64,000 nucleotides of DNA, taken from Verrucomicrobiia bacterium (GTDB lineage: Bacteria; Verrucomicrobiota; Verrucomicrobiia; Limisphaerales; CAIMTB01). Made by a program: the position numbers and the translations under genes. The notes beneath the pieces are model-generated. The model was not told where the DNA came from. It ran no database searches and saw nothing but the letters and a program-made list of their open reading frames with translations. This document shows, one piece after another, positions 1 to 64,000 of the stretch. The stretch covers positions 62,001 to 126,000 of the forward strand of contig JAHCBA010000011.1 of NCBI GenBank assembly GCA_019634625.1, written 5' to 3'. Position 1 is the stretch's first letter; the number at the start of each line of letters is the position of its first letter.

Positions 1-900
1 TTCCGGGCCCGTGCCGTGGACACGGCGGGCAACGCGACGTGGTCCGACGAATGGAATGTCGCCCTGCTTCCCGACCGGACCCCGCCCCGCGCAGTGGGTT
101 CGTTCCCGCCCGATGGCGGCGTGCCCGAGACGGTCCAGACGCTGTGGGCGCGGTTCAGCGAGCCCCTCGACTTCACCTCGCTGACCGCGTCCCGGGTCCG
201 GCTGATCTCGGCCGGGCCGGACCTTCAGTTTGGAACCGACGATGACCGCCTGGTGACGGCGGGAACGGTGGGGTACTCGCCGACGGCGTGGGCGGCCACG
301 ATCGAGTTTGCCGAACCGCTGCCGATCGGGCGCTATCGTTTCGAGGTGTGGGAGGTCCGCGACATCGCGGGCAACATGCAGGAGGAACCGGTTCGGGTGT
401 CCTTCTGGATCGCGCCCGGCGGGCCGGACGGTGATGCGGATGGCGATGGCCTGACGAATTCCGAGGAGGGGCTGGCGGGAACGAATCCCTTCGAGGAAGA
501 CACCGACGGCGACGGGTGGGTGGACGAAGTGGAGGTCAACGAGGGCACCGATCCCCGGGATCCGAACTCTTTTCCGTCGTACCTGGTGCGGGCCTTTCCC
601 CGGGTCGAGGTGCTGGCCGAGGACCCGCAGGAGATCCTGCCGCCCCACCCCGGGCCCGTTGTCGGAAGGCCACCGGTAAGCGTGTTGGTCGAACCCGATA
701 CCGAACTGGCCCCGCCCGGGCCGTGGATCGCGCGACCGGAGGTGACGGTTCTGCGGGGGTCGGATGCCGAGGAAGCGGCGCCCGGGCCGTGGGTGGCGCG
801 ACCGGAAGTCACCGTCCTGCGCGGGTCGGATGCGGAGGAGATGGCGCCGGGGCCTTGGCGCGGACGACCGCCGGTGATTTTGAGAGTTCTGAGACCCTGA
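1..900 (+). CDS. Secreted Ig-like protein with calcium-type repeats, C-terminal part (5' truncated)
   Basis: The frame is open from base 1, so the true start lies outside the window. The visible part begins with a bacterial Ig-like (SbsA type) domain, about residues 20-130, with the typical phrase DRTPPRAVGSFPPDGG. Next come thrombospondin type-3-like Asp-rich calcium motifs (DADGDGLTNSEE, DTDGDGWVDEVE), about residues 140-185. The tail carries about four copies of a 22-residue unit with core PGPWxARPEVTVLRGSDAEE, so it is a low-complexity stalk or surface-attachment tail. It is probably exported or surface-exposed; no enzyme domain is seen. The next gene starts 35 bp downstream on the same strand and may be co-transcribed. 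Function is unknown; the domain assignment is firm. Confidence 0.8.
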   Translation, partial: FRARAVDTAGNATWSDEWNVALLPDRTPPRAVGSFPPDGGVPETVQTLWARFSEPLDFTSLTASRVRLISAGPDLQFGTDDDRLVTAGTVGYSPTAWAATIEFAEPLPIGRYRFEVWEVRDIAGNMQEEPVRVSFWIAPGGPDGDADGDGLTNSEEGLAGTNPFEEDTDGDGWVDEVEVNEGTDPRDPNSFPSYLVRAFPRVEVLAEDPQEILPPHPGPVVGRPPVSVLVEPDTELAPPGPWIARPEVTVLRGSDAEEAAPGPWVARPEVTVLRGSDAEEMAPGPWRGRPPVILRVLRP

Positions 901-935
901 CCTTTAAGACAGCCATGAAACGAGGAGACGCGAGC

Positions 936-2072
936 ATGAACACGAGACGAATGCCGGTTGGCCGTGCCGGTGCCTGGGTGGCGGCGCTTGTCCTGAGCCT
1001 GTGCGGCGGGCGGGTGGCGGCGTTCACACCCGGCAGCAACGGATCCTACGGGCCGATGACCATCACAGCGAACACGACTCTCGAAGTGCCGCCCGATGGC
1101 GTCTTCCACTGCACCACCATCTCCGTGGCCGGCGGCGTCACCCTGCGGTTCGCCCCCAATCCCCTGAACACGCCGATCTTTCTGCTGGCCACCGGGGACG
1201 TGACCATCAGCGGCAACATCGACATCACCGGGGCAGCCGCCAGCGGGGCCATTCCCGGGGTGGGAGGGCCGGGCGGCTTCGATGGCGGCTTTGGCGGCTT
1301 TGGCGACAGCGCTCCGGCCAACCGCGGGGGGGATGGCAATGGTCCCGGGCGCGGAGTGAACGCCACTCAACTCAACAACGCCGCCCATGCGACTGCGGCA
1401 GGATCCAACACCAACGTGTACGGCAACGTCCTTATCCTCCCGATGATCGGGGGCTCCGGCGGGGCCGGTTCCAATGGGAATCCCGGGGCGGGCGGCGGGG
1501 GTGGGGGCGGCGCGCTGCTGATCGCGTCCGCCACCCGGATCACCGTCAATGGCAACATCCGGGCCATGGGCGGATTCTCCGGTGCGGGCGGGTCGGGCAG
1601 CGGGGGGGCGGTCCGGTTGGTGGCACCGACGGGCGGCGGCAACGGATCCATCGATGTGCAGGGGGGCTCCGGGGCCGGCACGGGCCGGATCCGGATCGAC
1701 TGCACGGCGTGGGACGCCTTCCGCAACCTGCGCCTGTTCGGTCGTTCGACACGGGGCACGCGCATGTTCGTGTTCCCGGTCAATCCGCCCAGCCTGCACA
1801 TTGTCGAAGCGGCCGGGCAGACAATCGCCGTCGGGGCACCATCGGGCGTGACCGTCGAGTTGCCGGCCGGCTCACCGACGACGCAGACCGTTCGACTGCG
1901 GGGACAGGGGTTCAGCGGGAACGTGCCCGTGACGCTGGTGGTGAATCCCGAGCACACCGCCTCGACCACCTACAACCTGGTGCTCAATGGAAGCGCGAAT
2001 CCGCCGGAGGTGGCCACGACGGTGACCCTGCCCGTGGGCGAACCGACCCGGATCGAGGCGTGGGTGCGGTAG
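936..2072 (+). CDS. Secreted glycine-rich protein of unknown function
   Basis: 378 aa. ATG 936 was chosen because GAGGAG lies 8 bases upstream and the protein then begins with a signal peptide (hydrophobic AWVAALVLSLCGGRVAAF, cleavage near VAA-F). Residues about 100-220 are very rich in glycine (GGPGGFDGGFGGFG, a run of seven or more G near residue 190) between short beta-strand-like segments such as GDVTISGNIDITG and TVNGNIRAMGG. This pattern suggests a beta-solenoid or adhesin-like passenger. The C-terminal 100 residues look like an Ig-like beta sandwich. It follows the Ig/calcium protein by 35 bp and is probably in the same transcript. No catalytic motif is recognised. Confidence 0.8.
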   Translation: MNTRRMPVGRAGAWVAALVLSLCGGRVAAFTPGSNGSYGPMTITANTTLEVPPDGVFHCTTISVAGGVTLRFAPNPLNTPIFLLATGDVTISGNIDITGAAASGAIPGVGGPGGFDGGFGGFGDSAPANRGGDGNGPGRGVNATQLNNAAHATAAGSNTNVYGNVLILPMIGGSGGAGSNGNPGAGGGGGGGALLIASATRITVNGNIRAMGGFSGAGGSGSGGAVRLVAPTGGGNGSIDVQGGSGAGTGRIRIDCTAWDAFRNLRLFGRSTRGTRMFVFPVNPPSLHIVEAAGQTIAVGAPSGVTVELPAGSPTTQTVRLRGQGFSGNVPVTLVVNPEHTASTTYNLVLNGSANPPEVATTVTLPVGEPTRIEAWVR

Positions 2073-2177
2073 GGACCGGACGGGACCGGACAAACTGGAA
2101 GGGAACGGGAGGCAACGCGCCTGGATCGAGGCGGGGGCGCATGGCGGCGTCGCAGGGATCCCCAACGGGTCAACGCC

Positions 2178-2645
2178 TCACGGGGCGTGCGTGACGACGC
2201 CTTCGATGGTGCCGCCGTTCTCCTTGTTGTCCGTCTCCCACCAACGCCCGGTATAGACATTCTCGTGGAACATCACCCGTGCCGACCAGTTGGCGTTGCC
2301 GCGACCGGCCCGGACGTTGTCGAGAATGAGCACCGCCGTGTCGCCTGCGAATTTTACGGTGACGGGCATCGGATACTCGATCTCCCTGCCCTGATAGGTC
2401 ACGAGGTAGACGAGGGACCATTGGTCTCCGTCCTTCTTGGTGACGCGTGCAATACGGTAACCGTCGTCCTGGCGCGAGGCACCCGGTTGATTCGATTGCA
2501 GGGGCGCCCAGGTTCCCTTGAGCGTGGCGTTGGTCAGCAAGGCGACGAATCGGGCTTCAACGTCTGGACTTCCCTGGGATAGGCCGGCCACTGGCGCCGC
2601 AAGGAGGGCGATGAGCAGGAGACTGGAGCGGAGGAGAGCTTTCAT
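2178..2645 (-). CDS. Small secreted protein of unknown function
   Basis: 155 aa. The chosen start gives MKALLRSSLLLIALLAAPVAG, a clean Sec signal peptide. The mature part has the segments ATLKGTWAPL, DGYRIARVTKKDGDQWSLVY and ENVYTGRWWETDNKENGGTIEG. Together they look like one small beta-rich domain of the kind that reports the change of a measured quantity in planctomycete/verrucomicrobial exported proteins. I do not recognise a named family. It is convergent with the glycine-rich protein gene (105 bp apart). No ribosome binding site is obvious. Periplasmic location is inferred from the signal peptide only. Confidence 0.75.
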   Translation of the reverse strand: MKALLRSSLLLIALLAAPVAGLSQGSPDVEARFVALLTNATLKGTWAPLQSNQPGASRQDDGYRIARVTKKDGDQWSLVYLVTYQGREIEYPMPVTVKFAGDTAVLILDNVRAGRGNANWSARVMFHENVYTGRWWETDNKENGGTIEGVVTHAP

Positions 2646-2730
2646 GATTGGAGGGCATTCGACGAGACCATCGAAGGTCAAGGGTCCCCTTCCGCCCACC
2701 AAAGATCAAGCGGGCAGGCAACGGCCGGTG

Positions 2731-2803
2731 CATCCCGGAGTTGTGGGTGAGGAGGCTGCGAATCGCAGGGACGAGCTCCGCGAGTCCGCAATCCATCGCT
2801 CGG
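2731..2803 (+). repeat. Half copy of the 74-bp palindromic repeat with conserved flank
   Basis: Begins with the conserved flank CATCCCGGAGTTGTGGGTGA, continues with GAGGCTGCGAATC, then the left arm AGGGACGAGCTCCGCGAGTC. The right arm is missing; a 40-bp hairpin element follows 22 bp later. The same flank plus left arm recurs at 15250, 39694 and 50771. Confidence 0.75.
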
Positions 2804-2824
2804 CATCTTTTCTCCATCCTCCGT

Positions 2825-2864
2825 ACTCGTACTCAGCCCGAAGGGCGGTACTCGTACCCGTCAT
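2825..2864 (+). repeat. 40-bp hairpin element, copy 1
   Basis: Core GCCCGAAGGGC between two GTACTC direct repeats, ending CGTCAT. It differs by a single base from the reverse complement of 39781-39820, and a diverged copy lies at 12727-12766. Confidence 0.75.
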
Positions 2865-3099
2865 CGAACCCGCAGTCACACCTCTTCGAGCGCTGCCTTG
2901 TGGCGGGTGCGATGGGTTGGGTCCTGTTCGGAGCTTCCATTCCGCGTGGGAGCTGGGGGGGGCGAGGAGGGGGAGATTAAGATTAAGGTTTGGTTGTCGG
3001 GCAGGGTGCCAACCCGCTTCTCCGGAGCGGCGAGCGTTCACTGGGCATCTTTGCCGGTCCTGGTAATGTCGCCGCACGCTTTCCTCAGGTAGGGAGTGT

Positions 3100-3846
3100 A
3101 TGAGCGCCCATCCGTCAGCCCGATCCTGCCCGAAGTGCGGCGTCCCGGTCCCTGAGGACGCCGCCGAAGGACTCTGTCCGGGCTGTTTGCTGGCGGCGGC
3201 GGCGGCACCCACCGAAGCCGGCGCGGCCTCGGCGCGGCCCGATCGGATTCCCGGACTCGATCAGGTGGCGGCTGCCTTCCCCCAATGGGAGATCGTCCGT
3301 TGCCTCGGCGCCGGAGGGATGGGCGCGGTGTTCAAGGTCCGCCAGCCCAAGCTGGACCGCTGGGTGGCCCTGAAGCTCCTGCCTGAACTGCCCGGGCGCC
3401 ATCCGGCTTTCGCCGAACGCTTCGAACGCGAGGCGCGTACCCTCGCCCGACTCAACCATCCCGGCATCGTCACCCTTCACGACTTCGGTCAGGCGGGCGG
3501 CTTCTACTACCTGGTGATGGAGTACGTGGAAGTTCGGAGGGCCGAGCTCCGCGAGTCCGCAACGGTGTGGAGCGTTGGGTTGAGGACTCGCGGAGCTCGT
3601 CCCTCCGGTTCGCTGGCTCGGTACCGACAGCTTGGAGATGCACCGCTGCACGCGGGCCGTCATCCGTCGGATCGCGCGCTGCGGAACGAGTCGAGGGGTT
3701 CGAGGCGGTCGGTGCGGGTGGCGAGGTCCCGGACGCGGACAACGAGGGAACCGTCGGGCTGCCGTTCGAGGCGGAGGGTGCGTGCGACCCCCAGTTCCTG
3801 GGCCCGCTTGAACTGTTTGTCGGGCTTGGTGGGTGTCAGCGGATAG
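3100..3846 (+). pseudogene. Ser/Thr protein kinase, truncated after the N-lobe
   Basis: The first 144 codons (3100 to about 3531) are a clear Ser/Thr kinase start. They hold a zinc ribbon CPKCGVPVPEDAAEGLCPGC (residues 10-29), linker, glycine loop GAGGMG, the ATP-anchoring lysine in VALKLL, the alpha-C segment ERFEREARTLARLNHPGIV and the hinge YLVMEYVE. Homology then stops. The HRD catalytic loop, DFG motif and whole C-lobe are missing, and the reading frame runs on through a 74-bp palindromic repeat (3535-3608) and antisense to the end of hisS until 3846. A possible ribosome site is AGGGAG at 3091. The product cannot be an active kinase. I read it as a gene broken by a rearrangement whose junction carries the repeat. 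Confidence 0.8.
3535..3608 (-). repeat. Full copy of the 74-bp palindromic repeat at the kinase break
   Basis: Begins CGGAGGGCCGAGCTCC and ends GGAGCTCGTCCCTCCG; the ends are inverted copies of each other. It is the only copy of the family lying in a coding frame, at the exact point where kinase homology ends. Confidence 0.8.
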
Positions 3847-4916
3847 TCCGTGGGGCGGCCGGCCTGCCGCAGATCCTGGACCAGACGGAGGGACTCGGGC
3901 CGGAGTGCCTCATCCTCGATGAGGACGAAGCTGTCGAGGCCGGCGCGGAACTCGGGGAGGAGGTTCCGGGCTTTGAGGAGTTCGGCGAGGACGACATCGC
4001 CCATGCCGAAGCCGAGGCCGGGGAGGTTGACCTTGCCACCGCTGACGAGGCCGACGAGCTGATCGTAACGGCCGCCGCCGGCGATGGCGCGGAATTGTCC
4101 CTTGCAATCGAAGGCTTCGAAGACGACGCCGGTGTAATAGGCCAGACCGCGGATGACGCCGTAGTCGATGCGCGCGAAGTCTGCGAGGCCGCGGGCGGCG
4201 AGGTTGCTGCGGATGGCGTCGAGGGCCTCGTCGGGTTCGGCATCGGCGATGAACTGCCGGACCCGTTCGAGCGAGGTGCCGACGGCCTGGAGCTGGGCAT
4301 CGGCGACTTCGGGAGGATCGCGTTCGAGTTTATCGACGGCCTGGTAGAAGTCGTAGGCGCGGTCGGGCTGGCCGCCTTCGCGCTCGAAGAAGCGTTGCCA
4401 GGCGAGCCGGCTGCTGAGGCGGACGACGAAGTCGTCGGGGCCGAGGCGGAGATCGCGCAGGGAATCGATGAGCAGGGCGATGATCTCGGCATCGGCGGCG
4501 GGGTCGGATTCGCCGAAGAGATCGGCATTGAACTGGAAGTGTTCGCGCAGGCGTCCGCGCTGCTGTTTCTCGTAGCGGAAGAGCTGGGGGATGGCGAACC
4601 ACTTGATGGGCTTCTTGTAGTGCCGTTCCCCGAGGGCGACCATGCGGGCGAGGGTCGGGGTCATTTCGGGCCGCAGCGCCACCGCGCGTCCGCCCTTGTC
4701 TTCGAAGTGGAACAGTTGCTGGAGGATCTCGGCGCCGCTCTTGAGGGTGTAGAGCTCGGTCGGTTCGAGGGGTGGACCGTCGTATTCCCGGAATCCGTAG
4801 CGGCGGGCGGTGGCACGCCAGGAGTCGAGGATGTGGTGGCGCAGGTCGGCGCTCCAGGCGTCCTTGATGGGAACGGGGGCAGGATAGAAGTCTCGGAATC
4901 CGGGTAGGGATTGCAT
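3660..4916 (-). CDS. hisS: Histidine--tRNA ligase
   Basis: 418 aa, a cytosolic class II aminoacyl-tRNA synthetase charging tRNA-His. Start ATG 4916 (MQSLPGFRDFYP) matches the usual beginning of the family. Visible motifs are GFRDFYP, the ALRPEMTPTLARM region of the active site, motif 2 (LFRYEKQQRGRLREHFQFN), the His-specific motif AGGGRYDQLVG, and motif 3 (GLGFGMGDVVLAEL). The C-terminal anticodon-binding domain is present but ends in a short variable tail. It is downstream of the HU gene on the same strand, 79 bp apart. No strong ribosome site is seen. Its 3' end lies 51 bp from the repeat that breaks the kinase gene, so the rearrangement left hisS intact. Confidence 0.95.
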   Translation of the reverse strand: MQSLPGFRDFYPAPVPIKDAWSADLRHHILDSWRATARRYGFREYDGPPLEPTELYTLKSGAEILQQLFHFEDKGGRAVALRPEMTPTLARMVALGERHYKKPIKWFAIPQLFRYEKQQRGRLREHFQFNADLFGESDPAADAEIIALLIDSLRDLRLGPDDFVVRLSSRLAWQRFFEREGGQPDRAYDFYQAVDKLERDPPEVADAQLQAVGTSLERVRQFIADAEPDEALDAIRSNLAARGLADFARIDYGVIRGLAYYTGVVFEAFDCKGQFRAIAGGGRYDQLVGLVSGGKVNLPGLGFGMGDVVLAELLKARNLLPEFRAGLDSFVLIEDEALRPESLRLVQDLRQAGRPTDYPLTPTKPDKQFKRAQELGVARTLRLERQPDGSLVVRVRDLATRTDRLEPLDSFRSARSDG

Positions 4917-4995
4917 GGGGATGAAGGGAATGGATGCCCGGCCCGAGGTCGCAGGGGACACGGGCAGCACCGGAGGGAGGGTGCGGGGCGAAGAC

Positions 4996-5349
4996 TTACT
5001 CGGGCGGAGGCAGGGCGGGGTTCGGTGTGGGTGCGGCATTGGCGGCGGCCGCGGACTCAGGTGAGAGCTTGAGGACCTCGTCCCGCATTTCCTTGCCGGG
5101 CTTGAACTTGACCACCGAGCGGGGAGGGATGCGCACATCCTTCTCGGGGGCATTGGGATTGCGTCCGATCCGGGCCTTGCGGACCTTGACCTCGAAGACG
5201 CCGAAGTTCCGCAGTTCGACGGTGCGGCCTTCGCTGACCGCATGGCGGATCAATTCGAGGGTACGTTGAACAACCTTGGCCACATCCTGTTGAACCAAGC
5301 CGGTTTCGCTACTGATGGCGACCACGATGTCGCGTTTGGTCATTGACAT
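4996..5349 (-). CDS. HU/IHF-family DNA-binding protein
   Basis: 117 aa. The HU fold is complete: TKRDIVVAISSETGL helix start, GRTVELRNFGVFEV, KARIGRNPNAPEKDVRIPPR beta-arm with the conserved proline, and VVKFKPGKEMRDEV. A 20-residue Ala/Pro-rich tail (AAAANAAPTPNPALPPPE) extends beyond the usual ~90-95 aa. The protein bends and compacts DNA in the nucleoid; the family cannot be split between HU and IHF here. ATG 5349 and ATG 5343 are both possible starts. A good promoter lies at 5400-5428 with a ~50-nt leader. Confidence 0.93.
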   Translation of the reverse strand: MSMTKRDIVVAISSETGLVQQDVAKVVQRTLELIRHAVSEGRTVELRNFGVFEVKVRKARIGRNPNAPEKDVRIPPRSVVKFKPGKEMRDEVLKLSPESAAAANAAPTPNPALPPPE

Positions 5350-5399
5350 AGCCGTGGGGGGGTGAGTTAAGCCGCTGGCGCTAGAACTTTGTTGACATG

Positions 5400-5428
5400 G
5401 CTATAAACGGCCCACCCGGAGGGGTCAA
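5400..5428 (-). promoter_or_regulatory. Sigma-70-type promoter of the HU gene
   Basis: On the minus strand TTGACC (5423-5428) and TATAGC (5400-5405) are separated by exactly 17 bp. The HU start lies 50 bp downstream. It overlaps the beginning of the divergent HEAT-repeat frame, which favours the later start (5436) for that gene. Confidence 0.6.
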
Positions 5429-5435
5429 GCGAGCG

Positions 5436-6866
5436 ATGGGTCATCTTCGATCCGATCGGACCCTGCTCATCTGCCTCGCCCTCGGCGTGTTAGTGGTGTC
5501 GGGCGTGGCCGCGGAACGGCTGAGACGCGGGGCGGCGGCGCCGTTTGGGAAGCCCCTGGGATACTGGCTGGAACAGTGGGACAAGCCGTCCGGGCAACGC
5601 GATTCAAGGGCCCTGGAGGCACTCGTCGCCGTCCCGCAGAAGGCGGTGCCGGCACTGGCCCGACGGGTGTCGGCCCGTCCGGGGGGCTGGCGTGAACGTC
5701 TGGTCCGGCTGGCAACCGCGTTTCCTCAGTCGGGACTGCGGGTTCGCGACGCGGACACCCTGCGCCGGGGAGCGGCCGAGGCGTTGGGCGCGATGGGTCC
5801 ACTGGCGGAACCGGCGGCAGGGGCATTGGTTGGGGGACTGGGCAGAGCCAGGCATGCGGGCACGGTCGAGGCGATTCACGGCGTCCTGTTGCGTCTGGGT
5901 CCCCCGGCGGCGGAAGCGTTGCTGATCGGGTTGAGCCATGCGGATCCGGTCGCGCGACGCCGTGCCTTGCGAACCCTGGAGGGTTTGGTGACCGGCGATC
6001 CTGCGGTGCGGAACTCGGATCTGCCGATGGTGGAAGCGGTGGTTCGCAGGCTGGGAGACGACGATCCGGAGACCGTCCGGCTGGCCACGGGAGTGATCCG
6101 GGTCCTGGCACGACGCGCCGAGGTGGCCCTGCCCGGGTTGCTGGCCAATGCGGGGCATCCCTCGCCATCGATTCGGAGCGCAACGGCAGCGGCGATCGGA
6201 GCGTTGGCCAGCGACGCCGGGAGGAGCGTCCCGGCCCTGATGGGCCTGCTCGAGGATGCGGACGACCGGGTGCGGGTGGCGGCAGCGGGGGCACTGGGGC
6301 GGTTCGGTGCAGACGCGGCACCGGCGGTGACCGTGTTGGCGACGTTGTGCGGGAGCAACGTTGAATCGTCCCTTGGCCTGGCGGTGGCGAATTGTCTGGG
6401 TCGTATCGGGGTTCTGGCGGTCGAGGCGGTTCCTGGGCTGGCGGAGGTCCGGGAAGGAGCTTCGCCGTTGTTGCGCGGGAGCCGGATGGCGGCGTTGGGA
6501 AGGATTGGCGGGCGGCCGGACGTGGCGGTCCCGGCTCTGGCGAACGCCATGCGCGACGAGGATGCCTATGTGCGGCGCAACGCGGTGTGGGCCCTGGCCG
6601 CCTTCGGGGAAGAGGCGGCGCCTGCCGTGGCGGCGTTGATCGAGGCGCTGCAGGACCCGGTGGAGTCGATCCGGGTCGGGGCCGTGGAGGCCCTGGGAGC
6701 GATCGGTCCTGCCGCGGCGGTGGCAGTTCCGCATCTCCATGTGGCGCGCCGCAACAATCCATCGGTCATGAACCGCCCCGCACTGGCCGCCATCGCCCAA
6801 ATATCGGGGGCCGTGGCGTCCGTGTCCTTGCCCGCAGGCGGGGAGGACGGTACACCGGCGAGGTGA
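5436..6866 (+). CDS. HEAT-repeat protein with N-terminal membrane anchor
   Basis: 476 aa from ATG 5436, with GGAGGGG 13-18 bases upstream; an earlier ATG at 5397 lacks any ribosome site and overlaps the HU promoter. One hydrophobic segment near the N-terminus (TLLICLALGVLVVSGVAA) acts as signal or anchor. The phrase GKPLGYWLEQWD follows. The rest is about ten HEAT/PBS-lyase-like helical repeats, e.g. SVPALMGLLEDADDRVRVAAAGALG and AVPALANAMRDEDAYVRRNAVWALA. It is probably a protein-binding scaffold facing the periplasm; no enzymatic motif. Its stop overlaps the pyrD start by 4 bases (GTGA), so the two are translationally coupled. Confidence 0.85.
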   Translation: MGHLRSDRTLLICLALGVLVVSGVAAERLRRGAAAPFGKPLGYWLEQWDKPSGQRDSRALEALVAVPQKAVPALARRVSARPGGWRERLVRLATAFPQSGLRVRDADTLRRGAAEALGAMGPLAEPAAGALVGGLGRARHAGTVEAIHGVLLRLGPPAAEALLIGLSHADPVARRRALRTLEGLVTGDPAVRNSDLPMVEAVVRRLGDDDPETVRLATGVIRVLARRAEVALPGLLANAGHPSPSIRSATAAAIGALASDAGRSVPALMGLLEDADDRVRVAAAGALGRFGADAAPAVTVLATLCGSNVESSLGLAVANCLGRIGVLAVEAVPGLAEVREGASPLLRGSRMAALGRIGGRPDVAVPALANAMRDEDAYVRRNAVWALAAFGEEAAPAVAALIEALQDPVESIRVGAVEALGAIGPAAAVAVPHLHVARRNNPSVMNRPALAAIAQISGAVASVSLPAGGEDGTPAR

Positions 6867-7975
6867 GTTGGATTTACCGGTCGGTGGTACGGCCCTGTCT
6901 GTTTCGGCAGGAGTCGGAGGGAATTCACGACCGGACGCTCCGGCTGCTGGGAATGGTGGCGCGGAGCGGACTGGCGCGGGGCCTGTTGCGGGCGGTCCAC
7001 GGGGCCCCGGGACTGCCGGTGGACGTCTTCGGCCTCTCGTTTCCGAATCCGGTGGGATTGGCGGCGGGGATGGACAAATCAGCCCAGGCGGTGCCGGTCT
7101 GGGAGTGCCTGGGGTTTGGACATTGTGAACTGGGGGGCGTGACGCGGCACGGGCAGCCGGGGAACGAGCGACCGCGGATGTTCCGGGTGGTGCCGGACGA
7201 GGCCCTGATCAACCGGATGGGATTCAACAATCCGGGGGCCGATGCGCTGGCGGCGCGCCTGGGCGGGTGGCGGGACGGGGGACGCTGGCCGCGGCACCCG
7301 GTGGGCATCAACCTGGGGAAGTCGAAGATCACCCCGCTGGAAGAGGCGGCTGCCGACTACCGGTATTCCTTCGAGCGGCTGCGGGGTCTGGCGGACTTCT
7401 TCGTGGTGAACGTGAGTTCCCCCAACACCCCCAACCTGCGTCAGCTCCAGGACCGCGCGGCCCTGGAAGAGATCCTGGCGGCGTTGCGCGAGGCCCAGGA
7501 GAACACCCCGGGACCGTCGCGGCCGATCCTGGTGAAGGTGGCGCCGGATCTGAGTTTCGAGGCGCTGGACGAGGTGCTCGACCTGGCGCTGTCGGTTTCC
7601 CTGGCGGGGGTGGTGGCCACCAACACCACGGTGGGGCGACCGGCGCACCCGACGCCAGGCACCGAGCGGCTGTACGCGGAGACGGGCGGGTTGAGCGGTC
7701 GCCCACTGGCGCAACGGAGCACGGAGGTGATCCGGCACCTCTACCGCCAGAGCCGCGGGGCCCTGCCGATCGTGGGGGTGGGCGGGATCTTCAGCGCCGA
7801 GGACGCCTGGGAGAAGATCACTGCGGGGGCGTCCCTGGTGCAGGTGTACACCGGAATGGTGTATCGCGGTCCGGGGATCGCCCGGGCGATCGTCCGGGGA
7901 TTGCGGCAACGCATGGCGACCCTGGGCTTGAAGGAACTCCGGGAGGCGGTGGGGTTGGGAACGGCGCTCGCGTGA
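6863..7975 (+). CDS. pyrD: Dihydroorotate dehydrogenase (quinone, class 2)
   Basis: 370 aa. Oxidises dihydroorotate to orotate in pyrimidine synthesis with FMN and membrane quinone. GTG 6863 overlaps the stop of the HEAT gene. The N-terminal extension (WIYRSVVRPCLF and the following helices) is the class 2 membrane-binding part. Motifs: NPVGLAAGMDKSA, QPGNERPRMFR, INRMGFNN, VNVSSPNTPNLRQLQ (contains the class 2 catalytic serine), ILVKVAPDLS, VVATNTT, GGLSGRPL and VGVGGIFSAEDAWEKI (FMN phosphate site). Length and motifs are standard. Coupling with a HEAT protein is unusual but probably incidental. Confidence 0.96.
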   Translation: MSWIYRSVVRPCLFRQESEGIHDRTLRLLGMVARSGLARGLLRAVHGAPGLPVDVFGLSFPNPVGLAAGMDKSAQAVPVWECLGFGHCELGGVTRHGQPGNERPRMFRVVPDEALINRMGFNNPGADALAARLGGWRDGGRWPRHPVGINLGKSKITPLEEAAADYRYSFERLRGLADFFVVNVSSPNTPNLRQLQDRAALEEILAALREAQENTPGPSRPILVKVAPDLSFEALDEVLDLALSVSLAGVVATNTTVGRPAHPTPGTERLYAETGGLSGRPLAQRSTEVIRHLYRQSRGALPIVGVGGIFSAEDAWEKITAGASLVQVYTGMVYRGPGIARAIVRGLRQRMATLGLKELREAVGLGTALA

Positions 7976-7991
7976 CGGGAGGTCGAACCGC

Positions 7992-10841
7992 ATGACCGTG
8001 CGCTTCACCGACCCCGGCTGGCTGTGGCTGCTGCCATTCGCGCTGGCCTGGGTGCTGTGGCTGGCCCGCACGTCCCGCGCCGGGCTCGAACCCGCCCCCG
8101 CCCGGCTGGCCACCGTCCTGCGCGCCCTCGTCGTCGTCGCCCTGGTCACCGCCCTCGCCGGACTCCAGTGGCTTCGCCCGGTCGAAGGCATGAATGTGCT
8201 CTTCCTGCTCGACCGCTCCGACAGTATGGCCCCGGCGATCCAGGCCGGGGCGCGGGACTGGATGGTGCGGGCGGCCAGCACCAAGCCTGTGGGAGACCGG
8301 GCGGGTCTGATTGTGTTTGGAAGCGAGGCTGCGCTCGAAGTGACACCGACCACGGAGTTCGCCGTGGACACCCTGACTGCGGTGGTGCCGACGACGCGGA
8401 CCGACATTGGGGCTGCGTTGCGGCTGGCGACGGCCGCCTTTCCGGAAACCGGCCAACGCCGTGCGGTCCTGATCGGGGATGGGCACGAGAACCGGGGTCA
8501 TGCCCTCGACGCGGCGCTGGCCGCCGGGGCGGCCGGTGTTCGCATCGATGTGCTGCCCCTGGCAGGCGAGCCCCGGCCGGACGCCTGGATTTCGCGGCTT
8601 CACACGCCGACGCAGGTGCGTCGGGGACAGACCTTCGAGATTCTGGCCTTCATCCAGTCCGATGCCGGCGGGCCGGCCACGGTGACGATCCATCGCGACG
8701 GGCATCGGCTGGGGGCGCAGGAACTCGACCTCGAGCCGGGCAAGAACCTGGTGACCTTTTCGCAGACGTTGCCCGGGAGCGGGTTTCACCGCTACGAGGT
8801 GGCGCTGGACGCCCCGTTCGATGAAGTGCCCGGCAACAACCGCGCCGAGGGGTTCGTCCAGATTCGCGGACTGCCCAGGATCCTGCTGCTCAGCTCCGAC
8901 CCCACTGTCGATCGTCCCCTGATCGAGACGATCGGGTCGGAGGAGGTGGAGATGGTCGTCGCCGGCCGATCGGACTTCCCGGAATCCCTCGCCGAGCTGC
9001 AGGCATTCGATGCGGTGGTGCTGGGGAACGTCTTCGCGCCGGACTGGCCGCGGGAGCTTTGGGTCTGGCTCGAACAGGCGGTTCGGGATCTTGGGGTGGG
9101 TGTGGTGTGCATCGGAGGTGACCAGAGCTACGGGGCCGGGGGATACCGGGGAACGCCCTTGCAGGCCCTGCTTCCGGTGGAGGTCGAACTCGCCAACCGC
9201 CAGACCCTTCCCTCCGGGGCCCTCGCCCTGGTTCTTGACCAGTCCGGCAGCATGCGCGGCGACAAGCTCGAGATGGCCAAGGCGGCCGCCATCGCCGCCG
9301 TGAATCTCCTGGGGCCACGCGACCAGGTGGCGGTCATCGCCTTCGATGGCGAGACCTACACCGTGGTGGACCTGCAGCCCGTCGGGGCCCGCCGAACGCC
9401 GATCCTCGACGCCATCGAACGCCTTCAATCCGGGGGTGGAACGGACATGTATCCCGCCTTGCGCCAGGCCTTCGAACTTCTCAGCCCGGTACACGCCGGG
9501 CTCAAGCACTGTCTCGTTCTCACCGACGGACACTCGCAGCCCGCCGAGTTCGAGGCGTTGGCGCGGGAGATGGCGTCCGAACGGATCACCCTCTCGACCG
9601 TGGGATTGGGCGATGAGGTGGACAGCGTCCTGCTGGAAACGCTGGCCGAACTGGGCGGCGGCCGGTTTTATGCCGTGTCCTCCCCCGCCGACCTCCCCCG
9701 GATTTATCTCCAGGAGACGGCGCTGGTCCTTCGCACCGCCGTCAGCGAGGAACCCTTCGAGCCCCAACAATCCCTCCTCACCGAACCGGTCCGCGGTCTC
9801 GATGGGTTTCCGATGCTCCTCGGCCATGTGGTGACCGAACCGAAGGCTCGCGCCGAGACGCCGCTGGCGACCCCGGGGGGTGATCCGTTGCTGGCTCACT
9901 GGCAGTACGGACTCGGTCGTGTGGCGGCGTTCACCTCGGACTCGAGGGACCGATGGGCGGCAGCCTGGCTGGCCTGGGAGCATTACGGCACCTTCTGGCG
10001 CCAGGTCGTGCACTGGGCGTTGCGCCGCATCGACAGCGCCGATCTCCTGGCGGAGATCCTGCTCGACGGGGGACGAGGACGCATTCTTGCCGACGCCCTG
10101 GCGGCGGACGGTTCCTATCGCGATTTCCTGGACGTGGATGCCGTCGTGATCCACCCGGACGGCCGGTCGGAACCGGTGGGCCTGCGGCAGACGGCTCCCG
10201 GCCGTTACGAGGGCGAATTCGACGCCCATCTTCCAGGCGCCTACCTGGCCCGGGTTCAGGAACGGGAAAGCGGTGTGCCCCGCGCCAGCACCCTCCTGGG
10301 TGCCAGTCTGCGACCCGACATCGAGCGTCCCCTGGCGGAACCCAATCTTCCCCTCCTAACCCGCATCGCCGAAGAGACAGGCGGGCGGGTGCTGGATCCC
10401 GCGGCGGATCCCCGACCGTTTCTGGATGGGCGTCAACGCACCCGCCAACCGGTGGATCTCTGGCCGCTTCTCCTCCAGGCGGTCATCGGCCTGTTCCTGG
10501 TGGATGTGGCGGTGCGCCGGGTTCGATGGGAGCCCAGCCTTTGGCGCGATGGGCTGGGTCGGCTCCGATCGCGGCTGCCCTCCCGGGCATCCACCGCCCC
10601 TTCGGCCCCCTCCCAGCCCCGCCTGGCCACACTGCTTGCCCGCCGGGACGCCGAACGCCAGGCGCTGCCGCGGCCGGAATCGGTTCCGGTCCAGGTGCCG
10701 ATCGAGGGGGCGGCAACGTCCTCCTCCGCGGCGCCCGTGGCGTCCGACACGCCGCCGGTCACGGCAGCCCGGGGCGTATCCGAGGCCACCACCCAGCGTC
10801 TGCTGGCCGCCAAGCGTCGGGCCCGCGAACGGGCGCCGTGA
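7992..10841 (+). CDS. Membrane protein with two VWA domains and a GATase-like segment
   Basis: 949 aa, start ATG 7992 with GGGAGG 9 bases upstream. Two N-terminal membrane helices (WLWLLPFALAWVLWLA, VLRALVVVALVTALAGL) precede a first von Willebrand A domain (FLLDRSDSM, about residues 70-230). There follow an Ig-like stretch, then a glutamine-amidotransferase-like segment (DAVVLGNVFAPDWP, GVGVVCIGGDQSYGAGGY). A second VWA domain has an intact metal site (LVLDQSGSMRGDKLEMAK, near residue 413; TDGHS). A C-terminal membrane helix (LLLQAVIGLFLVDVAV) and a ~100-residue Ala/Pro/Arg-rich cytoplasmic tail close the protein. It resembles BatA-type/VWA proteins of verrucomicrobia that sit beside MoxR ATPases, but no MoxR is in the window. 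Role inferred: metal-dependent protein binding at the membrane. Confidence 0.88.
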   Translation: MTVRFTDPGWLWLLPFALAWVLWLARTSRAGLEPAPARLATVLRALVVVALVTALAGLQWLRPVEGMNVLFLLDRSDSMAPAIQAGARDWMVRAASTKPVGDRAGLIVFGSEAALEVTPTTEFAVDTLTAVVPTTRTDIGAALRLATAAFPETGQRRAVLIGDGHENRGHALDAALAAGAAGVRIDVLPLAGEPRPDAWISRLHTPTQVRRGQTFEILAFIQSDAGGPATVTIHRDGHRLGAQELDLEPGKNLVTFSQTLPGSGFHRYEVALDAPFDEVPGNNRAEGFVQIRGLPRILLLSSDPTVDRPLIETIGSEEVEMVVAGRSDFPESLAELQAFDAVVLGNVFAPDWPRELWVWLEQAVRDLGVGVVCIGGDQSYGAGGYRGTPLQALLPVEVELANRQTLPSGALALVLDQSGSMRGDKLEMAKAAAIAAVNLLGPRDQVAVIAFDGETYTVVDLQPVGARRTPILDAIERLQSGGGTDMYPALRQAFELLSPVHAGLKHCLVLTDGHSQPAEFEALAREMASERITLSTVGLGDEVDSVLLETLAELGGGRFYAVSSPADLPRIYLQETALVLRTAVSEEPFEPQQSLLTEPVRGLDGFPMLLGHVVTEPKARAETPLATPGGDPLLAHWQYGLGRVAAFTSDSRDRWAAAWLAWEHYGTFWRQVVHWALRRIDSADLLAEILLDGGRGRILADALAADGSYRDFLDVDAVVIHPDGRSEPVGLRQTAPGRYEGEFDAHLPGAYLARVQERESGVPRASTLLGASLRPDIERPLAEPNLPLLTRIAEETGGRVLDPAADPRPFLDGRQRTRQPVDLWPLLLQAVIGLFLVDVAVRRVRWEPSLWRDGLGRLRSRLPSRASTAPSAPSQPRLATLLARRDAERQALPRPESVPVQVPIEGAATSSSAAPVASDTPPVTAARGVSEATTQRLLAAKRRARERAP

Positions 10842-10886
10842 CAACGGACGGTGCGGTCCTCACGCCGGTCCGGCGTTTCAACGATT

Positions 10887-12131
10887 TCACGACGTCCCTG
10901 GAGATGCCGGCAGCAGTTCCACCAGAACACGGTTGGCCCGGCGTCGGCGGGTTTGGATCACAGTCAGCATGGCGTCAGCCTCGACCACGGTGTCGCCGAC
11001 CCGGGGTTCACGACCGAGACGTCGGGTGATCCAATCGGATAGGTTCGAGGCGGCATCGTCATCGACGGACCGGGCGGCGGAGATTCGGGCGACTTCGGAC
11101 ATCGCGGCACCGCCTCCGATCTTCCAGCGTCGCGGCGCCACTTCGAGGATTTCGTCGGAGAGGCTGTCGAATTCATCGGAGAGTTCGCCCAGCAGTTCCT
11201 CCATCAGGTCTTCAATCGTGAGCAGGCCCACGATCCGGTGGCGCTCGTCCTCGACCAGGGCCATGTGTTCGCGGCGGCCGAGGAGGGATCGGAGGGCATC
11301 ATTGAGGCTGGCGGACGCCGCCACGCGGATCAGCGGACGGGTGAACCGTTCGATTTCGGCCTCCCTGCGGCTGGGCATCATGGCGACCAATTCCTTGAAG
11401 TTCACATAGCCGGCGATTCCATCGACGGTGCCATCGCGGGTGACGGGATAGCGGGTGTGGAGGGACGAGGCGGCGGTCTCAAAATTGCTGATGTTGGGCT
11501 GCCGGACATCGAACATGACGATCCGGTCAGCGGGCATCATGACGGACGCGACGGTCACCTGGCGGAGTTTGGTGGCGTTGATGATGATCGCCTCCTCTTC
11601 CACCCCGATCACCCGCTGGTCCTCCGCCAGTTCGGCCATGGTCCGGAGGTCCGCCAGGCTCATCCGGCGTTTCCCCCCCTTGGCCTTGAACGGCCGCGCG
11701 AGCCATTCCGTCACCGCGATGACCGGGGTGAGCAGGGTCGTCATGAGGGCGAGCACCGGGGCGAGGACGGGTGCGAGGCGATCCGAATAGCTGACGCCGA
11801 GGATCTTGGGAATGATCTCGGTGCCGATGAGGACGATGGCTGTAAAGATGACCGAGAACACCCAGATCCACTCGTCCCCGTAAATCTCGTCGAAAGCGCT
11901 CCCGGCAACCGTTGCACCGCCGGTGTGAGCCACGGTGTTGAGGATGAGGATCGCGGCGATGGGCCGGTCGATCCGGCGCTTCATTCCCTGCCAGATCGCG
12001 GCATAGCGGTGTCCCTCCTTGCGTCGGGTTTCGAGGTGGATGTCGTCAAGGCTGAGCAGCGTGGCCTCGAGGAGGGAGCACAGAAACGACACCACGACAG
12101 CGGTGATGGAAGCGGTCAGGAAAATGGCCAT
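10887..12131 (-). CDS. CNNM/HlyC-CorC family membrane protein with CBS pair
   Basis: 414 aa from ATG 12131 (MAIFLTASITAVVVSFLCSLLEATLLSL). The N-terminal DUF21 (CNNM) domain has four hydrophobic segments and the hallmarks SLLEATLLSL and LILNTVAHTGGATVAG, and ends with EIIPKILGVSYSDRLAPVLAPV. A CBS pair follows (about residues 190-310: MMPADRIVMFDV, YPVTRDGTVDGIAGYV, MALVEDERHRIVGLLTIEDLMEELLGEL), then a CorC/HlyC C-terminal domain (about 330-405). The family is linked to Mg2+/Co2+ transport and resistance. No ribosome site is visible. It is convergent with the VWA gene (45 bp apart); its upstream side is the repeat nest at 12.1-13.0 kb. Confidence 0.9.
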   Translation of the reverse strand: MAIFLTASITAVVVSFLCSLLEATLLSLDDIHLETRRKEGHRYAAIWQGMKRRIDRPIAAILILNTVAHTGGATVAGSAFDEIYGDEWIWVFSVIFTAIVLIGTEIIPKILGVSYSDRLAPVLAPVLALMTTLLTPVIAVTEWLARPFKAKGGKRRMSLADLRTMAELAEDQRVIGVEEEAIIINATKLRQVTVASVMMPADRIVMFDVRQPNISNFETAASSLHTRYPVTRDGTVDGIAGYVNFKELVAMMPSRREAEIERFTRPLIRVAASASLNDALRSLLGRREHMALVEDERHRIVGLLTIEDLMEELLGELSDEFDSLSDEILEVAPRRWKIGGGAAMSEVARISAARSVDDDAASNLSDWITRRLGREPRVGDTVVEADAMLTVIQTRRRRANRVLVELLPASPGTS

Positions 12132-12241
12132 GGGAGAGGAAACGCCGCCGAACAGGCTTTCCGAAGTCGAGGTCAGCCGCAAGCAGCGGGTTGGCGGTCG
12201 CTCCCGCCCGGGCGCATCTCCAAGTTGTCGGAAGGTGCAAC

Positions 12242-12360
12242 GGAATCGGGGTCGGGGTCGCACTCGGAATCGGTATCGAAAGGAGCCAGGAAGCTTCGCG
12301 CATTCCCGGAGTTCGTTCCGGTTCGATTCCGATACCGATCCCGACCCCGACCCCGACCCC
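12242..12360. repeat. Inverted pair of hexamer blocks
   Basis: Left block 12242-12277: GGAATC GGGGTC GGGGTC, then GCACTC GGAATC GGTATC. Right block 12325-12360: GATTCC GATACC GATCCC, then GACCCC three times. The two blocks are inverted versions of each other and could pair into a long stem around a 47-nt loop that contains ATTCCCGGAGTT, similar to the flank of the 74-bp repeat. Confidence 0.75.
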
Positions 12361-12480
12361 GACGGTGCCGTCGTCGTATTCCCCGACCGATCGCTTCTCC
12401 GACAACATGGAGATGCGCCCCTCCCGCCCGGGCGCATCCCCAAGTTGAGGGGAGAGTTGCGAACTTCGCGAAACGTCACT

Positions 12481-12620
12481 TCGGAGGGGAGGGTTCCACG
12501 AGGCCGCAAACGAGCGGTGCATGGGCTTGAGGACTCGCGGAGCTCGTCCCTCCGAACTGAACCGGGGAAGCGACATCGGAGGGCCGAGTTCCACGAGGCC
12601 GCAAGGGTGTGGTGCGGTGG
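12481..12620 (-). repeat. 74-bp palindromic repeat, full copy plus half copy
   Basis: Full copy 12481-12555 (TCGGAGGGGAGGGTTCC to GCTCGTCCCTCCGA), a 20-bp spacer (12556-12575), then a left half 12576-12620 starting TCGGAGGGCCGAGTTCC. The spacing equals that of the tandem copies at 15283-15451. Confidence 0.8.
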
Positions 12621-12640
12621 CAAGGGGGGAGGGGGAGTAC

Positions 12641-12676
12641 GATTACGATTACGATTACGATTACGATTACGATTAC
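12641..12676. repeat. (GATTAC)6 tandem array
   Basis: Six perfect GATTAC units, preceded by one GAGTAC unit (12635-12640). Confidence 0.95.
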
Positions 12677-12726
12677 GATCCCCAACCCCGCTCAACCACC
12701 CCATTTCCCCATCCCATCGTCATCGT

Positions 12727-12766
12727 ACTCGTACTCAGCCCGTAGGGCGGTACTCGTCCTCGACAC
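12727..12766 (+). repeat. 40-bp hairpin element, copy 2 (diverged)
   Basis: ACTCGTACTCAGCCCGTAGG with the second GTACTC repeat downstream; the loop is GTA instead of GAA and the 3' end is diverged. It lies between the (GATTAC)6 array and the long hexamer array. Confidence 0.7.
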
Positions 12767-12794
12767 CCCAAAGCACCCATTTCCTTCCCGCCAT

Positions 12795-12981
<187 letters not shown>

Positions 12982-13058
12982 GAGGGGGGGGAGGGCTGAA
13001 GGGCGGACATGCCACGGCCATGCGTGACCTGGATGGACGGGCCCGGTAGTCTGCGGGC

Positions 13059-13955
13059 ATGTCCTTGCTCCCGAGATGGTCGGCGATGGTGGGTACGATG
13101 GCCCTGGCGGTCCTGCTGGCGGGTTGTGCCAACCGGCCGGCCTTCTCGAGCCGGGATCCCGAATTGCGTCGGGCGCTGACCTTTCATGCCTCGTTCGATC
13201 GGGGCACCGACGCCGATTACGCATTGGGCGACGGGTGGCTGTATCACGTTCCCGCGATGGACCAGTGGCAGGAGACCCGGCCCGGGCTGCCTTCAGGCAC
13301 GGCGATCCGGGTGGTGCCCGAAGCCGGCAAGTTCGGCGGTGCTCTCCAGTTCCTCGAACGGACCAACCCGGTGATCTTCTACAAAGCCGAAGGCAACGTG
13401 CCCTGGAGCGCCCGCAACTGGGGCGGCACGGTCTCGTTCTGGCTGCGGACCGATCTGGGCAGTCTGCCGGAAGGCTTCAATGACCCGGTGCAGATCACGC
13501 CGCGCCGATGGAACGACGCCGCGTTCTTCGTCGAGTTCGAGAAGCGCAGCAACAACATCCCATTCCGGCTGGGAGCCTACGCCGATTTCAACGTGTGGAA
13601 CCCGCGCAACCGGCGGTGGGAGGACATTCCCCCGGCGGAACGACCGCTGGTGACCATCCCCGGGCCGCCGTTCAGCGCCGACCGCTGGACCCACGTGGCC
13701 TTCACCTGGGAACGCTTCAACACCGGCCAGCCCGATGGCGTCGCCACCCTGTACCTCGACGGCGCCCAGGTCGGACGCTTGTCGCCGCGCACCCAGACCT
13801 TCACCTGGGATTCGGGAACGCCGCGGCTCCTGGTGGGGCTCGGGTATCTCGGGTGGTTCGATGACCTGGCGGTGTTCAACCGGGCGCTGACCCAGAGCGA
13901 GATTCAGCAGGTGCGCCGGTTGCCCCGTGGCATTCGGTCAATTCTGCAACCGTAG
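13059..13955 (+). CDS. LamG-domain lipoprotein
   Basis: 298 aa. The N-terminus is a lipoprotein signal with lipobox LLAGC (Cys at residue 23), so it is membrane-anchored outside the cytoplasm. The rest is one concanavalin/LamG-like jellyroll: LTFHASFDRGTDADYALGDG, GGTVSFWLRTDLG, FSADRWTHVAFTWERFN, VATLYLDGAQVG, LLVGLGYLGWFDDLAVFNRALTQSEI. Such domains bind carbohydrate or protein, or occur in heparinase-type polysaccharide loci. No catalytic residues are recognised and it stands alone here. No clear ribosome site precedes ATG 13059. Confidence 0.85.
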   Translation: MSLLPRWSAMVGTMALAVLLAGCANRPAFSSRDPELRRALTFHASFDRGTDADYALGDGWLYHVPAMDQWQETRPGLPSGTAIRVVPEAGKFGGALQFLERTNPVIFYKAEGNVPWSARNWGGTVSFWLRTDLGSLPEGFNDPVQITPRRWNDAAFFVEFEKRSNNIPFRLGAYADFNVWNPRNRRWEDIPPAERPLVTIPGPPFSADRWTHVAFTWERFNTGQPDGVATLYLDGAQVGRLSPRTQTFTWDSGTPRLLVGLGYLGWFDDLAVFNRALTQSEIQQVRRLPRGIRSILQP

Positions 13956-14019
13956 GGCCGGCGGGCCTTCCGGATTGCGGGTCCGACCACCGTGATCCGG
14001 AGCGACAGGTACCAAAGGC

Positions 14020-15129
14020 TCACAGAACCTTCCGGCCTTCACACAGATTGATGAGTTCGGCCAGCGCGAGCACATGGGGTCGGCGCCCGGCTCCCTCCCG
14101 AACCGTATGCAGCACCCCACTCTGTCGTAGTGTCTTCAGCAGGTGGGCCACCATGGGAGCACTGGGCATGTCTTTGCGGCGGGCAAGATCACTGCTGCGG
14201 AAGATCGGATGTTCAAACATCCCATCGAGCAGCGGAACGGCGAACTGGGAATGCGTCAGCTCCAGGATCTGCTTCTTCAGGCGCTCGTAGAGGTCCTGAA
14301 TCTCCCGTGCTTTGCGGGTGTTGGCATCGGCCTGGACGGCGATGCCCTCGAGGAAAAAGGCACACCATGCGGTCCAGCTTCCCGGTGCCCCAAGCGCCCG
14401 AAGTCTGGCGATGTACTCCTCACGCCGCGCTTCCAGGTACGCCGACAGGTAGAAGCATGGCCGACTGAGGATCCTCTTCTCGAAGAGGAAAACCGGAATG
14501 ATCATCCGCCCAAGCCGGCCATTGCCATCGTTGAACGGATGAAGGATTTCAAACTGGGCGTGGAGGATGGCCAGTTGGATCAATGGATCCGGAGCATCGG
14601 CATGCCAGTAGGCTTCCCAGCGGTTCAGATGATCCTGCAGGTCGAGGGGCGAGGGTGGGACGAAGACGGCCTGCTCGATGGGAGCGCCGGGAGCGCCGAT
14701 CCAGTTCTGGCCCGTGCGTATTTTTCCGCGGCCTTTGCTGTGCCCGCGGACGCTGTCCATGAGGACATCGTGGAGCCGGAGCAGGGTGTTCAGGCAGAAG
14801 GGCCGGTCCTTCAAAAGCTCGCTGGAAAGCGTAAGCCCTTGCCGATAATTCCTGATCTCATCAATGTCTTCGCGGCGCGACGGATCGGCCGGCTCTTCGC
14901 CTGCTTCAAATTTGAGGACGTCTTCGAGATCCGCCTGGGTGCCCTCGATGCGGGAGGAAAGGACGGCTTCCTGGGTCGTCAGCGGCGAGAGCAACAGCTC
15001 GGGATTGGGCAGGCCGTAAAACAGGCCTTCCAAGGTGGCAACGGCGCGATTGGCCCGCCCCGCCCAAGGCATCAGCGCCACCAGATCGAGGTCGGATGGC
15101 GGAAGTGACTCGGGTTGAAAAGGGTGCAT
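14020..15129 (-). CDS. Fic family protein (AMP transferase) with winged-helix C-terminus
   Basis: 369 aa. The Fic active site HPFNDGNGRLGR (residues 197-208) is intact, so it should transfer AMP (or another nucleotide part) to protein hydroxyls. The N-terminus carries the inhibitory helix motif SSRIEG (residues 58-63), which makes it a class II self-inhibited Fic enzyme. The flap region (IGAPGAPIEQAVFVPP) and a C-terminal winged-helix (about 300-365: FRSSDLARRKDMPSAPMVAHLLKTLRQSGV) are present; the latter suggests DNA binding and autoregulation. Three palindromes lie just upstream (15148-15228). No antitoxin gene is adjacent, as expected when the inhibitory motif is built in. Cytosolic; target unknown. 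Confidence 0.93.
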   Translation of the reverse strand: MHPFQPESLPPSDLDLVALMPWAGRANRAVATLEGLFYGLPNPELLLSPLTTQEAVLSSRIEGTQADLEDVLKFEAGEEPADPSRREDIDEIRNYRQGLTLSSELLKDRPFCLNTLLRLHDVLMDSVRGHSKGRGKIRTGQNWIGAPGAPIEQAVFVPPSPLDLQDHLNRWEAYWHADAPDPLIQLAILHAQFEILHPFNDGNGRLGRMIIPVFLFEKRILSRPCFYLSAYLEARREEYIARLRALGAPGSWTAWCAFFLEGIAVQADANTRKAREIQDLYERLKKQILELTHSQFAVPLLDGMFEHPIFRSSDLARRKDMPSAPMVAHLLKTLRQSGVLHTVREGAGRRPHVLALAELINLCEGRKVL

Positions 15130-15147
15130 GGGTGACGGCGTTGTCGA

Positions 15148-15228
15148 AAGCCGGCTTGCCTCAAGACGGTTTGTGTTAAGTAAAACCGATTTTCCTTAAC
15201 GCAAAGCGGGTTGTCGAGAACCTGCTTT
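15148..15228. promoter_or_regulatory. Cluster of palindromes upstream of the fic gene (putative operators)
   Basis: Three inverted repeats in 81 bp: perfect AAGCCGGCTT (15148-15157); a 34-nt palindrome with 28 of 34 positions symmetric (15171-15204, TTGTGTTAAG...CTTAACGCAA); and AAAGCGGGTT with AACCTGCTTT around 6 bp (15203-15228). The half-sites share a loose AARNCSGNTT pattern. The segment is more AT-rich than its surroundings and covers where the fic promoter must be. Confidence 0.6.
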
Positions 15229-15249
15229 CCACAACCGCCTCCCGTGGTG

Positions 15250-15451
15250 GATCCCGGAATTGTGGGTGAGGAGGCAGCGAATCGGAGGGACGAGCTCTGC
15301 GAGTCCTCAATCCAACGCTCCACACGCTTGCGGCCTCGTGGAACTCGGCCCTCCGATCTCACACCCTCGCTTCGCTTCGGAGGGACGAGCTCTGCGAGTC
15401 CTCAATCCAACACTCCACACGCTTGCGGCCTCGTGGAACTCGGCCCTCCGA
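15250..15451 (+). repeat. Two tandem copies of the 74-bp palindromic repeat with flank
   Basis: Flank ATCCCGGAATTGTGGGTGAG (15250) leads into copy 1 (15283-15356). A 21-bp spacer (TCTCACACCCTCGCTTCGCT plus T) is followed by copy 2 (15378-15451). The two copies are nearly identical; they begin CGGAGGGACGAGCTCTGC and end AACTCGGCCCTCCGA. With the fic operator region this fills the 337-bp gap 15130-15466. Confidence 0.88.
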
Positions 15452-15466
15452 ACGGCCTCCCGTGCC

Positions 15467-18400
15467 CTACGGCACCCCGTTCACCCTGTAGAACCGGCGG
15501 GAATGGGTGTGGGGCTGCGTTTCGAGGACCTCCAGCATGCCCCCGAACACGTTGGTCGTGAGCATCGGGGTCCAGGAGATCAGGTCGTCGCCGACCGCCA
15601 CCTCGTAGGTTCCGGGGCCGACGGTCTGCTGGATCAGCAGTCCGCCGTCCACGAGACTCAGAACGGCGCCGTTCACAGGGGCGAGGGCCAGCGAGTAGGA
15701 GAGCTGGATGCGGCCCTGGGCGCCTTCGACGCCATCGACCATGACGAGATAATCCTCGCCGGCATGGGCGCCGAACATCACTTCGCTGTGGGTGGCGGGC
15801 GGGATCGGCACAGCCAGCGCGACTTCCTGAAGGGTGGTGCGGTTGGTGTACACCCCGAGGACGGTGGGAATTTCGCTGCCTTCGGTGGAAATGGCCATCC
15901 AGCCGGAGCTGGACGCCCGGAACCGGAACCACAAGGTCGCGCCGCCGAGTTCGCCCAGCACCATCGGATCGTCCGGAGCCCGGTGGGCGCCGCCGTTGGA
16001 AGTCTCACGTGAACCCGGGATTCCCGGGGCGACCGAGGTGAAGGGGGCACCGCCCCCTCCGAAGAGGGCCCGCTGGGTGGTGGCCACCGGCTCGGGGAAC
16101 AGGTCCTCACGCTTGTCCCGGGCCGGAGCTTCGTCAGGGCGCGACACGACCTCGAGCAGCACGTCCCGGGTGCGGACGGACTGGCCTTGTGCGGTGGTCA
16201 CCAGGACGGCGTAGAGGCCCGCCTGGACGCGGGTCACCGTGGGCAGGACCAGGACGGGCTGGGTGCCGCCCGGCACGGGAGTGCCGTTGAAGTACCACTG
16301 ATAGCGCAGCCCTTCGCCCTCGACGGGCGCGGACAAAGTCCAGGCCGCACCCTCCTGAACGGTGCCGCCCTGCAAGGGTGCGACCAGACGGGGCAGGGGA
16401 GCGAGCCCCATGGTCCAGTCCCAACTGAACACGACCGTTCCGGCGGCCCCCGCATAACCGTCCACGACGATGTGGTAATCGACATCCCGAACGGCATCGA
16501 ACTCGACCCGGCTGGCCAGGAATCCGGCGCCATCGTCGTCGCTGGCCACCTCGACCAGGGTCCCCAGGCTGGAGCCGGTGTACACGGACAACAGGGTGTC
16601 GAAGCTGGAACCGGCGGTGGAAAAGATCATCCGCCCGTTGTCCGGGGCGCGCCAGGTGAGCCAGACCGAACGGCCGCCCCGCTTTCCGGCGTGGGCGGGT
16701 TCTCCGGCCTCCCGGCCGGCATCGATCGTGGTGGTCGTTCCCGATCCCTGGGCTCCTGACAGGCGGCCTCGATTCACGAAGGCATCGGCAAACGGCAGCG
16801 TGGGCAGCGCCAGGCTGAGGGTGGCGGGCTGGCTCTCCACGAGGCCCGCGCGGTTGGCCACCACCACGCTGTACGCCCCGGCGTCCTCGACCGTCACGCC
16901 CTCCAACCGCAGCGTGGGACCGCGGGCATCGCGAATGTTTTGACCGTTCTTTCTCCACTGGTACACCAGCGGCCCTTCCCCTTCGGCGACCACCGAGAAT
17001 TCAACCGTCGCCCCGGTCGAAACGCGCTGGCTGAGGGGCCCGGTGACCAGCAGGGGGAGCGGGGTGAAGATCGCCTGCGCGCCGGCCCGCAGCTCGAAGG
17101 TCGTGCCAAGACGATCCCGCAGACTTGGGAAGGCGACCGTTCCGCCGTCGAGCACCACGGTGGCGTCGGCGATCCGCACGAACTGCCCGGTGGAGATGAA
17201 GGCATTCAGGGCGATCAACAACTGGCCTCCCTCGAACTCCCGCGCGTTGGGCAGCAGGATGCGGCCCTCCGACGTCGCCCGCAGCCAGGGGGTGTAGGCC
17301 ACATCGGGTCCGCGCCACAAGCCCGTCGCCCCGCTGAAATCCACCACCCCGCCTCCCGAGGCCGAGACCCGGAACGGCCCCACCATCCGCGTCAGTCCGC
17401 TGAGATCGATGCGTCCCGCGGTCTCGGCATGGAGGTCGAAGTAGCCCGTCCTCGAGAACTGCACGGACTTCAGGCCCCTCGCATCGAGGATGGAGCCCGG
17501 ATCGCGGGCCCGCCAGGTCATGCCCGAGCACCGCAACTCGGCGACCTTCGGCAAACGCAACACGCCGCCCTCCCAGACGGACAGATCGCTGTCGTCCACG
17601 ACGGTCAACGCCTCGAACGACGGCTCGGCCCCCCGCACATGCACGGTGCTCCGCGTCAGCGCCGCCAACTGGGCCGTCGGAATGCCGTCCCGCGCATCGA
17701 GGTCCAGCGTTCCCCGGTCAAACTCGGTGATGCCCGGGATGCGGATCCTGCCCCGGGTGCTGGTCTTGAGGGAATGCCGGTAAGCGAAGCCCTCGCTGGT
17801 CCAGCGTCCGCGGGCGCCGCTCAGCTCCACCAGGCCGCCCGAACTGGCGGTCACGCGCAGCGGGCCGAGCAGGGCTTCCACGCTCCCCAGGTTCACCTGG
17901 CCGTCGGTGGTCGCGTTGATGTCCATGTACGTGGCGTTGGCGAAGGTCAATTGCCTCACCGCACCCCCATCGATCATCGAACCCGGATCCTGCGCCCGCC
18001 AGGTCTGGCCTCCGGCCCGAACCGAGGTCACCCCCGGCAACGCCAGCACCCCGCCGCCGAGGGCGGTCAGGTCGCTGCCATCGACATTGCCCAGCGCTTC
18101 GAACCCGCCCTTGAACCCGCGCACCACCAGCGCGCCCTGGGTCAACTCCTGCAGCTTCCCGGTCGGGATGGCCTCGAGGGAATCCAGGTCGATGGTCCCC
18201 CGATCGAACCCGCTCAACCCGGGCACCAGAATGCGCCCGCCGGTGTCGGCCTTGAGCATCTGGCGGTAAGCGAATCCTTCGCTGGTCCACCGTCCCTCCA
18301 GGGACTGAAGGTCCACCAGACCGCCGCCGCTGGCGGTAATGCGAATGGGACCGCGCACTTCCTTGAGCCCTGACAGGATCGCCCGGCCCTGGGACGAGAC

Positions 18401-19486
18401 GTTGATGTCGAAGTACGAGGCGGTGGCAAATGCCACGGTCCCGAGTGCCGAGACGTCCAGAACCGAGCCGGGATCCTGAACCCGCCAGTTCGCCGAGGTC
18501 ATCCGCACTCCGGTCACCCCGCCCAGGCTCAGGGTCGCACCCGCCGCCACGGTGATATCCGTGTCGTCCACCCGGGTCAGCGACGCAAAAGCCCCCTTGG
18601 TCCCGCGGACTGTGAGGGTGCCGCCGGTCAACGCGGTCCATTGCCGGGTTGGCAACGCGTCGTCCGAGTCGATGTCCACCTCGCCCCGGTCGAACTCGGT
18701 CAGCAGCGGCACCAGAATCGTCCCCCGGTTCCGGGCCCGCAGCAGGGAGCGGTAGGCGAAGCCCTCGCTGCTCCAACGGCCCCGCAGGCTGCTCAGGTCC
18801 ACCGTTCCACCTTCCGTCGCCGTGACCCGCATGGGTCCGAGGAGGCCGGGAAACTTCGGCAGATCGATGCGCCCTTCGCCAGTGGCCTGGACCTCAAAAT
18901 ACCCGTTGGCCGTGAGGTGGACTTCGCCCAGGGATGGCGCCTCGATCCAGGAGCCGATGCCGTGCGCCCACCAGCGTGAGATCGCGCTCCGCACCTGGGC
19001 CACGTTGGAAAGCCGCGCCTGGGCACCGTCGCGAACGGTCAGGTCCCCTCCCCATTCCACGGCCGCGCCGCCCCCCAGCAGGACCGTCTTCGCCCCCCGC
19101 ACCACCAGGGAAGCTCCCTGGGACACGGTGAAGTTCCCCCCGATCCGCGATTCCCCCTCGGTCAGCGTCAGCGTGCCGCCCGACACCCGCACACCGTCCG
19201 GCGCCTGAATCCTCAGCACCGTGACATTACCGCTCCGGATCTCGACGGGTCCGGTGCGCGGGGGGATCTCCACGTCATCGGCTGTTCCCGGCACCGCGCC
19301 GCCGCTCCAGTTGGCGGCGTCGTTCCAAGCCAGGGAGGCGCCCCGGCCAATCCAGGTCACCGTGGCCGCCCACGCAGCCGGCGCGGTTCCAAGCCAGCAG
19401 GCCAGACCCAGAAACAGGCGCCAGGGAACCCTGCGACCGGGGTCGGGTCCGATCGCACCTGGGGATTCGCATCGCGGCGGGGTCAT
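15467..19486 (-). CDS. Giant secreted protein: 162-aa repeats, Ig-like domains, C-terminal RFYR module
   Basis: 1339 aa. The signal region ends AAWAATVTW (about residue 41). Residues 45-215 form a beta-helix-like start (WNDAANWSGGAVPGTADDVEIP). Three full and one partial copies of a ~162-residue module follow (about 216-810); each has LRGRWSSEGFAYR, a FDRGxxDLD motif, a VRG motif and a WRxxDPGSxxD motif. Next come an Ig-like domain (YQWRKNGQNI), a pre-peptidase-like module (GGRSVWLTWRAPDNG), a second Ig-like domain (RYQWYFNGTPV), another beta module, and a final ~50-residue module ending RRFYRVNGVP. No enzyme motif. The start overlaps the upstream gene stop by 4 bases (ATGA). Probably a surface or matrix protein. 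Confidence 0.87.
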   Translation of the reverse strand: MTPPRCESPGAIGPDPGRRVPWRLFLGLACWLGTAPAAWAATVTWIGRGASLAWNDAANWSGGAVPGTADDVEIPPRTGPVEIRSGNVTVLRIQAPDGVRVSGGTLTLTEGESRIGGNFTVSQGASLVVRGAKTVLLGGGAAVEWGGDLTVRDGAQARLSNVAQVRSAISRWWAHGIGSWIEAPSLGEVHLTANGYFEVQATGEGRIDLPKFPGLLGPMRVTATEGGTVDLSSLRGRWSSEGFAYRSLLRARNRGTILVPLLTEFDRGEVDIDSDDALPTRQWTALTGGTLTVRGTKGAFASLTRVDDTDITVAAGATLSLGGVTGVRMTSANWRVQDPGSVLDVSALGTVAFATASYFDINVSSQGRAILSGLKEVRGPIRITASGGGLVDLQSLEGRWTSEGFAYRQMLKADTGGRILVPGLSGFDRGTIDLDSLEAIPTGKLQELTQGALVVRGFKGGFEALGNVDGSDLTALGGGVLALPGVTSVRAGGQTWRAQDPGSMIDGGAVRQLTFANATYMDINATTDGQVNLGSVEALLGPLRVTASSGGLVELSGARGRWTSEGFAYRHSLKTSTRGRIRIPGITEFDRGTLDLDARDGIPTAQLAALTRSTVHVRGAEPSFEALTVVDDSDLSVWEGGVLRLPKVAELRCSGMTWRARDPGSILDARGLKSVQFSRTGYFDLHAETAGRIDLSGLTRMVGPFRVSASGGGVVDFSGATGLWRGPDVAYTPWLRATSEGRILLPNAREFEGGQLLIALNAFISTGQFVRIADATVVLDGGTVAFPSLRDRLGTTFELRAGAQAIFTPLPLLVTGPLSQRVSTGATVEFSVVAEGEGPLVYQWRKNGQNIRDARGPTLRLEGVTVEDAGAYSVVVANRAGLVESQPATLSLALPTLPFADAFVNRGRLSGAQGSGTTTTIDAGREAGEPAHAGKRGGRSVWLTWRAPDNGRMIFSTAGSSFDTLLSVYTGSSLGTLVEVASDDDGAGFLASRVEFDAVRDVDYHIVVDGYAGAAGTVVFSWDWTMGLAPLPRLVAPLQGGTVQEGAAWTLSAPVEGEGLRYQWYFNGTPVPGGTQPVLVLPTVTRVQAGLYAVLVTTAQGQSVRTRDVLLEVVSRPDEAPARDKREDLFPEPVATTQRALFGGGGAPFTSVAPGIPGSRETSNGGAHRAPDDPMVLGELGGATLWFRFRASSSGWMAISTEGSEIPTVLGVYTNRTTLQEVALAVPIPPATHSEVMFGAHAGEDYLVMVDGVEGAQGRIQLSYSLALAPVNGAVLSLVDGGLLIQQTVGPGTYEVAVGDDLISWTPMLTTNVFGGMLEVLETQPHTHSRRFYRVNGVP

Positions 19487-21420
19487 GGCACACCTCGAAT
19501 CCAGTAGAAGCGGCGGGGCCGGTCGGAGGCGCCGGCGTCGAAGAATCGCAGCACCCCGCCGGTGACATTGGTCGTCGTGACCGGGGTCAGCCGGCTCATC
19601 GCGTCGCCGCGCAGGATTTCATAGGTTCCCGGGGGCACGATCATTTCGAGACTGAACCCGGCGGGGGACAAGCCCATGACGGGGGGCCGCACCTCGGCGA
19701 GTTGGACCGAGTAGGCGAGCCGCACCGGGCCGCGGGCGCCGTTCACGCCATCGATCATCACCAGGTAGTCCTCGCCGGCATGGGCACCGAACACCACTTC
19801 GGCATGCGACCGCGGCGGCACCGGCCGGCTCTCCGTGACGACGCTCAGGGCGAACCGGTTGGTGTACACGCCGAGAACCGCCGGGATGACGCTGCCCTCG
19901 GTGCTCAGGTGCATCCAGCCGGTTGCCATGGCCCGGAACCGGAACCACAGCGAGGCGCCCCCCACCTCGCCAAAGATGAGCGGATCCTCCGGCGACCGCG
20001 TCGCTCCCTCATTCGTGGTATCCCGCCAGCCTGGCAACCCGGGCGCCACGGAGGTGAAGCCGCCCCCTCCGGCCCCATGGAGGCTGGCCCCCCCGTTCAG
20101 GGGATCATCGAAAAGGTCCTCGAACTTGTCGCGGGCCGGGGCTGCCGGACCGGACACCACCTCAATGAGCGCCCATGGGGATTCGACCACCTGACCCGCG
20201 CTGTTGGCCACGCGGACGGAGTACTGACCGGCCTGGGCCGAGGTCACACTCTGGGCCGTCAGCAGGGCATCCCCTTCGCCCTCGATGGGTTCCCCGTTGA
20301 ACAGCCACTGGAACTGCAGTCCTTCGCCCTCGGCGACCACGGCGAGGTGAAGCGTGCCTCCCGAGACCACGATCTCCGACTCCGGGGCGGCCACGATCCG
20401 CGGCAGCGGCGGCGCGCCCGGTTCCAACTCCCAGCTCAGCACCACGCTGCCTTCCGCACCGGCAAAGCCGTCCACCGCGACGTGATAGTCCGTTCCCGCG
20501 ACGGCATTGAAGCGCACCACACTGGTCAGGTAGGAGCCGCCGTCATCGTTGGCCGCCACTTCGATCAAGCTGCCGGGCGTGCTTCCCGTGTACACCGCCA
20601 GCACCGTGTCGAAGGTCGAACCCGCAGTCGCGAATGTGGCCACCCCGCTGGCCGGGGCACGCCAGGTGATCCACACGGATCGGCCCCCGCGTTTGCCGGC
20701 GTGACGCGGCTCGCCACTGGCTCCCTCCCAGGTGGCGCCACGGTTGTTCCCGCGTCCCACGCCCGTGGCGTCCCCGATCAAGCCGCGATCGGCGAAGGCA
20801 TCGGCGAAGGGCAGTTCCGGCACGTCGATTTCGAGCACCACCGATCGGCTTTCCAGGGTCCCGTCCGGCGTGGACGCCAGCACGGTGTACCGTCCGCCGT
20901 CCGCGAGCCGCACGTTGGGGATCTCGAGGACCGGCTGGTTGGCGCCCGGGACGTCATTCCCGTTCACCCGCCACACGTAGCGGATGGAGTCCGAACCCTG
21001 GGCTTCCGCCTCGAACCGGACCGGGCCTCCCACCACGGCCCGCGCGTCGGCCGGTTGCCGTGCCCAATAGAGGAGTCGGTCCACCGCGGGTGACACCAGG
21101 GCGGGCTCGCTCAACACCGAGCCAAACGCGTCGGTCACTCGCACCCGGTACACGCCAAACTGGTCCTCACGGATGGCGGGCAGGAGCAGTTGATCCTCCG
21201 TGGCGCCCTCGACCGTCTCGCCCTCCAACAACCAGGCGAACCGCAAAAATCCGCTTCCCTGGGCCCCGACCCGCAGTCGCACGGCCTCGCCGATTCCGGC
21301 TTCGGTCCCGACCGGCTGCACGGTGATGATCGGCGGGGGCATCTCCTCGTCGGCGCGCCCGGGCCAGAGCCCTGGCAGCCCGCAGGCCAACAGCACGGCA
21401 GCCCAACGCCACTTTCCCAT
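19483..21420 (-). CDS. Secreted Ig-like protein, partner of the 1339-aa protein
   Basis: 645 aa from ATG 21420, giving signal peptide MGKWRWAAVLLACGLPGLW. Order: two Ig-like domains (FAWLLEGETVEG, YVWRVNGNDVPG; about 30-205), a pre-peptidase-like module (GGRSVWITWRAPASGVATF, about 225-345), a third Ig-like domain (FQWLFNGEPIEG), a beta module (GGASLWFRFRAMATG) and a C-terminal module ending RRFYWIRGVP. The second half is closely related to the 1339-aa protein, so the pair probably arose by duplication. The 5' region is itself a 138-bp tandem duplication that copies the start codon and ten signal-peptide codons in frame, so ATG 21558 is an alternative start. Stop and next start overlap (ATGA). 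Confidence 0.85.
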   Translation of the reverse strand: MGKWRWAAVLLACGLPGLWPGRADEEMPPPIITVQPVGTEAGIGEAVRLRVGAQGSGFLRFAWLLEGETVEGATEDQLLLPAIREDQFGVYRVRVTDAFGSVLSEPALVSPAVDRLLYWARQPADARAVVGGPVRFEAEAQGSDSIRYVWRVNGNDVPGANQPVLEIPNVRLADGGRYTVLASTPDGTLESRSVVLEIDVPELPFADAFADRGLIGDATGVGRGNNRGATWEGASGEPRHAGKRGGRSVWITWRAPASGVATFATAGSTFDTVLAVYTGSTPGSLIEVAANDDGGSYLTSVVRFNAVAGTDYHVAVDGFAGAEGSVVLSWELEPGAPPLPRIVAAPESEIVVSGGTLHLAVVAEGEGLQFQWLFNGEPIEGEGDALLTAQSVTSAQAGQYSVRVANSAGQVVESPWALIEVVSGPAAPARDKFEDLFDDPLNGGASLHGAGGGGFTSVAPGLPGWRDTTNEGATRSPEDPLIFGEVGGASLWFRFRAMATGWMHLSTEGSVIPAVLGVYTNRFALSVVTESRPVPPRSHAEVVFGAHAGEDYLVMIDGVNGARGPVRLAYSVQLAEVRPPVMGLSPAGFSLEMIVPPGTYEILRGDAMSRLTPVTTTNVTGGVLRFFDAGASDRPRRFYWIRGVP

Positions 21421-21652
21421 CAGGTGCGAACGTCGTGGCTCGGGCTGCGGACAACCGGGTCCGCGCGTCCCGCAGCCTGGAAGGGGCCCAGGCGGACAGG
21501 GCTGTCCGCGCTCCAGCCCGCCCGCCAACAGCACGGCAGCCCAACGCCACCTTCCCATCAGGTGCGAACGTCGTGGCTCGGGCTGCGGACAACCGGGTCC
21601 GCGCGTCCCGCAGCCTGACTGGGGCCCGGGCGGACAGGGCTGTCCGCGCTCC
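21386..21652 (-). repeat. 138-bp tandem duplication over the gene start, each copy with a perfect hairpin
   Basis: Copy A 21386-21523 and copy B 21524-21652 are nearly identical, offset exactly 138 bp (46 codons). Each contains the initiation codon, the first codons of the signal peptide, and the perfect inverted repeat GCGGACAG-GG-CTGTCCGC (21492-21509 and 21630-21647). The rest of the 343-bp gap (21653-21763) holds only a GGGGGC/ACCCCCC hairpin near 21661 and nothing gene-like. Confidence 0.9.
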
Positions 21653-21763
21653 GGAGGAAGGGGGGCACCCCCCGACTTCATCCTCCGAGGTGCATTCCGT
21701 TCAAGGGGCCTCATCCCGGGCCCTAAGCCCGCCAGCGCCGTCGCCTCCCGTGCCGGGCCCGCC

Positions 21764-24700
21764 TCAGAAATCGAAGCGCAGCGATGTGGTGAAGGTTCGG
21801 TCACGGTACGGCTCCCGGTAGCTGTTCAAAGGGTTCAACCGGTAATCCTGGTCGGTGAGGTTGAGGACCCCGGCGCGAATCTCGACGTTCCGCCGGTCGA
21901 AACGCCAGCCCGCATGCAGGTTCACATGCCAGAAATCGTCCCCCGGCCGGTCCGGGCTGTACCCGCGGTTCGACTGCTGCGTCCACACCCCCTCGGCCAG
22001 CGCGAAGAACCCGGTCGGATGGGTGTAGCGCCCCTCGATCCGCACCTGGTGCAGCAGCGACTCCACCTCCCGCCCGGATCCCGGGAACGCCGGCAGCGCG
22101 TCCACCAGCGTGGCCTCGCTCATCCGGTACCCCGCCCCCACCGACACGTCCCGGCCCAGCAGTTGATGGACCGTCACCGTCACCGAGTCCTCATCATAAC
22201 GCAGTCCCTGACGCAGTGTCCCCACCGTCGGGGCCGCCCCGAACGGCAGTTCGCGCACCCCGAGGTTCCGGTCGGCCCGGGATTCGAGGCGTTCCCAGCC
22301 GACGGTCAGATAGGTGCGGGTCGGGAAGCGCTGCTCGAAGCTCACCCCCCACGTCTCGAACGCCTGTCCGGCCACCGACCCCGCCGCCGCCTCGGGAATC
22401 AATCCGCGGTACGCCTGGTTGAACCCGGCAATCTGGGTCGGTTCCAACCGGAAACTCTGATCGAAGCTCACCCCGCCCAGCGATCGCGTGTAGGCCCCCC
22501 GCAACACCCCGTCCCGCCACGGGGTCACGGTCACCCCGGCCTTCGGAGAGACGCGGTCGAGGGTTTCCTCGCCCTCGATGACCGGCGCGATCCGGTAGTT
22601 CACCGGCTGCCGCAACCGGTCGTAGCTCAATCCCGCCGACAACCGCAGCCAGTCGAGCACCTGCCAGTGTTCGTACCCGTAGGCGGTGAACCGCAGCAGA
22701 TCCGCCTCGAGGTCCTGGCTCAACCCCGGCACCGGCACCCCGGCCGCGTTGCCCGGTCCCAGTTCGGTCCGTGTCTCGAAGGATCCCGTCTGCTGCCGCA
22801 ACCCGACGATCACCGTGTGCGCCTCGTGCTGCCAGATGTGCTGACCCTCGAAGGACCACGTCACGAACTCGTTTTCGTACCGGAGCGGGGTGGGGACGGT
22901 GACCTGCCGGAACGGGCTGCCATCCGGATTGCGGAACAGCACCGAACTGGTCGCCAGCGGATCGTCCATGGTGTAGCGGTCGTGAAGCCGGGAGACGAGC
23001 AACAGGGTGTCGGAACCCGGGGCCCAGGCGCGATGCCAGCCCACCAGGACCTGCGGTTCCTGCCGGTCCGTCGCCCGCAACCGCGGGTTGGCGTCCGCCG
23101 GGTCGTAGTACGGCGCCACGTCTCCGAATTCGGCATCGGAATAGATCAGTTGCAGGAACGCTCCATCCCGGGCGCCCACCTGCTGCTTGGCCTGGAGCGA
23201 GAGGGTCAGTTGCTCGGCGTCGTCATTGATGCGCTGCCCGTTGGCGGAGCGGTACATGACGTCGAGGGCGTATCCGAACGACCCGAAGGTTCCGAACTGC
23301 GATCCGGTCTGCTGCCAGTCGCCGTTGCTCCAATAATCCGTCCTGCCCGCCAACCCGGGTCCGTCTCGCTCGAACAACCGCGAATACTCGTTCGGCGCCA
23401 GAGTGGTCGAAAGCCGGCCCGCTCCCACCGGCGCGAGGAGATTGGCCACCAGGAACTCGCTGAACCACGCGGTCTCGTACCGCAGATCCACCTGGTTGGC
23501 GTCGCGCCGCGCGTTGTAGCTGTCGGCCAGGAACTGGTGCGCCGAGAAACTCAGGTAATCGTCCTCGACCGCCCGCGTCGCCGCCCGTTCCCCGTACGCC
23601 TCCAGACCCGCATCCCGGTAGAGCGCGGCGAGGTTCGCGCCCCGGACAGAACGGTCCTGGTCGAGACCCAGACGCGACCGATAGACCGCCCGGTTGTCGT
23701 TCAGGTCCAGGGACCGTTCGAGGTCGGCCACCGCCTCGTTCACCCGGTTCTCCCGCTGGCGCATCAACGCCGAATACAGCCACGGCGTTGGATCGCCCGG
23801 ATCCAGTTCCCTCGCCCGATCGAGTTCATGCTCCGCCCTGCCCGCCAGCGCCGGGGTCCGGAAGGCGCGGGAATCGGACAACGCCTTCCCGAGGTAACTC
23901 CGCAACGCCGCCCGCTGCGGTTCCAGCGCCGCCGCCGCCTGCAAATCCTCCCGCCCGGCCTCGAGTTCGCCCCGCCGGATGCGGACCAGCCCGCGCCCGA
24001 GCCAGGCGTTCCCCAGCGCGGGATCCAGCCGCAACGCCTCTTCGAACGCCGCTTCCGCCTCCCGCACCCGATGGCGCGCCGCCGCCAGGAACCCGCGCAG
24101 GGTGTGGGCTTCGGCGTGTTCCGGCACCAGGGCCAGCCCGCGCTCGAGCGCCTGTTCCGCCGCCCGCGTGTTCCCCAGCACAAACTCCAGCTCGGCCAGC
24201 CGCACCCATGCCAACCCGAAGTCCGGCGATACGTCCGTCGCCGCCCGCGCCAGGTCGCGCGCCGCCGCCAGCCGGGCCCCGGCCTGACGCGCATACGAGG
24301 CTGCCAGCAGTTCGGTCGCCAGCGGCGTCTCGTGATCCGGTCCGTCGGTCGATCCCCGCCGGACGGTGTCGATCAACCGCCGATGCGCGACTGCCAGCCG
24401 GCCCCACGGATCGTCCTCATCCTCCGGCTCCATTCCTTCCAGCACCGACTCCGCCTCCTCGACCGATCCAACAGCCAGCAGCAGGGCCGCGAGAAACACC
24501 TTCTCGTCAGGTCGTTCCGGCCACCGGTCCGCGGGGTACCCGGCCATGGCCTGCGGCAGGTTGCCGCGCCGGTACGCCGCCCAGGCCGCCGCCAGTTCGG
24601 GCACAGGCACCCCGGCTTCCCCCCATCCAAGATCCGCCGGATCCAGGATCGCCGGGTAATACAACGCCCACTGCACGGCCGACCAGTCGCCCGCCTCGAT

Positions 24701-25252
24701 CCTCGCGAGGCGCCGCGGTGCCATGCCGTCGCCCGCCTCGGCCACATCGCCGCTCCCGATGGACAACGACCGACCTTCGGCGTCGGTGAGATCCACCTCG
24801 CCGTCGAAGAGCGTCAGGCGCATCCCGCCTGCCTCCCGCACCTCGAAGGCGAATTCCGTGCCGCGAACGACCGCGCTCACCCCGCCGCCCTCGATGGTGA
24901 CCTGACCGGCCTGCCCCTGATGAAAGAAGGAAATGATCCCGCGCAGGATCTGCAACAGCGTCCCCTGCGGCCGGTCCGCGAACCGCAGCATGGACATCTC
25001 CCGCACCGGCATGATCGAGCGGTCCCGCAATTGCAGCGTGGCCCGGCTCCGCGGCCCGGTGCGGAGCATGTCGCCCCCGTACAGCACCTGGTTGGTCGCC
25101 GCGGTGTACCACGTTGCCGTGCCGGCAGGCTGGAACTGCACCTGGCCACTGAGGGCAACGACGGTCGCCTGGGCCACCCGTCCGGAATCCGCGGCCTCCG
25201 CCGGAACGGCGAACACCAGGAACAAACAGGCCCACCACCAACAACAACGCAT
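21764..25252 (-). CDS. FecR-TPR-outer-membrane beta-barrel fusion protein
   Basis: 1162 aa. Signal peptide MRCCWWWACLFLVFAVPAEA. A FecR domain follows (about 25-165: VALSGQVQFQPAGTATW, RTGPRSRATLQLRDRSIM, VRGTEFAFEVREAGGMRLTLFDGEVDL). Then come TPR repeats (about 190-570: AEQALERGLALVPEHAEAHT, AEAAFEEALRLDPALGNAWL). The last ~560 residues are a TonB-receptor/porin-like beta barrel with alternating strands and a terminal phenylalanine (TTSLRFDF), the outer-membrane assembly signal. ATG 25252 was chosen; GTG 25261 (overlapping the upstream stop, GGAAGG 7 bases before) is an equally good start. It lies 5 bp after the CHASE2/cyclase gene. Role inferred: periplasmic sensing coupled to an outer-membrane channel or secretion scaffold. 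Confidence 0.88.
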   Translation of the reverse strand: MRCCWWWACLFLVFAVPAEAADSGRVAQATVVALSGQVQFQPAGTATWYTAATNQVLYGGDMLRTGPRSRATLQLRDRSIMPVREMSMLRFADRPQGTLLQILRGIISFFHQGQAGQVTIEGGGVSAVVRGTEFAFEVREAGGMRLTLFDGEVDLTDAEGRSLSIGSGDVAEAGDGMAPRRLARIEAGDWSAVQWALYYPAILDPADLGWGEAGVPVPELAAAWAAYRRGNLPQAMAGYPADRWPERPDEKVFLAALLLAVGSVEEAESVLEGMEPEDEDDPWGRLAVAHRRLIDTVRRGSTDGPDHETPLATELLAASYARQAGARLAAARDLARAATDVSPDFGLAWVRLAELEFVLGNTRAAEQALERGLALVPEHAEAHTLRGFLAAARHRVREAEAAFEEALRLDPALGNAWLGRGLVRIRRGELEAGREDLQAAAALEPQRAALRSYLGKALSDSRAFRTPALAGRAEHELDRARELDPGDPTPWLYSALMRQRENRVNEAVADLERSLDLNDNRAVYRSRLGLDQDRSVRGANLAALYRDAGLEAYGERAATRAVEDDYLSFSAHQFLADSYNARRDANQVDLRYETAWFSEFLVANLLAPVGAGRLSTTLAPNEYSRLFERDGPGLAGRTDYWSNGDWQQTGSQFGTFGSFGYALDVMYRSANGQRINDDAEQLTLSLQAKQQVGARDGAFLQLIYSDAEFGDVAPYYDPADANPRLRATDRQEPQVLVGWHRAWAPGSDTLLLVSRLHDRYTMDDPLATSSVLFRNPDGSPFRQVTVPTPLRYENEFVTWSFEGQHIWQHEAHTVIVGLRQQTGSFETRTELGPGNAAGVPVPGLSQDLEADLLRFTAYGYEHWQVLDWLRLSAGLSYDRLRQPVNYRIAPVIEGEETLDRVSPKAGVTVTPWRDGVLRGAYTRSLGGVSFDQSFRLEPTQIAGFNQAYRGLIPEAAAGSVAGQAFETWGVSFEQRFPTRTYLTVGWERLESRADRNLGVRELPFGAAPTVGTLRQGLRYDEDSVTVTVHQLLGRDVSVGAGYRMSEATLVDALPAFPGSGREVESLLHQVRIEGRYTHPTGFFALAEGVWTQQSNRGYSPDRPGDDFWHVNLHAGWRFDRRNVEIRAGVLNLTDQDYRLNPLNSYREPYRDRTFTTSLRFDF

Positions 25253-25257
25253 GCGGT

Positions 25258-27108
25258 TCACTTCGTGCCTTCCGTTCGGAGAGACGCCCGGCGCCCGGTC
25301 ACCTGGGCCCAGGCCACCACCGACCAGCCCAGCGCCAGGGGGAGCTGCACCGCGCTGAACGCCAGCCACGGGAACCAGATCTGCGTCACCCATACGCTGG
25401 TCATGGCCAGCAGGCCCACCACAGTGCCCGCCCCCACCGCCAGGATCAAGGCGGGCAATGGACGCAGGAAACACAGCCCGAACCCCGCCACCCCGCCCAG
25501 CACCGTCACCAGGCTGAGCTGCATCCACGGCGTTGGCAGCCGCAGCCAGTCGCCCCGCATCCGGTTCAGGGTGGCCGTGGCCACAATCTCCACCCCGGCC
25601 GATCGCCGCTCGCTCTTCGAGAACCGGTTGTACGGCGTCAGAAAATCGTCCGTCCCCTTCCCGCCCGTGAACGGCAGGTCATACACCGCCCCCACGAACA
25701 CGACGCGGTTCGAGAGACTCGTCGGGTCGATCCGCCCTCCCAAGACGGCGGAATACGGGTGCGACGGCACCGTTCCCGCCGGCCCGTAGTAGTTCAGCCA
25801 CGGGTTCCGCGGGGCCACGCCGCCCCGCTCCCCGAGCACCTGCATCACCGCGCTCGAAAGAGATTCCTTCAGCTCGACCTCCCGCCCTGGACGCCGAATC
25901 GTCCGGTCGGCCCCGGCCCGTTCGACCAAACCCCAGACCGCCACCTCCTCGATTTCCGGGATCGGGCCCTGGGTCCGGTGCCCCAGAAAAATCTCAGGCC
26001 GTTCCTCCGCCTGAAGCACCCCCGCGACCACCACCTTTCCGAAGCGCTTCGCCGCCTCGATGAACGCCTGGTCCTGCCCGGGATCCTCCGCCGGAAGATC
26101 AAACAACACGTCGAACACCACACACCGCGCCCCCATCTCCGCCAGGCGATCAATCAGCGCCGCATGCACCCGGCGGTCCCATTGCTGCAACCAGGGCTGC
26201 CCCAGCTCGTCGTGCGATTCCGAATCCATCCGCACAATCGCCGCCTCCGTCGGCACCTCGGTCTTCCGAAACAGGTAACCCCAGTCGTAACTCGCCTCCA
26301 CGATCCCGGGCACCATCACGCCCGCCCATCCCACCAACACCGAGACCGCCGCCCCAATCCACGCCAGACGCCGGCTCACCCGCCGTCCCACCAGCCACCT
26401 CCGCCAGCCCGTCGCCTCCTCCTCCTCCGGCTCCTCCGCCACCGCCACCCGCTTGACCTTGTCCGAATCGGCCGGCGCCTCGAGCGGCGCCCGGCCGGGA
26501 TCGGTGACCTCACAGATCTCGATCGGTTCGGCCACCCCCTTCAACTGATAGTGGCCATGGCTCGCCCACTCGACCCGGTCCACCTGCGGAATCGGCGTCC
26601 CCTTCAAACCCGCCCGCGCGTTCTCGAAGGCGAACCGCGTCAACAGCACCTGACCCCCCTGCGCCAGCGACATCACCCGGGCGCACTTGTCCACCTCCAG
26701 CCCGTGCAGATCATGGATTCCCCCCTGCGCGTTGGCCTCGACCGTCACCTCCCCCGCATGCACCCCGACCCGGTCCTGCACCGGGCGTCCCGCCTCCCGG
26801 TTCCACGCGTGCAGTCTGGCCTGAAGCCGGAGCGAGAAGGCCACCGCATCCGAAGGACGCCGGAACGCCAGGAAGAAGGAATCCCCCGAGGTGCTCACCT
26901 CCAGCCCGCCCTGATACTCCCGCAACAGGTCCCGGACCAGCCGGTGATGCTCCAGGATCAGCCGCAACGCCTCGCTGTTCCCCAACTCCTCCTTCAGCCG
27001 CGTGGAACCGACCAGATCGGTAAAGACCAGCGTCATCACCTCCTGCCGCTCGGGGCCGTGCGAGGTGTTGGTCGGATCGGGTTCGGGAACCTGGGGGGGC
27101 CGGCTCAT
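25258..27108 (-). CDS. Adenylate/guanylate cyclase domain followed by CHASE2 sensor
   Basis: 616 aa from ATG 27108 (GTG 27126 possible). Residues about 22-190 are a class III nucleotide cyclase: TLVFTDLVGSTRL with the first metal Asp, STSGDSFFLAF with the second, VGVHAGEV, and DLHGLEVDKCARV where the usual Asn is Asp. The substrate-selecting Lys is Ser, so ATP or GTP specificity cannot be predicted and activity may be weak. An acidic linker (EEPEEEEATG) and a membrane helix (WIGAAVSVLVGWAGVMV) precede an extracytoplasmic CHASE2 domain (about 265-510: AIVRMDSESHDELGQPWLQQWDRR, GARCVVFDVLFDLP, NYYGPAGT, VVFVGAVYDL) and three C-terminal membrane helices. The usual order is CHASE2 first, cyclase last. 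First gene of the four-gene block. Confidence 0.88.
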   Translation of the reverse strand: MSRPPQVPEPDPTNTSHGPERQEVMTLVFTDLVGSTRLKEELGNSEALRLILEHHRLVRDLLREYQGGLEVSTSGDSFFLAFRRPSDAVAFSLRLQARLHAWNREAGRPVQDRVGVHAGEVTVEANAQGGIHDLHGLEVDKCARVMSLAQGGQVLLTRFAFENARAGLKGTPIPQVDRVEWASHGHYQLKGVAEPIEICEVTDPGRAPLEAPADSDKVKRVAVAEEPEEEEATGWRRWLVGRRVSRRLAWIGAAVSVLVGWAGVMVPGIVEASYDWGYLFRKTEVPTEAAIVRMDSESHDELGQPWLQQWDRRVHAALIDRLAEMGARCVVFDVLFDLPAEDPGQDQAFIEAAKRFGKVVVAGVLQAEERPEIFLGHRTQGPIPEIEEVAVWGLVERAGADRTIRRPGREVELKESLSSAVMQVLGERGGVAPRNPWLNYYGPAGTVPSHPYSAVLGGRIDPTSLSNRVVFVGAVYDLPFTGGKGTDDFLTPYNRFSKSERRSAGVEIVATATLNRMRGDWLRLPTPWMQLSLVTVLGGVAGFGLCFLRPLPALILAVGAGTVVGLLAMTSVWVTQIWFPWLAFSAVQLPLALGWSVVAWAQVTGRRASLRTEGTK

Positions 27109-27433
27109 GTCCGGTCGAACGAGCACGCTGCCGTCAGGAACAATTCCCGCCGCGCCGCTCCGTCACTGCCCTAAACCCTCGCGGTGTCGTCGCCGATTAC
27201 GCAAGCGCCCATTTCCAGGTTGGCCCGATCAGGGGTCCGCATTCGGAGGGCCGAGTTCCACGAGGCCGCAAACGAGTGGTGCATCGGGATGAGGACATCA
27301 TCTCACGCGAAGACGCCAGGACGCAAAGTGGACGCCTGAGGAGATGGAATGGGGCATCGCCACTCCCCATTCCCCACTCCCCATTCCCCCCGGCTTGAGC
27401 CCCTCCTTCCGCATCGGCAGGGTGAGCCCCTCG
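27109..27433. other. Divergent intergenic region with repeats
   Basis: 325 bp between the cyclase and glycosyltransferase genes. It holds a half copy of the 74-bp palindrome (27242-27296), three degenerate octamers ACGCGAAG/ACGCCAGG/ACGCAAAG (27305-27328), an inverted GAATGGGG/CCCCATTC pair, and two 14-mers ACTCCCCATTCCCC (27362-27389). No promoter could be assigned. Confidence 0.7.
27242..27296 (-). repeat. Half copy of the 74-bp palindromic repeat
   Basis: TTCGGAGGGCCGAGTTCCAC then GAGGCCGCAAACGAGTGG and a short ATGAGGACATC; the far arm is lost. Confidence 0.75.
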
Positions 27434-28459
27434 ATGCCTTCGGAGACCTCCGGGATCAGTGTGCTGGTCTGCGCCCACAATGCCGCCGCGCGCCTGCCCG
27501 CGACATTGCGGCATCTCGCCGCGCAACAGACCCCGCCCGGATTGCCCTGGGAGGTGCTCGTCATCGACAACGCATCCACCGACGACACCGCCGCAACCGC
27601 CCGGAGCGGCTGGCCCCCGGGGGCCCCGGCCCGGTTGCGGGTGGTGACGGAGCCGAACCCAGGCCTGCGACGGGCCCGGGAATGCGGGCTGCGTGAATCC
27701 TGCTGGCCACTGGTGGCCTTCATCGACGACGACAATTGGCTTGCCCCGGATTACCTCGAGCGGGCGGCACGCCTCATGACGGACCATCCCGAGGTGGCCG
27801 CCTGCGGAGGCCGGTCGGAAGCCGTCTGCGAGGTCCCGCCCCCGGACTGGTTCCCGAGGCATGCCCATGCCTACGCCGTCGGTCCGCAGGGCGGAGGGGG
27901 GCCGGACGAACCCGGCCCACGTTCCCAACTCTGGGGTGCGGGTCTGGTCCTCCGCCGGTCCGCCCTCGAAACGCTTCGCGAGGGCGGTTTCCAACCCCTG
28001 TCGATGGGGCGCACCCTGGGCCGGCTGGAGGCAGGCGAAGACACCGAACTCTGCCTGGCCCTCCGGCTGGCCGGCTGGCAATTGTGGTACGATCCCGGTC
28101 TGCGCCTCGACCATTGGATTCCGCGGTCCCGCCTCGAATGGACCTACCTGCGCCGGCTCAACCGGGGATTCGGCGCCACCTTCCTCGATCCGTACTGGCA
28201 CGAACTCGACCCGAAATGGCGTGGCGTGCCCGCGTGGCGCCGGACCTGGCTCATGGCGGTGCTGCGCGAACTCCGGATCCTGCCGCGCTGGATGGCCCAT
28301 TGGCCCCGGACCTGGCGGCGTCGCGGGGGGGAAGGCGACCCGCGCATCCTCGAGGTGGAACAGGCTCTCGGGCGCTGGGCGGTTCTGGCCCGGACGGCGG
28401 GCACCTTCGATGACCATTGCCGCGCCATCCGCCACGCTCCATGGCGACGGCATCATTGA
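27434..28459 (+). CDS. Family 2 glycosyltransferase
   Basis: 341 aa from ATG 27434; GTG 27422 is possible. GT-A fold: SVLVCAHNAAARLPATLRHL (nucleotide site), VIDNASTDDTAATA, NPGLRRARECGL, FIDDDNW (metal-binding Asp cluster, about residue 100), WGAGLVLRRSALE, GEDTELCLALRLAGW (acceptor/base motif) and a basic C-terminus with no clear membrane helices. It would add a sugar from a nucleotide donor in the cytosol. The next two genes overlap it and each other, so the three form one operon making and adding a nucleotide-activated sugar. Acceptor unknown. Confidence 0.88.
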   Translation: MPSETSGISVLVCAHNAAARLPATLRHLAAQQTPPGLPWEVLVIDNASTDDTAATARSGWPPGAPARLRVVTEPNPGLRRARECGLRESCWPLVAFIDDDNWLAPDYLERAARLMTDHPEVAACGGRSEAVCEVPPPDWFPRHAHAYAVGPQGGGGPDEPGPRSQLWGAGLVLRRSALETLREGGFQPLSMGRTLGRLEAGEDTELCLALRLAGWQLWYDPGLRLDHWIPRSRLEWTYLRRLNRGFGATFLDPYWHELDPKWRGVPAWRRTWLMAVLRELRILPRWMAHWPRTWRRRGGEGDPRILEVEQALGRWAVLARTAGTFDDHCRAIRHAPWRRHH

Positions 28460-29184
28460 CCTCCGCGCCCGGCAGGGCTGCAATCGGCGGTGTGGAGGAC
28501 CTGACGGCAATACTTCTGTGCGGGGGCAAGGGAGAACGCCTGCGGCCCCTGACCGAGAATTGCCCGAAACCCCTGGTCCCGCTCGCCGGCAAGCCCATCC
28601 TCCAGCACCTGATCGAGTCCCTCCGCGCCGGCGGCATCGAACGTTTCGTCTTCTGCGTCGGGTACCGCGCGGAAATGATCCGGACCTTTCTCGCCGCCCA
28701 GTTCCCGGAGTCCGTGGGAATCCGGGTGGTGGACTCGGGTGACGCCAGCATGACCGACCGGTTGCTGGACGCGCAGCCCCACGTGCCAGGCCGGGCGCTG
28801 GTGTGTTACGGCGACACCCTGGCCAACGTGGACCTTTCCGCCCTCCTCGACGCCCATCGCCGCCGGAACGCCCTCGCCACGCTCGCCACGTTTCCATTCG
28901 AGAGCCCGTACGGGGTCGTGGACACCGATGACGACGGGCGGATCGACCGCTTTCGCGAGAAACCCGTCCTCCCCTACTGGATCAACATTGGCTACCTCGT
29001 CCTCGAACCCGCCGCCTGGCACCCGCTCGAACGCGGCTCCGACATGCCCGCCTTCCTGGCCCGCCTCGCTGCCACCGGCCGCCTGTACGCCCACCGGCAC
29101 GAAGGCCGCCACCTGACCGTCAACACCGAACAGGACCGCGCCCTCGCCGAACGGCAGCTCGCCCGGATGATCACCGTCCCATGA
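28441..29184 (+). CDS. Sugar-1-phosphate nucleotidyltransferase
   Basis: 247 aa from ATG 28441, overlapping the glycosyltransferase by 19 bp; GTG 28492 would give a start closer to the family norm (VEDLTAILLCGGKGERL). NTP-transferase fold with GGKGERLRPLTENCPKPLVP (NTP binding), CYGDTLANVD (metal Asp), GVVDTDDDGRIDRFREKP and WINIGYLVLEP (sugar site), as in glucose-1-phosphate cytidylyl- and heptose-1-phosphate guanylyltransferases. It lacks the C-terminal left-handed helix of glucose-1-phosphate adenylyltransferases. Stop and next start overlap (ATGA at 29181). Base and sugar specificity are not decided by sequence alone. Confidence 0.87.
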   Translation: MATASLTSAPGRAAIGGVEDLTAILLCGGKGERLRPLTENCPKPLVPLAGKPILQHLIESLRAGGIERFVFCVGYRAEMIRTFLAAQFPESVGIRVVDSGDASMTDRLLDAQPHVPGRALVCYGDTLANVDLSALLDAHRRRNALATLATFPFESPYGVVDTDDDGRIDRFREKPVLPYWINIGYLVLEPAAWHPLERGSDMPAFLARLAATGRLYAHRHEGRHLTVNTEQDRALAERQLARMITVP

Positions 29185-30128
29185 ACCCCTCCCTCCACGG
29201 CCGCCGCGTCGTCATCACCGGCGGCTCCGGCTTCATCCCCAGCCACCTCGCGCGCCGCTGCCTCGACGACGGCGCCCGCGTGGCCGTCACCGTGCGCTAC
29301 GGCAATGTCGTGAAGAACGAGCGTCTCCGCGCCTGGTGGGACGACCTCGATATCATCGAGGCCGATCTCCGCAATCGCGGCGCCCTCGAACAGGTCCGGC
29401 AGTGGAAACCCGACATCCTCTTCCATCTCGCCGCCTACAACCACGTCGGACAGAGCTTCACCCAGGTCGAGGAGTGCTTCGACGTCAACGCCAAGGGCAC
29501 CGCCAATGTCCTCGACACCTGCGGGCCCGTGGACCGCTTCGTGTACATGTCCACGTCCGAGGTGTACGGCCATCAGACCGCCGTGCCGTTTGTCGAGAAG
29601 ATGACGCCCGACCCGCTGTCGCCCTACGCCATCACCAAGTACGCCGGCGAACTCTATTGCCGCATGAAACAGCGCGTCGCCGGCAGCTTCCCCATCGTCA
29701 TCGTCCGCCCCTTCAACGTCTTCGGACCCTCCCAGAGCAGCAAGGCCGTCATCCCGGAACTCATCGACCAATGCCTGCGCGGGATTCCCGTCCGGACCAC
29801 CCGCGGCGAACAGACCCGCGAATTCAATTACGTCACCGACATCGTGGACGGCCTGGTTCGCGCCGCCCTCCATCCCCACCCGATCGAAGGTCCTCTCAAC
29901 CTTGCCACCGGCGTTGAAGTCCCCATCCGCGATCTCGTGATGCTGATTGCCGAACTGACCGGCACCACCTCGCCGATCGAGATCGGGGCCCTGCCCTACC
30001 GGCCCACCGAAATCTGGCGGATGGTCGCCGATGCCGGACGTGCCCGCGCCCTGCTCGGATGGGAACCCAAGGTGCCGCTCCGCGAAGGATTGAGCCGGAC
30101 CATCGAATGGTTCCGCTCCGAAAGGTGA
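29181..30128 (+). CDS. NAD-dependent sugar epimerase/dehydratase (SDR)
   Basis: 315 aa. Extended SDR: Rossmann loop TGGSGFIPSHLARR near residue 14, ILFHLAAYNHV, catalytic STSEVYG and YAITKYAGE (Tyr-x3-Lys), and the substrate region RPFNVFGPSQSSKAVIPELI and REFNYVTDIVDGL. The third glycine of GxxGxxG is replaced by proline, which is unusual and may alter cofactor binding. The closest relatives by motif are GDP-mannose/CDP-glucose 4,6-dehydratase-like and UDP-glucose 4-epimerase-like enzymes. Translationally coupled to the nucleotidyltransferase. The operon probably supplies a modified nucleotide sugar for envelope glycans. Confidence 0.87.
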   Translation: MNPSLHGRRVVITGGSGFIPSHLARRCLDDGARVAVTVRYGNVVKNERLRAWWDDLDIIEADLRNRGALEQVRQWKPDILFHLAAYNHVGQSFTQVEECFDVNAKGTANVLDTCGPVDRFVYMSTSEVYGHQTAVPFVEKMTPDPLSPYAITKYAGELYCRMKQRVAGSFPIVIVRPFNVFGPSQSSKAVIPELIDQCLRGIPVRTTRGEQTREFNYVTDIVDGLVRAALHPHPIEGPLNLATGVEVPIRDLVMLIAELTGTTSPIEIGALPYRPTEIWRMVADAGRARALLGWEPKVPLREGLSRTIEWFRSER

Positions 30129-30140
30129 AGCCAGGGCTCT

Positions 30141-30497
30141 TCAACCACCCGAAACAACCTTCACCGCGCCATGGTCGTCGCAGTGGTCGCCGTGGGGGTG
30201 ATGGAGATGGCCGTCCACCAGGTAGTCCACATGATCCCCGTGCGGCACCGCCGGGTGACCGCAGCCCGGCCCGTGGACATGGCCCTTTTCGTGCCCGGCG
30301 CACTGGTGATCGGGAGTGCACCGGTCGGGATGCTGGGCGTCCACCTCGATGACGTGTTCATCGACGTGCCCCTGGTGGGGATGATGGAGATGCCCATCGT
30401 GGAGATAATCGACGTGTCCGGCGTGTTCGACGGCGACGTGGCCGCAGTGGGGTCCGTGCTGGTGGGCGTGGTCAGGGTGAATCTTGCAGTCGCTCAT
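30141..30497 (-). CDS. Histidine-rich metal-binding protein with internal duplication
   Basis: 118 aa, ATG 30497 with GGAG 9 bases upstream. More than a quarter of residues are histidine. Two ~40-residue repeats align: HGPHCGHVAVEHAGHVDYLH and HGPGCGHPAVPHGDHVDYLV, each followed by DGHLHHPH and a further His/Asp pair. Cys residues sit in CGH motifs. There is no signal peptide or membrane segment, so it is probably a cytosolic Zn2+/Ni2+/Cu+ store or chaperone; that is inference from composition. Similar DYLxDGHLH proteins occur in many bacteria, but I cannot name a characterised one. Convergent with the SDR gene, 12 bp apart. Confidence 0.85.
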   Translation of the reverse strand: MSDCKIHPDHAHQHGPHCGHVAVEHAGHVDYLHDGHLHHPHQGHVDEHVIEVDAQHPDRCTPDHQCAGHEKGHVHGPGCGHPAVPHGDHVDYLVDGHLHHPHGDHCDDHGAVKVVSGG

Positions 30498-30628
30498 GGT
30501 CGGTTGCTCCGTTGTCCGGTTGGGAATGCCTCCCGGGATTCCGCAGCAGGCTAGCACGGTGCACCTGTCGGTCCAAGGGCACATCGGCCATGGCCAATCA
30601 CGACCCGTGCATCCCTGAGTCGTGGGGA

Positions 30629-30762
30629 GTGGTGCAATGGCTTGAGGACTCGCGGAGCTCGTCCCTCCGAAGGGTGGAGCTGGGGTGTGAAATCGGAGGG
30701 CCGAGTTCCAGGAGGCCGCGAGCGAGCGGTGCGATGGATTGCGGACTCCCGGAGCTCAACCT
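30629..30762 (-). repeat. Paired copies of the 74-bp palindromic repeat
   Basis: A right half (30629-30670, ending GAGCTCGTCCCTCCGA), a 22-bp spacer, then a nearly full copy (30693-30762, starting TCGGAGGGCCGAGTTCC). The conserved flank GCATCCCTGAGTCGTGGGG lies just before, at 30609. The PEP-CTERM gene stop codon (30756-30758) falls inside the second copy. With the start region of the His-rich gene this covers the 258-bp gap 30498-30755. Confidence 0.8.
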
Positions 30763-31526
30763 ACCGGTTCGCGCCGTGTCCCAGTCCGACGACGCAGGAC
30801 CGCCATCGCAAGGAGCGCCATTCCGGCCAGGGACACCAGGGTGCGAGGTTCGGGAACGGCGACTCCCGTGACGTGCAGGCTCCAGGCATCCAGGGTGCCC
30901 ACACCTCCCGGCGAAAGGTCCGCAACGAACAGGGTCCAGGCACCGCCGGACGCGAGTCCGACGAAGGAGGCGAGGAGGGCGTCCCGGGGTTCGGTGCCAA
31001 CCACCGACAGGGGACTGGTGGCGCGGGCATCCGGCTGCCACAGGCCGGTGAGAGCGCCCCCGGCCGGGTCGCTGACCGATTGGTAGAAGTGGATGTCGCC
31101 GTTTGCGGCGTCGTCGGCGAAGGAGACCTGAAAGCCCGAATCCAGGTAGCCGAGGCTGGCGAGGCCCGTGTTCGAGGTGCGGCCAGGGCGGTTCAGCAAT
31201 ACGGCGAAACCCGTGTCGTGTTGCAGGTAGGCATAGAAGTCGCCGGTGAACCCGCCCGTGATCTCGAGTTCAACCGACACCCCGGTGATATCGGCGATGG
31301 TGGCGGGAAACTGGATCGTGTGGGAGATGCCGACCAGCGAGCCGTCGGGGACCGCAAGGCCCGGGGTGTACGACTGGGATTCGAGGATGACCTGGGCGCA
31401 GAGGGCGATCGGGAGAAGAAGCCCGGCCGCCAGCGCGGCAGACGACCAGGTCCGCCGGGGCACAGCGGACACGCGGTAGGACGGGCTTTCGGCAGGCCTG
31501 GGATAATGGGAGGCGGGCGCGTTCAT
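30756..31526 (-). CDS. PEP-CTERM sorted exported protein with P-domain-like fold
   Basis: 256 aa from ATG 31526. A signal peptide (SSAALAAGLLLPIALCAQ) and a textbook PEP-CTERM tail (VPEPRTLVSLAGMALLAMAVLRRR) mark it for exosortase cleavage and surface delivery. The middle looks like a proprotein-convertase P-domain beta sandwich: SHTIQFPATIADITGVSVEL, GDFYAYLQHDTGFAVLLNRPG, GTLDAWSLHVTG. The exosortase is not in the window. The last codons and the stop lie inside a 74-bp repeat copy, so the terminal REPVG may be a repeat-derived extension beyond the RRR. No ribosome site is visible. Confidence 0.9.
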   Translation of the reverse strand: MNAPASHYPRPAESPSYRVSAVPRRTWSSAALAAGLLLPIALCAQVILESQSYTPGLAVPDGSLVGISHTIQFPATIADITGVSVELEITGGFTGDFYAYLQHDTGFAVLLNRPGRTSNTGLASLGYLDSGFQVSFADDAANGDIHFYQSVSDPAGGALTGLWQPDARATSPLSVVGTEPRDALLASFVGLASGGAWTLFVADLSPGGVGTLDAWSLHVTGVAVPEPRTLVSLAGMALLAMAVLRRRTGTRREPVG

Positions 31527-31554
31527 GGCGAGGGGCGGCAGGGGGTAAGTCGGT

Positions 31555-34170
31555 TCAGGAGGGCGCGCCGGGGAGCGGAATGATCCGGTAGAATCGCAGG
31601 TTCGGCTGGGGCGCAGTGGTGTCTTCGACCTCGATGCGTCCCTGGGCATCCGCCGTGGCGGGATCGCCGAGGGGAAGCCAGGGACCGTTCACGTTATCCG
31701 ACCACTGGACCTGGTAGGCGACGCCGGGGATGCCGGCGAAACGGATCAGGAACCCATCTTCAGTCGGGACCACGCGGGCGGGATTGTCGCCGGCGGCCTC
31801 CGCATCGCGCACGTTGACGAGGACGGTGCCGACGGCCGTTTCGCCGCGGCCATCGGAGAGCAGGTAGGTGAATGAGTCGTCGCCGGAAAAATCGGCTGGG
31901 GGCGTGTAGGTGACCACGCCATCGGAGAGGGCCACGGTTCCGCCCGCGGTGCTGGTGGCATCAACGGCCGTGATCGAGAGCGCGTCTCCGTCGGGATCGG
32001 TGTCGTTGACGAGGAGTTTGGCGACAAAGACGGCCGACGGCGCGCCTTCGTCGGTCTGGAGCGTGTCGGTGCCTGCGGTGGGAACCCCATTGGCGAGAAG
32101 GGTCAGCGCATAGTCTTCGACCTCGCCGTCGGAGGCTTCGCCGAGGGGACTGAGGCCGGCCACGGAACTGAACCGGAACCGGGCGAAGGTGACGCCGCTG
32201 ACGACGCCGGACGGGACGCTGACGGCCAGGACGTGGGGATTGCCGGCCTCGGACAGGGCGAGGTCGGTGAAGACCTGTTCACCGGCGTCGTTCCAGTCGC
32301 CGTCCCGATTCCAGTCGATCCAGGCGTTGAGCGTGCCGGAGCCGGTCACGGTCACGGTCAGATTGACCGCCAGCCCCCCGGGAAAGGAGACGGGGAGCGA
32401 GACACCGTCCTCGTCCGCGGTGTCGGCGAGGTCGTCGCCGGTCGCCGTGGCATCGGGTTGTCCGTCCGGTTCGGCATCCAGGGGCACGGTTCCGAGGTGG
32501 AGGGTGGCGCCTCCGGGAGGGATGCGATGACGGGCGCCGTCGTGGGCAAGGAGCACGGGATAACTCGAGGCGAAGCCGGACTGGGCGGCGGTGGGGGCGT
32601 CGCCGAAATCGAGACCCAGTAGATGGAAGGTGTCCCCGGGCCCGGCAGCGGGCGCGGAATTCCCCGCGAGGTCGGTGGCGGTTCCCGCTGCCAGGGAGAG
32701 CCCAAGCGTGCCGACCCCGGACAACCCCGAGAGCGTGACCGTCCGTGCGGCGGCTCCGGAGCCGGTGACCTCGACGGTGGTGGCGGCGGCGGATCCGGTG
32801 GTGTTGAGGGTGATGTTCCCGGTAGCGAGACTGACGGAGTGCGCGCCACCGTAGGAAATTGTGTAAGTCACCGGACCCCCGCCGGCCGTGGTCTGGGAAA
32901 GGGACGGGGCGCCGATGAGGACCGTGGGCGGGAGGGTGTCGATGGTGACGAAAAGGGCGTCGGACGGGACGCTGGTGCCGGCGCCGGTGGTGGCGGTGGC
33001 GGTGATGAGATGGGTGCCGTCGGAAAGGGTGGAGGTGGTGACGGACCAGTTGCCGCTGCCGTCGGCGGGGCCGCTGCCCACTGTGCCGTGGACGCTGCTC
33101 GAGACGGTGATCGTGGCACCGGCGGGTCCGGTACCAATGAACGTCGGGGTGTTGTCCGCGGTAATGTTGTCGGTCGAGGACGCGCCGGTATCGCTGGCGG
33201 CGGCGAGGTCGGGGGTGGAGGGAGGATTGGGCGGCGGGGGGCGGTAAATGGCGACCATCTGAAAGGTCGCGGAAGTCACCGGGGCGACGATTTGCGTGCG
33301 GCCCGTCCCGTCGAGGTTGTAGCGCAACAGGCCCTGGCCTGCCGTTGGGGGGCTCCCGTCGGCGACGTAGAGGTGGTTGTTGACGGTGTCCACGGTCACG
33401 CCGCTGGGTTGGGCGAAGTGGGCGGCGTCGGAGGCGAGGGTGACGATGCTCGAGCCGTCGAGATTGGCGGACTTGAGGGCGTCGAGGGAGGACGTGCCAC
33501 TGCCCTGGGTGAAGTAGAGCTTGCCACCGGCGACCGCCACGTCGGAGTAGGTCGCCGAGGCGGTGGGGGCAATGACCACCGTGCGGCCTGTCCCGTCGAG
33601 GTTGTAGCGCAGAATGCCGAGGGTGTCGGCGAGGTAGAGGTGGCTGTTGGCGAGGTCGAGCGCGATGCCGTTGGGCTGGGTGAAGTTGCCGGAGTCCGAG
33701 GCGAGGGTGACGATCCCTGAGCCATCGAGATTGGCGGACTTGAGGGCATCGAGAGAGCTCGTACCGCTGCCTTGGGTGAAGTACAGCTTGCCGCCGCCGA
33801 CGGTCACGCCGTTGTAAAGGGCCGTGGCGGTAGGGGCGACGATCACGGTGCGGCCGGAGCCGTCGAGGTTGTAGCGTACGATCCCCGCGCCGGTGACCGA
33901 GGCATCGGCGACGTACACATGGCCGTTGGCGGCGTCGATGGCGAGGCCTCTGGGCTGGATGAAGTTGCCGGAATCGGAAGCGAGCGTGGTCAGGCTGGAG
34001 CCATCCAGATTGGCGGACTTGAGGGCATCCAGGGATGCGGTGCCGCTGGCCTGGGTGAAGTAGAGCGTGGCGGCGGCAGCGGGTGTCGCCTGGCTCATCG
34101 CCAACAGGAACGCGATGGCGAACAGGAGAAGCCCCGTGGGAGCGCGTTTCTCCGGATCAGGCGGAGTCAT
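31555..34170 (-). CDS. Secreted propeller/Ig/GEVED surface protein
   Basis: 871 aa from ATG 34170 (ATG 34194 possible). Signal peptide (LLLFAIAFLLAMSQATPAAAA). Residues about 35-310 are three near-identical ~93-aa beta-propeller repeats (LYFTQGSGTSSLDALKSANL, LYVADxS, RYNLDGTGRTxIVAP). After a Pro linker come a bacterial Ig-like domain (TPTFIGTGPAGATITVSS), a second sandwich, a GEVED domain (LDFGDAPTAAQSGF, NAWIDWNRDGDW, DGEVEDYAL), a cadherin-like Ig domain (TDEGAPSAVFVAKLLVNDTD, TYTPPADFSGDDSFTYLLSDG) and a C-terminal module (AYQVQWSDNVNGPW, LRFYRIIPLPG). No catalytic motif; probably an adhesin or matrix protein. It lies 28 bp upstream of the PEP-CTERM gene. Confidence 0.87.
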   Translation of the reverse strand: MTPPDPEKRAPTGLLLFAIAFLLAMSQATPAAAATLYFTQASGTASLDALKSANLDGSSLTTLASDSGNFIQPRGLAIDAANGHVYVADASVTGAGIVRYNLDGSGRTVIVAPTATALYNGVTVGGGKLYFTQGSGTSSLDALKSANLDGSGIVTLASDSGNFTQPNGIALDLANSHLYLADTLGILRYNLDGTGRTVVIAPTASATYSDVAVAGGKLYFTQGSGTSSLDALKSANLDGSSIVTLASDAAHFAQPSGVTVDTVNNHLYVADGSPPTAGQGLLRYNLDGTGRTQIVAPVTSATFQMVAIYRPPPPNPPSTPDLAAASDTGASSTDNITADNTPTFIGTGPAGATITVSSSVHGTVGSGPADGSGNWSVTTSTLSDGTHLITATATTGAGTSVPSDALFVTIDTLPPTVLIGAPSLSQTTAGGGPVTYTISYGGAHSVSLATGNITLNTTGSAAATTVEVTGSGAAARTVTLSGLSGVGTLGLSLAAGTATDLAGNSAPAAGPGDTFHLLGLDFGDAPTAAQSGFASSYPVLLAHDGARHRIPPGGATLHLGTVPLDAEPDGQPDATATGDDLADTADEDGVSLPVSFPGGLAVNLTVTVTGSGTLNAWIDWNRDGDWNDAGEQVFTDLALSEAGNPHVLAVSVPSGVVSGVTFARFRFSSVAGLSPLGEASDGEVEDYALTLLANGVPTAGTDTLQTDEGAPSAVFVAKLLVNDTDPDGDALSITAVDATSTAGGTVALSDGVVTYTPPADFSGDDSFTYLLSDGRGETAVGTVLVNVRDAEAAGDNPARVVPTEDGFLIRFAGIPGVAYQVQWSDNVNGPWLPLGDPATADAQGRIEVEDTTAPQPNLRFYRIIPLPGAPS

Positions 34171-34198
34171 GAGGTCGAAGGGAATCGAGGGCATGAAT

Positions 34199-34272
34199 TC
34201 GGAGGGCCGAGTTCCACGAGGCCGCAAGGGGGTGGTGCATGGCGTTGTGGACTCGCGGAGCTCGTCCCTCCG
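34199..34272 (-). repeat. Full copy of the 74-bp palindromic repeat
   Basis: TCGGAGGGCCGAGTTCCACG to GCGGAGCTCGTCCCTCCG, in the 128-bp gap between the tail-collar gene stop and the start of the propeller protein gene. Confidence 0.85.
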
Positions 34273-34298
34273 GATGAGGGGATGCGTCGAATACGGGA

Positions 34299-34817
34299 TC
34301 AGTTCCGCGACGGGAAGATGCCTTCCAGGGCGATGATGAAGGAGACGCACAGGAACGGAGACATGTTGTCATGGGGCTGGCTGCCGCCGGCCAGGCCGAT
34401 CATGGCGGGGTTCATGGTGCCGTCGGCGGGCTGATCCGAGTAGATGGGGGCGGCGCCGGAGACTTCTGTGGCGGGGAGATGGCCGGCCGGGGCGGCCTGG
34501 TCGGCGTTGCTGTGACAGCCCACCGAATGGTTGTGAGCGGGCATTTGGGAGGCCATCAGGGTCACAGACTCAGAGCCGCCGGATTCACCGAGGGTCCGTG
34601 GGGTGAGCCCGGGGCCATTGCCGGGATGCATCGGGAGGCGGCCGCGGAGATCCGGCAGGGCGAAGGTGGTACGGCCGTCGCCGCCGTAGGTGGTGCCCAG
34701 GAGGGAGAACAGGGCGGCATTCTGGGCGATGGGCAGGAGTTGACCGTCACAGAACGCCCAGCCTCGGGGCGCGAAGTTGCCGGCGAACATGCGGATCTCT
34801 CCGATGAGTTGTTCCAT
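34299..34817 (-). CDS. Phage tail-collar domain protein (MdpB/microcystin-dependent type)
   Basis: 172 aa. Typical tail-collar fold: EQLIGEIRMFAGNFAPRGWAFCDGQLLPI at the N-terminus, ALFSLLGTTYGGDGRTTFALPDLRGR, MPAHNHS in the middle and SPFLCVSFIIALEGIFP at the end. Length is as expected for stand-alone MdpB-like proteins (about 170-185 aa). In phages this domain sits in short tail fibres; here no other phage gene is nearby and no signal peptide is seen, so it is an isolated cellular homologue of unknown role. The 182 bp upstream (34818-34999) holds nothing recognisable. Confidence 0.9.
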   Translation of the reverse strand: MEQLIGEIRMFAGNFAPRGWAFCDGQLLPIAQNAALFSLLGTTYGGDGRTTFALPDLRGRLPMHPGNGPGLTPRTLGESGGSESVTLMASQMPAHNHSVGCHSNADQAAPAGHLPATEVSGAAPIYSDQPADGTMNPAMIGLAGGSQPHDNMSPFLCVSFIIALEGIFPSRN

Positions 34818-34999
34818 GGTAAGCAGGGATGGATGGGGATGGGGATGACGCGTGATGCAACGCACGGAAGACGACCTTCGAAGGAAGGGAAGACCGGCGC
34901 TCCTTGGTGGAAACGTATAAGTCCGGGGAACGCACGCCGTGTCGAGTCCTAATTCTCCCGTTTCACGCTTTCCTCCCCGAGATAGGCAAAGGAACTACG

Positions 35000-37900
35000 T
35001 CATCTGACGGAGGAAACAGGGACTGGAACCTCGATGCGGGCGCATGTGCCATGACCGGCGGTGCTGGTGAGATGAAAGCGGCCGCCGAGCTGGGAGATGC
35101 GTGAGCGGACGTTTTCGAGGCCGTAGCCCGTCGGGCCTGGGAGGGATGCCGGCGCGGGATCGAATCCCCGGCCGTCGTCGTGGAGTTCGAGCCGGAGTAC
35201 GGATGGCTGACTCTGGACGACGAAGCGGGCTTCGGTGGCGCGGGCGTGCTTGAGGATGTTGGTGACGAGTTCCTTGATGGCGAGGAAGAGGTGATGGCGT
35301 TGGTCGGGGGGGAGCGGGGCGTCGGGGAGGGAGGGAGGGACATGAATCCGGCAGCGGATGCCGGCAGGGGTGAGGGCGTTCTGGACGTGCTGGGAAAGGC
35401 GGTGGACGAGGCTTGCGACGGTGTCGTGGCGGGGATGAGCGAGCCAGAGAAGGTCGCGGAGGGCGTGGATGGTCTGGTGGGCATGATGGGACAGGTGCCG
35501 GAAACGTTCGTGTAGGGAGTGAGGTTCCACGGGGTCACCACCGCTGAGGTTGGCCATGAGGGAGAGCTGGGTGAGGTTGGCACCGAGGTTGTCGTGCAGA
35601 TCCTGGGCGATACGGGCGCGTTCGCGGGCGAGGGCGAGGGCCTGTTCGAGCTGCTGGCGTTCGCGCCAGGCACGGGTCCGCCAGCGGAGGAATGCGACGA
35701 CCGAGAGAACGATGGCCGCGGCGCCGGCGGTCCGGAAGGCGGCGGTTTGATGGAAGGCCGGGGCGAGGTGGAAGGCGAACACCGCGGGGATGTCCTGCCA
35801 GACGCCGTGGTGGTTGGCGGCGATCAACTCGAAGCGGTACCGGCCCGGATCGAGATTGGTAAAGAAGGCCTCGCGCCGGGTGCCCAGATCGAGCCATTCC
35901 TCGCCGAGCCCGACAAGACGACACCGAAAGCGGGCGTGGTCGGCGCTGACGAAGGTATTGGCCGTGAACTGAAACTCGATGACCCGCCCGCTTCCGGCTG
36001 GCAGACGCGGGAGTCCGTCCCGGTGACGGGGCAGCATCGTCGGGGGTGGTGCAAACGGATCACGGGGGAGGGTGTTGTGGACGAGGGTGCCGGTGGCGCG
36101 GACCTGTTCGATGACGGAGGCGGGCGGGGCGGATTCCTCGTGATGAAGTGCGGGATCGAAGATGACGACGCCGCGGGTGGTGGGGAACCAGAGGCGCCCG
36201 TCACGGGCCCTGAGGCCGGCGGGATAGCTCTTCTGGCCGTTGGTTTCCTCGCTGGGAAGCCCGTCTGCGGTGGTGTACGACACACAGCGGACCTGGTGGG
36301 CACGACCTTCGGCAACGGCATTGAGTTCGGCGCGGGCGACCCGGTAGATGCCGCGATCGTGGCTGATCCAGAGCCGGCCGAGGTGGTCTTCGAGGATGAA
36401 GTTCACGAGGTTGTCCGGCAGCCCATGCCGGGTGGAGAAGGCGGTGAGCCGATCATGGCGGAGGCGGTTGAGGCCGGAGGCCGTGCCGATCCAGAGGGTG
36501 CCATCGGCATCTTCGTGGAGGGCCCAGACGTAGGGATCGGAAAGGCCGTCGGCCGTGTCGTAAGTCCGGAACCCCTCCTGGTCCAGGCGTTGCAGACCCC
36601 CTCCGAAGGTGCCGATCCAGAGGGTGCCCGAGGCCTCTTCGTGGAGGGCCCGGACGTCCGGGTGGGCCAGTCCGTCGGCGGTGTTGAAGGTGGTTCGGTA
36701 CGCCCCCTGGAGGCGGTGCAGGGCGGTTGCGGTGGCCACCCAGAGGGAGCCGTCCTTCGAGGCCAGGAGGGCGCGGATCTTGCCGTCGAACCATTCTCCC
36801 GGGAACGGGTGATCGTGAAGCTGGCCATCGCGCAGGGAATGCAGGCCGGAACCTGTGCCGATCCAGAGGGTGCCATCGGGATCGACGGCCAGGGCCCGGA
36901 TATGAGCGCGAGCGAGTCCGTCCGAGGCGGTCCAGGTTTGTACGGTGCCCTCGTCCAGGCGGGCGAGGCCGCCATCGGTGCCGATCCAGACGGCATCGTC
37001 GGAGGTCTGGCAGAGGGTCCAGGTGTTGTCATGGGGAAGACCGGCGAGAACCGTGCGGGTGGTGACCCGTCGCGGTTGCCAGCGCCAGAGGCCGCTCCAG
37101 CCGGTTCCCATCCAGAGGTTGCCCTCGCCGTCTTCATGGAGGCACATCACACCGTCCGGGCCGTCGGGCAGATCAAGATCGAGAGGCTGAACGGAGCCGT
37201 TCCGGACGCGGCGAATCCGATCTCCCGTCGCGGAGAGCCAGACATCGCCGCGGCTGTCTTCCAGGATGACCTGGGGTCCCTGAGTGATGGGAAAGGTGTC
37301 CGAGGCGGGATGGCGTTCCCACCGCCCCTCTCGGAGCCGGCCTAGCCATGCGTTGGTGCCGTGGTAGGCCTTGGCCGGATCCAGATCGGTGAACAGCGCC
37401 CAGAGATCTCCGGCCCGGTTGCGATGCAGCGCGACCGTGGGAAGGAGGTGGCCGGGTGGACGCGGGACGGGATCGGCGGGTTCGGCGCGGGCATGCCCGG
37501 GATCCAGCCGGTAAAGCCCGGCCATGGTGCCGATCCAGAGCGTTCCCGCGGGGCATTCGTTCAGGGCAAAGATGGCATGGCCCGGGTCCAGTCCGATCTC
37601 CTCACCGAACCACTCCGACCGATCACGGTTGGTGTGGGCGAGAATCCCCTGGGCGCCGCTCCAGACCCCTCCCTTGCGGCTGGGTTCGAGGCACAGGACC
37701 GCGCCGGGTCGCCAGCCCTCCGAGCGTCGCCAGGCACGGAACCGGTATTCCGAGTAGAGGAGCAGGCGATCGCGGGCACCGATCCAGAGGTGGCCGTCGA
37801 AGTCCTCCGCCAGGTGATGCAGGTGTTCGTCCTCGATCTCCGGAGCGTGAATCCGCTCGAAATTGACGAAGCGCAATCCGTCGAACCGCGCCACCCCGCG

Positions 37901-38107
37901 CTGGGTGACGACCCAGAGGGAACCGTCCCGTGTCTGAAGAATGGAGCGCACCTCGTTGTCGGGCAGGCCGTGTTCCTTGGTGTAAGGACGAGGCAGAAAC
38001 TCGTCGGCGAGCCGTGTCCGCGGGGGCTCGGAGGAGAAGGCGGCAGGGAGGATGCCAAGGAGCGCGGCAAGCCGGAGGGGGCAGGTTGTCCGCCGAGCCG
38101 GGATCAT
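35000..38107 (-). CDS. Two-component sensor histidine kinase with periplasmic propeller and Y_Y_Y domain
   Basis: 1035 aa from ATG 38107; signal sequence (LRLAALLGILPAAFS). About residues 40-680 are two-component-regulator propeller repeats, e.g. YTKEHGLPDNEVRSILQTRD, GTLWIGTGSGLHSLRDG and EDADGTLWIGTASGLNRLR. A Y_Y_Y domain follows (VIEFQFTANTFVSADHARFR, FTNLDPGRYRFELIAANHHG). Then a membrane helix (AAAIVLSVVAFLRW), a HisKA_3 dimerisation helix with the phosphoacceptor His (ERARIAQDLHDNLGANLTQL) and an HATPase domain (KELVTNILKHARAT, DDGRGFDP, GYGLENVRSRI). It should sense a ligand (often a polysaccharide in related systems) and phosphorylate a NarL-type regulator; no such regulator is encoded nearby, and it has no fused receiver. 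Confidence 0.93.
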   Translation of the reverse strand: MIPARRTTCPLRLAALLGILPAAFSSEPPRTRLADEFLPRPYTKEHGLPDNEVRSILQTRDGSLWVVTQRGVARFDGLRFVNFERIHAPEIEDEHLHHLAEDFDGHLWIGARDRLLLYSEYRFRAWRRSEGWRPGAVLCLEPSRKGGVWSGAQGILAHTNRDRSEWFGEEIGLDPGHAIFALNECPAGTLWIGTMAGLYRLDPGHARAEPADPVPRPPGHLLPTVALHRNRAGDLWALFTDLDPAKAYHGTNAWLGRLREGRWERHPASDTFPITQGPQVILEDSRGDVWLSATGDRIRRVRNGSVQPLDLDLPDGPDGVMCLHEDGEGNLWMGTGWSGLWRWQPRRVTTRTVLAGLPHDNTWTLCQTSDDAVWIGTDGGLARLDEGTVQTWTASDGLARAHIRALAVDPDGTLWIGTGSGLHSLRDGQLHDHPFPGEWFDGKIRALLASKDGSLWVATATALHRLQGAYRTTFNTADGLAHPDVRALHEEASGTLWIGTFGGGLQRLDQEGFRTYDTADGLSDPYVWALHEDADGTLWIGTASGLNRLRHDRLTAFSTRHGLPDNLVNFILEDHLGRLWISHDRGIYRVARAELNAVAEGRAHQVRCVSYTTADGLPSEETNGQKSYPAGLRARDGRLWFPTTRGVVIFDPALHHEESAPPASVIEQVRATGTLVHNTLPRDPFAPPPTMLPRHRDGLPRLPAGSGRVIEFQFTANTFVSADHARFRCRLVGLGEEWLDLGTRREAFFTNLDPGRYRFELIAANHHGVWQDIPAVFAFHLAPAFHQTAAFRTAGAAAIVLSVVAFLRWRTRAWRERQQLEQALALARERARIAQDLHDNLGANLTQLSLMANLSGGDPVEPHSLHERFRHLSHHAHQTIHALRDLLWLAHPRHDTVASLVHRLSQHVQNALTPAGIRCRIHVPPSLPDAPLPPDQRHHLFLAIKELVTNILKHARATEARFVVQSQPSVLRLELHDDGRGFDPAPASLPGPTGYGLENVRSRISQLGGRFHLTSTAGHGTCARIEVPVPVSSVR

Positions 38108-38179
38108 CGCGGGAGATTCGCGGACCCGCGAGCCGGCAGGCAACCCAAACAGGCCGGCAGCACGGGTCGTCGGGAGCGG

Positions 38180-39235
38180 TCAGTGAGGCGGTGCCTTCGA
38201 AGTGTCCTGGGCCAACAGCACGCGGTGCAGCTCGCGACGCGGGGTGGGGGTGGGCGGCACCCCGGCGCCGTACCCGAGACGAAGCAGCACCTGGGGATGG
38301 CCTTCCCGACCCGCAAGCTGGGCCACCCGGGATCGCAGGGCATCGATCTCGATGGGTTGATTGAGATGCGAGACCGCGATTCCCGCCGACTGGGCGCGGA
38401 GCAGGACGCTTTGCAGAGCCTGTCCCGCCGCCATCCAGGCGCGGGGATCGTCCTCGGCGGTGCCCAGGACAGCAAGGGCGGGCGAGTGAACGGCGATGTC
38501 GGCATCGCGGGCGGCCTGGCCCTTCCCACGGTCGAAGGTCCGGATCAGGGCGGGTCCGGCGAAGGCCATCCAGTCATGGATGCCGAGTTCGCGGACCGGG
38601 ATGCCATCGGGCCGGGATTCGTCGGAACGAAGCCACTCGGCGAGTTCGCGACGGAACGCAGGGTCGGCCCATTGGAGCCGGTCGGCTTCCGAGATGAGTT
38701 CCGCGAGGGCGTGGCGACCGTCTTCGGCGTCGATGACGGACAACCAGGCCCCTTCCCGGGAGGCGGCCTGGGCAAGTTCCCCGGGAAGGTCGCGGGGCAG
38801 AGGGTCCGGTTGGAACGGGCCGCGATGGGTGCGGCGGCGGGTCAGGGCGTGGAAAAGCAGGACGTCCTCCGCGCTGGTGTCGATGCTGGCATGAAGCGTG
38901 AAGCGGGCGAGGAAGGTTCGATGGGCGGGGTCCGGAAGGATGTCGGCGGTCCAGCCCTGCCCGAAGTACTCGGCGGCCACGCGGAGATTGAACAGGGCCG
39001 CCGCACAGGCGAGGTGAAGCTGACGGCCGTGCGGGTCCACGACGCGGAGGAGCCGGCCGGGGTCGGCAAGGATCTCGACGTCGTTGTAGTTGAGGCGGAA
39101 GAGCCAGGGCTGGGTGTTGTGCGGCGACGGCGCGAGGATGGCGTAGCGGAGGAGAAACTCGAGTCGGTCCGACAGAAAGCCGTCGCTGGGAAACGCTTCC
39201 GCGGGGATGGCCCAGGCCTGAAGGTGCGCGTTCAT
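38180..39235 (-). CDS. Acg-family nitroreductase-like FMN protein
   Basis: 351 aa. The N-terminal LEFLLRYAILAPSPHNTQPWLFRL and VDPHGRQLHLACAAALFNLRVAAEYFG are hallmarks of the Acg subfamily of the nitroreductase fold, where the flavin-binding half is duplicated. RRRTHRGPF and AWMAAGQALQSVLLRAQSAGIAVSHLNQPIE complete the fold. Members bind FMN but often lack oxidoreductase activity and are proposed to store flavin in dormancy or stress. It lies 72 bp upstream of the histidine-kinase gene on the same strand and may be co-transcribed with it. Cytosolic. Confidence 0.88.
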   Translation of the reverse strand: MNAHLQAWAIPAEAFPSDGFLSDRLEFLLRYAILAPSPHNTQPWLFRLNYNDVEILADPGRLLRVVDPHGRQLHLACAAALFNLRVAAEYFGQGWTADILPDPAHRTFLARFTLHASIDTSAEDVLLFHALTRRRTHRGPFQPDPLPRDLPGELAQAASREGAWLSVIDAEDGRHALAELISEADRLQWADPAFRRELAEWLRSDESRPDGIPVRELGIHDWMAFAGPALIRTFDRGKGQAARDADIAVHSPALAVLGTAEDDPRAWMAAGQALQSVLLRAQSAGIAVSHLNQPIEIDALRSRVAQLAGREGHPQVLLRLGYGAGVPPTPTPRRELHRVLLAQDTSKAPPH

Positions 39236-39341
39236 GGGGCGGGAGGGTTGAACCCTTTTTCCGCCGCCCGGAAGGTTTGAACAAGCAGTCTGGGGCGAAA
39301 CGGGGACGAGTCGGGAAGGCGTGCCCCGACGGCGGCGGGGC

Positions 39342-39569
39342 TCAGCCGCAGCAGTTGGAGCGTCTGCAGCACGAATGACCCGAACTCGGCGCCGGTTCGG
39401 CCGAGCGGGTTCCCATCAGGCCCAGACCACCGGAGACGACCCGTCGGATCGGTTCGCCGGTCTCGGGATGCCGGGTCAGGGGCTCGTCCTTCATGCTTTG
39501 CCGGATCTCGACATGGCGGGGGGCATCGCCGGGGTTCTGTGGGACGATCTCGTACACGTAGGTGGTCAT
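39342..39569 (-). CDS. FmdB-like small protein lacking the N-terminal zinc-ribbon cysteines
   Basis: 75 aa. The shape matches FmdB/putative regulatory zinc-ribbon proteins: MTTYVYEI start, RQSMKDEPLTRHPETGEPIRRVVSGG in the middle. The two CxxC pairs that normally follow the MPTYEY start are missing (replaced by VPQNPGDAPRHVEI). A Cys pair appears instead at the far end (SCCRRSNCCG). Metal binding could therefore be rearranged or lost. No function is established for the family. The start is supported by the conserved xTYxYE beginning; no strong ribosome site. Confidence 0.75.
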   Translation of the reverse strand: MTTYVYEIVPQNPGDAPRHVEIRQSMKDEPLTRHPETGEPIRRVVSGGLGLMGTRSAEPAPSSGHSCCRRSNCCG

Positions 39570-39692
39570 GGTCAGCCTGGGCAATGAAAGGGTTTCAGGT
39601 GGCCGGCCCCGGGGCGCGGCGCGAAGGGTAGATACCCATGAAGGGCCCCGGGGGTCAACCGGGGGATCACCCCCCTTGCTGACGCCGATCCC

Positions 39693-39770
39693 GTGCATCC
39701 CGGAGTCGTGGGTGAGGAGGCAACGAATCGGAGGGACGAGCTCTGCGAGTCCCCAATGAAGAGGTGCGCC
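39693..39770 (+). repeat. Half copy of the 74-bp palindromic repeat with flank
   Basis: Flank GCATCCCGGAGTCGTGGGTG, then GAATCGGAGGGACGAGCTCT and GCGAGTCCCCAATG; the right arm is missing and a 40-bp hairpin element begins 11 bp later. Confidence 0.8.
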
Positions 39771-39780
39771 TGCGGGATCG

Positions 39781-39820
39781 ATGACGAGTACGAGTACCGC
39801 CCTTCGGGCTGAGTACGAGT
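39781..39820 (-). repeat. 40-bp hairpin element, copy 3
   Basis: Reverse complement reads ACTCGTACTCAGCCCGAAGG and onward to CGTCAT, one base different from 2825-2864. Confidence 0.78.
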
Positions 39821-40038
39821 CATGCGAGGGGTGGTTTGGGCGGGTTCCAAGAGTTCTGGGAATGTCGGATGCGCCGCTCTTCGGGAGCGGGTTGAAGGTC
39901 GGCGTTGATCAAAAGCCTCAGGTCATCCTTGGGGACCATGCCAAAGACCCTGCCCGCCCTCCCGGGCGCATCGGACGCATCTGGGAACACGGAAAACCAT
40001 TGACAGCCGTTTTCCGTTTTCGGATACGAGCCGATGAA

Positions 40039-41016
40039 ATGCCCGGGCTGCCTCAACCTTTGCGCTTCGTCGTTCAAAGGGCAGCGCCCCGGCGGCGGCG
40101 GCTGGGGAATTGGGGAGTCGGGTCCCGTGTTTCGAATCGTCCTCCGGATGCCTTCACGCTCATCGAACTGCTGGTGGTGATCGCAATCCTTGCGATCCTG
40201 GCCAGTCTGCTCCTTCCCGCCCTCGGCCGGGCCCGCCACACCGCCCACGGCGTCCAGTGCCTCAGCAATCAGCGACAGATCACCCTTTCCCACCGCCTCG
40301 CCCTCGATGAGGACCCCGGGGATCGGCTGGATGAACCGGCGGTGGCGGATTGGTACTTTGCGACGGTGGGACGCGGGAAGGTGTGGATCTGCCCCAGTGC
40401 ACCTCCGCGCCTGGACCGGCAGGCGCCTTTTGGCCCCTACTGGGGGCGCGTCGATCAGGCCTGGGGGAACGGCGCGTGGCGACTGCGTCCGGGTACGCCC
40501 GTTCCGGATCCGGACCATGTGACCGTCGGCAGTTACGGCCTCAATCTCCATCTGTTCCGGACTTTCGATCAATTCCACGAACCCGCCTACGGAAGCATGC
40601 TGACCGTCCCGATCCCGACGCATTCCTTCATGACCGAACTCGGGATCCTTCAGCCCTCGAACACCCCATTGCTGTCCGATAACATTGCGTCGAGTTACCT
40701 TCCCCAGCCAAGACCACAGCCCGGCCCGGAGTTCCCGCCGACCTGGAAACATGTTCCGGATGTCCACCCCATGGTTTCCTTGCCCGGCTTGGGGACTTCA
40801 AGCACGGGGATCGATCGCACGCTTCTCTGCCGTCACGGGCGGCGTCCGGCCCGGATCCCGGAACGTTGGGAACCCGGGCAGCGCCTGCCCGGGGCTTCCA
40901 ATGTGGGCTTCTTCGACGGCCATGTCCGTCAGGTACCCCTTGAGGCGATGTGGAATGTTCGCTGGCATCGGTCTTATGAACCGGTCTCCAGGCGTCCGAT
41001 GAGACCGGCTCAGTGA
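40039..41016 (+). CDS. Type II/IV pseudopilin-like protein with C-terminal DG motif
   Basis: 325 aa from ATG 40039. A basic leader ([12 protein letters not shown], 38 residues) ends at the prepilin cleavage site [21 protein letters not shown], followed by the usual hydrophobic helix and [24 protein letters not shown]. Near the C-terminus [14 protein letters not shown] is the DG-containing terminal motif of the large H-X9-DG/DUF1559-like families of verrucomicrobia and planctomycetes. It should be processed by a prepilin peptidase and held in the inner membrane or a pseudopilus; none of that machinery is in the window. Confidence 0.87.
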
Positions 41017-41169
41017 CTCGTTCTCCCGTCGTCCAAGGCGCAAGGCCATGCTCCACAAGAGGCCTGTAAGGATTGGACTGGATCAGGCTGGGCAGGGGCC
41101 GCTTGCCACGGGACGGTGCGGTGTGCGTTTCTCGGCTCGATCCGACCCGTGCGGGACGGAGTCTTGCCC

Positions 41170-42426
41170 ATGGAAATCGTCCTCGCCCTGGCGGCCGGTG
41201 TGAGTCTGCTCCTGCTGGCGTGGCAGCACCGCGTCGCGCGGGCGTTTCCGGTGCACGAACGTCGGGTGCCACTCGAGGGCAGCGAGGCGGTGACGATTCT
41301 CAAGCCGCTGCGGGGGGTGGATGCGACGACACGGGAATGCCTCGAGAGCTGGGTGCGGCAGGAGCATGAGGGTCCGATGCAGATCCTGTTCGGCGTGGAA
41401 TCCGCGGAGGATCCAGCAGTCGCCCTTGTGGAAACCCTGCGGACGGACCATCCGGACCGCGACATCCGGATGGTCGTCTGCCCGGAACGGCCGGTGCCGA
41501 ACCCGAAGGTGGCGATGCTGCTGCAGATGGAGTCGTGCGTGACGACGCCCTGGGTGGTCATTGCCGATGCCGACGTGCGGGCGCCGGCGGACCTGCTGCG
41601 TCAGGAGCTGTCCCGGCTTCGGAATCCGTCGGTCGGCCTGGTGTATTGCCTGTTCAGGGTGGTGTCGCGCGACGGCTGGCCGGGGCGGGTCGAGGAACTC
41701 CTGGTCAATGCGGACTTCTGGGGTCAGGTGCTTCAGGGACGTTCCCTTGGCCGGATCCAGTTCGCGCTGGGCGCGGTCGTGATGACCCGCCGGTCGGCGC
41801 TGGCCTCGATCGGCGGACTCGCCCGGGTGGGGCACCATCTCGCCGATGACTATGAACTGGGCCGTCGCATGGGCCGGGCGGGGTTGAGGGTCGAACTCGC
41901 GACCGTGGTGGTCGATTGCCTCGTTCCTCCCGGACTGTCCTGGGGAACGGTCTGGCGCCGGCAGCTTCGGTGGGCGCGGACGATCCGGTTCTGCCAACCC
42001 GTGCCCTATGCCTTCAGTATTCTGGCCAACGCGACCCTTTGGCCCGTGCTGTGGGGGATCGCCATGGCGGGGTCCTCTCTGGCGCCAGGATTGCTGCTGG
42101 CGGCCACGCTGCTGAGGCTGGCGGTTGCCCGGGGTTTGCATCGCCGGATGACGGGTGGCCGTTCGGGGGCCGGGATCGTGTGGTGCATGCCGGGCATCGA
42201 TCTGCTGCGGGCGGTGATTTGGGCCTTCGCGTGGATCGGACGGGGAGTGGTCTGGCAGGACCGGAGGTACCGGGTGACGGCAGGCGGGCGCCTGGTTGCC
42301 GTGGGATCGGGATCGGCGCGGCGGAGATCCCGGCCCACCGAGGCGCCGGCATGCGTTGCGGCGACCGCCCGGCGGGAAACTCGCACAGGGGATGTTCTTA
42401 CAGGTCCTGGTACCGGATCAACGTGA
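41170..42426 (+). CDS. hpnI: HpnI-like family 21/2 glycosyltransferase
   Basis: 418 aa, ATG 41170 with GGACGGAG about 9 bases upstream. N-terminal membrane helix (IVLALAAGVSLLLLAW), ceramide-glucosyltransferase-like GT domain (VTILKPLRGVDATTRECLESW, NPKVAMLLQM, VIADADVR, ALGAVVMTRRSALASIGGL, HLADDYELGRRMG, RQLRWARTIR, the QxxRW-like motif) and C-terminal membrane helices. In hopanoid synthesis HpnI adds N-acetylglucosamine to bacteriohopanetetrol and HpnK deacetylates it; the HpnK-like gene is the very next one, convergent and overlapping by 29 bp. No squalene-hopene cyclase is in the window, so the substrate is inferred. Confidence 0.85.
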   Translation: MEIVLALAAGVSLLLLAWQHRVARAFPVHERRVPLEGSEAVTILKPLRGVDATTRECLESWVRQEHEGPMQILFGVESAEDPAVALVETLRTDHPDRDIRMVVCPERPVPNPKVAMLLQMESCVTTPWVVIADADVRAPADLLRQELSRLRNPSVGLVYCLFRVVSRDGWPGRVEELLVNADFWGQVLQGRSLGRIQFALGAVVMTRRSALASIGGLARVGHHLADDYELGRRMGRAGLRVELATVVVDCLVPPGLSWGTVWRRQLRWARTIRFCQPVPYAFSILANATLWPVLWGIAMAGSSLAPGLLLAATLLRLAVARGLHRRMTGGRSGAGIVWCMPGIDLLRAVIWAFAWIGRGVVWQDRRYRVTAGGRLVAVGSGSARRRSRPTEAPACVAATARRETRTGDVLTGPGTGST

Positions 42427-43228
42427 CGCCCTTATCGACCAGGGCCTGGCGCACGAGCGGGCTGACCAGGGCCTCGAACTCGGTCCGCGGTGGGGCGAGA
42501 TCCGGGTGGCAATACAACTCGTGATCCCCCTCCGGCAGGGTCGCCAGGAGGCGCAAGAGATACGGCTCGTCCACCCTTCCGCTCTGAAGCAGGCCGTACA
42601 CGGAGTCCGGATGCCGGATGCCGGCCGCCGCGAGGCGCGGTGCGGCACGGCGGGCGAGGGCGCCGAAGGCGGTCGCCAGCAGGACGCGGGAGAGGAGGCG
42701 TCCGGAGGCCAGCCGCAGGTTGTGCCGTAGGGGATCGCGGACCAGGCGCATGTGCCGGATGCGCCAGCGGTCCCGGTTGACCATGAGAAGGTCGAACACC
42801 ACCGGGTGAAGGTGGAGGTTCAGGTGTCCATCGAGATGATCGAGCGTCAGGCCGGTGGAATGGAACCGTTCGAACTGCGCCCCGATCTCGGCCTCGAGTT
42901 CCGGGCGCAGCCGCCGGTCCTGCCAATACCGCCACCCGGTCCGGAATCCGCTTTCAGGGAAACGTCCCCGCCAATCCACGAGGCCCGGAATCCGCGCGGC
43001 GGGGAGGGTGGCGGCGGACTGGACCAGGGCGAGGTGAAGTCCGACTCCCAACCCCGGTCGGGCCCGGGCAATCTCCACGGCCTCCTCGAATCCGGCTCCG
43101 TTGACCAGGAGGCTCGCGGAGGTCAGTACGCCGCGGTCATGGGCGTCGCGCACGGCGGCGTTCACCGAGGCGCTGACGCCGAAGTCATCCGCGTTCACGA
43201 TCCAACGCCGCCGTCCCAAGGCCGCCAT
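42398..43228 (-). CDS. hpnK: HpnK-like YdjC-family deacetylase
   Basis: 276 aa. YdjC/ChbG fold: WIVNADDFGVSASVNAAVRDAHDRGVL with the catalytic Asp and first metal ligand, GVGLHLALV, LDHLDGHLNLHLHPVV with metal-binding His residues, and ELYCHPD near the end. These enzymes remove acetyl groups from amino sugars; HpnK does so on acetylglucosaminyl-bacteriohopanetetrol. It converges on the hpnI-like gene with overlapping 3' ends and diverges from the FAD oxidoreductase gene 88 bp away, which must contain both promoters. Confidence 0.85.
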   Translation of the reverse strand: MAALGRRRWIVNADDFGVSASVNAAVRDAHDRGVLTSASLLVNGAGFEEAVEIARARPGLGVGLHLALVQSAATLPAARIPGLVDWRGRFPESGFRTGWRYWQDRRLRPELEAEIGAQFERFHSTGLTLDHLDGHLNLHLHPVVFDLLMVNRDRWRIRHMRLVRDPLRHNLRLASGRLLSRVLLATAFGALARRAAPRLAAAGIRHPDSVYGLLQSGRVDEPYLLRLLATLPEGDHELYCHPDLAPPRTEFEALVSPLVRQALVDKGVTLIRYQDL

Positions 43229-43316
43229 GGGCGGAATGAATCACGGGGCCGGGTGGGAGCGAAGCGAATTGGCGACGGACCAGCCAAGGGGACTGGGGCT
43301 TCGCCGCTTGCCACCG

Positions 43317-44600
43317 ATGGAGCCGGGGCCCTTGAATGCGCTGGTGTCGAGCGAGGACCGTTGGGACACGCTGGTGATTGGAGGCGGGCCGGCGGGGAGC
43401 ACGGCGGCGACGTTCCTGGCGAAGGCCGGGCGGCGGGTGCTGGTGCTCGAACGGGAACGCTTTCCGCGCTTTCACATTGGCGAGTCGCTCCTGCCCTACA
43501 ACCGCGGGATCTTCGAGGCGCTGGGGGTTCTGCCGCAGCTCGAAGCGGCCGGGTTCCAGCGGAAATACGGCGCCCAGTTCCATCTTGGCAACGGCTCGAC
43601 GGGCACGGCCTTCGTCTTTCGGGAAGGCTGTTTCACCCGCGAACCCGAGGCGTTCCAGGTGGACCGGGCGACATTCGACACCGTGCTGCTGCGGCATGCC
43701 GAGTCGTCGGGCGCGGTCGTGAGGGAGGCGTGGACGGTGCGCCGATTCGATGAGGATTCTGAGGGCGTGACCGTCGAGGCCGCCGATGATCGGGGGCGCA
43801 CCGTCCGGTTGACGGCGGACTGGCTCATCGATGCCAGTGGACGGGGCAACGTGACCGGCAACCAGGAGGGACTCCGGATCGTCCATCCGCGGCATCGCAA
43901 GGTCGCCATCTTCGGCCATTTCTCCGGCGTGCGGCGCGACCCGGGTCCGTCCGGCGGGGACACCGTCATCATCCGGCTCGCGGACGCCTGGTTCTGGATC
44001 ATTCCGTTGTCGCCCGGGCGGACCAGCGTCGGCCTGGTCGTCGAGGCCTCGAGGCTGGGCGGGGACGTGAGGCCGGCGGATCTGTTCCGGGCATCGATCG
44101 ACCGCTCGCCTCCGATGCAGGAACGCATGGGAGACGCCGTGTCGCTGGGGGCGCTGCAGACCACGGCGGACTTCTCGTACGTCAACCGGCGCCTGGTCGG
44201 CCGGAGGCTGCTGCGGGCGGGCGATGCGGCGGGATTCATGGACCCGATCTTCTCGGCGGGGGTGTATCTCGCGATGTTCTCCGGGAAACTGGCGGCGGAG
44301 ACGCTGCTCGATTGCGCGCGGCGACCGGGCGGGCGGGAGCGGAGTCTGGTCCGGTACGAACGCCGGGTGATGGGGGCCATGCGCTTCTACTGGCGGATGG
44401 TCGAGGCCTTCTACACGCGGCCGTTCATGGAGCTGTTCCTGCAACCGCGTCATCGCCTTCAGTTGCCCGGCGCGGTCAACGCCTTCCTGGCGGGGGAACT
44501 GGAGGGCAACTGGACGATTCGCTGGCGGTTGCGCCTGTTCTTCCTGCTGGTCCGCCTCCAGCGGCGCTGGCCGCTGGTCCCGAGACTCACCTTTGACTGA
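43317..44600 (+). CDS. FAD-dependent oxidoreductase, tryptophan-halogenase-like
   Basis: 427 aa from ATG 43317. Dinucleotide-binding motif VIGGGPAGSTAATFLAKAG, then the family signature FPRFHIGESLLPYNRGIFEALG, LIDASGRGN, WFWIIPLSPGRTSVGLV and the second FAD motif LLRAGDAAGFMDPIFSAGVYLAM. The halogenase lysine/WxWxIP pattern is only partly kept, so it is better called halogenase-like. Homologues sit in aryl-polyene, flexirubin and dialkylresorcinol loci. The next four genes overlap or touch, so this begins a five-gene operon (43317-49461). Confidence 0.85.
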   Translation: MEPGPLNALVSSEDRWDTLVIGGGPAGSTAATFLAKAGRRVLVLERERFPRFHIGESLLPYNRGIFEALGVLPQLEAAGFQRKYGAQFHLGNGSTGTAFVFREGCFTREPEAFQVDRATFDTVLLRHAESSGAVVREAWTVRRFDEDSEGVTVEAADDRGRTVRLTADWLIDASGRGNVTGNQEGLRIVHPRHRKVAIFGHFSGVRRDPGPSGGDTVIIRLADAWFWIIPLSPGRTSVGLVVEASRLGGDVRPADLFRASIDRSPPMQERMGDAVSLGALQTTADFSYVNRRLVGRRLLRAGDAAGFMDPIFSAGVYLAMFSGKLAAETLLDCARRPGGRERSLVRYERRVMGAMRFYWRMVEAFYTRPFMELFLQPRHRLQLPGAVNAFLAGELEGNWTIRWRLRLFFLLVRLQRRWPLVPRLTFD

Positions 44601-45105
44601 CGCCGTTTCCAAGCCGTTCCGCCGATCCGCCGTCCGTCCTCTGGCGCGGCGCGCGCTGTTGCGGGCGCTGGTCGCCGCGCCCTTCGCGGCGCTGGCGGGC
44701 TGCCGGACCTGGCAGCCGGATCCCATCGACCTGACCGCTGCGGACTGGCAGTCCCACCGGGGCCTTGCGGTGTGGAAGCCGGCGGGGGCGGACCTCGAAT
44801 GGACCGGCGAATTCCTCGCGGCGTCCGCCCCGCCCCGCCGTGCGTACATCCAGTTCGCCAAGGGACCCCTCACCCTGGTCGAGGCGCGATCCGACGGCGA
44901 CCGCTGGAGGGCGAACCGGCCCGGATTCCCGCCCATTGGGGGGAGCCGCGGGGTTCCGGACCGGGGAGTGTGGACGGCGCTGCTCCGGGTGCTGGCGGGC
45001 GGTGCGCCGGGGGATCCATGGGACTGGACGGGTTCGATCGAGGGGGAATGGCGGCTGGAACATCGCACCACGGGCGAATGGCTGATGGGGACCCGCCTTC
45101 CATGA
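44593..45105 (+). CDS. Lipoprotein of the polyene-like operon (possibly DUF3261-like)
   Basis: 170 aa. Begins with TTG 44593, overlapping the previous stop by 8 bases; there is no other start in the region. Basic N-terminus, then a lipoprotein signal with lipobox LAGC (Cys at residue 37). The mature part is a small beta-rich domain (HRGLAVWKPAGADLEWTGEF, FAKGPLTLVEARSDGDRW). Its position between the halogenase-like and MMPL genes equals that of the DUF3261 lipoproteins in aryl-polyene clusters; sequence identity to that family is not proven. The stop overlaps the next start (ATGA). Confidence 0.7.
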   Translation: MTDAVSKPFRRSAVRPLARRALLRALVAAPFAALAGCRTWQPDPIDLTAADWQSHRGLAVWKPAGADLEWTGEFLAASAPPRRAYIQFAKGPLTLVEARSDGDRWRANRPGFPPIGGSRGVPDRGVWTALLRVLAGGAPGDPWDWTGSIEGEWRLEHRTTGEWLMGTRLP

Positions 45106-48100
45106 GAGGCTGGCGATGGCTGATCGGCGGGGCGTTGGGGCTGCTGCTGGCGGCGGGGCTGCTTCGATTACGGCTCGACACGGACGTGCTCGGGCTGCTT
45201 CCCGACGATCTTCCGACCGTGGCGGCGCTGAAGCTGCAGGATCGACACTTCACTCCCCAGCGCGACCTCGTGCTGGGAATTGAAGGGGACGATCCGGACG
45301 TCAACCGGGAAGCCGCACGGACCGTGGCCGAGGCCCTGAGGGGCGTTCCGGGACTGGTCCGATGGGCGGTCTGGACCGCCCCCTGGGAGGAACATCCCGA
45401 GGACGCCATCGAGACGGTGGCCTTCGCATGGCTGCAGGGCGAACCCGCGGAGGTCGAACGCCTCGTCGCCCGCCTGGCCCCGGACCCGTTGGCGGCAACG
45501 CTTGCCGCCGCGCGTCGGGAACTGGCTACGGCGCTGTCCCCGGACCTCCTCGCCCGGCGCGGGTACGATCCCATGCGGCTCCTCGAGGGACCGGGCGGGG
45601 ATGAAGGAGCGGGGCCGATACCGCTTCGCTTCGCCCGGGACGATGGCCGGTGGCGATGGGTGCATGTCACGCCGCCGGCGCGGCTCGCCGGATACCGGGA
45701 GACCCGCGAATGGCTCCGGCAGGTGCGTTCGGTGGTGGACGGCGTGCGGCAAAGCGGCTTCCCGGAGGAGGACCTGCAGTTCCGGTACACGGGCGGGCCC
45801 GCCTTCACGGCCGAGATCTCCGCGGGGATGGAACGGGACATGCGACGCTCCGCCCTGGGTACGGCGGCGTTCATTGCGATCGCCTTCGGCTGGATGCATC
45901 GGCGCCTCCGACCGCTGGCCTGGCTTCTCGCGCTGCTGGCACTCACCCTCGTGGCCACGCTGTCGGCGGGCGGCCTGGTGCTCGGACGGCTCAATGCGGT
46001 GAGTCTCGGATTCGCGGCCATCCTGCTCGGCCTGGCCGCGGACTTCGGCCTGGTGCTGTACCAGGAGGCGGCGGCGCATCCGGAGGCGGCGCCCGATACC
46101 GTTCGGCGCCGGGTGGGGCCGGGCATCGCGTGGGCGGCGGCCACCACGGCGGCGGCCTTCGGGATGCTGGGCTTCAGCGGCCTGCCCGGGCTGGTCCAGT
46201 TGGGCGTGCTGGTGGCGGGCGGAGCCCTGCTGGGCGCGGGAATCCTGCTCGCGTTCTATCCCGGACGGATCCGGGTGGATCGAAGTCATGCGCCGCCCGG
46301 GCGCGGACTGCACCTGCCGGACCGGGCGGCATGGGTGTTGACGATCCTGCTGCCGGTGGTCGCCGGAGGGGTTCTCGCGGTGGCCGGCTGGCCGCGAATC
46401 GATCGCACGGCCGATCCCCTGCGCCCCGGCCGCAGCGAGGCGCAGGACGCATGGGATGAGATGGCCCGGGCGCAGGGCACCGACTGGACGCGGGTCCGAT
46501 GGTTGGTGGCGTCGGGGCCGGATGTGGGATCCGTCGCGGCGCAATTGCGGGTTGCCGAACGCCGTTTGGAGGATGCTGCCCGGGCCGGAGCGTCGATCCG
46601 CCACCAGCTTCCGACGGCGCTGTGGCCGGATCCCGAACGCCAGGCGATCAACCGTCCCCGCCTCGCCGCGCTGGGGCTCGAGCGGGAACGCCTTCGCTCC
46701 GCCGTGCTGGAGGCGGGATTCACCGAGGAGGCGTTCCGGACGGCGGACGCGCTCCTGGAGTTCTGGGTCCGCGCGGCTCCGGATACCGGTGTGACCTGGC
46801 CCGCAGGCGACTCGAATGCCTGGCTGCTGTCCCGGTTCACCGCGCGGGACCCGACGTCCCGAACCGGCGACGTGTGGCTGGCGTTGGGCATGGTGCAGTC
46901 CGATCCGGGCCCGGGGATGGGCGAATGGCAGGCGCCGTTGCGGAGCGACGGGATTTCGATCGGCGGCTGGGAGAGCCTGGGTGAGGAATTGATCGACCGG
47001 GTGGCCTCGCGACTGGTCTGGGTCGGGGGGCTGTGCACGCTGGTCTGGGCGATCCTTCTGTGGCTGGCGTTTCGGTCCGTGCTCGGCGTGGTGCTGGCAG
47101 CGGCCGGGGTGGGGGGCGGCACGCTGCTGTTGCTGGCCTGGATGGCCGTGGCGGGTTGGGAATGGAACCTGATGAACCTGATGGCCCTGCCGCTGCTCGT
47201 GGGGGCGGGCACCGACTACGCCATCCATCTGCAACTGGCGTTGCGGCGGCACGGCGGGGACCTGGCGGCGGTCCAGCGCACCGTCGGCCGGGCCATCCTG
47301 CTTTGCGCCGCCACCACGGCGGTTGGATTCGCCTCCCTGTCGGGATCGAACAACGCCGGGCTGGCGAGTCTGGGAAGCGTCTGCGCGGCCGGGTTGATCT
47401 GCATTTATCTCGTCTCCGGCCAACTGCTCCCCGCGTGGTGGCGCCGGTGGCATCGGAAGGCGGATCCGCGCCCTTCGGAGTTGTATGGCCCGCGAACCTG
47501 GCGGGCCGCGTGCCGGCTGGCGCGGACGTTCCCCCGCCCGTGGCTGCGACGGGCGGCGGCGGTGGTGGCGCTGACCTACGCAGCCCTCCGACCGGGACGA
47601 CGTCGCGTGGTGGCCGGGAATCTCCTTCCCCTGGTGAATGGCGACGTCCGGGCCGCCCGGCGAGCGGCCTGGCGGGTGTTTGCGCGGTTCGGTGGAAAGC
47701 TGGTGGACCTGTGGGGCTGCGAATCGGGTGCAACCGTGGACCGCTGGTTCGCCACGTTCTCCGGGTGGGAGCACCTGGTGGCGGCCCGGGAACGGGGGCG
47801 GGGCGTGCTCCTCGTGACCCTGCACGTGGGCAACTGGGAACTGGGGGCGCCGTTGCTCGCCTCGCGCGGCATTCCTGTGGTGGTCATCAGCGGCCCGGAA
47901 CCGGGAGCGGGGTTCACCGAACACCGCCGAGCGGCCCGGGCGCAGCGGGGGATCGAGACGGTGATCGTCGGCGAGGACCCGTTCGATGCGGTCGAAATCA
48001 GCCGTCGGCTGCGGGACGGCGCCGTGGTGGCCCTGCTCATGGACCGGCCGCCACCCGCCCGGTCCGTGGCGGTGCAGTGGTTCGGCCGTCCCTTTGCCGC

Positions 48101-48347
48101 GTCGGTGGCGGTCGCCGAACTGGCCCGCGCCACCGGTTGCACGGTGCTGCCCACGGTGATGGTCGAGGTCGAGGGCCGGTACGCCGCCCAGTTGTATCCG
48201 CCGGTGCCCTACGATGCGGCGTCCCTGCGCCCGCGCGAAAACCAGGGTCGGTTCACGGAGGACATCCTGCGTGCCTTCGAGCCCGCGCTGCGGCAGCATC
48301 CGGACCAATGGTTTCACTTCGTTCCCGTCTGGCCGTCCTCGCCCTGA
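45102..48347 (+). CDS. MMPL/RND exporter fused to LpxL-like lysophospholipid acyltransferase
   Basis: 1081 aa. The first ~790 residues are an MMPL-type RND exporter: N-terminal helix (WRWLIGGALGLLLAAG), periplasmic loop, membrane block about 245-400 (LGTAAFIAIAFGWMHRRLRP, SLGFAAILLGLAADFGLVLY), second loop and second block about 635-785 (WNLMNLMALPLLVGAGTDYA, ATTAVGFASLSGSNNAGLASLG). Residues about 794-1081 are a complete lipid A-type acyltransferase with the HX4E active site HVGNWE (residues 908-913), LLMDRPPP and FHFVPVWP. The join is in one frame without any internal start signal, so this is a true fusion. In aryl-polyene and flexirubin loci the two are separate neighbours. Likely role: acylate a product and move it across the inner membrane. 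Confidence 0.88.
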   Translation: MRGWRWLIGGALGLLLAAGLLRLRLDTDVLGLLPDDLPTVAALKLQDRHFTPQRDLVLGIEGDDPDVNREAARTVAEALRGVPGLVRWAVWTAPWEEHPEDAIETVAFAWLQGEPAEVERLVARLAPDPLAATLAAARRELATALSPDLLARRGYDPMRLLEGPGGDEGAGPIPLRFARDDGRWRWVHVTPPARLAGYRETREWLRQVRSVVDGVRQSGFPEEDLQFRYTGGPAFTAEISAGMERDMRRSALGTAAFIAIAFGWMHRRLRPLAWLLALLALTLVATLSAGGLVLGRLNAVSLGFAAILLGLAADFGLVLYQEAAAHPEAAPDTVRRRVGPGIAWAAATTAAAFGMLGFSGLPGLVQLGVLVAGGALLGAGILLAFYPGRIRVDRSHAPPGRGLHLPDRAAWVLTILLPVVAGGVLAVAGWPRIDRTADPLRPGRSEAQDAWDEMARAQGTDWTRVRWLVASGPDVGSVAAQLRVAERRLEDAARAGASIRHQLPTALWPDPERQAINRPRLAALGLERERLRSAVLEAGFTEEAFRTADALLEFWVRAAPDTGVTWPAGDSNAWLLSRFTARDPTSRTGDVWLALGMVQSDPGPGMGEWQAPLRSDGISIGGWESLGEELIDRVASRLVWVGGLCTLVWAILLWLAFRSVLGVVLAAAGVGGGTLLLLAWMAVAGWEWNLMNLMALPLLVGAGTDYAIHLQLALRRHGGDLAAVQRTVGRAILLCAATTAVGFASLSGSNNAGLASLGSVCAAGLICIYLVSGQLLPAWWRRWHRKADPRPSELYGPRTWRAACRLARTFPRPWLRRAAAVVALTYAALRPGRRRVVAGNLLPLVNGDVRAARRAAWRVFARFGGKLVDLWGCESGATVDRWFATFSGWEHLVAARERGRGVLLVTLHVGNWELGAPLLASRGIPVVVISGPEPGAGFTEHRRAARAQRGIETVIVGEDPFDAVEISRRLRDGAVVALLMDRPPPARSVAVQWFGRPFAASVAVAELARATGCTVLPTVMVEVEGRYAAQLYPPVPYDAASLRPRENQGRFTEDILRAFEPALRQHPDQWFHFVPVWPSSP

Positions 48348-48994
48348 CCGTGACGGCGTCGCTGTCCGGCGTCGCCGGGGCGGCCACGGAGGACTGGGTG
48401 GAACGCTGGCTGGAACGGCGGCGGGAGGTTCGGACGTGGTCGGCCGGGTTCACCCAGACCCGCAGCTTCAAGGCGCTCGCCCAACCGCTGGTCACGACCG
48501 GTCGGGTCTGGTTCGCCACCCCCGACCGGTTCCGCTGGGAATTGGGCGAGCCGGTCGAATCGGTGGCTGTGCGCCAGGGGGACGGGATCGTCCTGCTCTA
48601 CCCGCCGCTCGGCCGGGCGGAACGCTACTCCCTCACGGGCGAAGGTCCGTGGCGTCAGGCGGTTGCCCTGCTCGAGGCCGGGTTCCCGGATTCCCGCGAG
48701 GCGTTCCGGCGCCGGTTCCGGGTGGCGTCGCAACGGGTCGAAGGGGATCAGGTGACCCTGCTGCTCGAACCTCGGACCGCCGCCGGCCGCCGCTGGCTCA
48801 GCCGCCTTCGAATCGTGCTGGCCGTCGCGGATCTCGAACTGCGGTCGGCGGAGATGCATTTCGCGGACGGTTCGTCGCTGCTCAATGAGTTCAGCGGCGG
48901 CCGGATCAATCCGTCACTGGATCCCGACCTGTTCTCGCTGGAACTGGACCCCGCCATTCGCGTGGTCGAACCGCAGCGTCGGGAGGGGCCGTGA
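48308..48994 (+). CDS. LolA-like outer-membrane lipoprotein carrier
   Basis: 228 aa from ATG 48308, overlapping the exporter-acyltransferase gene by 40 bp. Signal peptide (LAVLALTVTASLSGVAGA). LolA-like half-barrel: VRTWSAGFTQTRSFKALAQP, TTGRVWFATPDRFRWELGEP, IVLLYPPLGRAERYSL, RLRIVLAVADLELRSAEMHFADG. In polyene-type clusters a LolA homologue is thought to ferry the lipid-linked pigment or lipoproteins through the periplasm. GTGA overlap links it to the next gene. Confidence 0.85.
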   Translation: MVSLRSRLAVLALTVTASLSGVAGAATEDWVERWLERRREVRTWSAGFTQTRSFKALAQPLVTTGRVWFATPDRFRWELGEPVESVAVRQGDGIVLLYPPLGRAERYSLTGEGPWRQAVALLEAGFPDSREAFRRRFRVASQRVEGDQVTLLLEPRTAAGRRWLSRLRIVLAVADLELRSAEMHFADGSSLLNEFSGGRINPSLDPDLFSLELDPAIRVVEPQRREGP

Positions 48995-49461
48995 ACGGGG
49001 AGCCGCCCGGCCTGGAACACGCCCTGTCACGCCTTCCCCACGGGCCGTCCTTTCGTTTTGTCGATCGGTTGACCTCTCTCGAACCCGGGGTCCGCGGCGC
49101 CGGCGAATACCGGGTGCGCGGCGACGAACCGTTCCTCGCCGGGCACTTCCCGGATGCGCCCCTCTTTCCCGGCGTCCTGCTCATCGAGGCCTGCGCCCAG
49201 CTCGCCGGGATCGTGGCCCAGAGCGACCCCGGCCGGGTGCCCCTGACGAACCTCAAGCTGGCGGCGGTCCGCGGTGCCCGGTTGCTCGGTTCCGCCGTTC
49301 CGGGAGAAATCGTCGCGGTCACCGCCGAGGTCACCGGGCGCCTTGGACCCCTGATCCAGGCGCGGGCCGCGGCGCATGTCCGGGGCGTCCCGGTGGCTCG
49401 TTGTGAACTGACGCTGGCCGGCGACGCCTCACCCGATCACGCCACGTCGCCCGCGAGGTAG
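48991..49461 (+). CDS. FabZ/ApeI-like 3-hydroxyacyl-ACP dehydratase
   Basis: 156 aa, GTG start overlapping the previous stop. Hot-dog fold dehydratase signature: LPHGPSFRFVDRL and FLAGHFPDAPLFPGVLLIEACAQLAG, with the catalytic His (GHFPD) and the acidic residue of LIEACAQ. It would dehydrate 3-hydroxyacyl-ACP during chain building or polyene formation. It is the last gene of the operon; its 3' end overlaps the convergent AMP-ligase gene by 25 bp. Confidence 0.88.
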   Translation: MNGEPPGLEHALSRLPHGPSFRFVDRLTSLEPGVRGAGEYRVRGDEPFLAGHFPDAPLFPGVLLIEACAQLAGIVAQSDPGRVPLTNLKLAAVRGARLLGSAVPGEIVAVTAEVTGRLGPLIQARAAAHVRGVPVARCELTLAGDASPDHATSPAR

Positions 49462-50702
49462 CGTTGCCGCCAGGCGAGCCGTGAGACCTTGCCCCGGCCA
49501 TTGACCGGAATCGCCGCCACCCACCGCCACTCGCGCGGCACCTGCCATGCCGGCAGACGCCGGAGCGCATGGGCGCGGAGGTCCGACTCCGACACCGTCG
49601 CCCGCGGACGGGGTGCAATCACGGCGACGAGGCGCTCTTCACGGACATCCCGGAGATCCGGTGCGCCGAACACCAGGCACGCTTCGACATCCGGGTGGGT
49701 GGCCAGCACGGCCTCGACGGTCTCCGGGGCCACCTTGCGTCCCGCCAGGTTGATCAGGTCGCCGAGCCGCCCCAGCAACCGCACCCCGGCTTCGTCGAGT
49801 TCGGCGACGTCCCGGGAGCGGTAGCGTCCATGCCCGAGATGGGCGGGCTCGGGAGGCACGTAGCCGAGCGCCACCGACGGGCTCCTGACTTCGAGGCAGC
49901 CATCGGGGTCCAGGCCGACACGAACTCCGGGCAGCGTCGTTCCGACCCCTCCGTCGCCGCGCCTCGGGATCGCGGTGGCGTCGTAGGCAATCCCGCCGCA
50001 CTCGGTGGCGCCGTAGAAGTTGTGGATCTTCAGGCCCTGCCTGCGGAAGACGGACTCCTCGAGCGCAACGGACAACGGCGCCCCGGCCGAGATCGCGAGC
50101 CGGACATTGGCCGGAATGGCGTCCGCATCGTGCCAGCTTCGCCACAGGGCCGGGACCGCGGGAAGAGTCAGGGGCGGCCGGTTGACCGCAGCCCGCCGAA
50201 TTGCTTCCGGCAGGGGCGACTCGCCGAGGATCAGGGGAATCCCGTGGAGCAGCAGGGGCAGCACGAGATTCGAGAAACCGTACGAGTGCGCCAGCGAGAT
50301 GACCCCGAGGTTCGGGCTTTCGGCGTTTAACCCCATCCCGGCGACGATCTGGTCCGCATCGGCCGCGAGCTGTTGCGCCGTGAAGGCCACCAGGCGGGGG
50401 GGGCCGGTGGTCGCCGACGTGAGCTTCAGATGCGCCACCCCGGTCGGCACAGCCGGCATCCGGTCAAGGCTCTGTCCACGGTCCAACGGGCAGACGGGCC
50501 GGTCGTCCCGCCACGCACGCAGCACGGTCAGCACGAACCCGGTCGTGGTTCCGGACGGGAGTGCCAGACCTGCGGTGGCGGGACGCCTTCCGGCCGCGCC
50601 GTCGAGTTCGTTGAAGGTCAGACTTTGCCCTTCCGCCAGGTCCACCACCGCCACCTCACGGGATCGGGCCTGAACGACCTGGCGCCACCGATCGTAGAGC
50701 AT
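49437..50702 (-). CDS. AMP-dependent synthetase/ligase (acyl- or aryl-activating)
   Basis: 421 aa, ANL superfamily. Nucleotide loop LTSATTGPPR (usual TSGTTGxPK, here degenerate), NFYGATECGG (adenine site), YRSRDVAELDEAG, INLAGRKVAPETVEAVLATHPDVE (hinge), and VNGRGKVSR with the catalytic lysine. Shorter than the ~500-550 aa norm, with a compact N-terminal domain, as in ligases of aryl-polyene-type clusters. It would adenylate a carboxylic acid and load it on CoA or an ACP. It faces the operon tail to tail; ATG 50702 has no clear ribosome site. Confidence 0.87.
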   Translation of the reverse strand: MLYDRWRQVVQARSREVAVVDLAEGQSLTFNELDGAAGRRPATAGLALPSGTTTGFVLTVLRAWRDDRPVCPLDRGQSLDRMPAVPTGVAHLKLTSATTGPPRLVAFTAQQLAADADQIVAGMGLNAESPNLGVISLAHSYGFSNLVLPLLLHGIPLILGESPLPEAIRRAAVNRPPLTLPAVPALWRSWHDADAIPANVRLAISAGAPLSVALEESVFRRQGLKIHNFYGATECGGIAYDATAIPRRGDGGVGTTLPGVRVGLDPDGCLEVRSPSVALGYVPPEPAHLGHGRYRSRDVAELDEAGVRLLGRLGDLINLAGRKVAPETVEAVLATHPDVEACLVFGAPDLRDVREERLVAVIAPRPRATVSESDLRAHALRRLPAWQVPREWRWVAAIPVNGRGKVSRLAWRQRYLAGDVA

Positions 50703-50767
50703 TGCGGTCTAGGTAGACGGATCGTGGCGTCGCCCGCAAGTGCCGTGTATTCCGTGCCGTGCTGTCC

Positions 50768-50878
50768 CGTGCGTCCCGGAGTGGTGGGTGAGGAGGCAGC
50801 GAATCCGAGGGACGAGCTCCGCGAGTCCTCAGCCCAACGCTCCACACCGTTGCGGCCTCGTGGATCCCGGCCCTCCGG
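50768..50878 (+). repeat. Full copy of the 74-bp palindromic repeat with flank
   Basis: Flank GTGCGTCCCGGAGTGGTGGG, then the repeat 50804-50877 (TCCGAGGGACGAGCTCC to CCCGGCCCTCCGG). It occupies much of the 297-bp divergent gap 50703-50999 between the AMP-ligase and the RNase gene. Confidence 0.83.
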
Positions 50879-50999
50879 GGCCGCGATTCCCGATGCTCGC
50901 ACCGCTCCCCCCAACTCCGGGATGAACGGGTCGCCCCTGACCGGTGGAACCGGGTCTTGCCTGTCTTCCCCAAGCCTGCCATGGACGGCACCGCACCGC

Positions 51000-52391
51000 A
51001 TGAAGATCCAAGTCCTCGGCGCCGCCGGCGGCGAAGTCACCGGCTCCGCCTATCTCGTTCGCACCGCGCACGCCACCGTGCTGGTCGATGCCGGTCTCTT
51101 TCAAGGGGCGGACTCCGACGACGGCCGCAATACCTGGCCGGCCGAGGTGCCGCCATCCTCGATCGATGCCGTGGTGCTGACCCATGCCCACCTCGACCAC
51201 ACGGGGCGCCTCCCGCTCCTGGTGAAGCTGGGATACGAGGGCCCGGTGTTCTCGACGCCGGCCACCATGGAACTGGCCGGCATCATCCTGCTGGATTCGG
51301 CCAAGCTCCAGGCGCAGGACGCCATCCGGATCAATCGCAAGCGGGAACGGGCCGGCGAAGACCCCGTTCAACCCCTGTACGGACCGGAACACGTCGAGCC
51401 CCTGGCCGACCTGGCCCGCACCCACCCGCTGGCCACCCCGTTCGAGGTGGCTCGCGGGGTCAGGGGCCGGTTCTTCGAGGCCGGCCATATCCTCGGGTCC
51501 GCAAGCCTCGAACTGATCGTGGACGACGCCGGCACGACGCGGACCCTGGTCTTCTCCGGGGATCTTGGCCCCACCACCCTGCCGATCCTTCGTGAATTCG
51601 CACCCCCCGAACGGGCCGACTGGGTGTTCCTCGAATCCACCTACGGCGACCGCGACCATCGCGGCTACCCGGAAACGGTCGCCGAGTTCACCGGCATCGT
51701 CTCCGGCGTCGTGCAGCAGGGAGGCAAGATCCTCGTGCCCACCTTCGCCGTCGGTCGCGCCCAGCAGATCCTCTATCACCTCGCCGTCCTCTTTCGTGAC
51801 GGCACCCTCCCGCGGTTCCCCGTCATCCTCGACAGTCCCATGGCGGTCGAGGCGACGCGCGTGTATGTGCGGCATCCGGAGCTGTTCGATGAGGAAATGC
51901 AGGCACTCAGCGACCGCGGTGTGGAACCGTTCCACGCCGCCCATTTCCGCGCGACGGTCACCGCCGAGGAGTCGAAGACGCTCAACGATCTTGCCGGGCC
52001 GTGTGTCATCCTCGCCGGATCGGGCATGTGCACCGGCGGACGCATCCTGCACCATCTCAAGCAGAACCTCTGGAAGCCCGACACCCATGTGCTGATCGTC
52101 GGCTACCAGGCCCGGGGCTCCCTCGGACGCCGCCTCGTCGAGCGCGAGGAACACGTCAGCATCCATGGCGAACGCATCGCCGTCCGGGGCCGGATCCACA
52201 CGCTCGGCGGCTTCAGCGCCCATGCCGGCCGAAGCGACCTGCTCAAGTGGTTCTCCCACCTCGCACCCTCCCGGCCCAGGGTGATCCTCACCCACGGCGA
52301 AGACGCACCCCGCCGCGCCCTGGCGGAACGCATTCAGTCGGACTTCCGTCTGGACTGTCACCTGCCCGATCTCGGGGAGACACTGGAGTAG
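51000..52391 (+). CDS. MBL-fold beta-CASP ribonuclease
   Basis: 463 aa. MKIQVLGAAGGEVTGSAYLV start, metal-binding HxHxDH in LTHAHLDHTG, GHILGSASLEL, STYGDRDH, then the beta-CASP insert with VPTFAVGRAQQIL, DSPMAVEAT, GSGMCTGGRILHHLKQNL and VGYQARGSLGRRLV, and the final GGFSAHAGRSDLLKW and ILTHGE motifs. This is the bacterial CPSF73/Ysh1-like RNA-processing exonuclease and endonuclease family, cytosolic. The KH-type extra domains of archaeal members are absent. The start follows a repeat-filled gap; no strong ribosome site. Confidence 0.92.
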   Translation: MKIQVLGAAGGEVTGSAYLVRTAHATVLVDAGLFQGADSDDGRNTWPAEVPPSSIDAVVLTHAHLDHTGRLPLLVKLGYEGPVFSTPATMELAGIILLDSAKLQAQDAIRINRKRERAGEDPVQPLYGPEHVEPLADLARTHPLATPFEVARGVRGRFFEAGHILGSASLELIVDDAGTTRTLVFSGDLGPTTLPILREFAPPERADWVFLESTYGDRDHRGYPETVAEFTGIVSGVVQQGGKILVPTFAVGRAQQILYHLAVLFRDGTLPRFPVILDSPMAVEATRVYVRHPELFDEEMQALSDRGVEPFHAAHFRATVTAEESKTLNDLAGPCVILAGSGMCTGGRILHHLKQNLWKPDTHVLIVGYQARGSLGRRLVEREEHVSIHGERIAVRGRIHTLGGFSAHAGRSDLLKWFSHLAPSRPRVILTHGEDAPRRALAERIQSDFRLDCHLPDLGETLE

Positions 52392-52400
52392 AGCACCCAC

Positions 52401-52976
52401 GTGGGATTCCTCGGCGTCCCCTGGAAATCGGCGGCAGCCACCGTGACCCCACAACGTCGCAAGTTCGAACTGGCCCTGATGGACATCCGCCGGTGCCTCG
52501 TCGATCCGCCGATGGAGGATCGGGACGATGCCCTCCGGAGCGCTGCCTGGGGAGTGGACCGATTCGTCCGGGCGATGGCGAGCGATCCGGACAAGACGAG
52601 AGCGCTCATCGAGACGGTCCGCGCCGTTCGGGAATGCCCCGGACCCGGCAGCACCAGCGCGGAGGAGCATCTTATGAAGTCGCTCGCCTCGATCGCCTAC
52701 TGGTCCAGCGACGAGCTGTCGGCCGTCCCGCCGCCCGATACGAGGAATCGACGGGAGGTTCTGGGTGAACTTGTGATGTATGCGGTTGAATGCCTCGCAT
52801 TCCGGCGAGCCCGCGACTCCTTCGGCGGTCGGCGGCGCTCCATCGCCTTCCAGCTCCTCACCGACGCCCAACCCTACCTGGACCATCCAGAAGCCGTCCG
52901 GGTCGCCCTGTCGATTGTCCGATCCGCGGCAGGAAGCGATTTCCACGGCGCCATCGAGTTTCTGAAGCATGGAGAT
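52401..52976 (+). pseudogene. Remnant of a helical protein gene without its 3' end
   Basis: 192 codons of protein-like sequence from GTG 52401 (e.g. KFELALMDIRRCLVDPPMED, LGELVMYAVECLAFRRARDS, AVRVALSIVRSAAGSDFHGA), mostly amphipathic helices. After FLKHGD the frame turns into low-complexity Arg/Pro sequence and then into the wrong frame of the sigma-54 activator, reaching a stop only at 53741. I read it as a gene that lost its C-terminus and stop; the family is not recognised. It starts 9 bp after the RNase gene, so the intact ancestor may have been co-transcribed with it. Confidence 0.55.
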
Positions 52977-53118
52977 GTGCACGCCCGCCGGCCGGCGGCC
53001 CGCAGTCATTGCGGGAATCCTTCTCGCCGGATACCCTCACCCCCGATCCCCCAGTTCCGGTCCGTATCCCCATCCCATCGCCCGGACCGGACGACCCAAC
53101 CCCAGGCCGCCGCGCCTT

Positions 53119-55254
53119 ATGCCCTGGTCCACCGAAGCCAAAGTCCGCGCCGGATTCGCCGTCGCCCTCACGCTCCTGCTCCTTGTGGACACCGTCGCCC
53201 TGCTCAGCGTGCGCCGACTGACCCGCACCGTTCACTGGCAGGTGCAGGCCTACAAGGTCCTCGAGGACCTCGACGAACTGCTTTCGCTCCTCCAGGACGC
53301 CGAAACGGGCCAGCGCGGCTTCCTCCTCACCGGCGAGGAACACTACCTCGAACCCTACCGCACCAGTGTCACCGGCATCCACCGGGACGTCCTCGAACTC
53401 CGCGAACTCACCGCCGACAACCCCGCCTACCAGCGCCAGCTCGACCACCTCGAACCGCTCGTCGAACGAAAGCTCTCCGAACTCCAGGCCACCCTGGATC
53501 TGCATCGATCGCACGGAATCGACGCCGCCCTCGAATTGGTGCGCACTGGCGACGGCAAGGAGTCCATGGACGGGATCCGCGCCGTGATCGCCACCCTGAA
53601 GCAGGCCGAAACCGCCCTGCTGAGCGGGCGGGAAGCGTCGGCCAGGACCGGCGCCCGCAGGGCCACCACCATCATCCTCGCCGGCAATGCCCTCGGTCTC
53701 GCCCTCCTCGCCGTCGCGTTCGCGGTCATCCGTCGGGATGAACGCCAGCGTCGAGCCGCCGAGACCGACTTGCGCCGCGCTCATGACCTCCTTGAGATCC
53801 GCGTCGCTGAACGCACTTCGGAACTCTCCCTCGCCAATACTCACCTCCGTTCGGAGATCGAACACCGCGCCCGCGCCGAGACGAAACTGGAGGATGCCCT
53901 TCATCGCCTCGAATCCAGCCGCGATGACCTCATCTCCATCCTGGACCAGCTCGCCGTCGCCGCCGCCATCACCGACCCCGAGGGCCGCGTGACCTTCCTC
54001 AGCCGGGCGGCCCGGCGCAGCTTCGGCCGGAATCCCGAGGCGTTTGTCGGAAAGCCCTGGGAAGATCTCTTCCCCTTCCGCGACGACGACAAGGCCCGCC
54101 TGTACCAACTCATGGCCCGACCCGTCGCCGAGCGCGGCCGGGCCCCGGTCCGCATCGAAGTGGCGCCCGGCCGCCACTGGTGGATGGAGGTCGAGATCCA
54201 GGACGATCCGCGCGAACCCCGCCGCCGCATCTTCTTCTTCCACGACGTCACGGCTCTCTATGACCTGCGGCGCCAGCTCGACGAGAAGGGCCGTTTCCAT
54301 GATCTGGTCGGGCGGAGTGAACCCGCCCAGCAGGTGTTCCAACAGATCCGGCAGCTCGCCGCTGTGGACAGCACCGTTCTCATCGAGGGCGAAACCGGGA
54401 CGGGCAAGGAGCTCGCCGCCCGCGCCATCCATCACCACAGCCCGCGTGCCCACCGGCCCTTTGTCGCGGTCAACCTCGCCGGCCTGTCCAGTTCGCTCCT
54501 CAGCAGCCAGTTGTTTGGTCACAAACGCGGCGCCTTCACCGGTGCCGTCGCCGATCACCACGGCTATTTCGAAGCCGCTCACGGCGGAACCCTCTTCCTG
54601 GACGAAATCGGCGACATGCCCGCCGAAGCGCAGACGGCCCTCCTGCGCGTCCTTCAGGAACGGGAAGTCGTCCGCCTCGGCGAAACCCGGCCCCGCAAAG
54701 TCGATGTCCGCGTCCTCGCCGCCACCCAGCACGACCTCGCCCGGGCCGTCGAACAGGGCCGCTTCCGGTCCGATCTTCTCTACCGGGTCCGGGTCGGACG
54801 CATCGTGCTTCCACCCCTCCGCAACCGGCGCGAGGATATCCCTCTCCTGGTGACCCATTTTCTCGCCCAGTGCCGCGCCGCCACGGGCCGGCCCATCGAC
54901 CACATCAGCCACGAGGCGATGACCATCCTTCTCGATCATTCCTGGCCCGGAAACGTGCGCGAACTCAAAGGCGCCATCGAATTCGCCACCATCCGCTGCA
55001 CCGGAGCGGTTCTCCAGGCCTCGGACCTGCCTCCGGAAATCCTCGATTCCCCGCCCCGCTTACCGCCCCATCCCGAGCGCTCTCCCGACCCGCGCCAACG
55101 TGTCCTCGATGCCCTCGAACGAGCCGGCGGCAATCGCACCGATGCCGCCCGCACCCTCGGCATCAGTCGCGCCACGCTCTACCGCCGCCTCACCCGACTC
55201 GGCATCCCGCACCGCGAGACCGACGCGGACACCCAGCCCAAGCCGGCGGAATAG
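53119..55254 (+). CDS. Membrane sensor sigma-54 activator (CHASE3-PAS-AAA+-Fis)
   Basis: 711 aa from ATG 53119. A membrane helix (AGFAVALTLLLLVDTVALL), a CHASE3 domain (about 30-190: LEDLDELLSLLQDAETGQRGFLLTGEEHYLEPYR) and a second helix (TTIILAGNALGLALLAVAFAVI) place the sensor outside the cytoplasm. A coiled coil, a PAS domain (ISILDQLAVAAAITDPEGRV) and a sigma-54 AAA+ domain follow: Walker A GETGTGKE (about residue 422), GAFTGA loop (471-476), Walker B GGTLFLDEIGD, arginine-finger region RFRSDLLYR. The end is a Fis-type helix-turn-helix (GGNRTDAARTLGISRATLYRRL). CHASE3 is usually on histidine kinases; here signal and transcription output are in one protein. A sigma-54 promoter lies 205 bp downstream. 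Confidence 0.92.
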   Translation: MPWSTEAKVRAGFAVALTLLLLVDTVALLSVRRLTRTVHWQVQAYKVLEDLDELLSLLQDAETGQRGFLLTGEEHYLEPYRTSVTGIHRDVLELRELTADNPAYQRQLDHLEPLVERKLSELQATLDLHRSHGIDAALELVRTGDGKESMDGIRAVIATLKQAETALLSGREASARTGARRATTIILAGNALGLALLAVAFAVIRRDERQRRAAETDLRRAHDLLEIRVAERTSELSLANTHLRSEIEHRARAETKLEDALHRLESSRDDLISILDQLAVAAAITDPEGRVTFLSRAARRSFGRNPEAFVGKPWEDLFPFRDDDKARLYQLMARPVAERGRAPVRIEVAPGRHWWMEVEIQDDPREPRRRIFFFHDVTALYDLRRQLDEKGRFHDLVGRSEPAQQVFQQIRQLAAVDSTVLIEGETGTGKELAARAIHHHSPRAHRPFVAVNLAGLSSSLLSSQLFGHKRGAFTGAVADHHGYFEAAHGGTLFLDEIGDMPAEAQTALLRVLQEREVVRLGETRPRKVDVRVLAATQHDLARAVEQGRFRSDLLYRVRVGRIVLPPLRNRREDIPLLVTHFLAQCRAATGRPIDHISHEAMTILLDHSWPGNVRELKGAIEFATIRCTGAVLQASDLPPEILDSPPRLPPHPERSPDPRQRVLDALERAGGNRTDAARTLGISRATLYRRLTRLGIPHRETDADTQPKPAE

Positions 55255-55611
55255 CACGTCCCCTGACCCCCACCGGCCCCTGGGTCACCCCGCGCCCAGC
55301 CCACCCCCCGGCAGACTCCCTGTCTCACCCGGAACGTCAGTGACACACCACACTGTCTCCTCCTGAGACGATTTCAGCCGGCTCTGTCACCCCGCGCCGA
55401 CACTGCAATGCCCCGGCCGGCAGGCCCTTGACGCTTCTCGCTCCCCGCTCCCCTGGGTGTGGCACGGTTCAAGCAACCTCGCAGCCTGCCCCCCGATCCG
55501 TACCCCTGCCGCCATGAAGTCCACGACCTGCATTCCCATCGTCCCCTTCGTCATCGCTCTGGGCTCGCCGGGACGCACACCGTGACGGAACCGAATCGAG
55601 GACCTGATCTC
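55255..55611. other. Intergenic region between the sigma-54 activator and FG-GAP gene
   Basis: 357 bp. Contains a GTCTC/GAGAC inverted repeat (55355-55369) with a second TGTCTC at 55321, possible activator sites, and a sigma-54 promoter at 55460. Otherwise nothing gene-like. Confidence 0.6.
55460..55475 (+). promoter_or_regulatory. Sigma-54 (RpoN) promoter
   Basis: TGGCACGGTTCAAGCA: a perfect -24 element (TGGCACG) and a -12 GC exactly ten bases after the GG. It deviates from TGGCACG-N4-TTGCA only by AA for TT. It lies 140 bp before the FG-GAP/PKD gene and directly downstream of a sigma-54 activator gene. Confidence 0.65.
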
Positions 55612-57327
55612 ATGAAAACGAATCCCACGTTCGCCACCTTCCTCCTTGTCGCCGCGACCACCATATCCAGTGAGGCCGCCCATCGCCTCCTCCCGAACCC
55701 GGCCCAACCCGGAGCCGCGTTCGGCACCGCGGTCGCCCTGCGCAACGGACTCGCCGCCGTGGGCGCGCCAAGGGAACTCGATGCCTCCGGCACCCGGCAG
55801 GCCGGGGCCGTCTATGTCGCCACCGCCGACGGTTCCCTTGCCTGGCGTCTGACCCCCTCCGATGCCGCAGCCCGGTACCAGTTCGGTCGCGCCCTGGCCC
55901 TCGATGGAGACACCCTGGTCATCGGCGCCTGGTACGCCGCCTACGTGTTCCGGTACGATGCCGCCACCTCCCAGTGGTTCGAGGAGGCCCGGCTCGAACA
56001 GTCCTGCAGCCAGGGAAAGTTCGGCGCCTCGGTCGCCCTCAGCGGTGACCGCCTCCTCATCGGATCGCCCCATATCGGCTGCCTCGGAGGCTCCACCAAG
56101 GGCCACGTCTTCTTCTACCGCCACACCGGAGGCGGTGTCTGGCAGCTCGAACGTCGCTTCGGCGGCGACATCCCCGCCACCGGCGACTACTTCGGCTGGT
56201 CGGTTGCCCTCGAAGGGGATCTGGCCGTCGTCGGATCCCCCTACTCCGCGCGCGTCAACCTGTACCGCCACACCGGAACAGCCTGGGTGGAGGATGGCAC
56301 CCTCCGCTACCCCTTCTCCCAGACGTCCTCGGGATTCGGCTGGGATGTCGCCCTCCGGGACGGACGCCTGCTCGTCGGTGCACCCTCCGACAACACCCGC
56401 CAGTCCGGGGCGGGCGGCGCCTTTGTCTATCGCCGTGACGGCACCTCCTGGGTTTTTGAAGCGGGCCTGCTGCCACCCTCAACAAGCCCTGCCCAGAAAC
56501 TCACCGGCTCCTACTATGGCACCTCCGTCGCCCTCTCCGGAGATCTCCTCGCCATGGGAGGGCCCCAGGCCGACGCCACCCGGCAGCAGGACGGCGCGGT
56601 CGTCGTCTTCGGACGCCACAACGGTTCCTGGACGCTGATCACCACGCTGACCGCCGCCCCGCTGGCAGGCTCCTATGATGCCCTCGGAACGGCACTCGAC
56701 CTCGACGGGCCCAGCCTCCTCGCGGGAGCACCCGGTCACGACGGAGCCGGACTCGACGTGGGCGCCGCATACCTCTTCCCCGTCGTCAACGAACCCCCGC
56801 CCCCGCCGCCGCCCCCACCCCCGCCCAACGATCCCCCGAAGGCCTCGTTTACCGTGGTCACCGACGGACTCACCGCCCACTTCGATGCCAGCGCCTCCTA
56901 CGATCCCGACGGCATTATCGCGGATTACTCATGGACCTTCGGCGACAAGACCGGTGGCAAGGGCGTCCTCATCTCCCACACCTACGCCGTCCCTGATCTC
57001 TACACTGTTTATCTCCGCGTCACCGACAACGGTGGAAAGGTTCATACCGTCTCCGCCCTGGTCCCCATCAGCGACGGCTCCGGCATCGTCCTGACGGCCC
57101 ACGGCACCAAGTTCCAGGGCGGACTTCAGCGGGCGCACCTGGCATGGTCCAACGCGGCGTCCGCCCATGTGGAAGTCTTCCGGGACGGTCTCCGCATCGC
57201 CACCGTCCCCAATAACGGCAAGTACACCGACCCCATCGACCGCCGCGGGCGGGGCACCTACATCTACCGTGTCTGCGAGCCGGGCGCCCAGGCGTGCTCC
57301 AACCCAGCCACCGTGGTCTTCGACTAG
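55612..57327 (+). CDS. Secreted FG-GAP/PKD surface protein
   Basis: 571 aa, ATG 55612 with GAGGA about 10 bases upstream. Signal peptide (FATFLLVAATTISSEAA). About seven FG-GAP/integrin-alpha-like propeller blades: FGTAVALRNGLAAVGAPRE, FGRALALDGDTLVIGAW, FGASVALSGDRLLIGSP, FGWSVALEGDLAVVGSP, YGTSVALSGDLLAMGGP. A linker with a run of eleven or more prolines follows, then a PKD domain (ASFTVVTDGLTAHFDASASY, YSWTFGDKTG) and an Fn3-like end (AHLAWSNAASAHVEVFRDG). Likely an adhesin or glycan-binding surface protein. Expression is probably sigma-54 dependent, given the promoter at 55460. Confidence 0.88.
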   Translation: MKTNPTFATFLLVAATTISSEAAHRLLPNPAQPGAAFGTAVALRNGLAAVGAPRELDASGTRQAGAVYVATADGSLAWRLTPSDAAARYQFGRALALDGDTLVIGAWYAAYVFRYDAATSQWFEEARLEQSCSQGKFGASVALSGDRLLIGSPHIGCLGGSTKGHVFFYRHTGGGVWQLERRFGGDIPATGDYFGWSVALEGDLAVVGSPYSARVNLYRHTGTAWVEDGTLRYPFSQTSSGFGWDVALRDGRLLVGAPSDNTRQSGAGGAFVYRRDGTSWVFEAGLLPPSTSPAQKLTGSYYGTSVALSGDLLAMGGPQADATRQQDGAVVVFGRHNGSWTLITTLTAAPLAGSYDALGTALDLDGPSLLAGAPGHDGAGLDVGAAYLFPVVNEPPPPPPPPPPPNDPPKASFTVVTDGLTAHFDASASYDPDGIIADYSWTFGDKTGGKGVLISHTYAVPDLYTVYLRVTDNGGKVHTVSALVPISDGSGIVLTAHGTKFQGGLQRAHLAWSNAASAHVEVFRDGLRIATVPNNGKYTDPIDRRGRGTYIYRVCEPGAQACSNPATVVFD

Positions 57328-57586
57328 CCGGATCCGCCGGCGCGGTTGATCGCTGTCGTGGTGGGGCACGATGGGTGACGGCGTCCGTCTCCCGAGCCCT
57401 GTCCTTCCACCCGCTGCGGTTTGCCCGTGGGCACCCGGGCACCCGGGAACTCGGGCGCCCGGGGGATTGGGAAAGAGCCCGGGACGGATCCAACATCCGG
57501 CCCGGCCCGGACTTGAGCCGTTCCGTCCGGCCCGGGTACGCTTGCCCCGGCCCCGAACACGCTCCGTCACGATCGAAATCAACCTC

Positions 57587-58606
57587 ATGAAATCCACGCC
57601 TCTTCCGATCCCCTCCACCCGGTCCGTCCTGGTCGCCGCCCTGCTGGCGGCCACGTCATGGACGGCGGCCGCGGCCGATGCCTACCTGGGCCGCTGGGCC
57701 CTGACGATTCCCGGCGGTGGCGCCGGGTGGCTGGAAGTCCGCCGCGACGCCGGCGGATGGTACGACGGCTCGATCCTCTGGGGCGGCGGCAGCGTCGTCC
57801 CCGTCTCGAGCGTCTTCTTCGAGGACGGCAACCTCCACGTCACCCGCACCCGCGATGTCCGTCGGCGCAACGCGGACAACCAGGTGGTGCGGACCCAGCA
57901 GTTCACCGAACTGCTTTCCGGCCAGGTGTACGGCGACAGCATCGAGTTCATCCGGATCAATCCGCGCGAAAACGGGCAGGGCATGGAACGGTCCGAGTTC
58001 TCCGGACGCCGCATCCCGCCCCTGCCGCCGCGTCCCGACCTCTCGGCGGTCCGCTTCGGAGAACCCATCGCGCTGCTCAACGGCCGGGATCTGACCGGTT
58101 GGCGCCTGATCGAAACCCGCGCCGCCAACGGCTGGAGCGTCGAGAACGGCGTCCTGATCAACCGGCCCGACAAGTCCACCGGCCGCAACTACGGCAATCT
58201 CCGGACCGACCGGGAGTTCGAGGATTTCAACCTGACCCTGGAAGCCAAGGTCCCCGAGCGCGGCAACAGCGGGATCTACCTGCGCGGCATCTACGAGGTG
58301 CAGGTGGCGGACTCCTATGGTCGTCCGGCGGATTCCCATGGCATGGGGGGCGTTTACAGCCGGATCACCCCCACCACCAACGCCAGCAAGCCCCCCGGGG
58401 AATGGCAGACCTTCGACATCACGCTCGTCGATCGCCATGTCACCGTGATCCTCAATGGCGTGAAGATCATCGACAATCAGCCGCTGCTCGGCTGCACCGG
58501 CGGGGCCCTCTGGTCGGATGAATCCCGGCCCGGCCCGATCTACCTCCAGGGCGACCACGAGGCGGTGGACTACCGCAACATGGTCCTCCGCCCGGTGCTG
58601 AAGTGA
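57587..58606 (+). CDS. DUF1080 (3-keto-disaccharide hydrolase-like) secreted protein
   Basis: 339 aa from ATG 57587 with signal peptide (SVLVAALLAATSWTAAAA). The C-terminal ~190 residues are DUF1080, a LamG/concanavalin-like fold now linked to 3-ketoglucoside hydrolysis: ALLNGRDLTGWRLIET, WSVENGVLINRP, FEDFNLTLEAKVPERGNSGIYLRGIYEVQVADSYG, GEWQTFDITLVDRHVTVILNG, GPIYLQGDHEAVDYRNMVLRPV. The N-terminal ~130 residues are an extra beta domain. Periplasmic sugar metabolism is inferred from the family. The 259-bp upstream gap (57328-57586) holds only GC-rich CCCGGG-type repeats and no clear promoter. Confidence 0.9.
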   Translation: MKSTPLPIPSTRSVLVAALLAATSWTAAAADAYLGRWALTIPGGGAGWLEVRRDAGGWYDGSILWGGGSVVPVSSVFFEDGNLHVTRTRDVRRRNADNQVVRTQQFTELLSGQVYGDSIEFIRINPRENGQGMERSEFSGRRIPPLPPRPDLSAVRFGEPIALLNGRDLTGWRLIETRAANGWSVENGVLINRPDKSTGRNYGNLRTDREFEDFNLTLEAKVPERGNSGIYLRGIYEVQVADSYGRPADSHGMGGVYSRITPTTNASKPPGEWQTFDITLVDRHVTVILNGVKIIDNQPLLGCTGGALWSDESRPGPIYLQGDHEAVDYRNMVLRPVLK

Positions 58607-58624
58607 TGGATTCCGAAATGGCTG

Positions 58625-58652
58625 TTGACGACCGGAGCCTCATTGGTAGGCT
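58625..58652 (+). promoter_or_regulatory. Promoter of the rplM-rpsI operon
   Basis: TTGACG (58625-58630), 16-bp spacer, TAGGCT (58647-58652), 26 bp before the rplM start; typical sigma-70 layout in a ribosomal-protein gene leader. Confidence 0.55.
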
Positions 58653-58678
58653 CCGCGTCCCTTTTCTTCGGGGATGAC

Positions 58679-59113
58679 ATGAAGACTTTTTTGCCCAAGC
58701 AAGCCACGGTGGAGCGGCGGTGGCACGTGATCGACGCGGACGGCGCGGTTCTCGGACGGCTGGCCGTTCAGGTCGCGGATGCCCTCCGCGGCAAGGACAA
58801 GCCCATCTACACGCCTCACCTGGATGCCGGCGACTTCGTGGTCGTCATCAACGCCGAGAAGGTCCGCCTGACCGGCAACAAGGAGACCGCCAAGCTCTAC
58901 ATGAGCTATTCCGGCTGGAAGGGCGGCGAGAAGTACCGCTCGGTCGCCCAGGTGCGCGCCAAGGCCCCGAATGAACTCATCCACCGGGCCGTGAAGGGCA
59001 TGGTTCCCAAGAACCGCCTCGGCCGCCGCCTCCTCACCAAGCTCAAGGTCTATCGCGGCCCCAAGCATCCCCACGCCGCCCAGAAGCCCGCGCCCCTGGC
59101 CCCGGCTTCCTGA
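58679..59113 (+). CDS. rplM: 50S ribosomal protein L13
   Basis: 144 aa. MKTFLPKQATVERRWHVIDADG start, VLGRLAVQVADALRGKDKPIYTPHLDAGDFVVVINAEKV core and GMVPKNRLGRRLLTKLKVYRGPKHPHAAQKP end are diagnostic of bacterial L13, an early assembly protein of the large subunit. ATG 58679 was chosen because the family begins MKTF-; an upstream ATG at 58625 would include the promoter. It is followed after 44 bp by rpsI, the universal pair. Confidence 0.97.
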   Translation: MKTFLPKQATVERRWHVIDADGAVLGRLAVQVADALRGKDKPIYTPHLDAGDFVVVINAEKVRLTGNKETAKLYMSYSGWKGGEKYRSVAQVRAKAPNELIHRAVKGMVPKNRLGRRLLTKLKVYRGPKHPHAAQKPAPLAPAS

Positions 59114-59157
59114 TCACTCCCCCCTTTCACTCCCCAAGCGATCCCCGATCCATCCCC

Positions 59158-59559
59158 ATGATCGATCCGAAGACCCAAGAGTACGTCGCCACTGGTCGCC
59201 GCAAGACCGCCACCGCCCGCGTCCGGTTGATCTCCGGAACGGGCAAGGTCATGGTCAACGGCCGCCCCTTCGAGACCTACTTCCCCACCGACTCGCTCCG
59301 CACCCTCGCGATGCGACCCCTCACCGCCACCCAGGCGGTCGGCAAGTACGACATCCGGGTCAATATCAACGGCGGCGGGCCTGTCGGGCAGGCGGGAGCC
59401 GTGAGCCTCGGCGTGGCCCGGGCGCTCCTCGAATCCGATGTCAACGTCAAGACGGCCCTCCGCGCCGAGGGGCTCCTGACCCGCGACCCGCGTATGCGTG
59501 AACGCAAAAAGTACGGTCAGCCCGGCGCGCGCAAACGGTTCCAGTTCTCCAAGCGGTAG
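59158..59559 (+). CDS. rpsI: 30S ribosomal protein S9
   Basis: 133 aa. YVATGRRKTATARVRLISGTGKVMVNGRP at the start, NINGGGPVGQAGAVSLGVARALL in the middle and the tRNA-contacting basic tail LTRDPRMRERKKYGQPGARKRFQFSKR (terminal SKR) at the end. Full length. It shares the operon with rplM and is closed by a strong terminator. Confidence 0.97.
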   Translation: MIDPKTQEYVATGRRKTATARVRLISGTGKVMVNGRPFETYFPTDSLRTLAMRPLTATQAVGKYDIRVNINGGGPVGQAGAVSLGVARALLESDVNVKTALRAEGLLTRDPRMRERKKYGQPGARKRFQFSKR

Positions 59560-59578
59560 TCCTCTTCAACCCCTTTGC

Positions 59579-59611
59579 GCCCCGCCGGCCAACCCGCCGG
59601 CGGGGCTTTTT
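59579..59611 (+). terminator. Rho-independent terminator after rpsI
   Basis: An 11-bp perfect stem (GCCCCGCCGGC, 59579-59589, with GCCGGCGGGGC, 59596-59606), six-base loop, then TTTTT. It lies 20 bp after the rpsI stop and separates the ribosomal operon from argC. Confidence 0.92.
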
Positions 59612-59637
59612 GCTGTCACCCCCTCCCCTCACCTCCC

Positions 59638-60738
59638 ATGCCTGCCATCCCCAGCCCTTTGGCCCCCGTCCCCACGCCCGGCCCCGTGCGCGTCGCCATC
59701 GTCGGCGCCTCCGGCTATTCCGGCGAGGAACTGGTCCGGCTCCTCCTCGGTCATCCGCATGCCGAACTGACGGCCGTCACCTCGCGCCAGAACGTCGGCC
59801 GGACGGTCGCCGAGGTGTACCCCCGCTTCGCCAGCCATCCCCGGGCATCGAGCCTCACCTTCACCGATCCCGATCCCGCCGGCCTCGCCGGGGCCGCCGA
59901 CGTGATCTTCCTCGCCCTGCCCCATGGCGTCGCCGCGACCTACGCCGTGCCGCTGGTCGAGGCGGGACGGCGGGTCATCGATCTGAGCGCCGACTTCCGC
60001 CTGCGCGACGCAGCCACCTACCAGGCGTTCTACGGTCATCCCCATCCCGCCCCTGCGCTGCTCCCCCAGGCCGTGTACGGCCTGCCGGAAGTCCATCGCG
60101 AGGCGATCCGCCAGGCCAGCCTCGTGGCGTCCCCGGGCTGTTATCCCACCAGCATCCTGCTCCCGGTCCTGCCGCTGCTTCGCCAGGGCATCATCCAGTC
60201 CACCGGCATCATCGCGGATTCGCTCAGCGGCGTGAGCGGGGCCGGACGCAAGGCCGAGATCGACTACCTGTTCTGCGAGTGCAACGAAAGCGTCCGCCCC
60301 TACGGCGTGCCGCGGCACCGTCACCTGTCCGAGATCGAGGAACAGCTCGCGCTCGCCGCCGGTCAACCCGTGGTGGTCCAGTTCACCCCCCACCTCATCC
60401 CGGTCAACCGCGGGATCCTGACCACGCTCTATCTCGCCCCGGTCGCCCGGTTCCACGATGCCGGCCGTGCCCAGGCCCTGGCCGACGCGATCGCCGCCTG
60501 CTACCGCGAGGCCTATGCCCGCGAACCGTTCGTCCGCCTCCTCACCGGCAACGCCCTGCCCGATACCAAGAACGTCGTCGGCACCAATGTCCTCGAACTC
60601 GCCTGGCGCCTCGATCCCCGCACCGGCCGGCTCATCGTCATGAGCGCCGAAGACAACGTCATCAAGGGCGCCTCAGGCCAGGCCGTCCAGAGCTTCAACA
60701 TCCTCAGCGGCTTTCCCGAAACCACCGGCCTGTTCTAA
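59638..60738 (+). CDS. argC: N-acetyl-gamma-glutamyl-phosphate reductase
   Basis: 366 aa from ATG 59638; residues 1-15 are a Pro-rich leader before VRVAIVGASGYSGEELVRLL (NADP site). Catalytic cysteine 168 in VASPGCYPTS, IIADSLSGVSGAGRKA, NESVRPYGVPRHRHLSEIE with the catalytic His, FTPHLIPVNRGILTTLY, and GTNVLELAW near the end. Third step of arginine synthesis: NADPH reduction of N-acetylglutamyl phosphate. argJ follows 67 bp downstream. No ribosome site is evident, as for most genes here. Confidence 0.96.
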   Translation: MPAIPSPLAPVPTPGPVRVAIVGASGYSGEELVRLLLGHPHAELTAVTSRQNVGRTVAEVYPRFASHPRASSLTFTDPDPAGLAGAADVIFLALPHGVAATYAVPLVEAGRRVIDLSADFRLRDAATYQAFYGHPHPAPALLPQAVYGLPEVHREAIRQASLVASPGCYPTSILLPVLPLLRQGIIQSTGIIADSLSGVSGAGRKAEIDYLFCECNESVRPYGVPRHRHLSEIEEQLALAAGQPVVVQFTPHLIPVNRGILTTLYLAPVARFHDAGRAQALADAIAACYREAYAREPFVRLLTGNALPDTKNVVGTNVLELAWRLDPRTGRLIVMSAEDNVIKGASGQAVQSFNILSGFPETTGLF

Positions 60739-60805
60739 AGCCGGCCCCGCCCGCCCTCCACTCCTTCACCCGATCCAACCCCTCCTGATCCCCCTTTCTG
60801 TTCCC

Positions 60806-62146
60806 ATGAAGACTCCGCTCCGCCCCTTGGAAGGTTCCATCCTCGCCCCCCGCGGCTTTCGCGCGTCCGGCGTGTTCTGCGACATCAAACGCCTCGGAAC
60901 CGGCAAGGGCTCCCAGAAGGGCGCCAAGCGGGACCTCGCCCTCATCGTCTCGGACGTCCCCTGCTCCGTGGCCGGCCTGTTCACGACCAACCAGGTCTGC
61001 GCCGCCCCCGTGAAGGTCTGCCTCGAACGGGTCCCTTCCGGTCGCGCCCAGGCGATCGTGGTCAATTCCGGCAACGCCAATGCCTGCACCGGACGCCAGG
61101 GACTCCGCGACGCCCGGGCCATGACCGACTGCGCCGGACGCCTGCTCGGCCTTCCCCCGGAACAGGTCCTGGTCGGGTCCACCGGCCGCATCGGGGTCGC
61201 CCTCCCCATGGATCGCGTCGAGTCCGGCATTGCCGCGGCGGTCGGGGCCCTCGGCGACACCCCGGCCCATGCCGACCAGGCGGCCGAGGCCATCCTCACC
61301 AGCGACACCCGACCCAAGGCCGTTGCCGTCGAGTTCCGACTCGCCGGCAAAACCGTCCGCCTCGGCGGCATCGCCAAGGGCGCGGGCATGATCCAGCCCG
61401 GCATGTCCGCCGATGGCCAGCGTCCCGCCGCCGTCCCGCGGGGTCTGCACGCGACCATGCTCGCCTTTCTCACCACCGACGCCGCCATCGACGCCCGCAC
61501 CCTGCGGCCCATGCTCGAGGAAGCCGTGGCGCTGAGTTTCAACCGCATCACCGTGGACGGCGACATGAGCACCAACGACACCGTGCTGCTCCTGGCCAAT
61601 GGTCTCTCCGGCACACCCCGATCCGCCGTGCGCGGCAGGACGTCCGCCGGTGCCCGCATCTTTCAGGCCGCCCTCAACCAGGTCTGCCTCGAACTCGCCC
61701 GGGCCATCGTCCGCGACGGCGAAGGCGTCCATCGCGTGGTCACCGTCCGCGTCGAAGGCGCCCGCTCGAACGCCGAAGCCGACGCCGCGGCCCGGGCGGT
61801 CGCCAACAGCGCCCTCGTGAAAACCAGCTGGCACGGCGGCGATCCGAACTGGGGCCGCATCATCGATGCCCTCGGTTACAGCCCGGCCCGCGTCGAGGAG
61901 GAGCGGGTGGACATCGGCTACCGCACGCCCGGCGCCCGAACCATCGTCTGGAGCCTGCGCCGCGGCCAGCCGACCCGGACCGCCTTCGAGACTCTCTGCG
62001 CCGTGGTGGCACCGGCCGAATTCGAACTCCACATCCGGCTGGGACTCGGCAGGGGCGCCGCCACCCTCTACGCTGCGGATCTCACCGAGGCCTACGTCGA
62101 TTTCAACAAGGGCGCCCTCGGCGACCCGTCCGCCATGGGAGGCTGA
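60806..62146 (+). CDS. argJ: Bifunctional glutamate N-acetyltransferase / ornithine acetyltransferase
   Basis: 446 aa. Recycles the acetyl group from N-acetylornithine to glutamate; the precursor cuts itself before a threonine. Motifs: VAGLFTTNQVCAAPVK, AIVVNSGNANACTG, VGSTGRIGVALPMDRVESGI, KGAGMIQPGM, HATMLAFLTTDA with nucleophile Thr 217, NRITVDGDMSTNDTVLLLAN and the C-terminal SYAY-like region. Between KGAGMIxPxM and ATML, which normally abut, there are about 15 extra residues (SADGQRPAAVPRGLH) immediately before the cleavage site. This is odd but may be lineage-specific. With argC it forms an arginine pair. Confidence 0.95.
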   Translation: MKTPLRPLEGSILAPRGFRASGVFCDIKRLGTGKGSQKGAKRDLALIVSDVPCSVAGLFTTNQVCAAPVKVCLERVPSGRAQAIVVNSGNANACTGRQGLRDARAMTDCAGRLLGLPPEQVLVGSTGRIGVALPMDRVESGIAAAVGALGDTPAHADQAAEAILTSDTRPKAVAVEFRLAGKTVRLGGIAKGAGMIQPGMSADGQRPAAVPRGLHATMLAFLTTDAAIDARTLRPMLEEAVALSFNRITVDGDMSTNDTVLLLANGLSGTPRSAVRGRTSAGARIFQAALNQVCLELARAIVRDGEGVHRVVTVRVEGARSNAEADAAARAVANSALVKTSWHGGDPNWGRIIDALGYSPARVEEERVDIGYRTPGARTIVWSLRRGQPTRTAFETLCAVVAPAEFELHIRLGLGRGAATLYAADLTEAYVDFNKGALGDPSAMGG

Positions 62147-62152
62147 CCCGTC

Positions 62153-63547
62153 ATGAACACGAAGGATCTCATCCGTCTCGGCGTCCCCGCCGGGGAAGCC
62201 ATGCGGCGCGGCATCGACTTCATCAGCCGCTACATCCTCAAGGGCCTCGATCCCGCCGGCCTTCGCGCCGACGTCGAGGCGGTGGTGCAGCGTCCCGCCG
62301 AGTTCCTGGACGACCCGCTCCGTGGCGAGTTTGCCCGCGCCATGATTCGCGCCCCCGCCCCCATGCGGTCGGACAGCGCACCCTGGCGCCAGTGGGGCAC
62401 CGACCTCGAACCCGAAGCCGTCAATCAACTCGCCCGCGCCTGCCGCCTGCCGATCTCGGTGGCCGGCGCCCTCATGCCCGACGCCCATGTCGGCTACGGC
62501 CTGCCCATCGGCGGCGTTCTCGCCACCGAGAACGCCGTGATCCCCTACGCGGTGGGCGTGGACATCGCCTGCCGCATGAAGCTCTCCGTCCTCGACTGGC
62601 CCCTGCGGGATCTCGACCGCCGGCGCGACCGGCTGATCGACGCCATCGAACGCGAGACCCGCTTCGGCGTCGGGGCCTCCTTCGCCGAACGCCGCACCCA
62701 CGACGTGCTCGATGCCGACTGGGGGGTCAGCCCCGTGACGAAGCAGAACAAGGACCGCGCCTGGGCCCAGCTCGGGACCAGCGGCAGCGGCAATCACTTC
62801 GTCGAGTTCGGCCGGTTCACCAGCCACGAACCGATTCAAGGCCTGCCTCCCGGCGAGTACGTCGCCCTGCTCAGCCACAGCGGCAGCCGGGGCACCGGCG
62901 CGGCCGTCTGCGATCGGTACAGCAAACTGGCCATGCAGAACCTGCCGGACCTGCCGAAGGAAGTCCGCCACCTCGCCTGGCTGTCGCTCGATTCCGCCGA
63001 AGGGCAGGAGTACTGGGCCGCCATGGAACTCATGGGTCGCTACGCCGCCGCCAACCACGCCCTGATTCATCGCCACATCGCCGGGCGCCTCGGCACCGGC
63101 GTCCTCCTCGATCTCGAGAACCACCACAACTTCGCCTGGCGCGAACGCCACATCATCGAAGGCACCCCGCGCGACGTCGTGGTCCATCGCAAGGGCGCCA
63201 CCCCGGCCGGCGCCGGCGTCCTCGGCATCATCCCCGGTTCCATGGCCAGCCCCGGCTTCGTCGTCCGCGGCAGGGGCCATCCCGAGTCGCTCGAATCCGC
63301 CGCCCACGGTGCCGGACGCGTCATGAGCCGGACCCGCGCCCTCGAGACCTTCGAATGGTCCAAGGTCCAGCGCCTCCTCCGCGAACGCGATGTCCACCTC
63401 ATCTCCGCCGGTCTCGACGAGGTCCCCGGTGTGTACAAGAACATCGAGAACGTCATGGCCGCCCAGGCCGACCTCGTCGAGGTGCTGGCCCGATTTGATC
63501 CCAAACTCGTCAAGATGGCCCCCAGCGGCGAACGCCCCGAAGACTGA
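62153..63547 (+). CDS. rtcB: RtcB-family RNA ligase
   Basis: 464 aa. GTP/Mn2+-dependent ligase joining 2',3'-cyclic phosphate or 3'-phosphate ends to 5'-OH ends. Metal and GTP motifs: PDAHVGYGLPIGGVLAT, VGVDIACRM (usual VGVDIGCGM), GTSGSGNHFVEF, LLSHSGSRGTG, LENHHNFAWRE, VHRKGATPAGAG and the guanylylated-histidine motif AAHGAGRVMSR. The substitution IGCG to IACR beside the metal Cys is the main deviation; the Cys itself is kept. It lies 6 bp after argJ, so is probably read through from it. A stem-loop follows the stop. Confidence 0.93.
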   Translation: MNTKDLIRLGVPAGEAMRRGIDFISRYILKGLDPAGLRADVEAVVQRPAEFLDDPLRGEFARAMIRAPAPMRSDSAPWRQWGTDLEPEAVNQLARACRLPISVAGALMPDAHVGYGLPIGGVLATENAVIPYAVGVDIACRMKLSVLDWPLRDLDRRRDRLIDAIERETRFGVGASFAERRTHDVLDADWGVSPVTKQNKDRAWAQLGTSGSGNHFVEFGRFTSHEPIQGLPPGEYVALLSHSGSRGTGAAVCDRYSKLAMQNLPDLPKEVRHLAWLSLDSAEGQEYWAAMELMGRYAAANHALIHRHIAGRLGTGVLLDLENHHNFAWRERHIIEGTPRDVVVHRKGATPAGAGVLGIIPGSMASPGFVVRGRGHPESLESAAHGAGRVMSRTRALETFEWSKVQRLLRERDVHLISAGLDEVPGVYKNIENVMAAQADLVEVLARFDPKLVKMAPSGERPED

Positions 63548-63551
63548 CCCG

Positions 63552-63576
63552 TCCGCGATTTGCCCCGAATCGCGGA
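63552..63576 (+). terminator. Stem-loop after rtcB
   Basis: Perfect 9-bp stem TCCGCGATT / AATCGCGGA with a 7-nt loop, 4 bp after the rtcB stop. There is no T-tract, so it may be a Rho-assisted terminator or RNA 3' stabiliser. Confidence 0.5.
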
Positions 63577-63592
63577 GCGGGAGCAGCGGAAT

Positions 63593-63704
63593 GCTGCAAT
63601 GGCCTTGCAGCCTCGCAGAGCTCGTCCCTCCGAAAGGTAAAGCCGGGCTTGTGACTTCGGAGGGCCGAGTTCCACGAGGCCGCAAGCAAGTGCTGCAACG
63701 GGCT
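63593..63704 (-). repeat. Two facing half copies of the 74-bp palindromic repeat
   Basis: Right half 63593-63633 (GCAGAGCTCGTCCCTCCGA), 22-bp spacer, left half 63656-63704 (CTTCGGAGGGCCGAGTTCCA). The halves face each other across the same 20-22 bp spacer as elsewhere. They fill most of the 262-bp gap 63548-63809. Confidence 0.8.
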
Positions 63705-63809
63705 TGAATAGTTTCCTACGCGGCGATTTGCGGAACGGTCCTCGTCTTGACGCATCGAGCCTCGGCGACCCAGCCTCTCACTCCTCGTTCCCCCGGAATC
63801 CAATTCTCA

Positions 63810-64000
63810 ATGAAACTCAATCACCTCGGCATCAGTGTCACCGACGTCAAGGCGGCGTGCGCCTTCCTGGAGAAGTACTTCGGACTCCGCCCCGTCGGCA
63901 AACCTTCCGATCGGATGGGGCATTTGCAGGATGATGACGGCTTGATCCTTAGCCTGTTCCGCGGGCCGCCCATCACGGACCCGGAAACCACCCACATCGG
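63810..64000 (+). CDS. VOC/glyoxalase-family protein, N-terminal part (3' truncated by window end)
   Basis: 63 codons are visible: MKLNHLGISVTDVKAACAFL, EKYFGLRPVGKPSDRMG, LQDDDGLILSLFRG. The pattern NHLGISVTDV...FLEKYFGL is typical of the first beta-alpha-beta unit of vicinal-oxygen-chelate proteins, with the metal-ligand His at residue 5. The substrate cannot be told from this part. The start fits the family norm and the frame stays open to the window edge. Confidence 0.82.
   Translation, partial: MKLNHLGISVTDVKAACAFLEKYFGLRPVGKPSDRMGHLQDDDGLILSLFRGPPITDPETTHI

Follow-up and report, generated by a model that had tools for sequence, protein, structure and literature searches.

What would a bacterium do with a predicted nucleotide cyclase, an outer-membrane-type barrel and two Ig-rich surface proteins encoded side by side? 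The question is raised by a four-gene locus in a 64,000-nucleotide stretch of a Verrucomicrobiia genome (the window; contig JAHCBA010000011.1, positions 62,001 to 126,000). The initial annotation read this locus as a sensor plus an outer-membrane port plus two surface clients, and possibly as a system for display or secretion that had not been described before. It is likely that the locus is instead a trans-envelope signalling unit of the NsrA-CyaK type, equipped with dedicated Ig surface partners. All four open reading frames proved real and lie on the minus strand, spanning 15467 to 27108-27126; Pfam finds Guanylate_cyc and CHASE2 in the first gene, FecR and TPR in the second, together with a TonB_dep_Rec barrel match below threshold, and Ig domains in the third and fourth. 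The features are:

25258..27126, minus strand: cyclase-CHASE2 protein (Pfam; hydrophobic segments; catalytic residue alignment)
26629..27051, minus strand: class III nucleotide cyclase domain (Pfam; catalytic residue alignment)
25492..26334, minus strand: CHASE2 domain (Pfam; sole CHASE2 of the genome)
21764..25261, minus strand: FecR-TPR-barrel protein, NsrA-type, 1165 aa (Pfam; homology to NsrA; AF2 model)
24707..25174, minus strand: FecR domain, all-beta, residues 30-185 (Pfam FecR E=5.9e-9; model; hhalign to NsrA)
23435..24640, minus strand: TPR/helical, predicted periplasmic arm, residues 208-609 (Pfam, family conservation, model)
21764..23362, minus strand: predicted 22-stranded TonB-receptor-type beta-barrel, residues 634-1165, plugless (model strand count; PDB fold matches)
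21376..21652, no strand: 138-bp tandem duplication, 2 copies, 94% match (repeat analysis)
19483..21420, minus strand: Ig1, predicted secreted surface protein, 645 aa (Pfam; AF2 model; recurrent barrel association)
15467..19486, minus strand: Ig2, predicted secreted surface protein, 1339 aa (Pfam; repeat analysis; orthologue in locus L045)

How tightly are the four genes linked? The ATGA overlap of Ig1 and Ig2 reported earlier is present at 19483-19486, and a second overlap, overlooked then, joins the first two genes: the barrel gene starts at a GTG that overlaps the cyclase stop (GTGA, 25258-25261). The linkage is broken, however, between the barrel gene and the likely Ig1 start (ATG 21420), which lie 343 bp apart. 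This gap carries two copies of a palindromic repeat inside the tandem duplication, which also doubles the Ig1 start; the repeat is interspersed, with 23 exact copies genome-wide as against 0 for a control pattern. Conservation of the four-gene order across Verrucomicrobiota, a check named in the initial annotation, did not hold: the exact order was met nowhere else and was dropped as a conserved unit, the closest relative (L045) having three genes and one Ig protein.

The first protein (616 aa from ATG 27108, or 622 from GTG 27126) is predicted to place a cytosolic N-terminal class III cyclase domain (Guanylate_cyc, residues 26-166, E=2.6e-14) ahead of a transmembrane segment, a periplasmic CHASE2 domain (residues 265-545, E=7.6e-27) and C-terminal transmembrane segments; hydrophobic segments lie near residues 248, 530 and 551. 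In the alignment of catalytic residues, both metal Asp residues and the Arg are kept, while Lys is replaced by Ser and Asn by Asp. Because it is non-canonical in this way and N-terminal, the putative cyclase may be inactive or use another substrate. In CyaK, CHASE2 is followed by a C-terminal cyclase, whereas here the cyclase precedes CHASE2; the window protein is a CHASE2 cyclase of another layout, not of the CyaK type.

The FecR domain, the TPR array and the outer-membrane-type barrel do form a single polypeptide, predicted to reside in the outer membrane. In the AF2 model (pLDDT 89.9, pTM 0.86) the TPR arm, which includes a strongly conserved linker towards the barrel, leads into a barrel of 22 strands. 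Its fold matches, among the PDB matches listed, are all TonB-dependent receptors (Z ~20), including PirA, FhuA, BtuB and FecA, and the Pfam match to the TonB-receptor family PF00593 is sub-threshold; a sequence search of the PDB with the family profile returned, among the matches listed, TPR proteins only. Could it, then, be a transporter for TonB-dependent uptake to which regulatory periplasmic domains have been added? The barrel type would fit, but the N-terminal half consists of FecR and TPR, no plug domain appears in the Pfam search or the model, and no TonB/ExbB/ExbD or ABC uptake genes were recognized in the operon, so an uptake role is very improbable. Of the ordinary plugged TonB receptor, against which the initial annotation had set its own reading, the model thus retains the 22-strand barrel and lacks the plug.

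A TPR array that precedes an outer-membrane barrel and weakly matches PgaA in NCBIfam also recalls the porins that export exopolysaccharide, such as PgaA and BcsC. These combine a 16-strand barrel with a polysaccharide synthase; here 22 strands are modelled, the fold matches are TonB receptors, a FecR domain is present, and no synthase was found among the four genes. A PgaA/BcsC-like exporter is hardly credible. Fec-type cell-surface signalling works more alike: a TonB-receptor-type barrel and a FecR-type domain carry an outer-membrane signal inwards in FecA-FecR-FecI (PMC11637429). Compared with that system, however, the window FecR is fused to a plugless barrel and has no anti-sigma part, and the inner-membrane receiver would be CHASE2, not FecR/FecI. 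A Fec-type system pairs a membrane anti-sigma FecR with a cognate ECF sigma gene, and no ECF gene was recognized in this operon, although some barrel-family relatives do have one.

The closest parallel is NsrA of Sinorhizobium meliloti. Published work describes NsrA as an outer-membrane receptor that the cell needs for perceiving a signal from the plant, placed upstream of the CHASE2 cyclases CyaK/CyaD1/D2 (PMC7529298; PMC13001267). Its FecR (residues 66-160), TPR and C-terminal barrel regions lie within one 1200-aa protein, and nsrA, on pSymB, overlaps cyaK, the gene for a CHASE2 adenylate cyclase. The window locus presents the same three parts in the same order in one polypeptide of ~1200 aa, with an adjoining CHASE2 cyclase gene that likewise overlaps (by GTGA). 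The two loci differ in gene order, which is reversed in the window; in the dedicated Ig/PPC proteins of the window, none being annotated beside nsrA; and in the kinase outputs used by Verrucomicrobiota relatives.

How secure is the homology, given an identity of only about 21-22% between the window protein or its family and NsrA? A tblastn search of plasmids with the window barrel protein gave nothing at 1e-5, and NsrA was then reached via the CHASE2 cyclase. Profile comparison of the barrel family with NsrA (hhalign) gives prob 99.9 over 981 columns, and homology is detectable in each of the three domains: FecR at P=1e-24, TPR at P=2e-12 and the barrel at P=2e-13 (424 columns; reversed control 0.22), the barrel value coming from a profile of NsrA relatives, whereas the NsrA barrel as a single sequence reaches only ~1e-4 to 8e-4. 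The shared one-polypeptide architecture, the homology in all three domains and the adjoining cyaK together indicate, at the level of sequence, that a known kind of trans-envelope receptor most likely has its Verrucomicrobiota counterpart in the window locus. The same comparison speaks against secretion or display, and the claim of an undescribed system of that sort is not supported.

What, then, are the Ig proteins for? Both contain Ig domains, although "giant", as they were first called, does not suit Ig1; Ig2 is about twice as long, and about half of it is predicted beta-helix. Ig1 has the order Ig-Ig-PPC-Ig-PPC-like plus a C-terminal module (Pfam) and is modelled by AF2 as all-beta beads, with pLDDT under 50 from residue 577, in the C-terminal module. 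Because its fold search returned generic Ig chains alone, with low TM-scores, these matches were not used for function. In Ig2, a ~770-residue N-terminal region with a 162-residue repeat period, probably a beta-helix, is followed by Ig-PPC-Ig-PPC-like (two Ig domains) and an RFYR C-terminal module; its orthologue in L045 lies directly after the barrel gene. Ig1 and Ig2 resemble bacterial PPC and Ig (I-set) chain proteins in being built from Ig and PPC-like domains, but differ in an ordered Ig-PPC-Ig-PPC design tied to a barrel receptor family. The RFYR modules, at first assigned to the C terminus of the barrel, sit on the Ig proteins; no Pfam family was assigned to this module. A further, unrelated gene of the window (31555-34194) has an RFYR-like C terminus as well, and for that reason the idea that RFYR modules display surface clients was not kept.

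A scan of genome contigs yielded at least 527 relatives of the barrel protein, and the loci of the best 80 were kept. (A search of the phylum with the full protein found 8 of 337 genomes at E 1e-40, a figure that falls short of the real spread, since no more than two candidates from each genome received a score.) Within this best-80 set, a CHASE2 gene lies within 4 kb of the barrel gene in 53 loci, and in 21 of the 27 that have at least 4 kb on both sides. CHASE2 occupies 47/248 positions within two genes of the barrel as against 2/251 at four or more genes (p=2e-13), and nearby CHASE2 genes share its strand (49 versus 2). Ig+PPC genes are enriched in the same way (25/248 versus 0/251, p=1e-8), and of the nine placeable Ig1-like copies in the genus, eight lie next to a barrel gene; one Ig1 paralogue of this genome (C41) lies away from any. 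In about one in four of the sampled loci, no CHASE2 and no Ig/PPC gene could be identified beside the barrel, though many of these are cut contigs; among the 27 full-flank loci, five have neither at the set distances. One CHASE2 gene (contig G004:C194) was left out, its neighbours being unrelated. As a conserved set, the proposed sensor, outer-membrane port and surface clients are supported.

What varies is the output. CHASE2 partners of the barrel family carry a cyclase, a Ser/Thr kinase, or a PAS-histidine kinase with a sigma-54 regulator; other barrel copies adjoin ECF sigma and kinase-WD40 genes, and the window's own clade keeps the series cyclase-CHASE2, cyclase-CHASE2-kinase and CHASE2-kinase. 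Transmitters that change beside a constant barrel fit sensing better than export. This bears on the display or secretion reading, in which the plugless barrel, regulated by the cyclase-CHASE2 protein, would serve as a port for the export or anchoring of Ig1 and Ig2. The missing plug, the enrichment of Ig/PPC genes, and the precedent of TPR-barrel fusions as polysaccharide exporters, with the weak TPR-region match to PgaA, can be cited for it. However, the homologue NsrA is a signal receptor with no such client gene annotated beside it, the neighbour that recurs most steadily is a signalling protein whose output changes, an Ig/PPC partner occurs in only 24 of the best 80 loci, and neither a secretion ATPase nor a chaperone nor a C-terminal secretion domain was recognized beside the barrel. 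We regard such a system as unlikely.

In the favoured signalling reading, the FecR-TPR-barrel protein would be the outer-membrane receptor, its TPR arm reaching into the periplasm and carrying the FecR domain. On a surface signal, FecR would make contact with CHASE2 in the periplasm, and the inner-membrane cyclase-CHASE2 protein would change its cytoplasmic output in response. Ig1 and Ig2 would be secreted to the surface as dedicated partners; most likely they would either serve the barrel as a ligand-capturing co-receptor or adhesin, or be the adhesin that the unit controls. Bacterial Ig chains are commonly adhesive, and a narrower version, in which barrel and CHASE2 form the receptor and the Ig proteins are only its regulated output, ordinary adhesins beside their controlling unit, is a serious though less probable option. 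It agrees with the variable orientation of the Ig genes, which may share the strand of the barrel gene or lie opposite, in many cases divergently, and with other large surface proteins (FG-GAP/PKD) that take the same place in related loci. Against it, the PPC-Ig-PPC design recurs beside the barrel and is rare elsewhere in the genus, which exceeds what a generic target set would need.

The FecR-CHASE2 step of the NsrA-type model has precedents. The BiofilmReg operon of Burkholderia pairs a periplasmic FecR-domain protein with a CHASE2 sensor kinase, and its disruption abolishes biofilm (PMC5192318); unlike the window, it has a LysM-FecR protein without a barrel, a two-component output and no Ig proteins. 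A Campylobacterota cluster combines a CHASE2 adenylate cyclase, a phosphodiesterase, a FecR outer-membrane protein and a TPR protein, proposed to act in one pathway (PMC9239204), but in that cluster separate proteins carry FecR and TPR, and no Ig partners are described. Elsewhere in Verrucomicrobiota, FecR genes without a barrel also lie near CHASE2 genes (compared by eye). Taken together, these cases make FecR-CHASE2 look like a shared signalling pair.

The receptor kind itself is known already, from plant-nodule bacteria (NsrA-CyaK); the dedicated Ig-like surface partners and the interchangeable signal outputs in relatives are new. A literature search for CHASE2 in Verrucomicrobia found one paper, not relevant by its title. 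Tentatively, the NsrA design may be a general modular receptor class in Verrucomicrobiota, in which the barrel and a dedicated surface protein (Ig/PPC, beta-helix or FG-GAP/PKD) would form a two-part contact or adhesion receptor and the CHASE2 receiver would be exchangeable among cyclase, Ser/Thr kinase and histidine kinase/sigma-54 forms. The question of what CHASE2 domains sense, and by what mechanism, is an old one, and NsrA has so far been studied in rhizobia only. In a large, multi-copy Verrucomicrobiota family, CHASE2 is repeatedly tied to an outer-membrane barrel that bears FecR, with outputs that differ from case to case. This offers a testable case that a general trans-envelope system transmits its signal through FecR-CHASE2 contact, and the recurrent Ig/PPC surface partner could be the route to the ligand.

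All four genes are on the minus strand of the window, arranged head to tail:

27126 or 27108 to 25258, minus strand: ORF, cyclase-CHASE2 (Pfam: Guanylate_cyc and CHASE2)
25261 to 21764, minus strand: ORF, FecR-TPR-barrel (Pfam: FecR and TPR, plus a sub-threshold TonB-receptor barrel match)
21420 to 19483, minus strand: ORF, Ig1 (Pfam: Ig and weak PPC matches)
19486 to 15467, minus strand: ORF, Ig2 (Pfam: Ig)

A GTGA overlap joins the end of the cyclase-CHASE2 gene to the barrel gene and an ATGA overlap joins Ig1 to Ig2; the barrel gene and Ig1 are separated by a 343-bp gap. In an alignment of catalytic residues, the cyclase keeps both metal Asp residues and the Arg, with Lys replaced by Ser and Asn by Asp, substitutions that leave its product uncertain. 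The gap contains a 138-bp tandem duplication (21376-21652) carrying two copies of a palindromic interspersed repeat, GCGCGGACAGCCCTGTCCGC (23 exact copies genome-wide vs none for a control pattern); because the duplication includes the Ig1 start, a longer ORF with 21804 as its start is not credible. Another interspersed repeat, GGAGGGCCGAGTTCCACGAGGCCGCAA, occurs 10 times in 64 kb vs 0 expected (window positions 3536, 12483, 12578, 15328, 15423, 27245, 30695, 34201, 50850 and 63659), and inverted copies bracket the locus. An array of ~30 CGAGTA hexamers (12795-12976) yields low-complexity, EHEYEYDY-rich ORFs.

What does the barrel protein resemble? An AlphaFold2 model built from 72 relatives (pTM 0.86, mean pLDDT 89.9) places a FecR β domain at residues 30-185, a helical TPR arm at 208-609 and 22 strands at 634-1164, and contains no plug. 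Among the structural matches listed (Foldseek, VIA-align), the barrel part finds TonB-dependent receptors throughout, e.g., PirA at Z 22.1 and, over 475 residues, FecA at Z 20.2. NsrA of Sinorhizobium meliloti is reported to be the outer-membrane protein required for plant-signal perception by the CHASE2 cyclases (PMC7529298; PMC13001267). NsrA is itself a single FecR-TPR-barrel chain, thus the one-polypeptide design, initially taken as a novelty, is not new; on pSymB (CP140934.1), nsrA lies directly 5' of, and overlaps, cyaK, which encodes a CHASE2-cyclase. Profile comparison aligns the window family with NsrA over 981 columns (probability 99.9), and each part matches alone: FecR (P=1e-24), TPR (P=2e-12) and barrel (P=2e-13, 424 columns; 0.22 for a reversed-barrel control). 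The barrel-then-cyclase pair is kept in several relatives from rhizobia and in one from Methylocystis. The locus is best read as a variant of the NsrA-CyaK kind; the possible secretion or display system of the initial annotation is not supported and keeps only a low probability. In Sinorhizobium and Rhizobium, a divergent gene annotated as DUF5706/“Pycsar system effector family” (L152 4648-5193; L157 2349-2888) adjoins nsrA-cyaK, possibly a cyclic-nucleotide-responsive effector beside the receptor pair.

The number of barrel genes per genome in the genus ranges from one to several. Among the best 80 of at least 527 Verrucomicrobiota relatives, the highest-scoring and hence a sample close to the query, CHASE2 lies within 4 kb of the barrel gene in 53 loci (21/27 with full flanks, at least 4 kb on both sides). 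By gene rank, CHASE2 occupies 47/248 near vs 2/251 far positions (49 on the barrel gene's strand, 2 on the opposite one) and Ig+PPC 25/248 vs 0/251. A few contigs are shared by the two sets of loci. The attached output varies: cyclase-CHASE2 in the window, cyclase-CHASE2-Ser/Thr kinase in locus L045, CHASE2-kinase in L046 and L047, and CHASE2-PAS-histidine kinase in further loci, several with an adjoining sigma-54 response regulator; some loci without CHASE2 adjoin ECF sigma and kinase-WD40 genes instead. In a quick FastTree tree, outputs group by clade with at least eight changes, and a single clade with full support unites the window, L045, L046 and L096 and includes the intermediate triple fusion. 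Glutaminase-STAS-cyclic-nucleotide-binding proteins, possible cyclic-nucleotide-responsive outputs, are encoded next to the barrel/CHASE2-cyclase genes in two relatives (L060 12993-14777; L064 5827-7662). A small opposite-strand gene (~94-142 aa) recurs between barrel and CHASE2-kinase genes (L134, L139, L141, L144, L146 and L147); an ECF gene often lies on the other side.

FecR genes of other architecture lie ~4 kb or less from CHASE2 in at least 12 genomes of the phylum (positions compared by eye; e.g., G092, G275, G282 and G324). Burkholderia pairs a CHASE2 kinase with LysM-FecR (PMC5192318), Campylobacterota cluster FecR and TPR proteins with a CHASE2 cyclase (PMC9239204), and a Leisingera plasmid pairs a CHASE2 cyclase with a small FecR protein; the FecR-CHASE2 pair thus appears to be the constant part.

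The Ig1 PPC-Ig-PPC region has 12 matches in the genus (E<1e-30): the barrel gene adjoins eight, the contig ends at three (L162-L164) and one, in the window's own genome (G000:C41), is an orphan, with no barrel gene in the stretch covered. This paralogue (L153 5244-7184) is 53% identical, and very large PPC/Ig proteins adjoin it. The Ig1 model is a string of β domains, its C-terminal module left unmodelled (AF2); the N-terminal ~770 residues of Ig2 repeat with a 162-residue period and probably form a β-helix. Since L045 has an Ig2 orthologue directly 3' of the barrel gene and lacks Ig1, a duplicated C-terminal half of an Ig2-like gene may be the origin of Ig1.

What the analysis shows is the gene content, the homology to NsrA, the fold as predicted and the gene linkage. 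On the best reading, a surface signal would act on the barrel and its Ig partner, which would pass it to the periplasmic TPR arm, from there to the FecR-CHASE2 contact and finally to the output domain.

Follow-up and report, generated by a model that had tools for sequence, protein, structure and literature searches.

The gene at positions 21764–25252 (minus strand) of the window, i.e. the whole stretch of 64,000 nucleotides analysed here, encodes a probable outer-membrane sensor of the type known from nitrogen-fixing rhizobia. Its neighbor codes for an inner-membrane enzyme, a putative cyclase with a CHASE2 domain, which is most likely switched on by this receptor. The comparison of receptor–CHASE2 pairs in related genomes suggests the FecR domain as the part of the receptor touching the enzyme. 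We consider it probable that the receptor operates as an NsrA-like sensor, with a plugless barrel sensing the outside, tetratricopeptide repeats (TPRs) relaying the change, and the FecR domain binding CHASE2, by which the cytoplasmic cyclase is switched to form cAMP or cGMP.

The receptor ORF starts with ATG and encodes 1162 amino acids. The approximate signal peptide (residues 1–21, 25190–25252, hydrophobic stretch at residue 3, cleavage site read by eye) is followed by the FecR domain (residues 25–182, 24707–25180), a helical region including a TPR superhelix (residues 205–606, 23435–24640) and an outer-membrane β-barrel (residues 631–1162, 21767–23362), all on the minus strand. FecR (PF04773) was matched by Pfam at residues 62–153 with E = 5e-9, above the cut-off, and several TPR families matched as well, the best of them between residues 327 and 458. 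The match of TonB_dep_Rec_b-barrel to residues 705–934 (E = 1.9e-5, 25.2 bits) was just below the 27-bit cut-off. When 36 members of the family were scanned individually at E = 1e-3, FecR was found in all 36, the TonB-type barrel family in 34, and TPR_2 in 33. The C-terminal residue of the receptor is Phe, and the same holds for 71 of 74 full-length relatives (81 minus seven that were partial or contained X). In the 19-residue hydropathy profile only two peaks reach 1.3, at residue 3 (1.59) and at residue 252 (1.55), the latter falling within helix 248–260 of the helical region in the model. Hence a reading made earlier from the sequence only, which placed FecR, TPRs and a barrel ending in Phe on one exported chain having no membrane helix besides the signal peptide, is borne out by Pfam, AlphaFold2 and hydropathy; the protein appears to be an exported chain with no other convincing membrane helix. 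A chance ORF was ruled out by homology and conserved architecture.

The AlphaFold2 model of the receptor has pLDDT 89 and pTM 0.86. According to this model and to searches with Foldseek and VIA, the C-terminal half, which the earlier reading had proposed to check for being a barrel, is predicted to form one of about 22 long strands with the TonB-dependent-receptor fold. The model contains 26 strand segments beyond residue 630, of which 22 were counted as barrel, and the short ones at 768, 780, 834 and 839 were taken as loops. Foldseek matched the barrel to PqqU with E = 3.8e-16, and VIA matched it to TonB-dependent receptors with Z = 19–22 (Z = 19.8 for FecA, 1kmp); the VIA lists re-examine Foldseek matches, so that families not listed may still match. 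In the structure models the FecR domain is all-beta, and both Foldseek and VIA match it best to PupR (6ovk, 133 residues aligned with Z = 15.3). A second structure model, with the searches made from it, was based on 36 relatives picked by hand from 80 loci. In a library of viral structures all matches were partial, the best one being a SusC-like TonB receptor and the rest FecR or TPR proteins. The same check concerned a plug. Pfam matched no plug family in 36 members scanned at E = 1e-3, nor in eight scanned at E = 10, where weak matches may be discarded by the HMMER filters. In the model, helix 593–606 is followed by a 24-residue linker leading to strand 631.

In a profile–profile comparison by hhalign, rhizobial NsrA, said to have been named by Garnerone et al. 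in 2018, was aligned with the receptor over residues 21–1161 with probability 100 and E = 1.4e-48. The separate parts matched the NsrA profile with E = 2.2e-28 (FecR), 2.1e-16 (TPR) and 3e-14 (barrel), versus 0.15–0.45 for five barrel controls with shuffled columns. The pairwise identity is low, and plain BLASTP matched FecR and TPR and missed the barrel. NsrA of Sinorhizobium meliloti contains FecR and TPRs, its gene, annotated as nsrA, directly precedes cyaK, and eight aligned NsrA-like chains all end in Phe. A C-terminal barrel of NsrA is described in the available part of PMC7529298, where genetic data from S. meliloti show that both NsrA and CyaK are needed for signal perception. Among such receptors, NsrA is the only one known to be required for perceiving an outside signal that raises cAMP. 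The part of PMC9239204 available mentions both NsrA and FecR. These passages put NsrA upstream of CHASE2 cyclases and do not give the route by which the periplasm is crossed; the paper naming NsrA may say more. Judging from sequence, the FecR–TPR–barrel architecture is that of S. meliloti NsrA and hence not a new invention; a view of the protein as an odd fusion is not supported.

The two systems are alike in that NsrA and the window receptor are exported single chains with FecR, TPR, a C-terminal barrel and a terminal Phe, homologous by profile over nearly the full length, and in that the receptor gene adjoins a CHASE2 cyclase gene in both. They differ in phylum and in gene order: in the window the cyclase gene precedes the receptor gene, whereas nsrA precedes cyaK. 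Moreover, the catalytic domain of the window cyclase is N-terminal to CHASE2, and relatives of the window receptor are also wired to kinase outputs.

The partner gene (25258–27126, minus strand) lies upstream of the receptor gene at a distance of 5 bp and was overlooked in the sequence-only reading. Pfam and hydropathy yield a class III cyclase domain (residues 26–166, 26629–27051; Guanylate_cyc, PF00211, E = 2.6e-14), one transmembrane segment, a CHASE2 domain (residues 265–545, 25492–26334; PF05226, E = 7.6e-27) and three more transmembrane segments, with hydropathy peaks at 254, 536, 557 and 588. BLASTP matched it to the CHASE2 region of CyaK with E = 2e-18. Of the cyclase motifs, FTDLVGST at 35 and GDSFF at 81 are present, and EVDKCARV at 144 deviates, reading VDKCAR where class III cyclases usually have VNxAAR. 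The partner gene is the single CHASE2 match detected in the window genome, in which one full-length receptor was found among the best seven of 41 candidates that were scored. Since the neighbor of the receptor is an inner-membrane CHASE2 cyclase, the pathway likely spans both membranes; the suggestion that the protein acts wholly in the periplasm and outer membrane is thus not upheld.

By the strong matches listed, at least 53 of 97 genomes from the order contain places matching most of the receptor query, and at least 52 of these 53 genomes also hold CHASE2 among the matches listed. At least 53 of 101 receptor places, fragments included, have a CHASE2 place no more than 5 kb away. Conversely, a FecR place is found at 5 kb or less from at least 68 of 150 CHASE2 places, the FecR side of this count comprising 163 places (150 FecR rows and 13 receptor places). 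A set of 115 distinct receptors was formed by deduplicating the window receptor, 60 of the 101 receptor places with flanks, and 80 loci; a distinct receptor had to score at least 350 bits, and copies sharing the last 300 residues were counted once. CHASE2 is found within 1.5 kb of 66 of them (56 downstream, eight upstream, two on the opposite strand). For 56 of the receptors, each flank is 3 kb or longer; a CHASE2 gene lies within 1.5 kb in 33 of these and is missing from that range in 23, and for 18 of them the entire flank examined contains none. Some receptors lacking an adjacent CHASE2 may have a partner elsewhere in the genome or work in another way.

The outputs of CHASE2 partners in the relatives are cyclases, Ser/Thr kinases or histidine kinases. 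They were surveyed in 38 of 39 CHASE2 ORFs (L039, near L036, was omitted), some of them lying farther than 1.5 kb from the receptor gene. For the comparison of pairs by output, classes were assigned separately by regular expressions, which left 25 of the 66 partners unclassed. In a phylum sample of 288 genomes including that of the window, full-length receptor matches were found in the window genome and in G144, G347 and G364, with the best one or two candidates scored per genome; the list omits 80 genomes that gave no match, and in it the window genome is the sole member of its order. Outside the phylum, the search took in only plasmids. Of 369 contig relatives, 80 were examined, 79 of them titled as groups of Verrucomicrobiota and one as Pontiellaceae, which NCBI assigns to Kiritimatiellota, likewise within the PVC group; the taxon titles (e.g. 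Akkermansia) are those of the records.

For 65 adjacent pairs (the 66 within 1.5 kb minus one with a short CHASE2 alignment), distances between receptor parts were compared with CHASE2 distances. The Spearman correlation was 0.737 for FecR, 0.504 for the barrel and 0.404 for TPR. The correlation of FecR with other parts of its own chain did not exceed 0.568, below that of FecR with CHASE2, the bootstrap difference being positive in 99% of cases. The partial correlation with CHASE2 was 0.619 for FecR given TPR and barrel, 0.137 for the barrel and 0.018 for TPR. In the subset of 15 kinase pairs (FecR 0.561, barrel 0.426, TPR 0.171) the lead of FecR is less clear. A distance correlation is matched evolution, not contact, and we weighed an unlikely alternative, namely that FecR and CHASE2 co-evolve merely because pairs are inherited whole, and the true contact of CHASE2 is TPR or a third protein. 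Protein binding is common for TPRs, and TPR tops the nearest-neighbor agreement with CHASE2 (32/65 versus 28/65 for FecR). Further, when partners were swapped between paralogs within a genome (eight genomes with two pairs each, 16 pairs, only 255 different swaps possible), the observed value was reached in 4 of 1000 swaps for FecR, 4 of 1000 for the barrel and 194 of 1000 for TPR. The barrel result equals that of FecR; therefore this control shows that the pairs belong together and does not single out FecR as the contact. However, co-inheritance should affect every receptor part equally, and the partial correlation is high for FecR alone. Besides, FecR also occurs next to CHASE2 genes in ORFs that could not hold a full receptor, at 17 of the at least 68 FecR-flanked places, one of them being a split receptor. 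The contact between FecR and CHASE2, which we infer from these comparisons, is new and testable; in other respects the receptor is a variant of the NsrA kind.

In the pathway that we favor, surface loops of the plugless TonB-receptor-type barrel would detect something outside the cell, and the TPR superhelix would pass the resulting change in the barrel on to FecR, the N-terminal domain, located in the periplasm. This domain would then bind CHASE2 of the inner-membrane protein encoded just upstream and thereby switch the cytoplasmic cyclase of that protein, converting an outside signal into cAMP (or cGMP). Where relatives have the receptor coupled to CHASE2 proteins with kinase output, the result would be phosphorylation.

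It is rather improbable that the barrel is instead a plugless transporter or secretion pore whose TPRs recruit cargo in the manner of PgaA, CHASE2 merely sensing the state of the barrel. The combination of TPR and barrel is known from export porins, and the TPR region gives a weak match to the PgaA model of NCBIfam (17.3 bits, cut-off 366.65). The failure to find a plug in the receptor family is consistent with a pore, as are the two secreted Ig-like proteins encoded downstream in the window and the large neighbors with secreted-protein-like tails at several other loci that have no CHASE2 close by. On the other hand, a TonB-receptor-type barrel of about 22 strands is larger than export porins of the PgaA kind, and NsrA, the best homolog, works in signal perception. 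A FecR-type anti-sigma regulator relocated to the outer membrane and still governing an ECF sigma factor is very improbable: the FecR domain does have the fold of the PupR cell-surface signaling domain, but the FecR/PupR anti-sigma identity was rejected, as Pfam matched no anti-sigma domain in the receptor, hydropathy gave no inner-membrane helix, and Pfam found no sigma-factor domain in three neighboring proteins (the CHASE2 cyclase and the two Ig-like proteins) that would indicate an adjacent ECF sigma gene.

The proposed sensor can be compared with several known systems. It shares the FecR signaling fold and the TonB-receptor-type barrel fold with the Fec and Pup systems (FecA–FecR–FecI, PupB–PupR–PupI), but carries both folds on one chain and has no plug, inner-membrane anchor or anti-sigma domain. 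Its likely inner-membrane partner is CHASE2, which by analogy likely stands where the Fec system has its inner-membrane pair of FecR and sigma factor. According to the description in the available part of PMC9239204, a cluster in Campylobacterota likewise has a FecR outer-membrane protein beside a CHASE2 adenylate cyclase, with the TPR protein encoded by a separate gene. In the BiofilmReg operon of Burkholderia and relatives, compared by the description in the available part of PMC5192318, a FecR protein gene adjoins a CHASE2 sensor gene, but FecR is joined to LysM and the output is a histidine kinase. The same part of that paper, from 2016, calls what CHASE2 domains recognize unknown.

Tentatively, and as little short of an even call, FecR domains could be general periplasmic partners of CHASE2, anchored by a barrel (NsrA) or by LysM to peptidoglycan (BiofilmReg) or free, that signal the condition of the envelope or of an outside ligand to CHASE2 proteins whose outputs can be exchanged. 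The present receptor would then be the plugless, self-contained form, uniting in one chain a FecR-like domain and a FecA-like barrel, which the Fec system has as separate proteins. Verrucomicrobiota hold a set of receptor–CHASE2 pairs large and diverse enough to see that, of the receptor parts, FecR tracks CHASE2 most closely, ahead of barrel and TPRs. This tracking reduces an ill-defined transmembrane step to the question of whether two small domains bind each other, and points to a common rule behind several FecR–CHASE2 systems that were described separately.

The receptor is encoded by an ORF of 1162 residues (21764–25252, minus strand). Pfam places the FecR domain at residues 62–153, the best TPR matches between residues 327 and 458, and a weak match to the TonB-dependent-receptor barrel at residues 705–934; when 36 relatives were scanned singly, FecR was found in 36/36 and the barrel family in 34/36. 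The chain ends in Phe, a feature shared by 71 of the 74 retained full-length relatives, and hydropathy reveals no convincing membrane helix along the chain other than the signal peptide. The whole-receptor AlphaFold2 model, built from 75 sequences (pLDDT 89.3, pTM 0.86), is predicted to comprise a beta domain (27–182), helices up to residue 606, a 24-residue linker and 26 strand segments, of which 22 were counted as barrel strands. Foldseek search with this model gave TonB-dependent transporters as the best hits (PqqU, OprC, FpvA; E 3.8e-16 and weaker), and VIA-align gave Z of 19–22 across approximately residues 550–1162 in the 50 entries listed, among them FecA. No plug family is present among the Pfam matches of 36 receptor family members at E 1e-3 or of 8 members at E 10. 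The FecR part modelled by itself (pLDDT 89.4) is closest to the cell-surface signalling domain of PupR (Foldseek E 1e-5; VIA Z 15.3 over 133 residues), and a sequence-profile search gives putative anti-sigma factors as its best solved relatives (4m0n, E 7.5e-5). The FecR–TPR–barrel architecture proposed in the sequence-only reading is confirmed, and the structure prediction that this reading called for gives a barrel of about 22 strands of the TonB-dependent-receptor type.

Strong matches to the receptor (most of the query, about 35–54% identity) were found in at least 53 of 97 genomes of the order, with five or more copies in some of them. Across the phylum, 288 genomes were sampled and the best one or two candidates scored in each; full-length matches appeared in the window's own genome and three others. 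Among plasmids, the window receptor matched five Sinorhizobium megaplasmids and no other record, each through its FecR region (best E 1e-5); the two inspected encode full FecR–TPR proteins of about 1200 aa. Search from one of these led to the annotated nsrA of S. meliloti, directly followed by cyaK. NsrA has FecR at 66–160, TPRs and Phe as the last residue. Comparison of the profile of 75 receptor sequences with that of eight NsrA-like proteins aligned positions 21–1161 at 20% identity, with a probability of 100 and an E of 1.4e-48. By part, the values were 2.2e-28 for FecR, 2.1e-16 for TPR and 3e-14 for the barrel, with controls at 0.15–0.45 (column-shuffled barrel, n = 5) and 0.46 (FecR vs barrel). 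BLASTP of the single proteins matched TPR (4e-13) and FecR (1e-8), with no convincing match in the barrel. Membership of the receptor in the NsrA kind, although in a different phylum, is well supported, and NsrA is a known precedent that the sequence-only reading did not mention. NsrA-like genes of S. terangae (locus L174, 6971–10588) and S. chiapasense (L173, 6971–10558) each lie downstream of an ORF resembling glutamine synthetase. No cyclase-like ORF is evident by eye in the ORF lists just after either gene, and these are perhaps NsrA-like receptors without an adjoining partner.

The sequence-only picture lacked an inner-membrane partner: a CHASE2 cyclase gene (25258–27126, minus strand) ends 5 bases upstream of the receptor gene. 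Its class III cyclase domain precedes CHASE2, an inverted architecture, and hydrophobic segments are located at residues 254, 536, 557 and 588. Its CHASE2 domain is akin to that of CyaK (BLASTP 2e-18). No second CHASE2 match was detected in the 6.74-Mb genome, where a single full-length receptor was found among the best 7 of 41 candidates scored; the genome also has four cyclic-nucleotide-binding and three class III cyclase matches. Related partners at two other receptor loci, L033 and L071, combine both outputs in a single protein, with a cyclase motif at the N-terminus and a kinase motif at the C-terminus. Since the L033 partner, 52% identical to that of the window, has this additional kinase motif, the window partner may be a cyclase–CHASE2 form that arose by loss of the kinase.

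The receptor gene is followed on the minus strand by genes for two large Ig-like-domain proteins (15467–21804), which both end in a similar tail, RRFYxxxGVP. A 138-bp tandem duplication (21376–21651, 95% identical) spans what is probably the start of the first of these genes, with its signal-peptide region (candidate start 21420). At several other loci, proteins encoded close to the receptor have tails of this type. Such a tail is also present in the window ORF 31555–34350, and therefore the link between tailed proteins and the receptor may be meaningless. A short repeat dispersed in this genome (15282–15451, 27228–27296, 30625–30767 and 34184–34273; both orientations, about 62–99% alike) may be a REP-like element.

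A CHASE2 gene lies within 1.5 kb of 66 of 115 distinct receptors: downstream in 56 cases, as in S. meliloti, upstream in 8, as in the window, and on the opposite strand in 2. For the 56 receptors flanked on each side by 3 kb or more, CHASE2 was found within 1.5 kb in 33, anywhere in the fetched flank in 38, and not in the fetched flank in 18. Partner outputs are swapped among the relatives: 38 scanned CHASE2 proteins matched cyclase (20), protein kinase (14) and histidine kinase (7) families, multiple matches being possible. At least 68 of the 150 CHASE2 places listed in the 97 genomes have a FecR place within 5 kb; in at least 17 of these, a split receptor among them, the ORF with FecR is under 1000 aa and cannot hold the complete receptor. 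The remaining 82 have no FecR within 5 kb among the matches listed.

Distance matrices were compared across 65 adjacent receptor–CHASE2 pairs. Spearman correlation with CHASE2 distances was 0.737 for FecR, 0.504 for the barrel and 0.404 for TPR; partial correlations given the other parts were 0.619, 0.137 and 0.018, respectively. With sliding segments of 100 residues, the values were 0.61, 0.73 and 0.69 for starts at 25, 75 and 125, and 0.33–0.47 for every later start. No other part of the receptor chain correlates with FecR as strongly as CHASE2 does (highest value 0.568; the bootstrap difference exceeded zero in 99%), and the maximum Pearson correlation for FecR in random permutations was 0.195 vs the observed 0.765. 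The values for FecR, TPR and barrel were 0.797, 0.434 and 0.489 with cyclase partners (27 pairs), 0.561, 0.171 and 0.426 with kinase partners (15 pairs), and 0.735, 0.391 and 0.473 with one pair per genome (n = 57). Partner swaps inside eight two-pair genomes reached the observed value in 4/1000 for FecR, 4/1000 for the barrel and 194/1000 for TPR; the receptor–CHASE2 pairs belong together, the barrel equalling FecR in this control. Nearest-neighbor agreement with CHASE2 does not single out FecR either (FecR 28/65, TPR 32/65, barrel 25/65). FecR is the part that tracks CHASE2 distances best, a correlation of distances being no proof of contact.

Perception of a plant signal in S. meliloti is described as requiring both NsrA and the CHASE2 cyclase CyaK, with the ribosomal protein uL2 proposed as the signal (PMC7529298; PMC13001267). 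In Burkholderia and relatives, LysM-FecR is reported to adjoin a CHASE2 histidine kinase, and Pseudomonas aeruginosa is reported to have a related pair in which LysM is truncated (PMC5192318); in Campylobacterota, a FecR outer-membrane protein is reported with CHASE2 cyclases (PMC9239204). In these last three groups the FecR protein differs in build from the window receptor. In the E. coli Fec system, an interaction of the FecR domain with the periplasmic N-terminus of FecA is reported (PMC5498481); in the window, barrel and FecR are on one chain. Given the FecR–CHASE2 correlation and the occurrence of FecR proteins beside CHASE2 elsewhere, recognition of FecR by CHASE2 is the simplest common account. 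FecR would be the element recognized by CHASE2, and the barrel, TPR or LysM part would determine what FecR reports.
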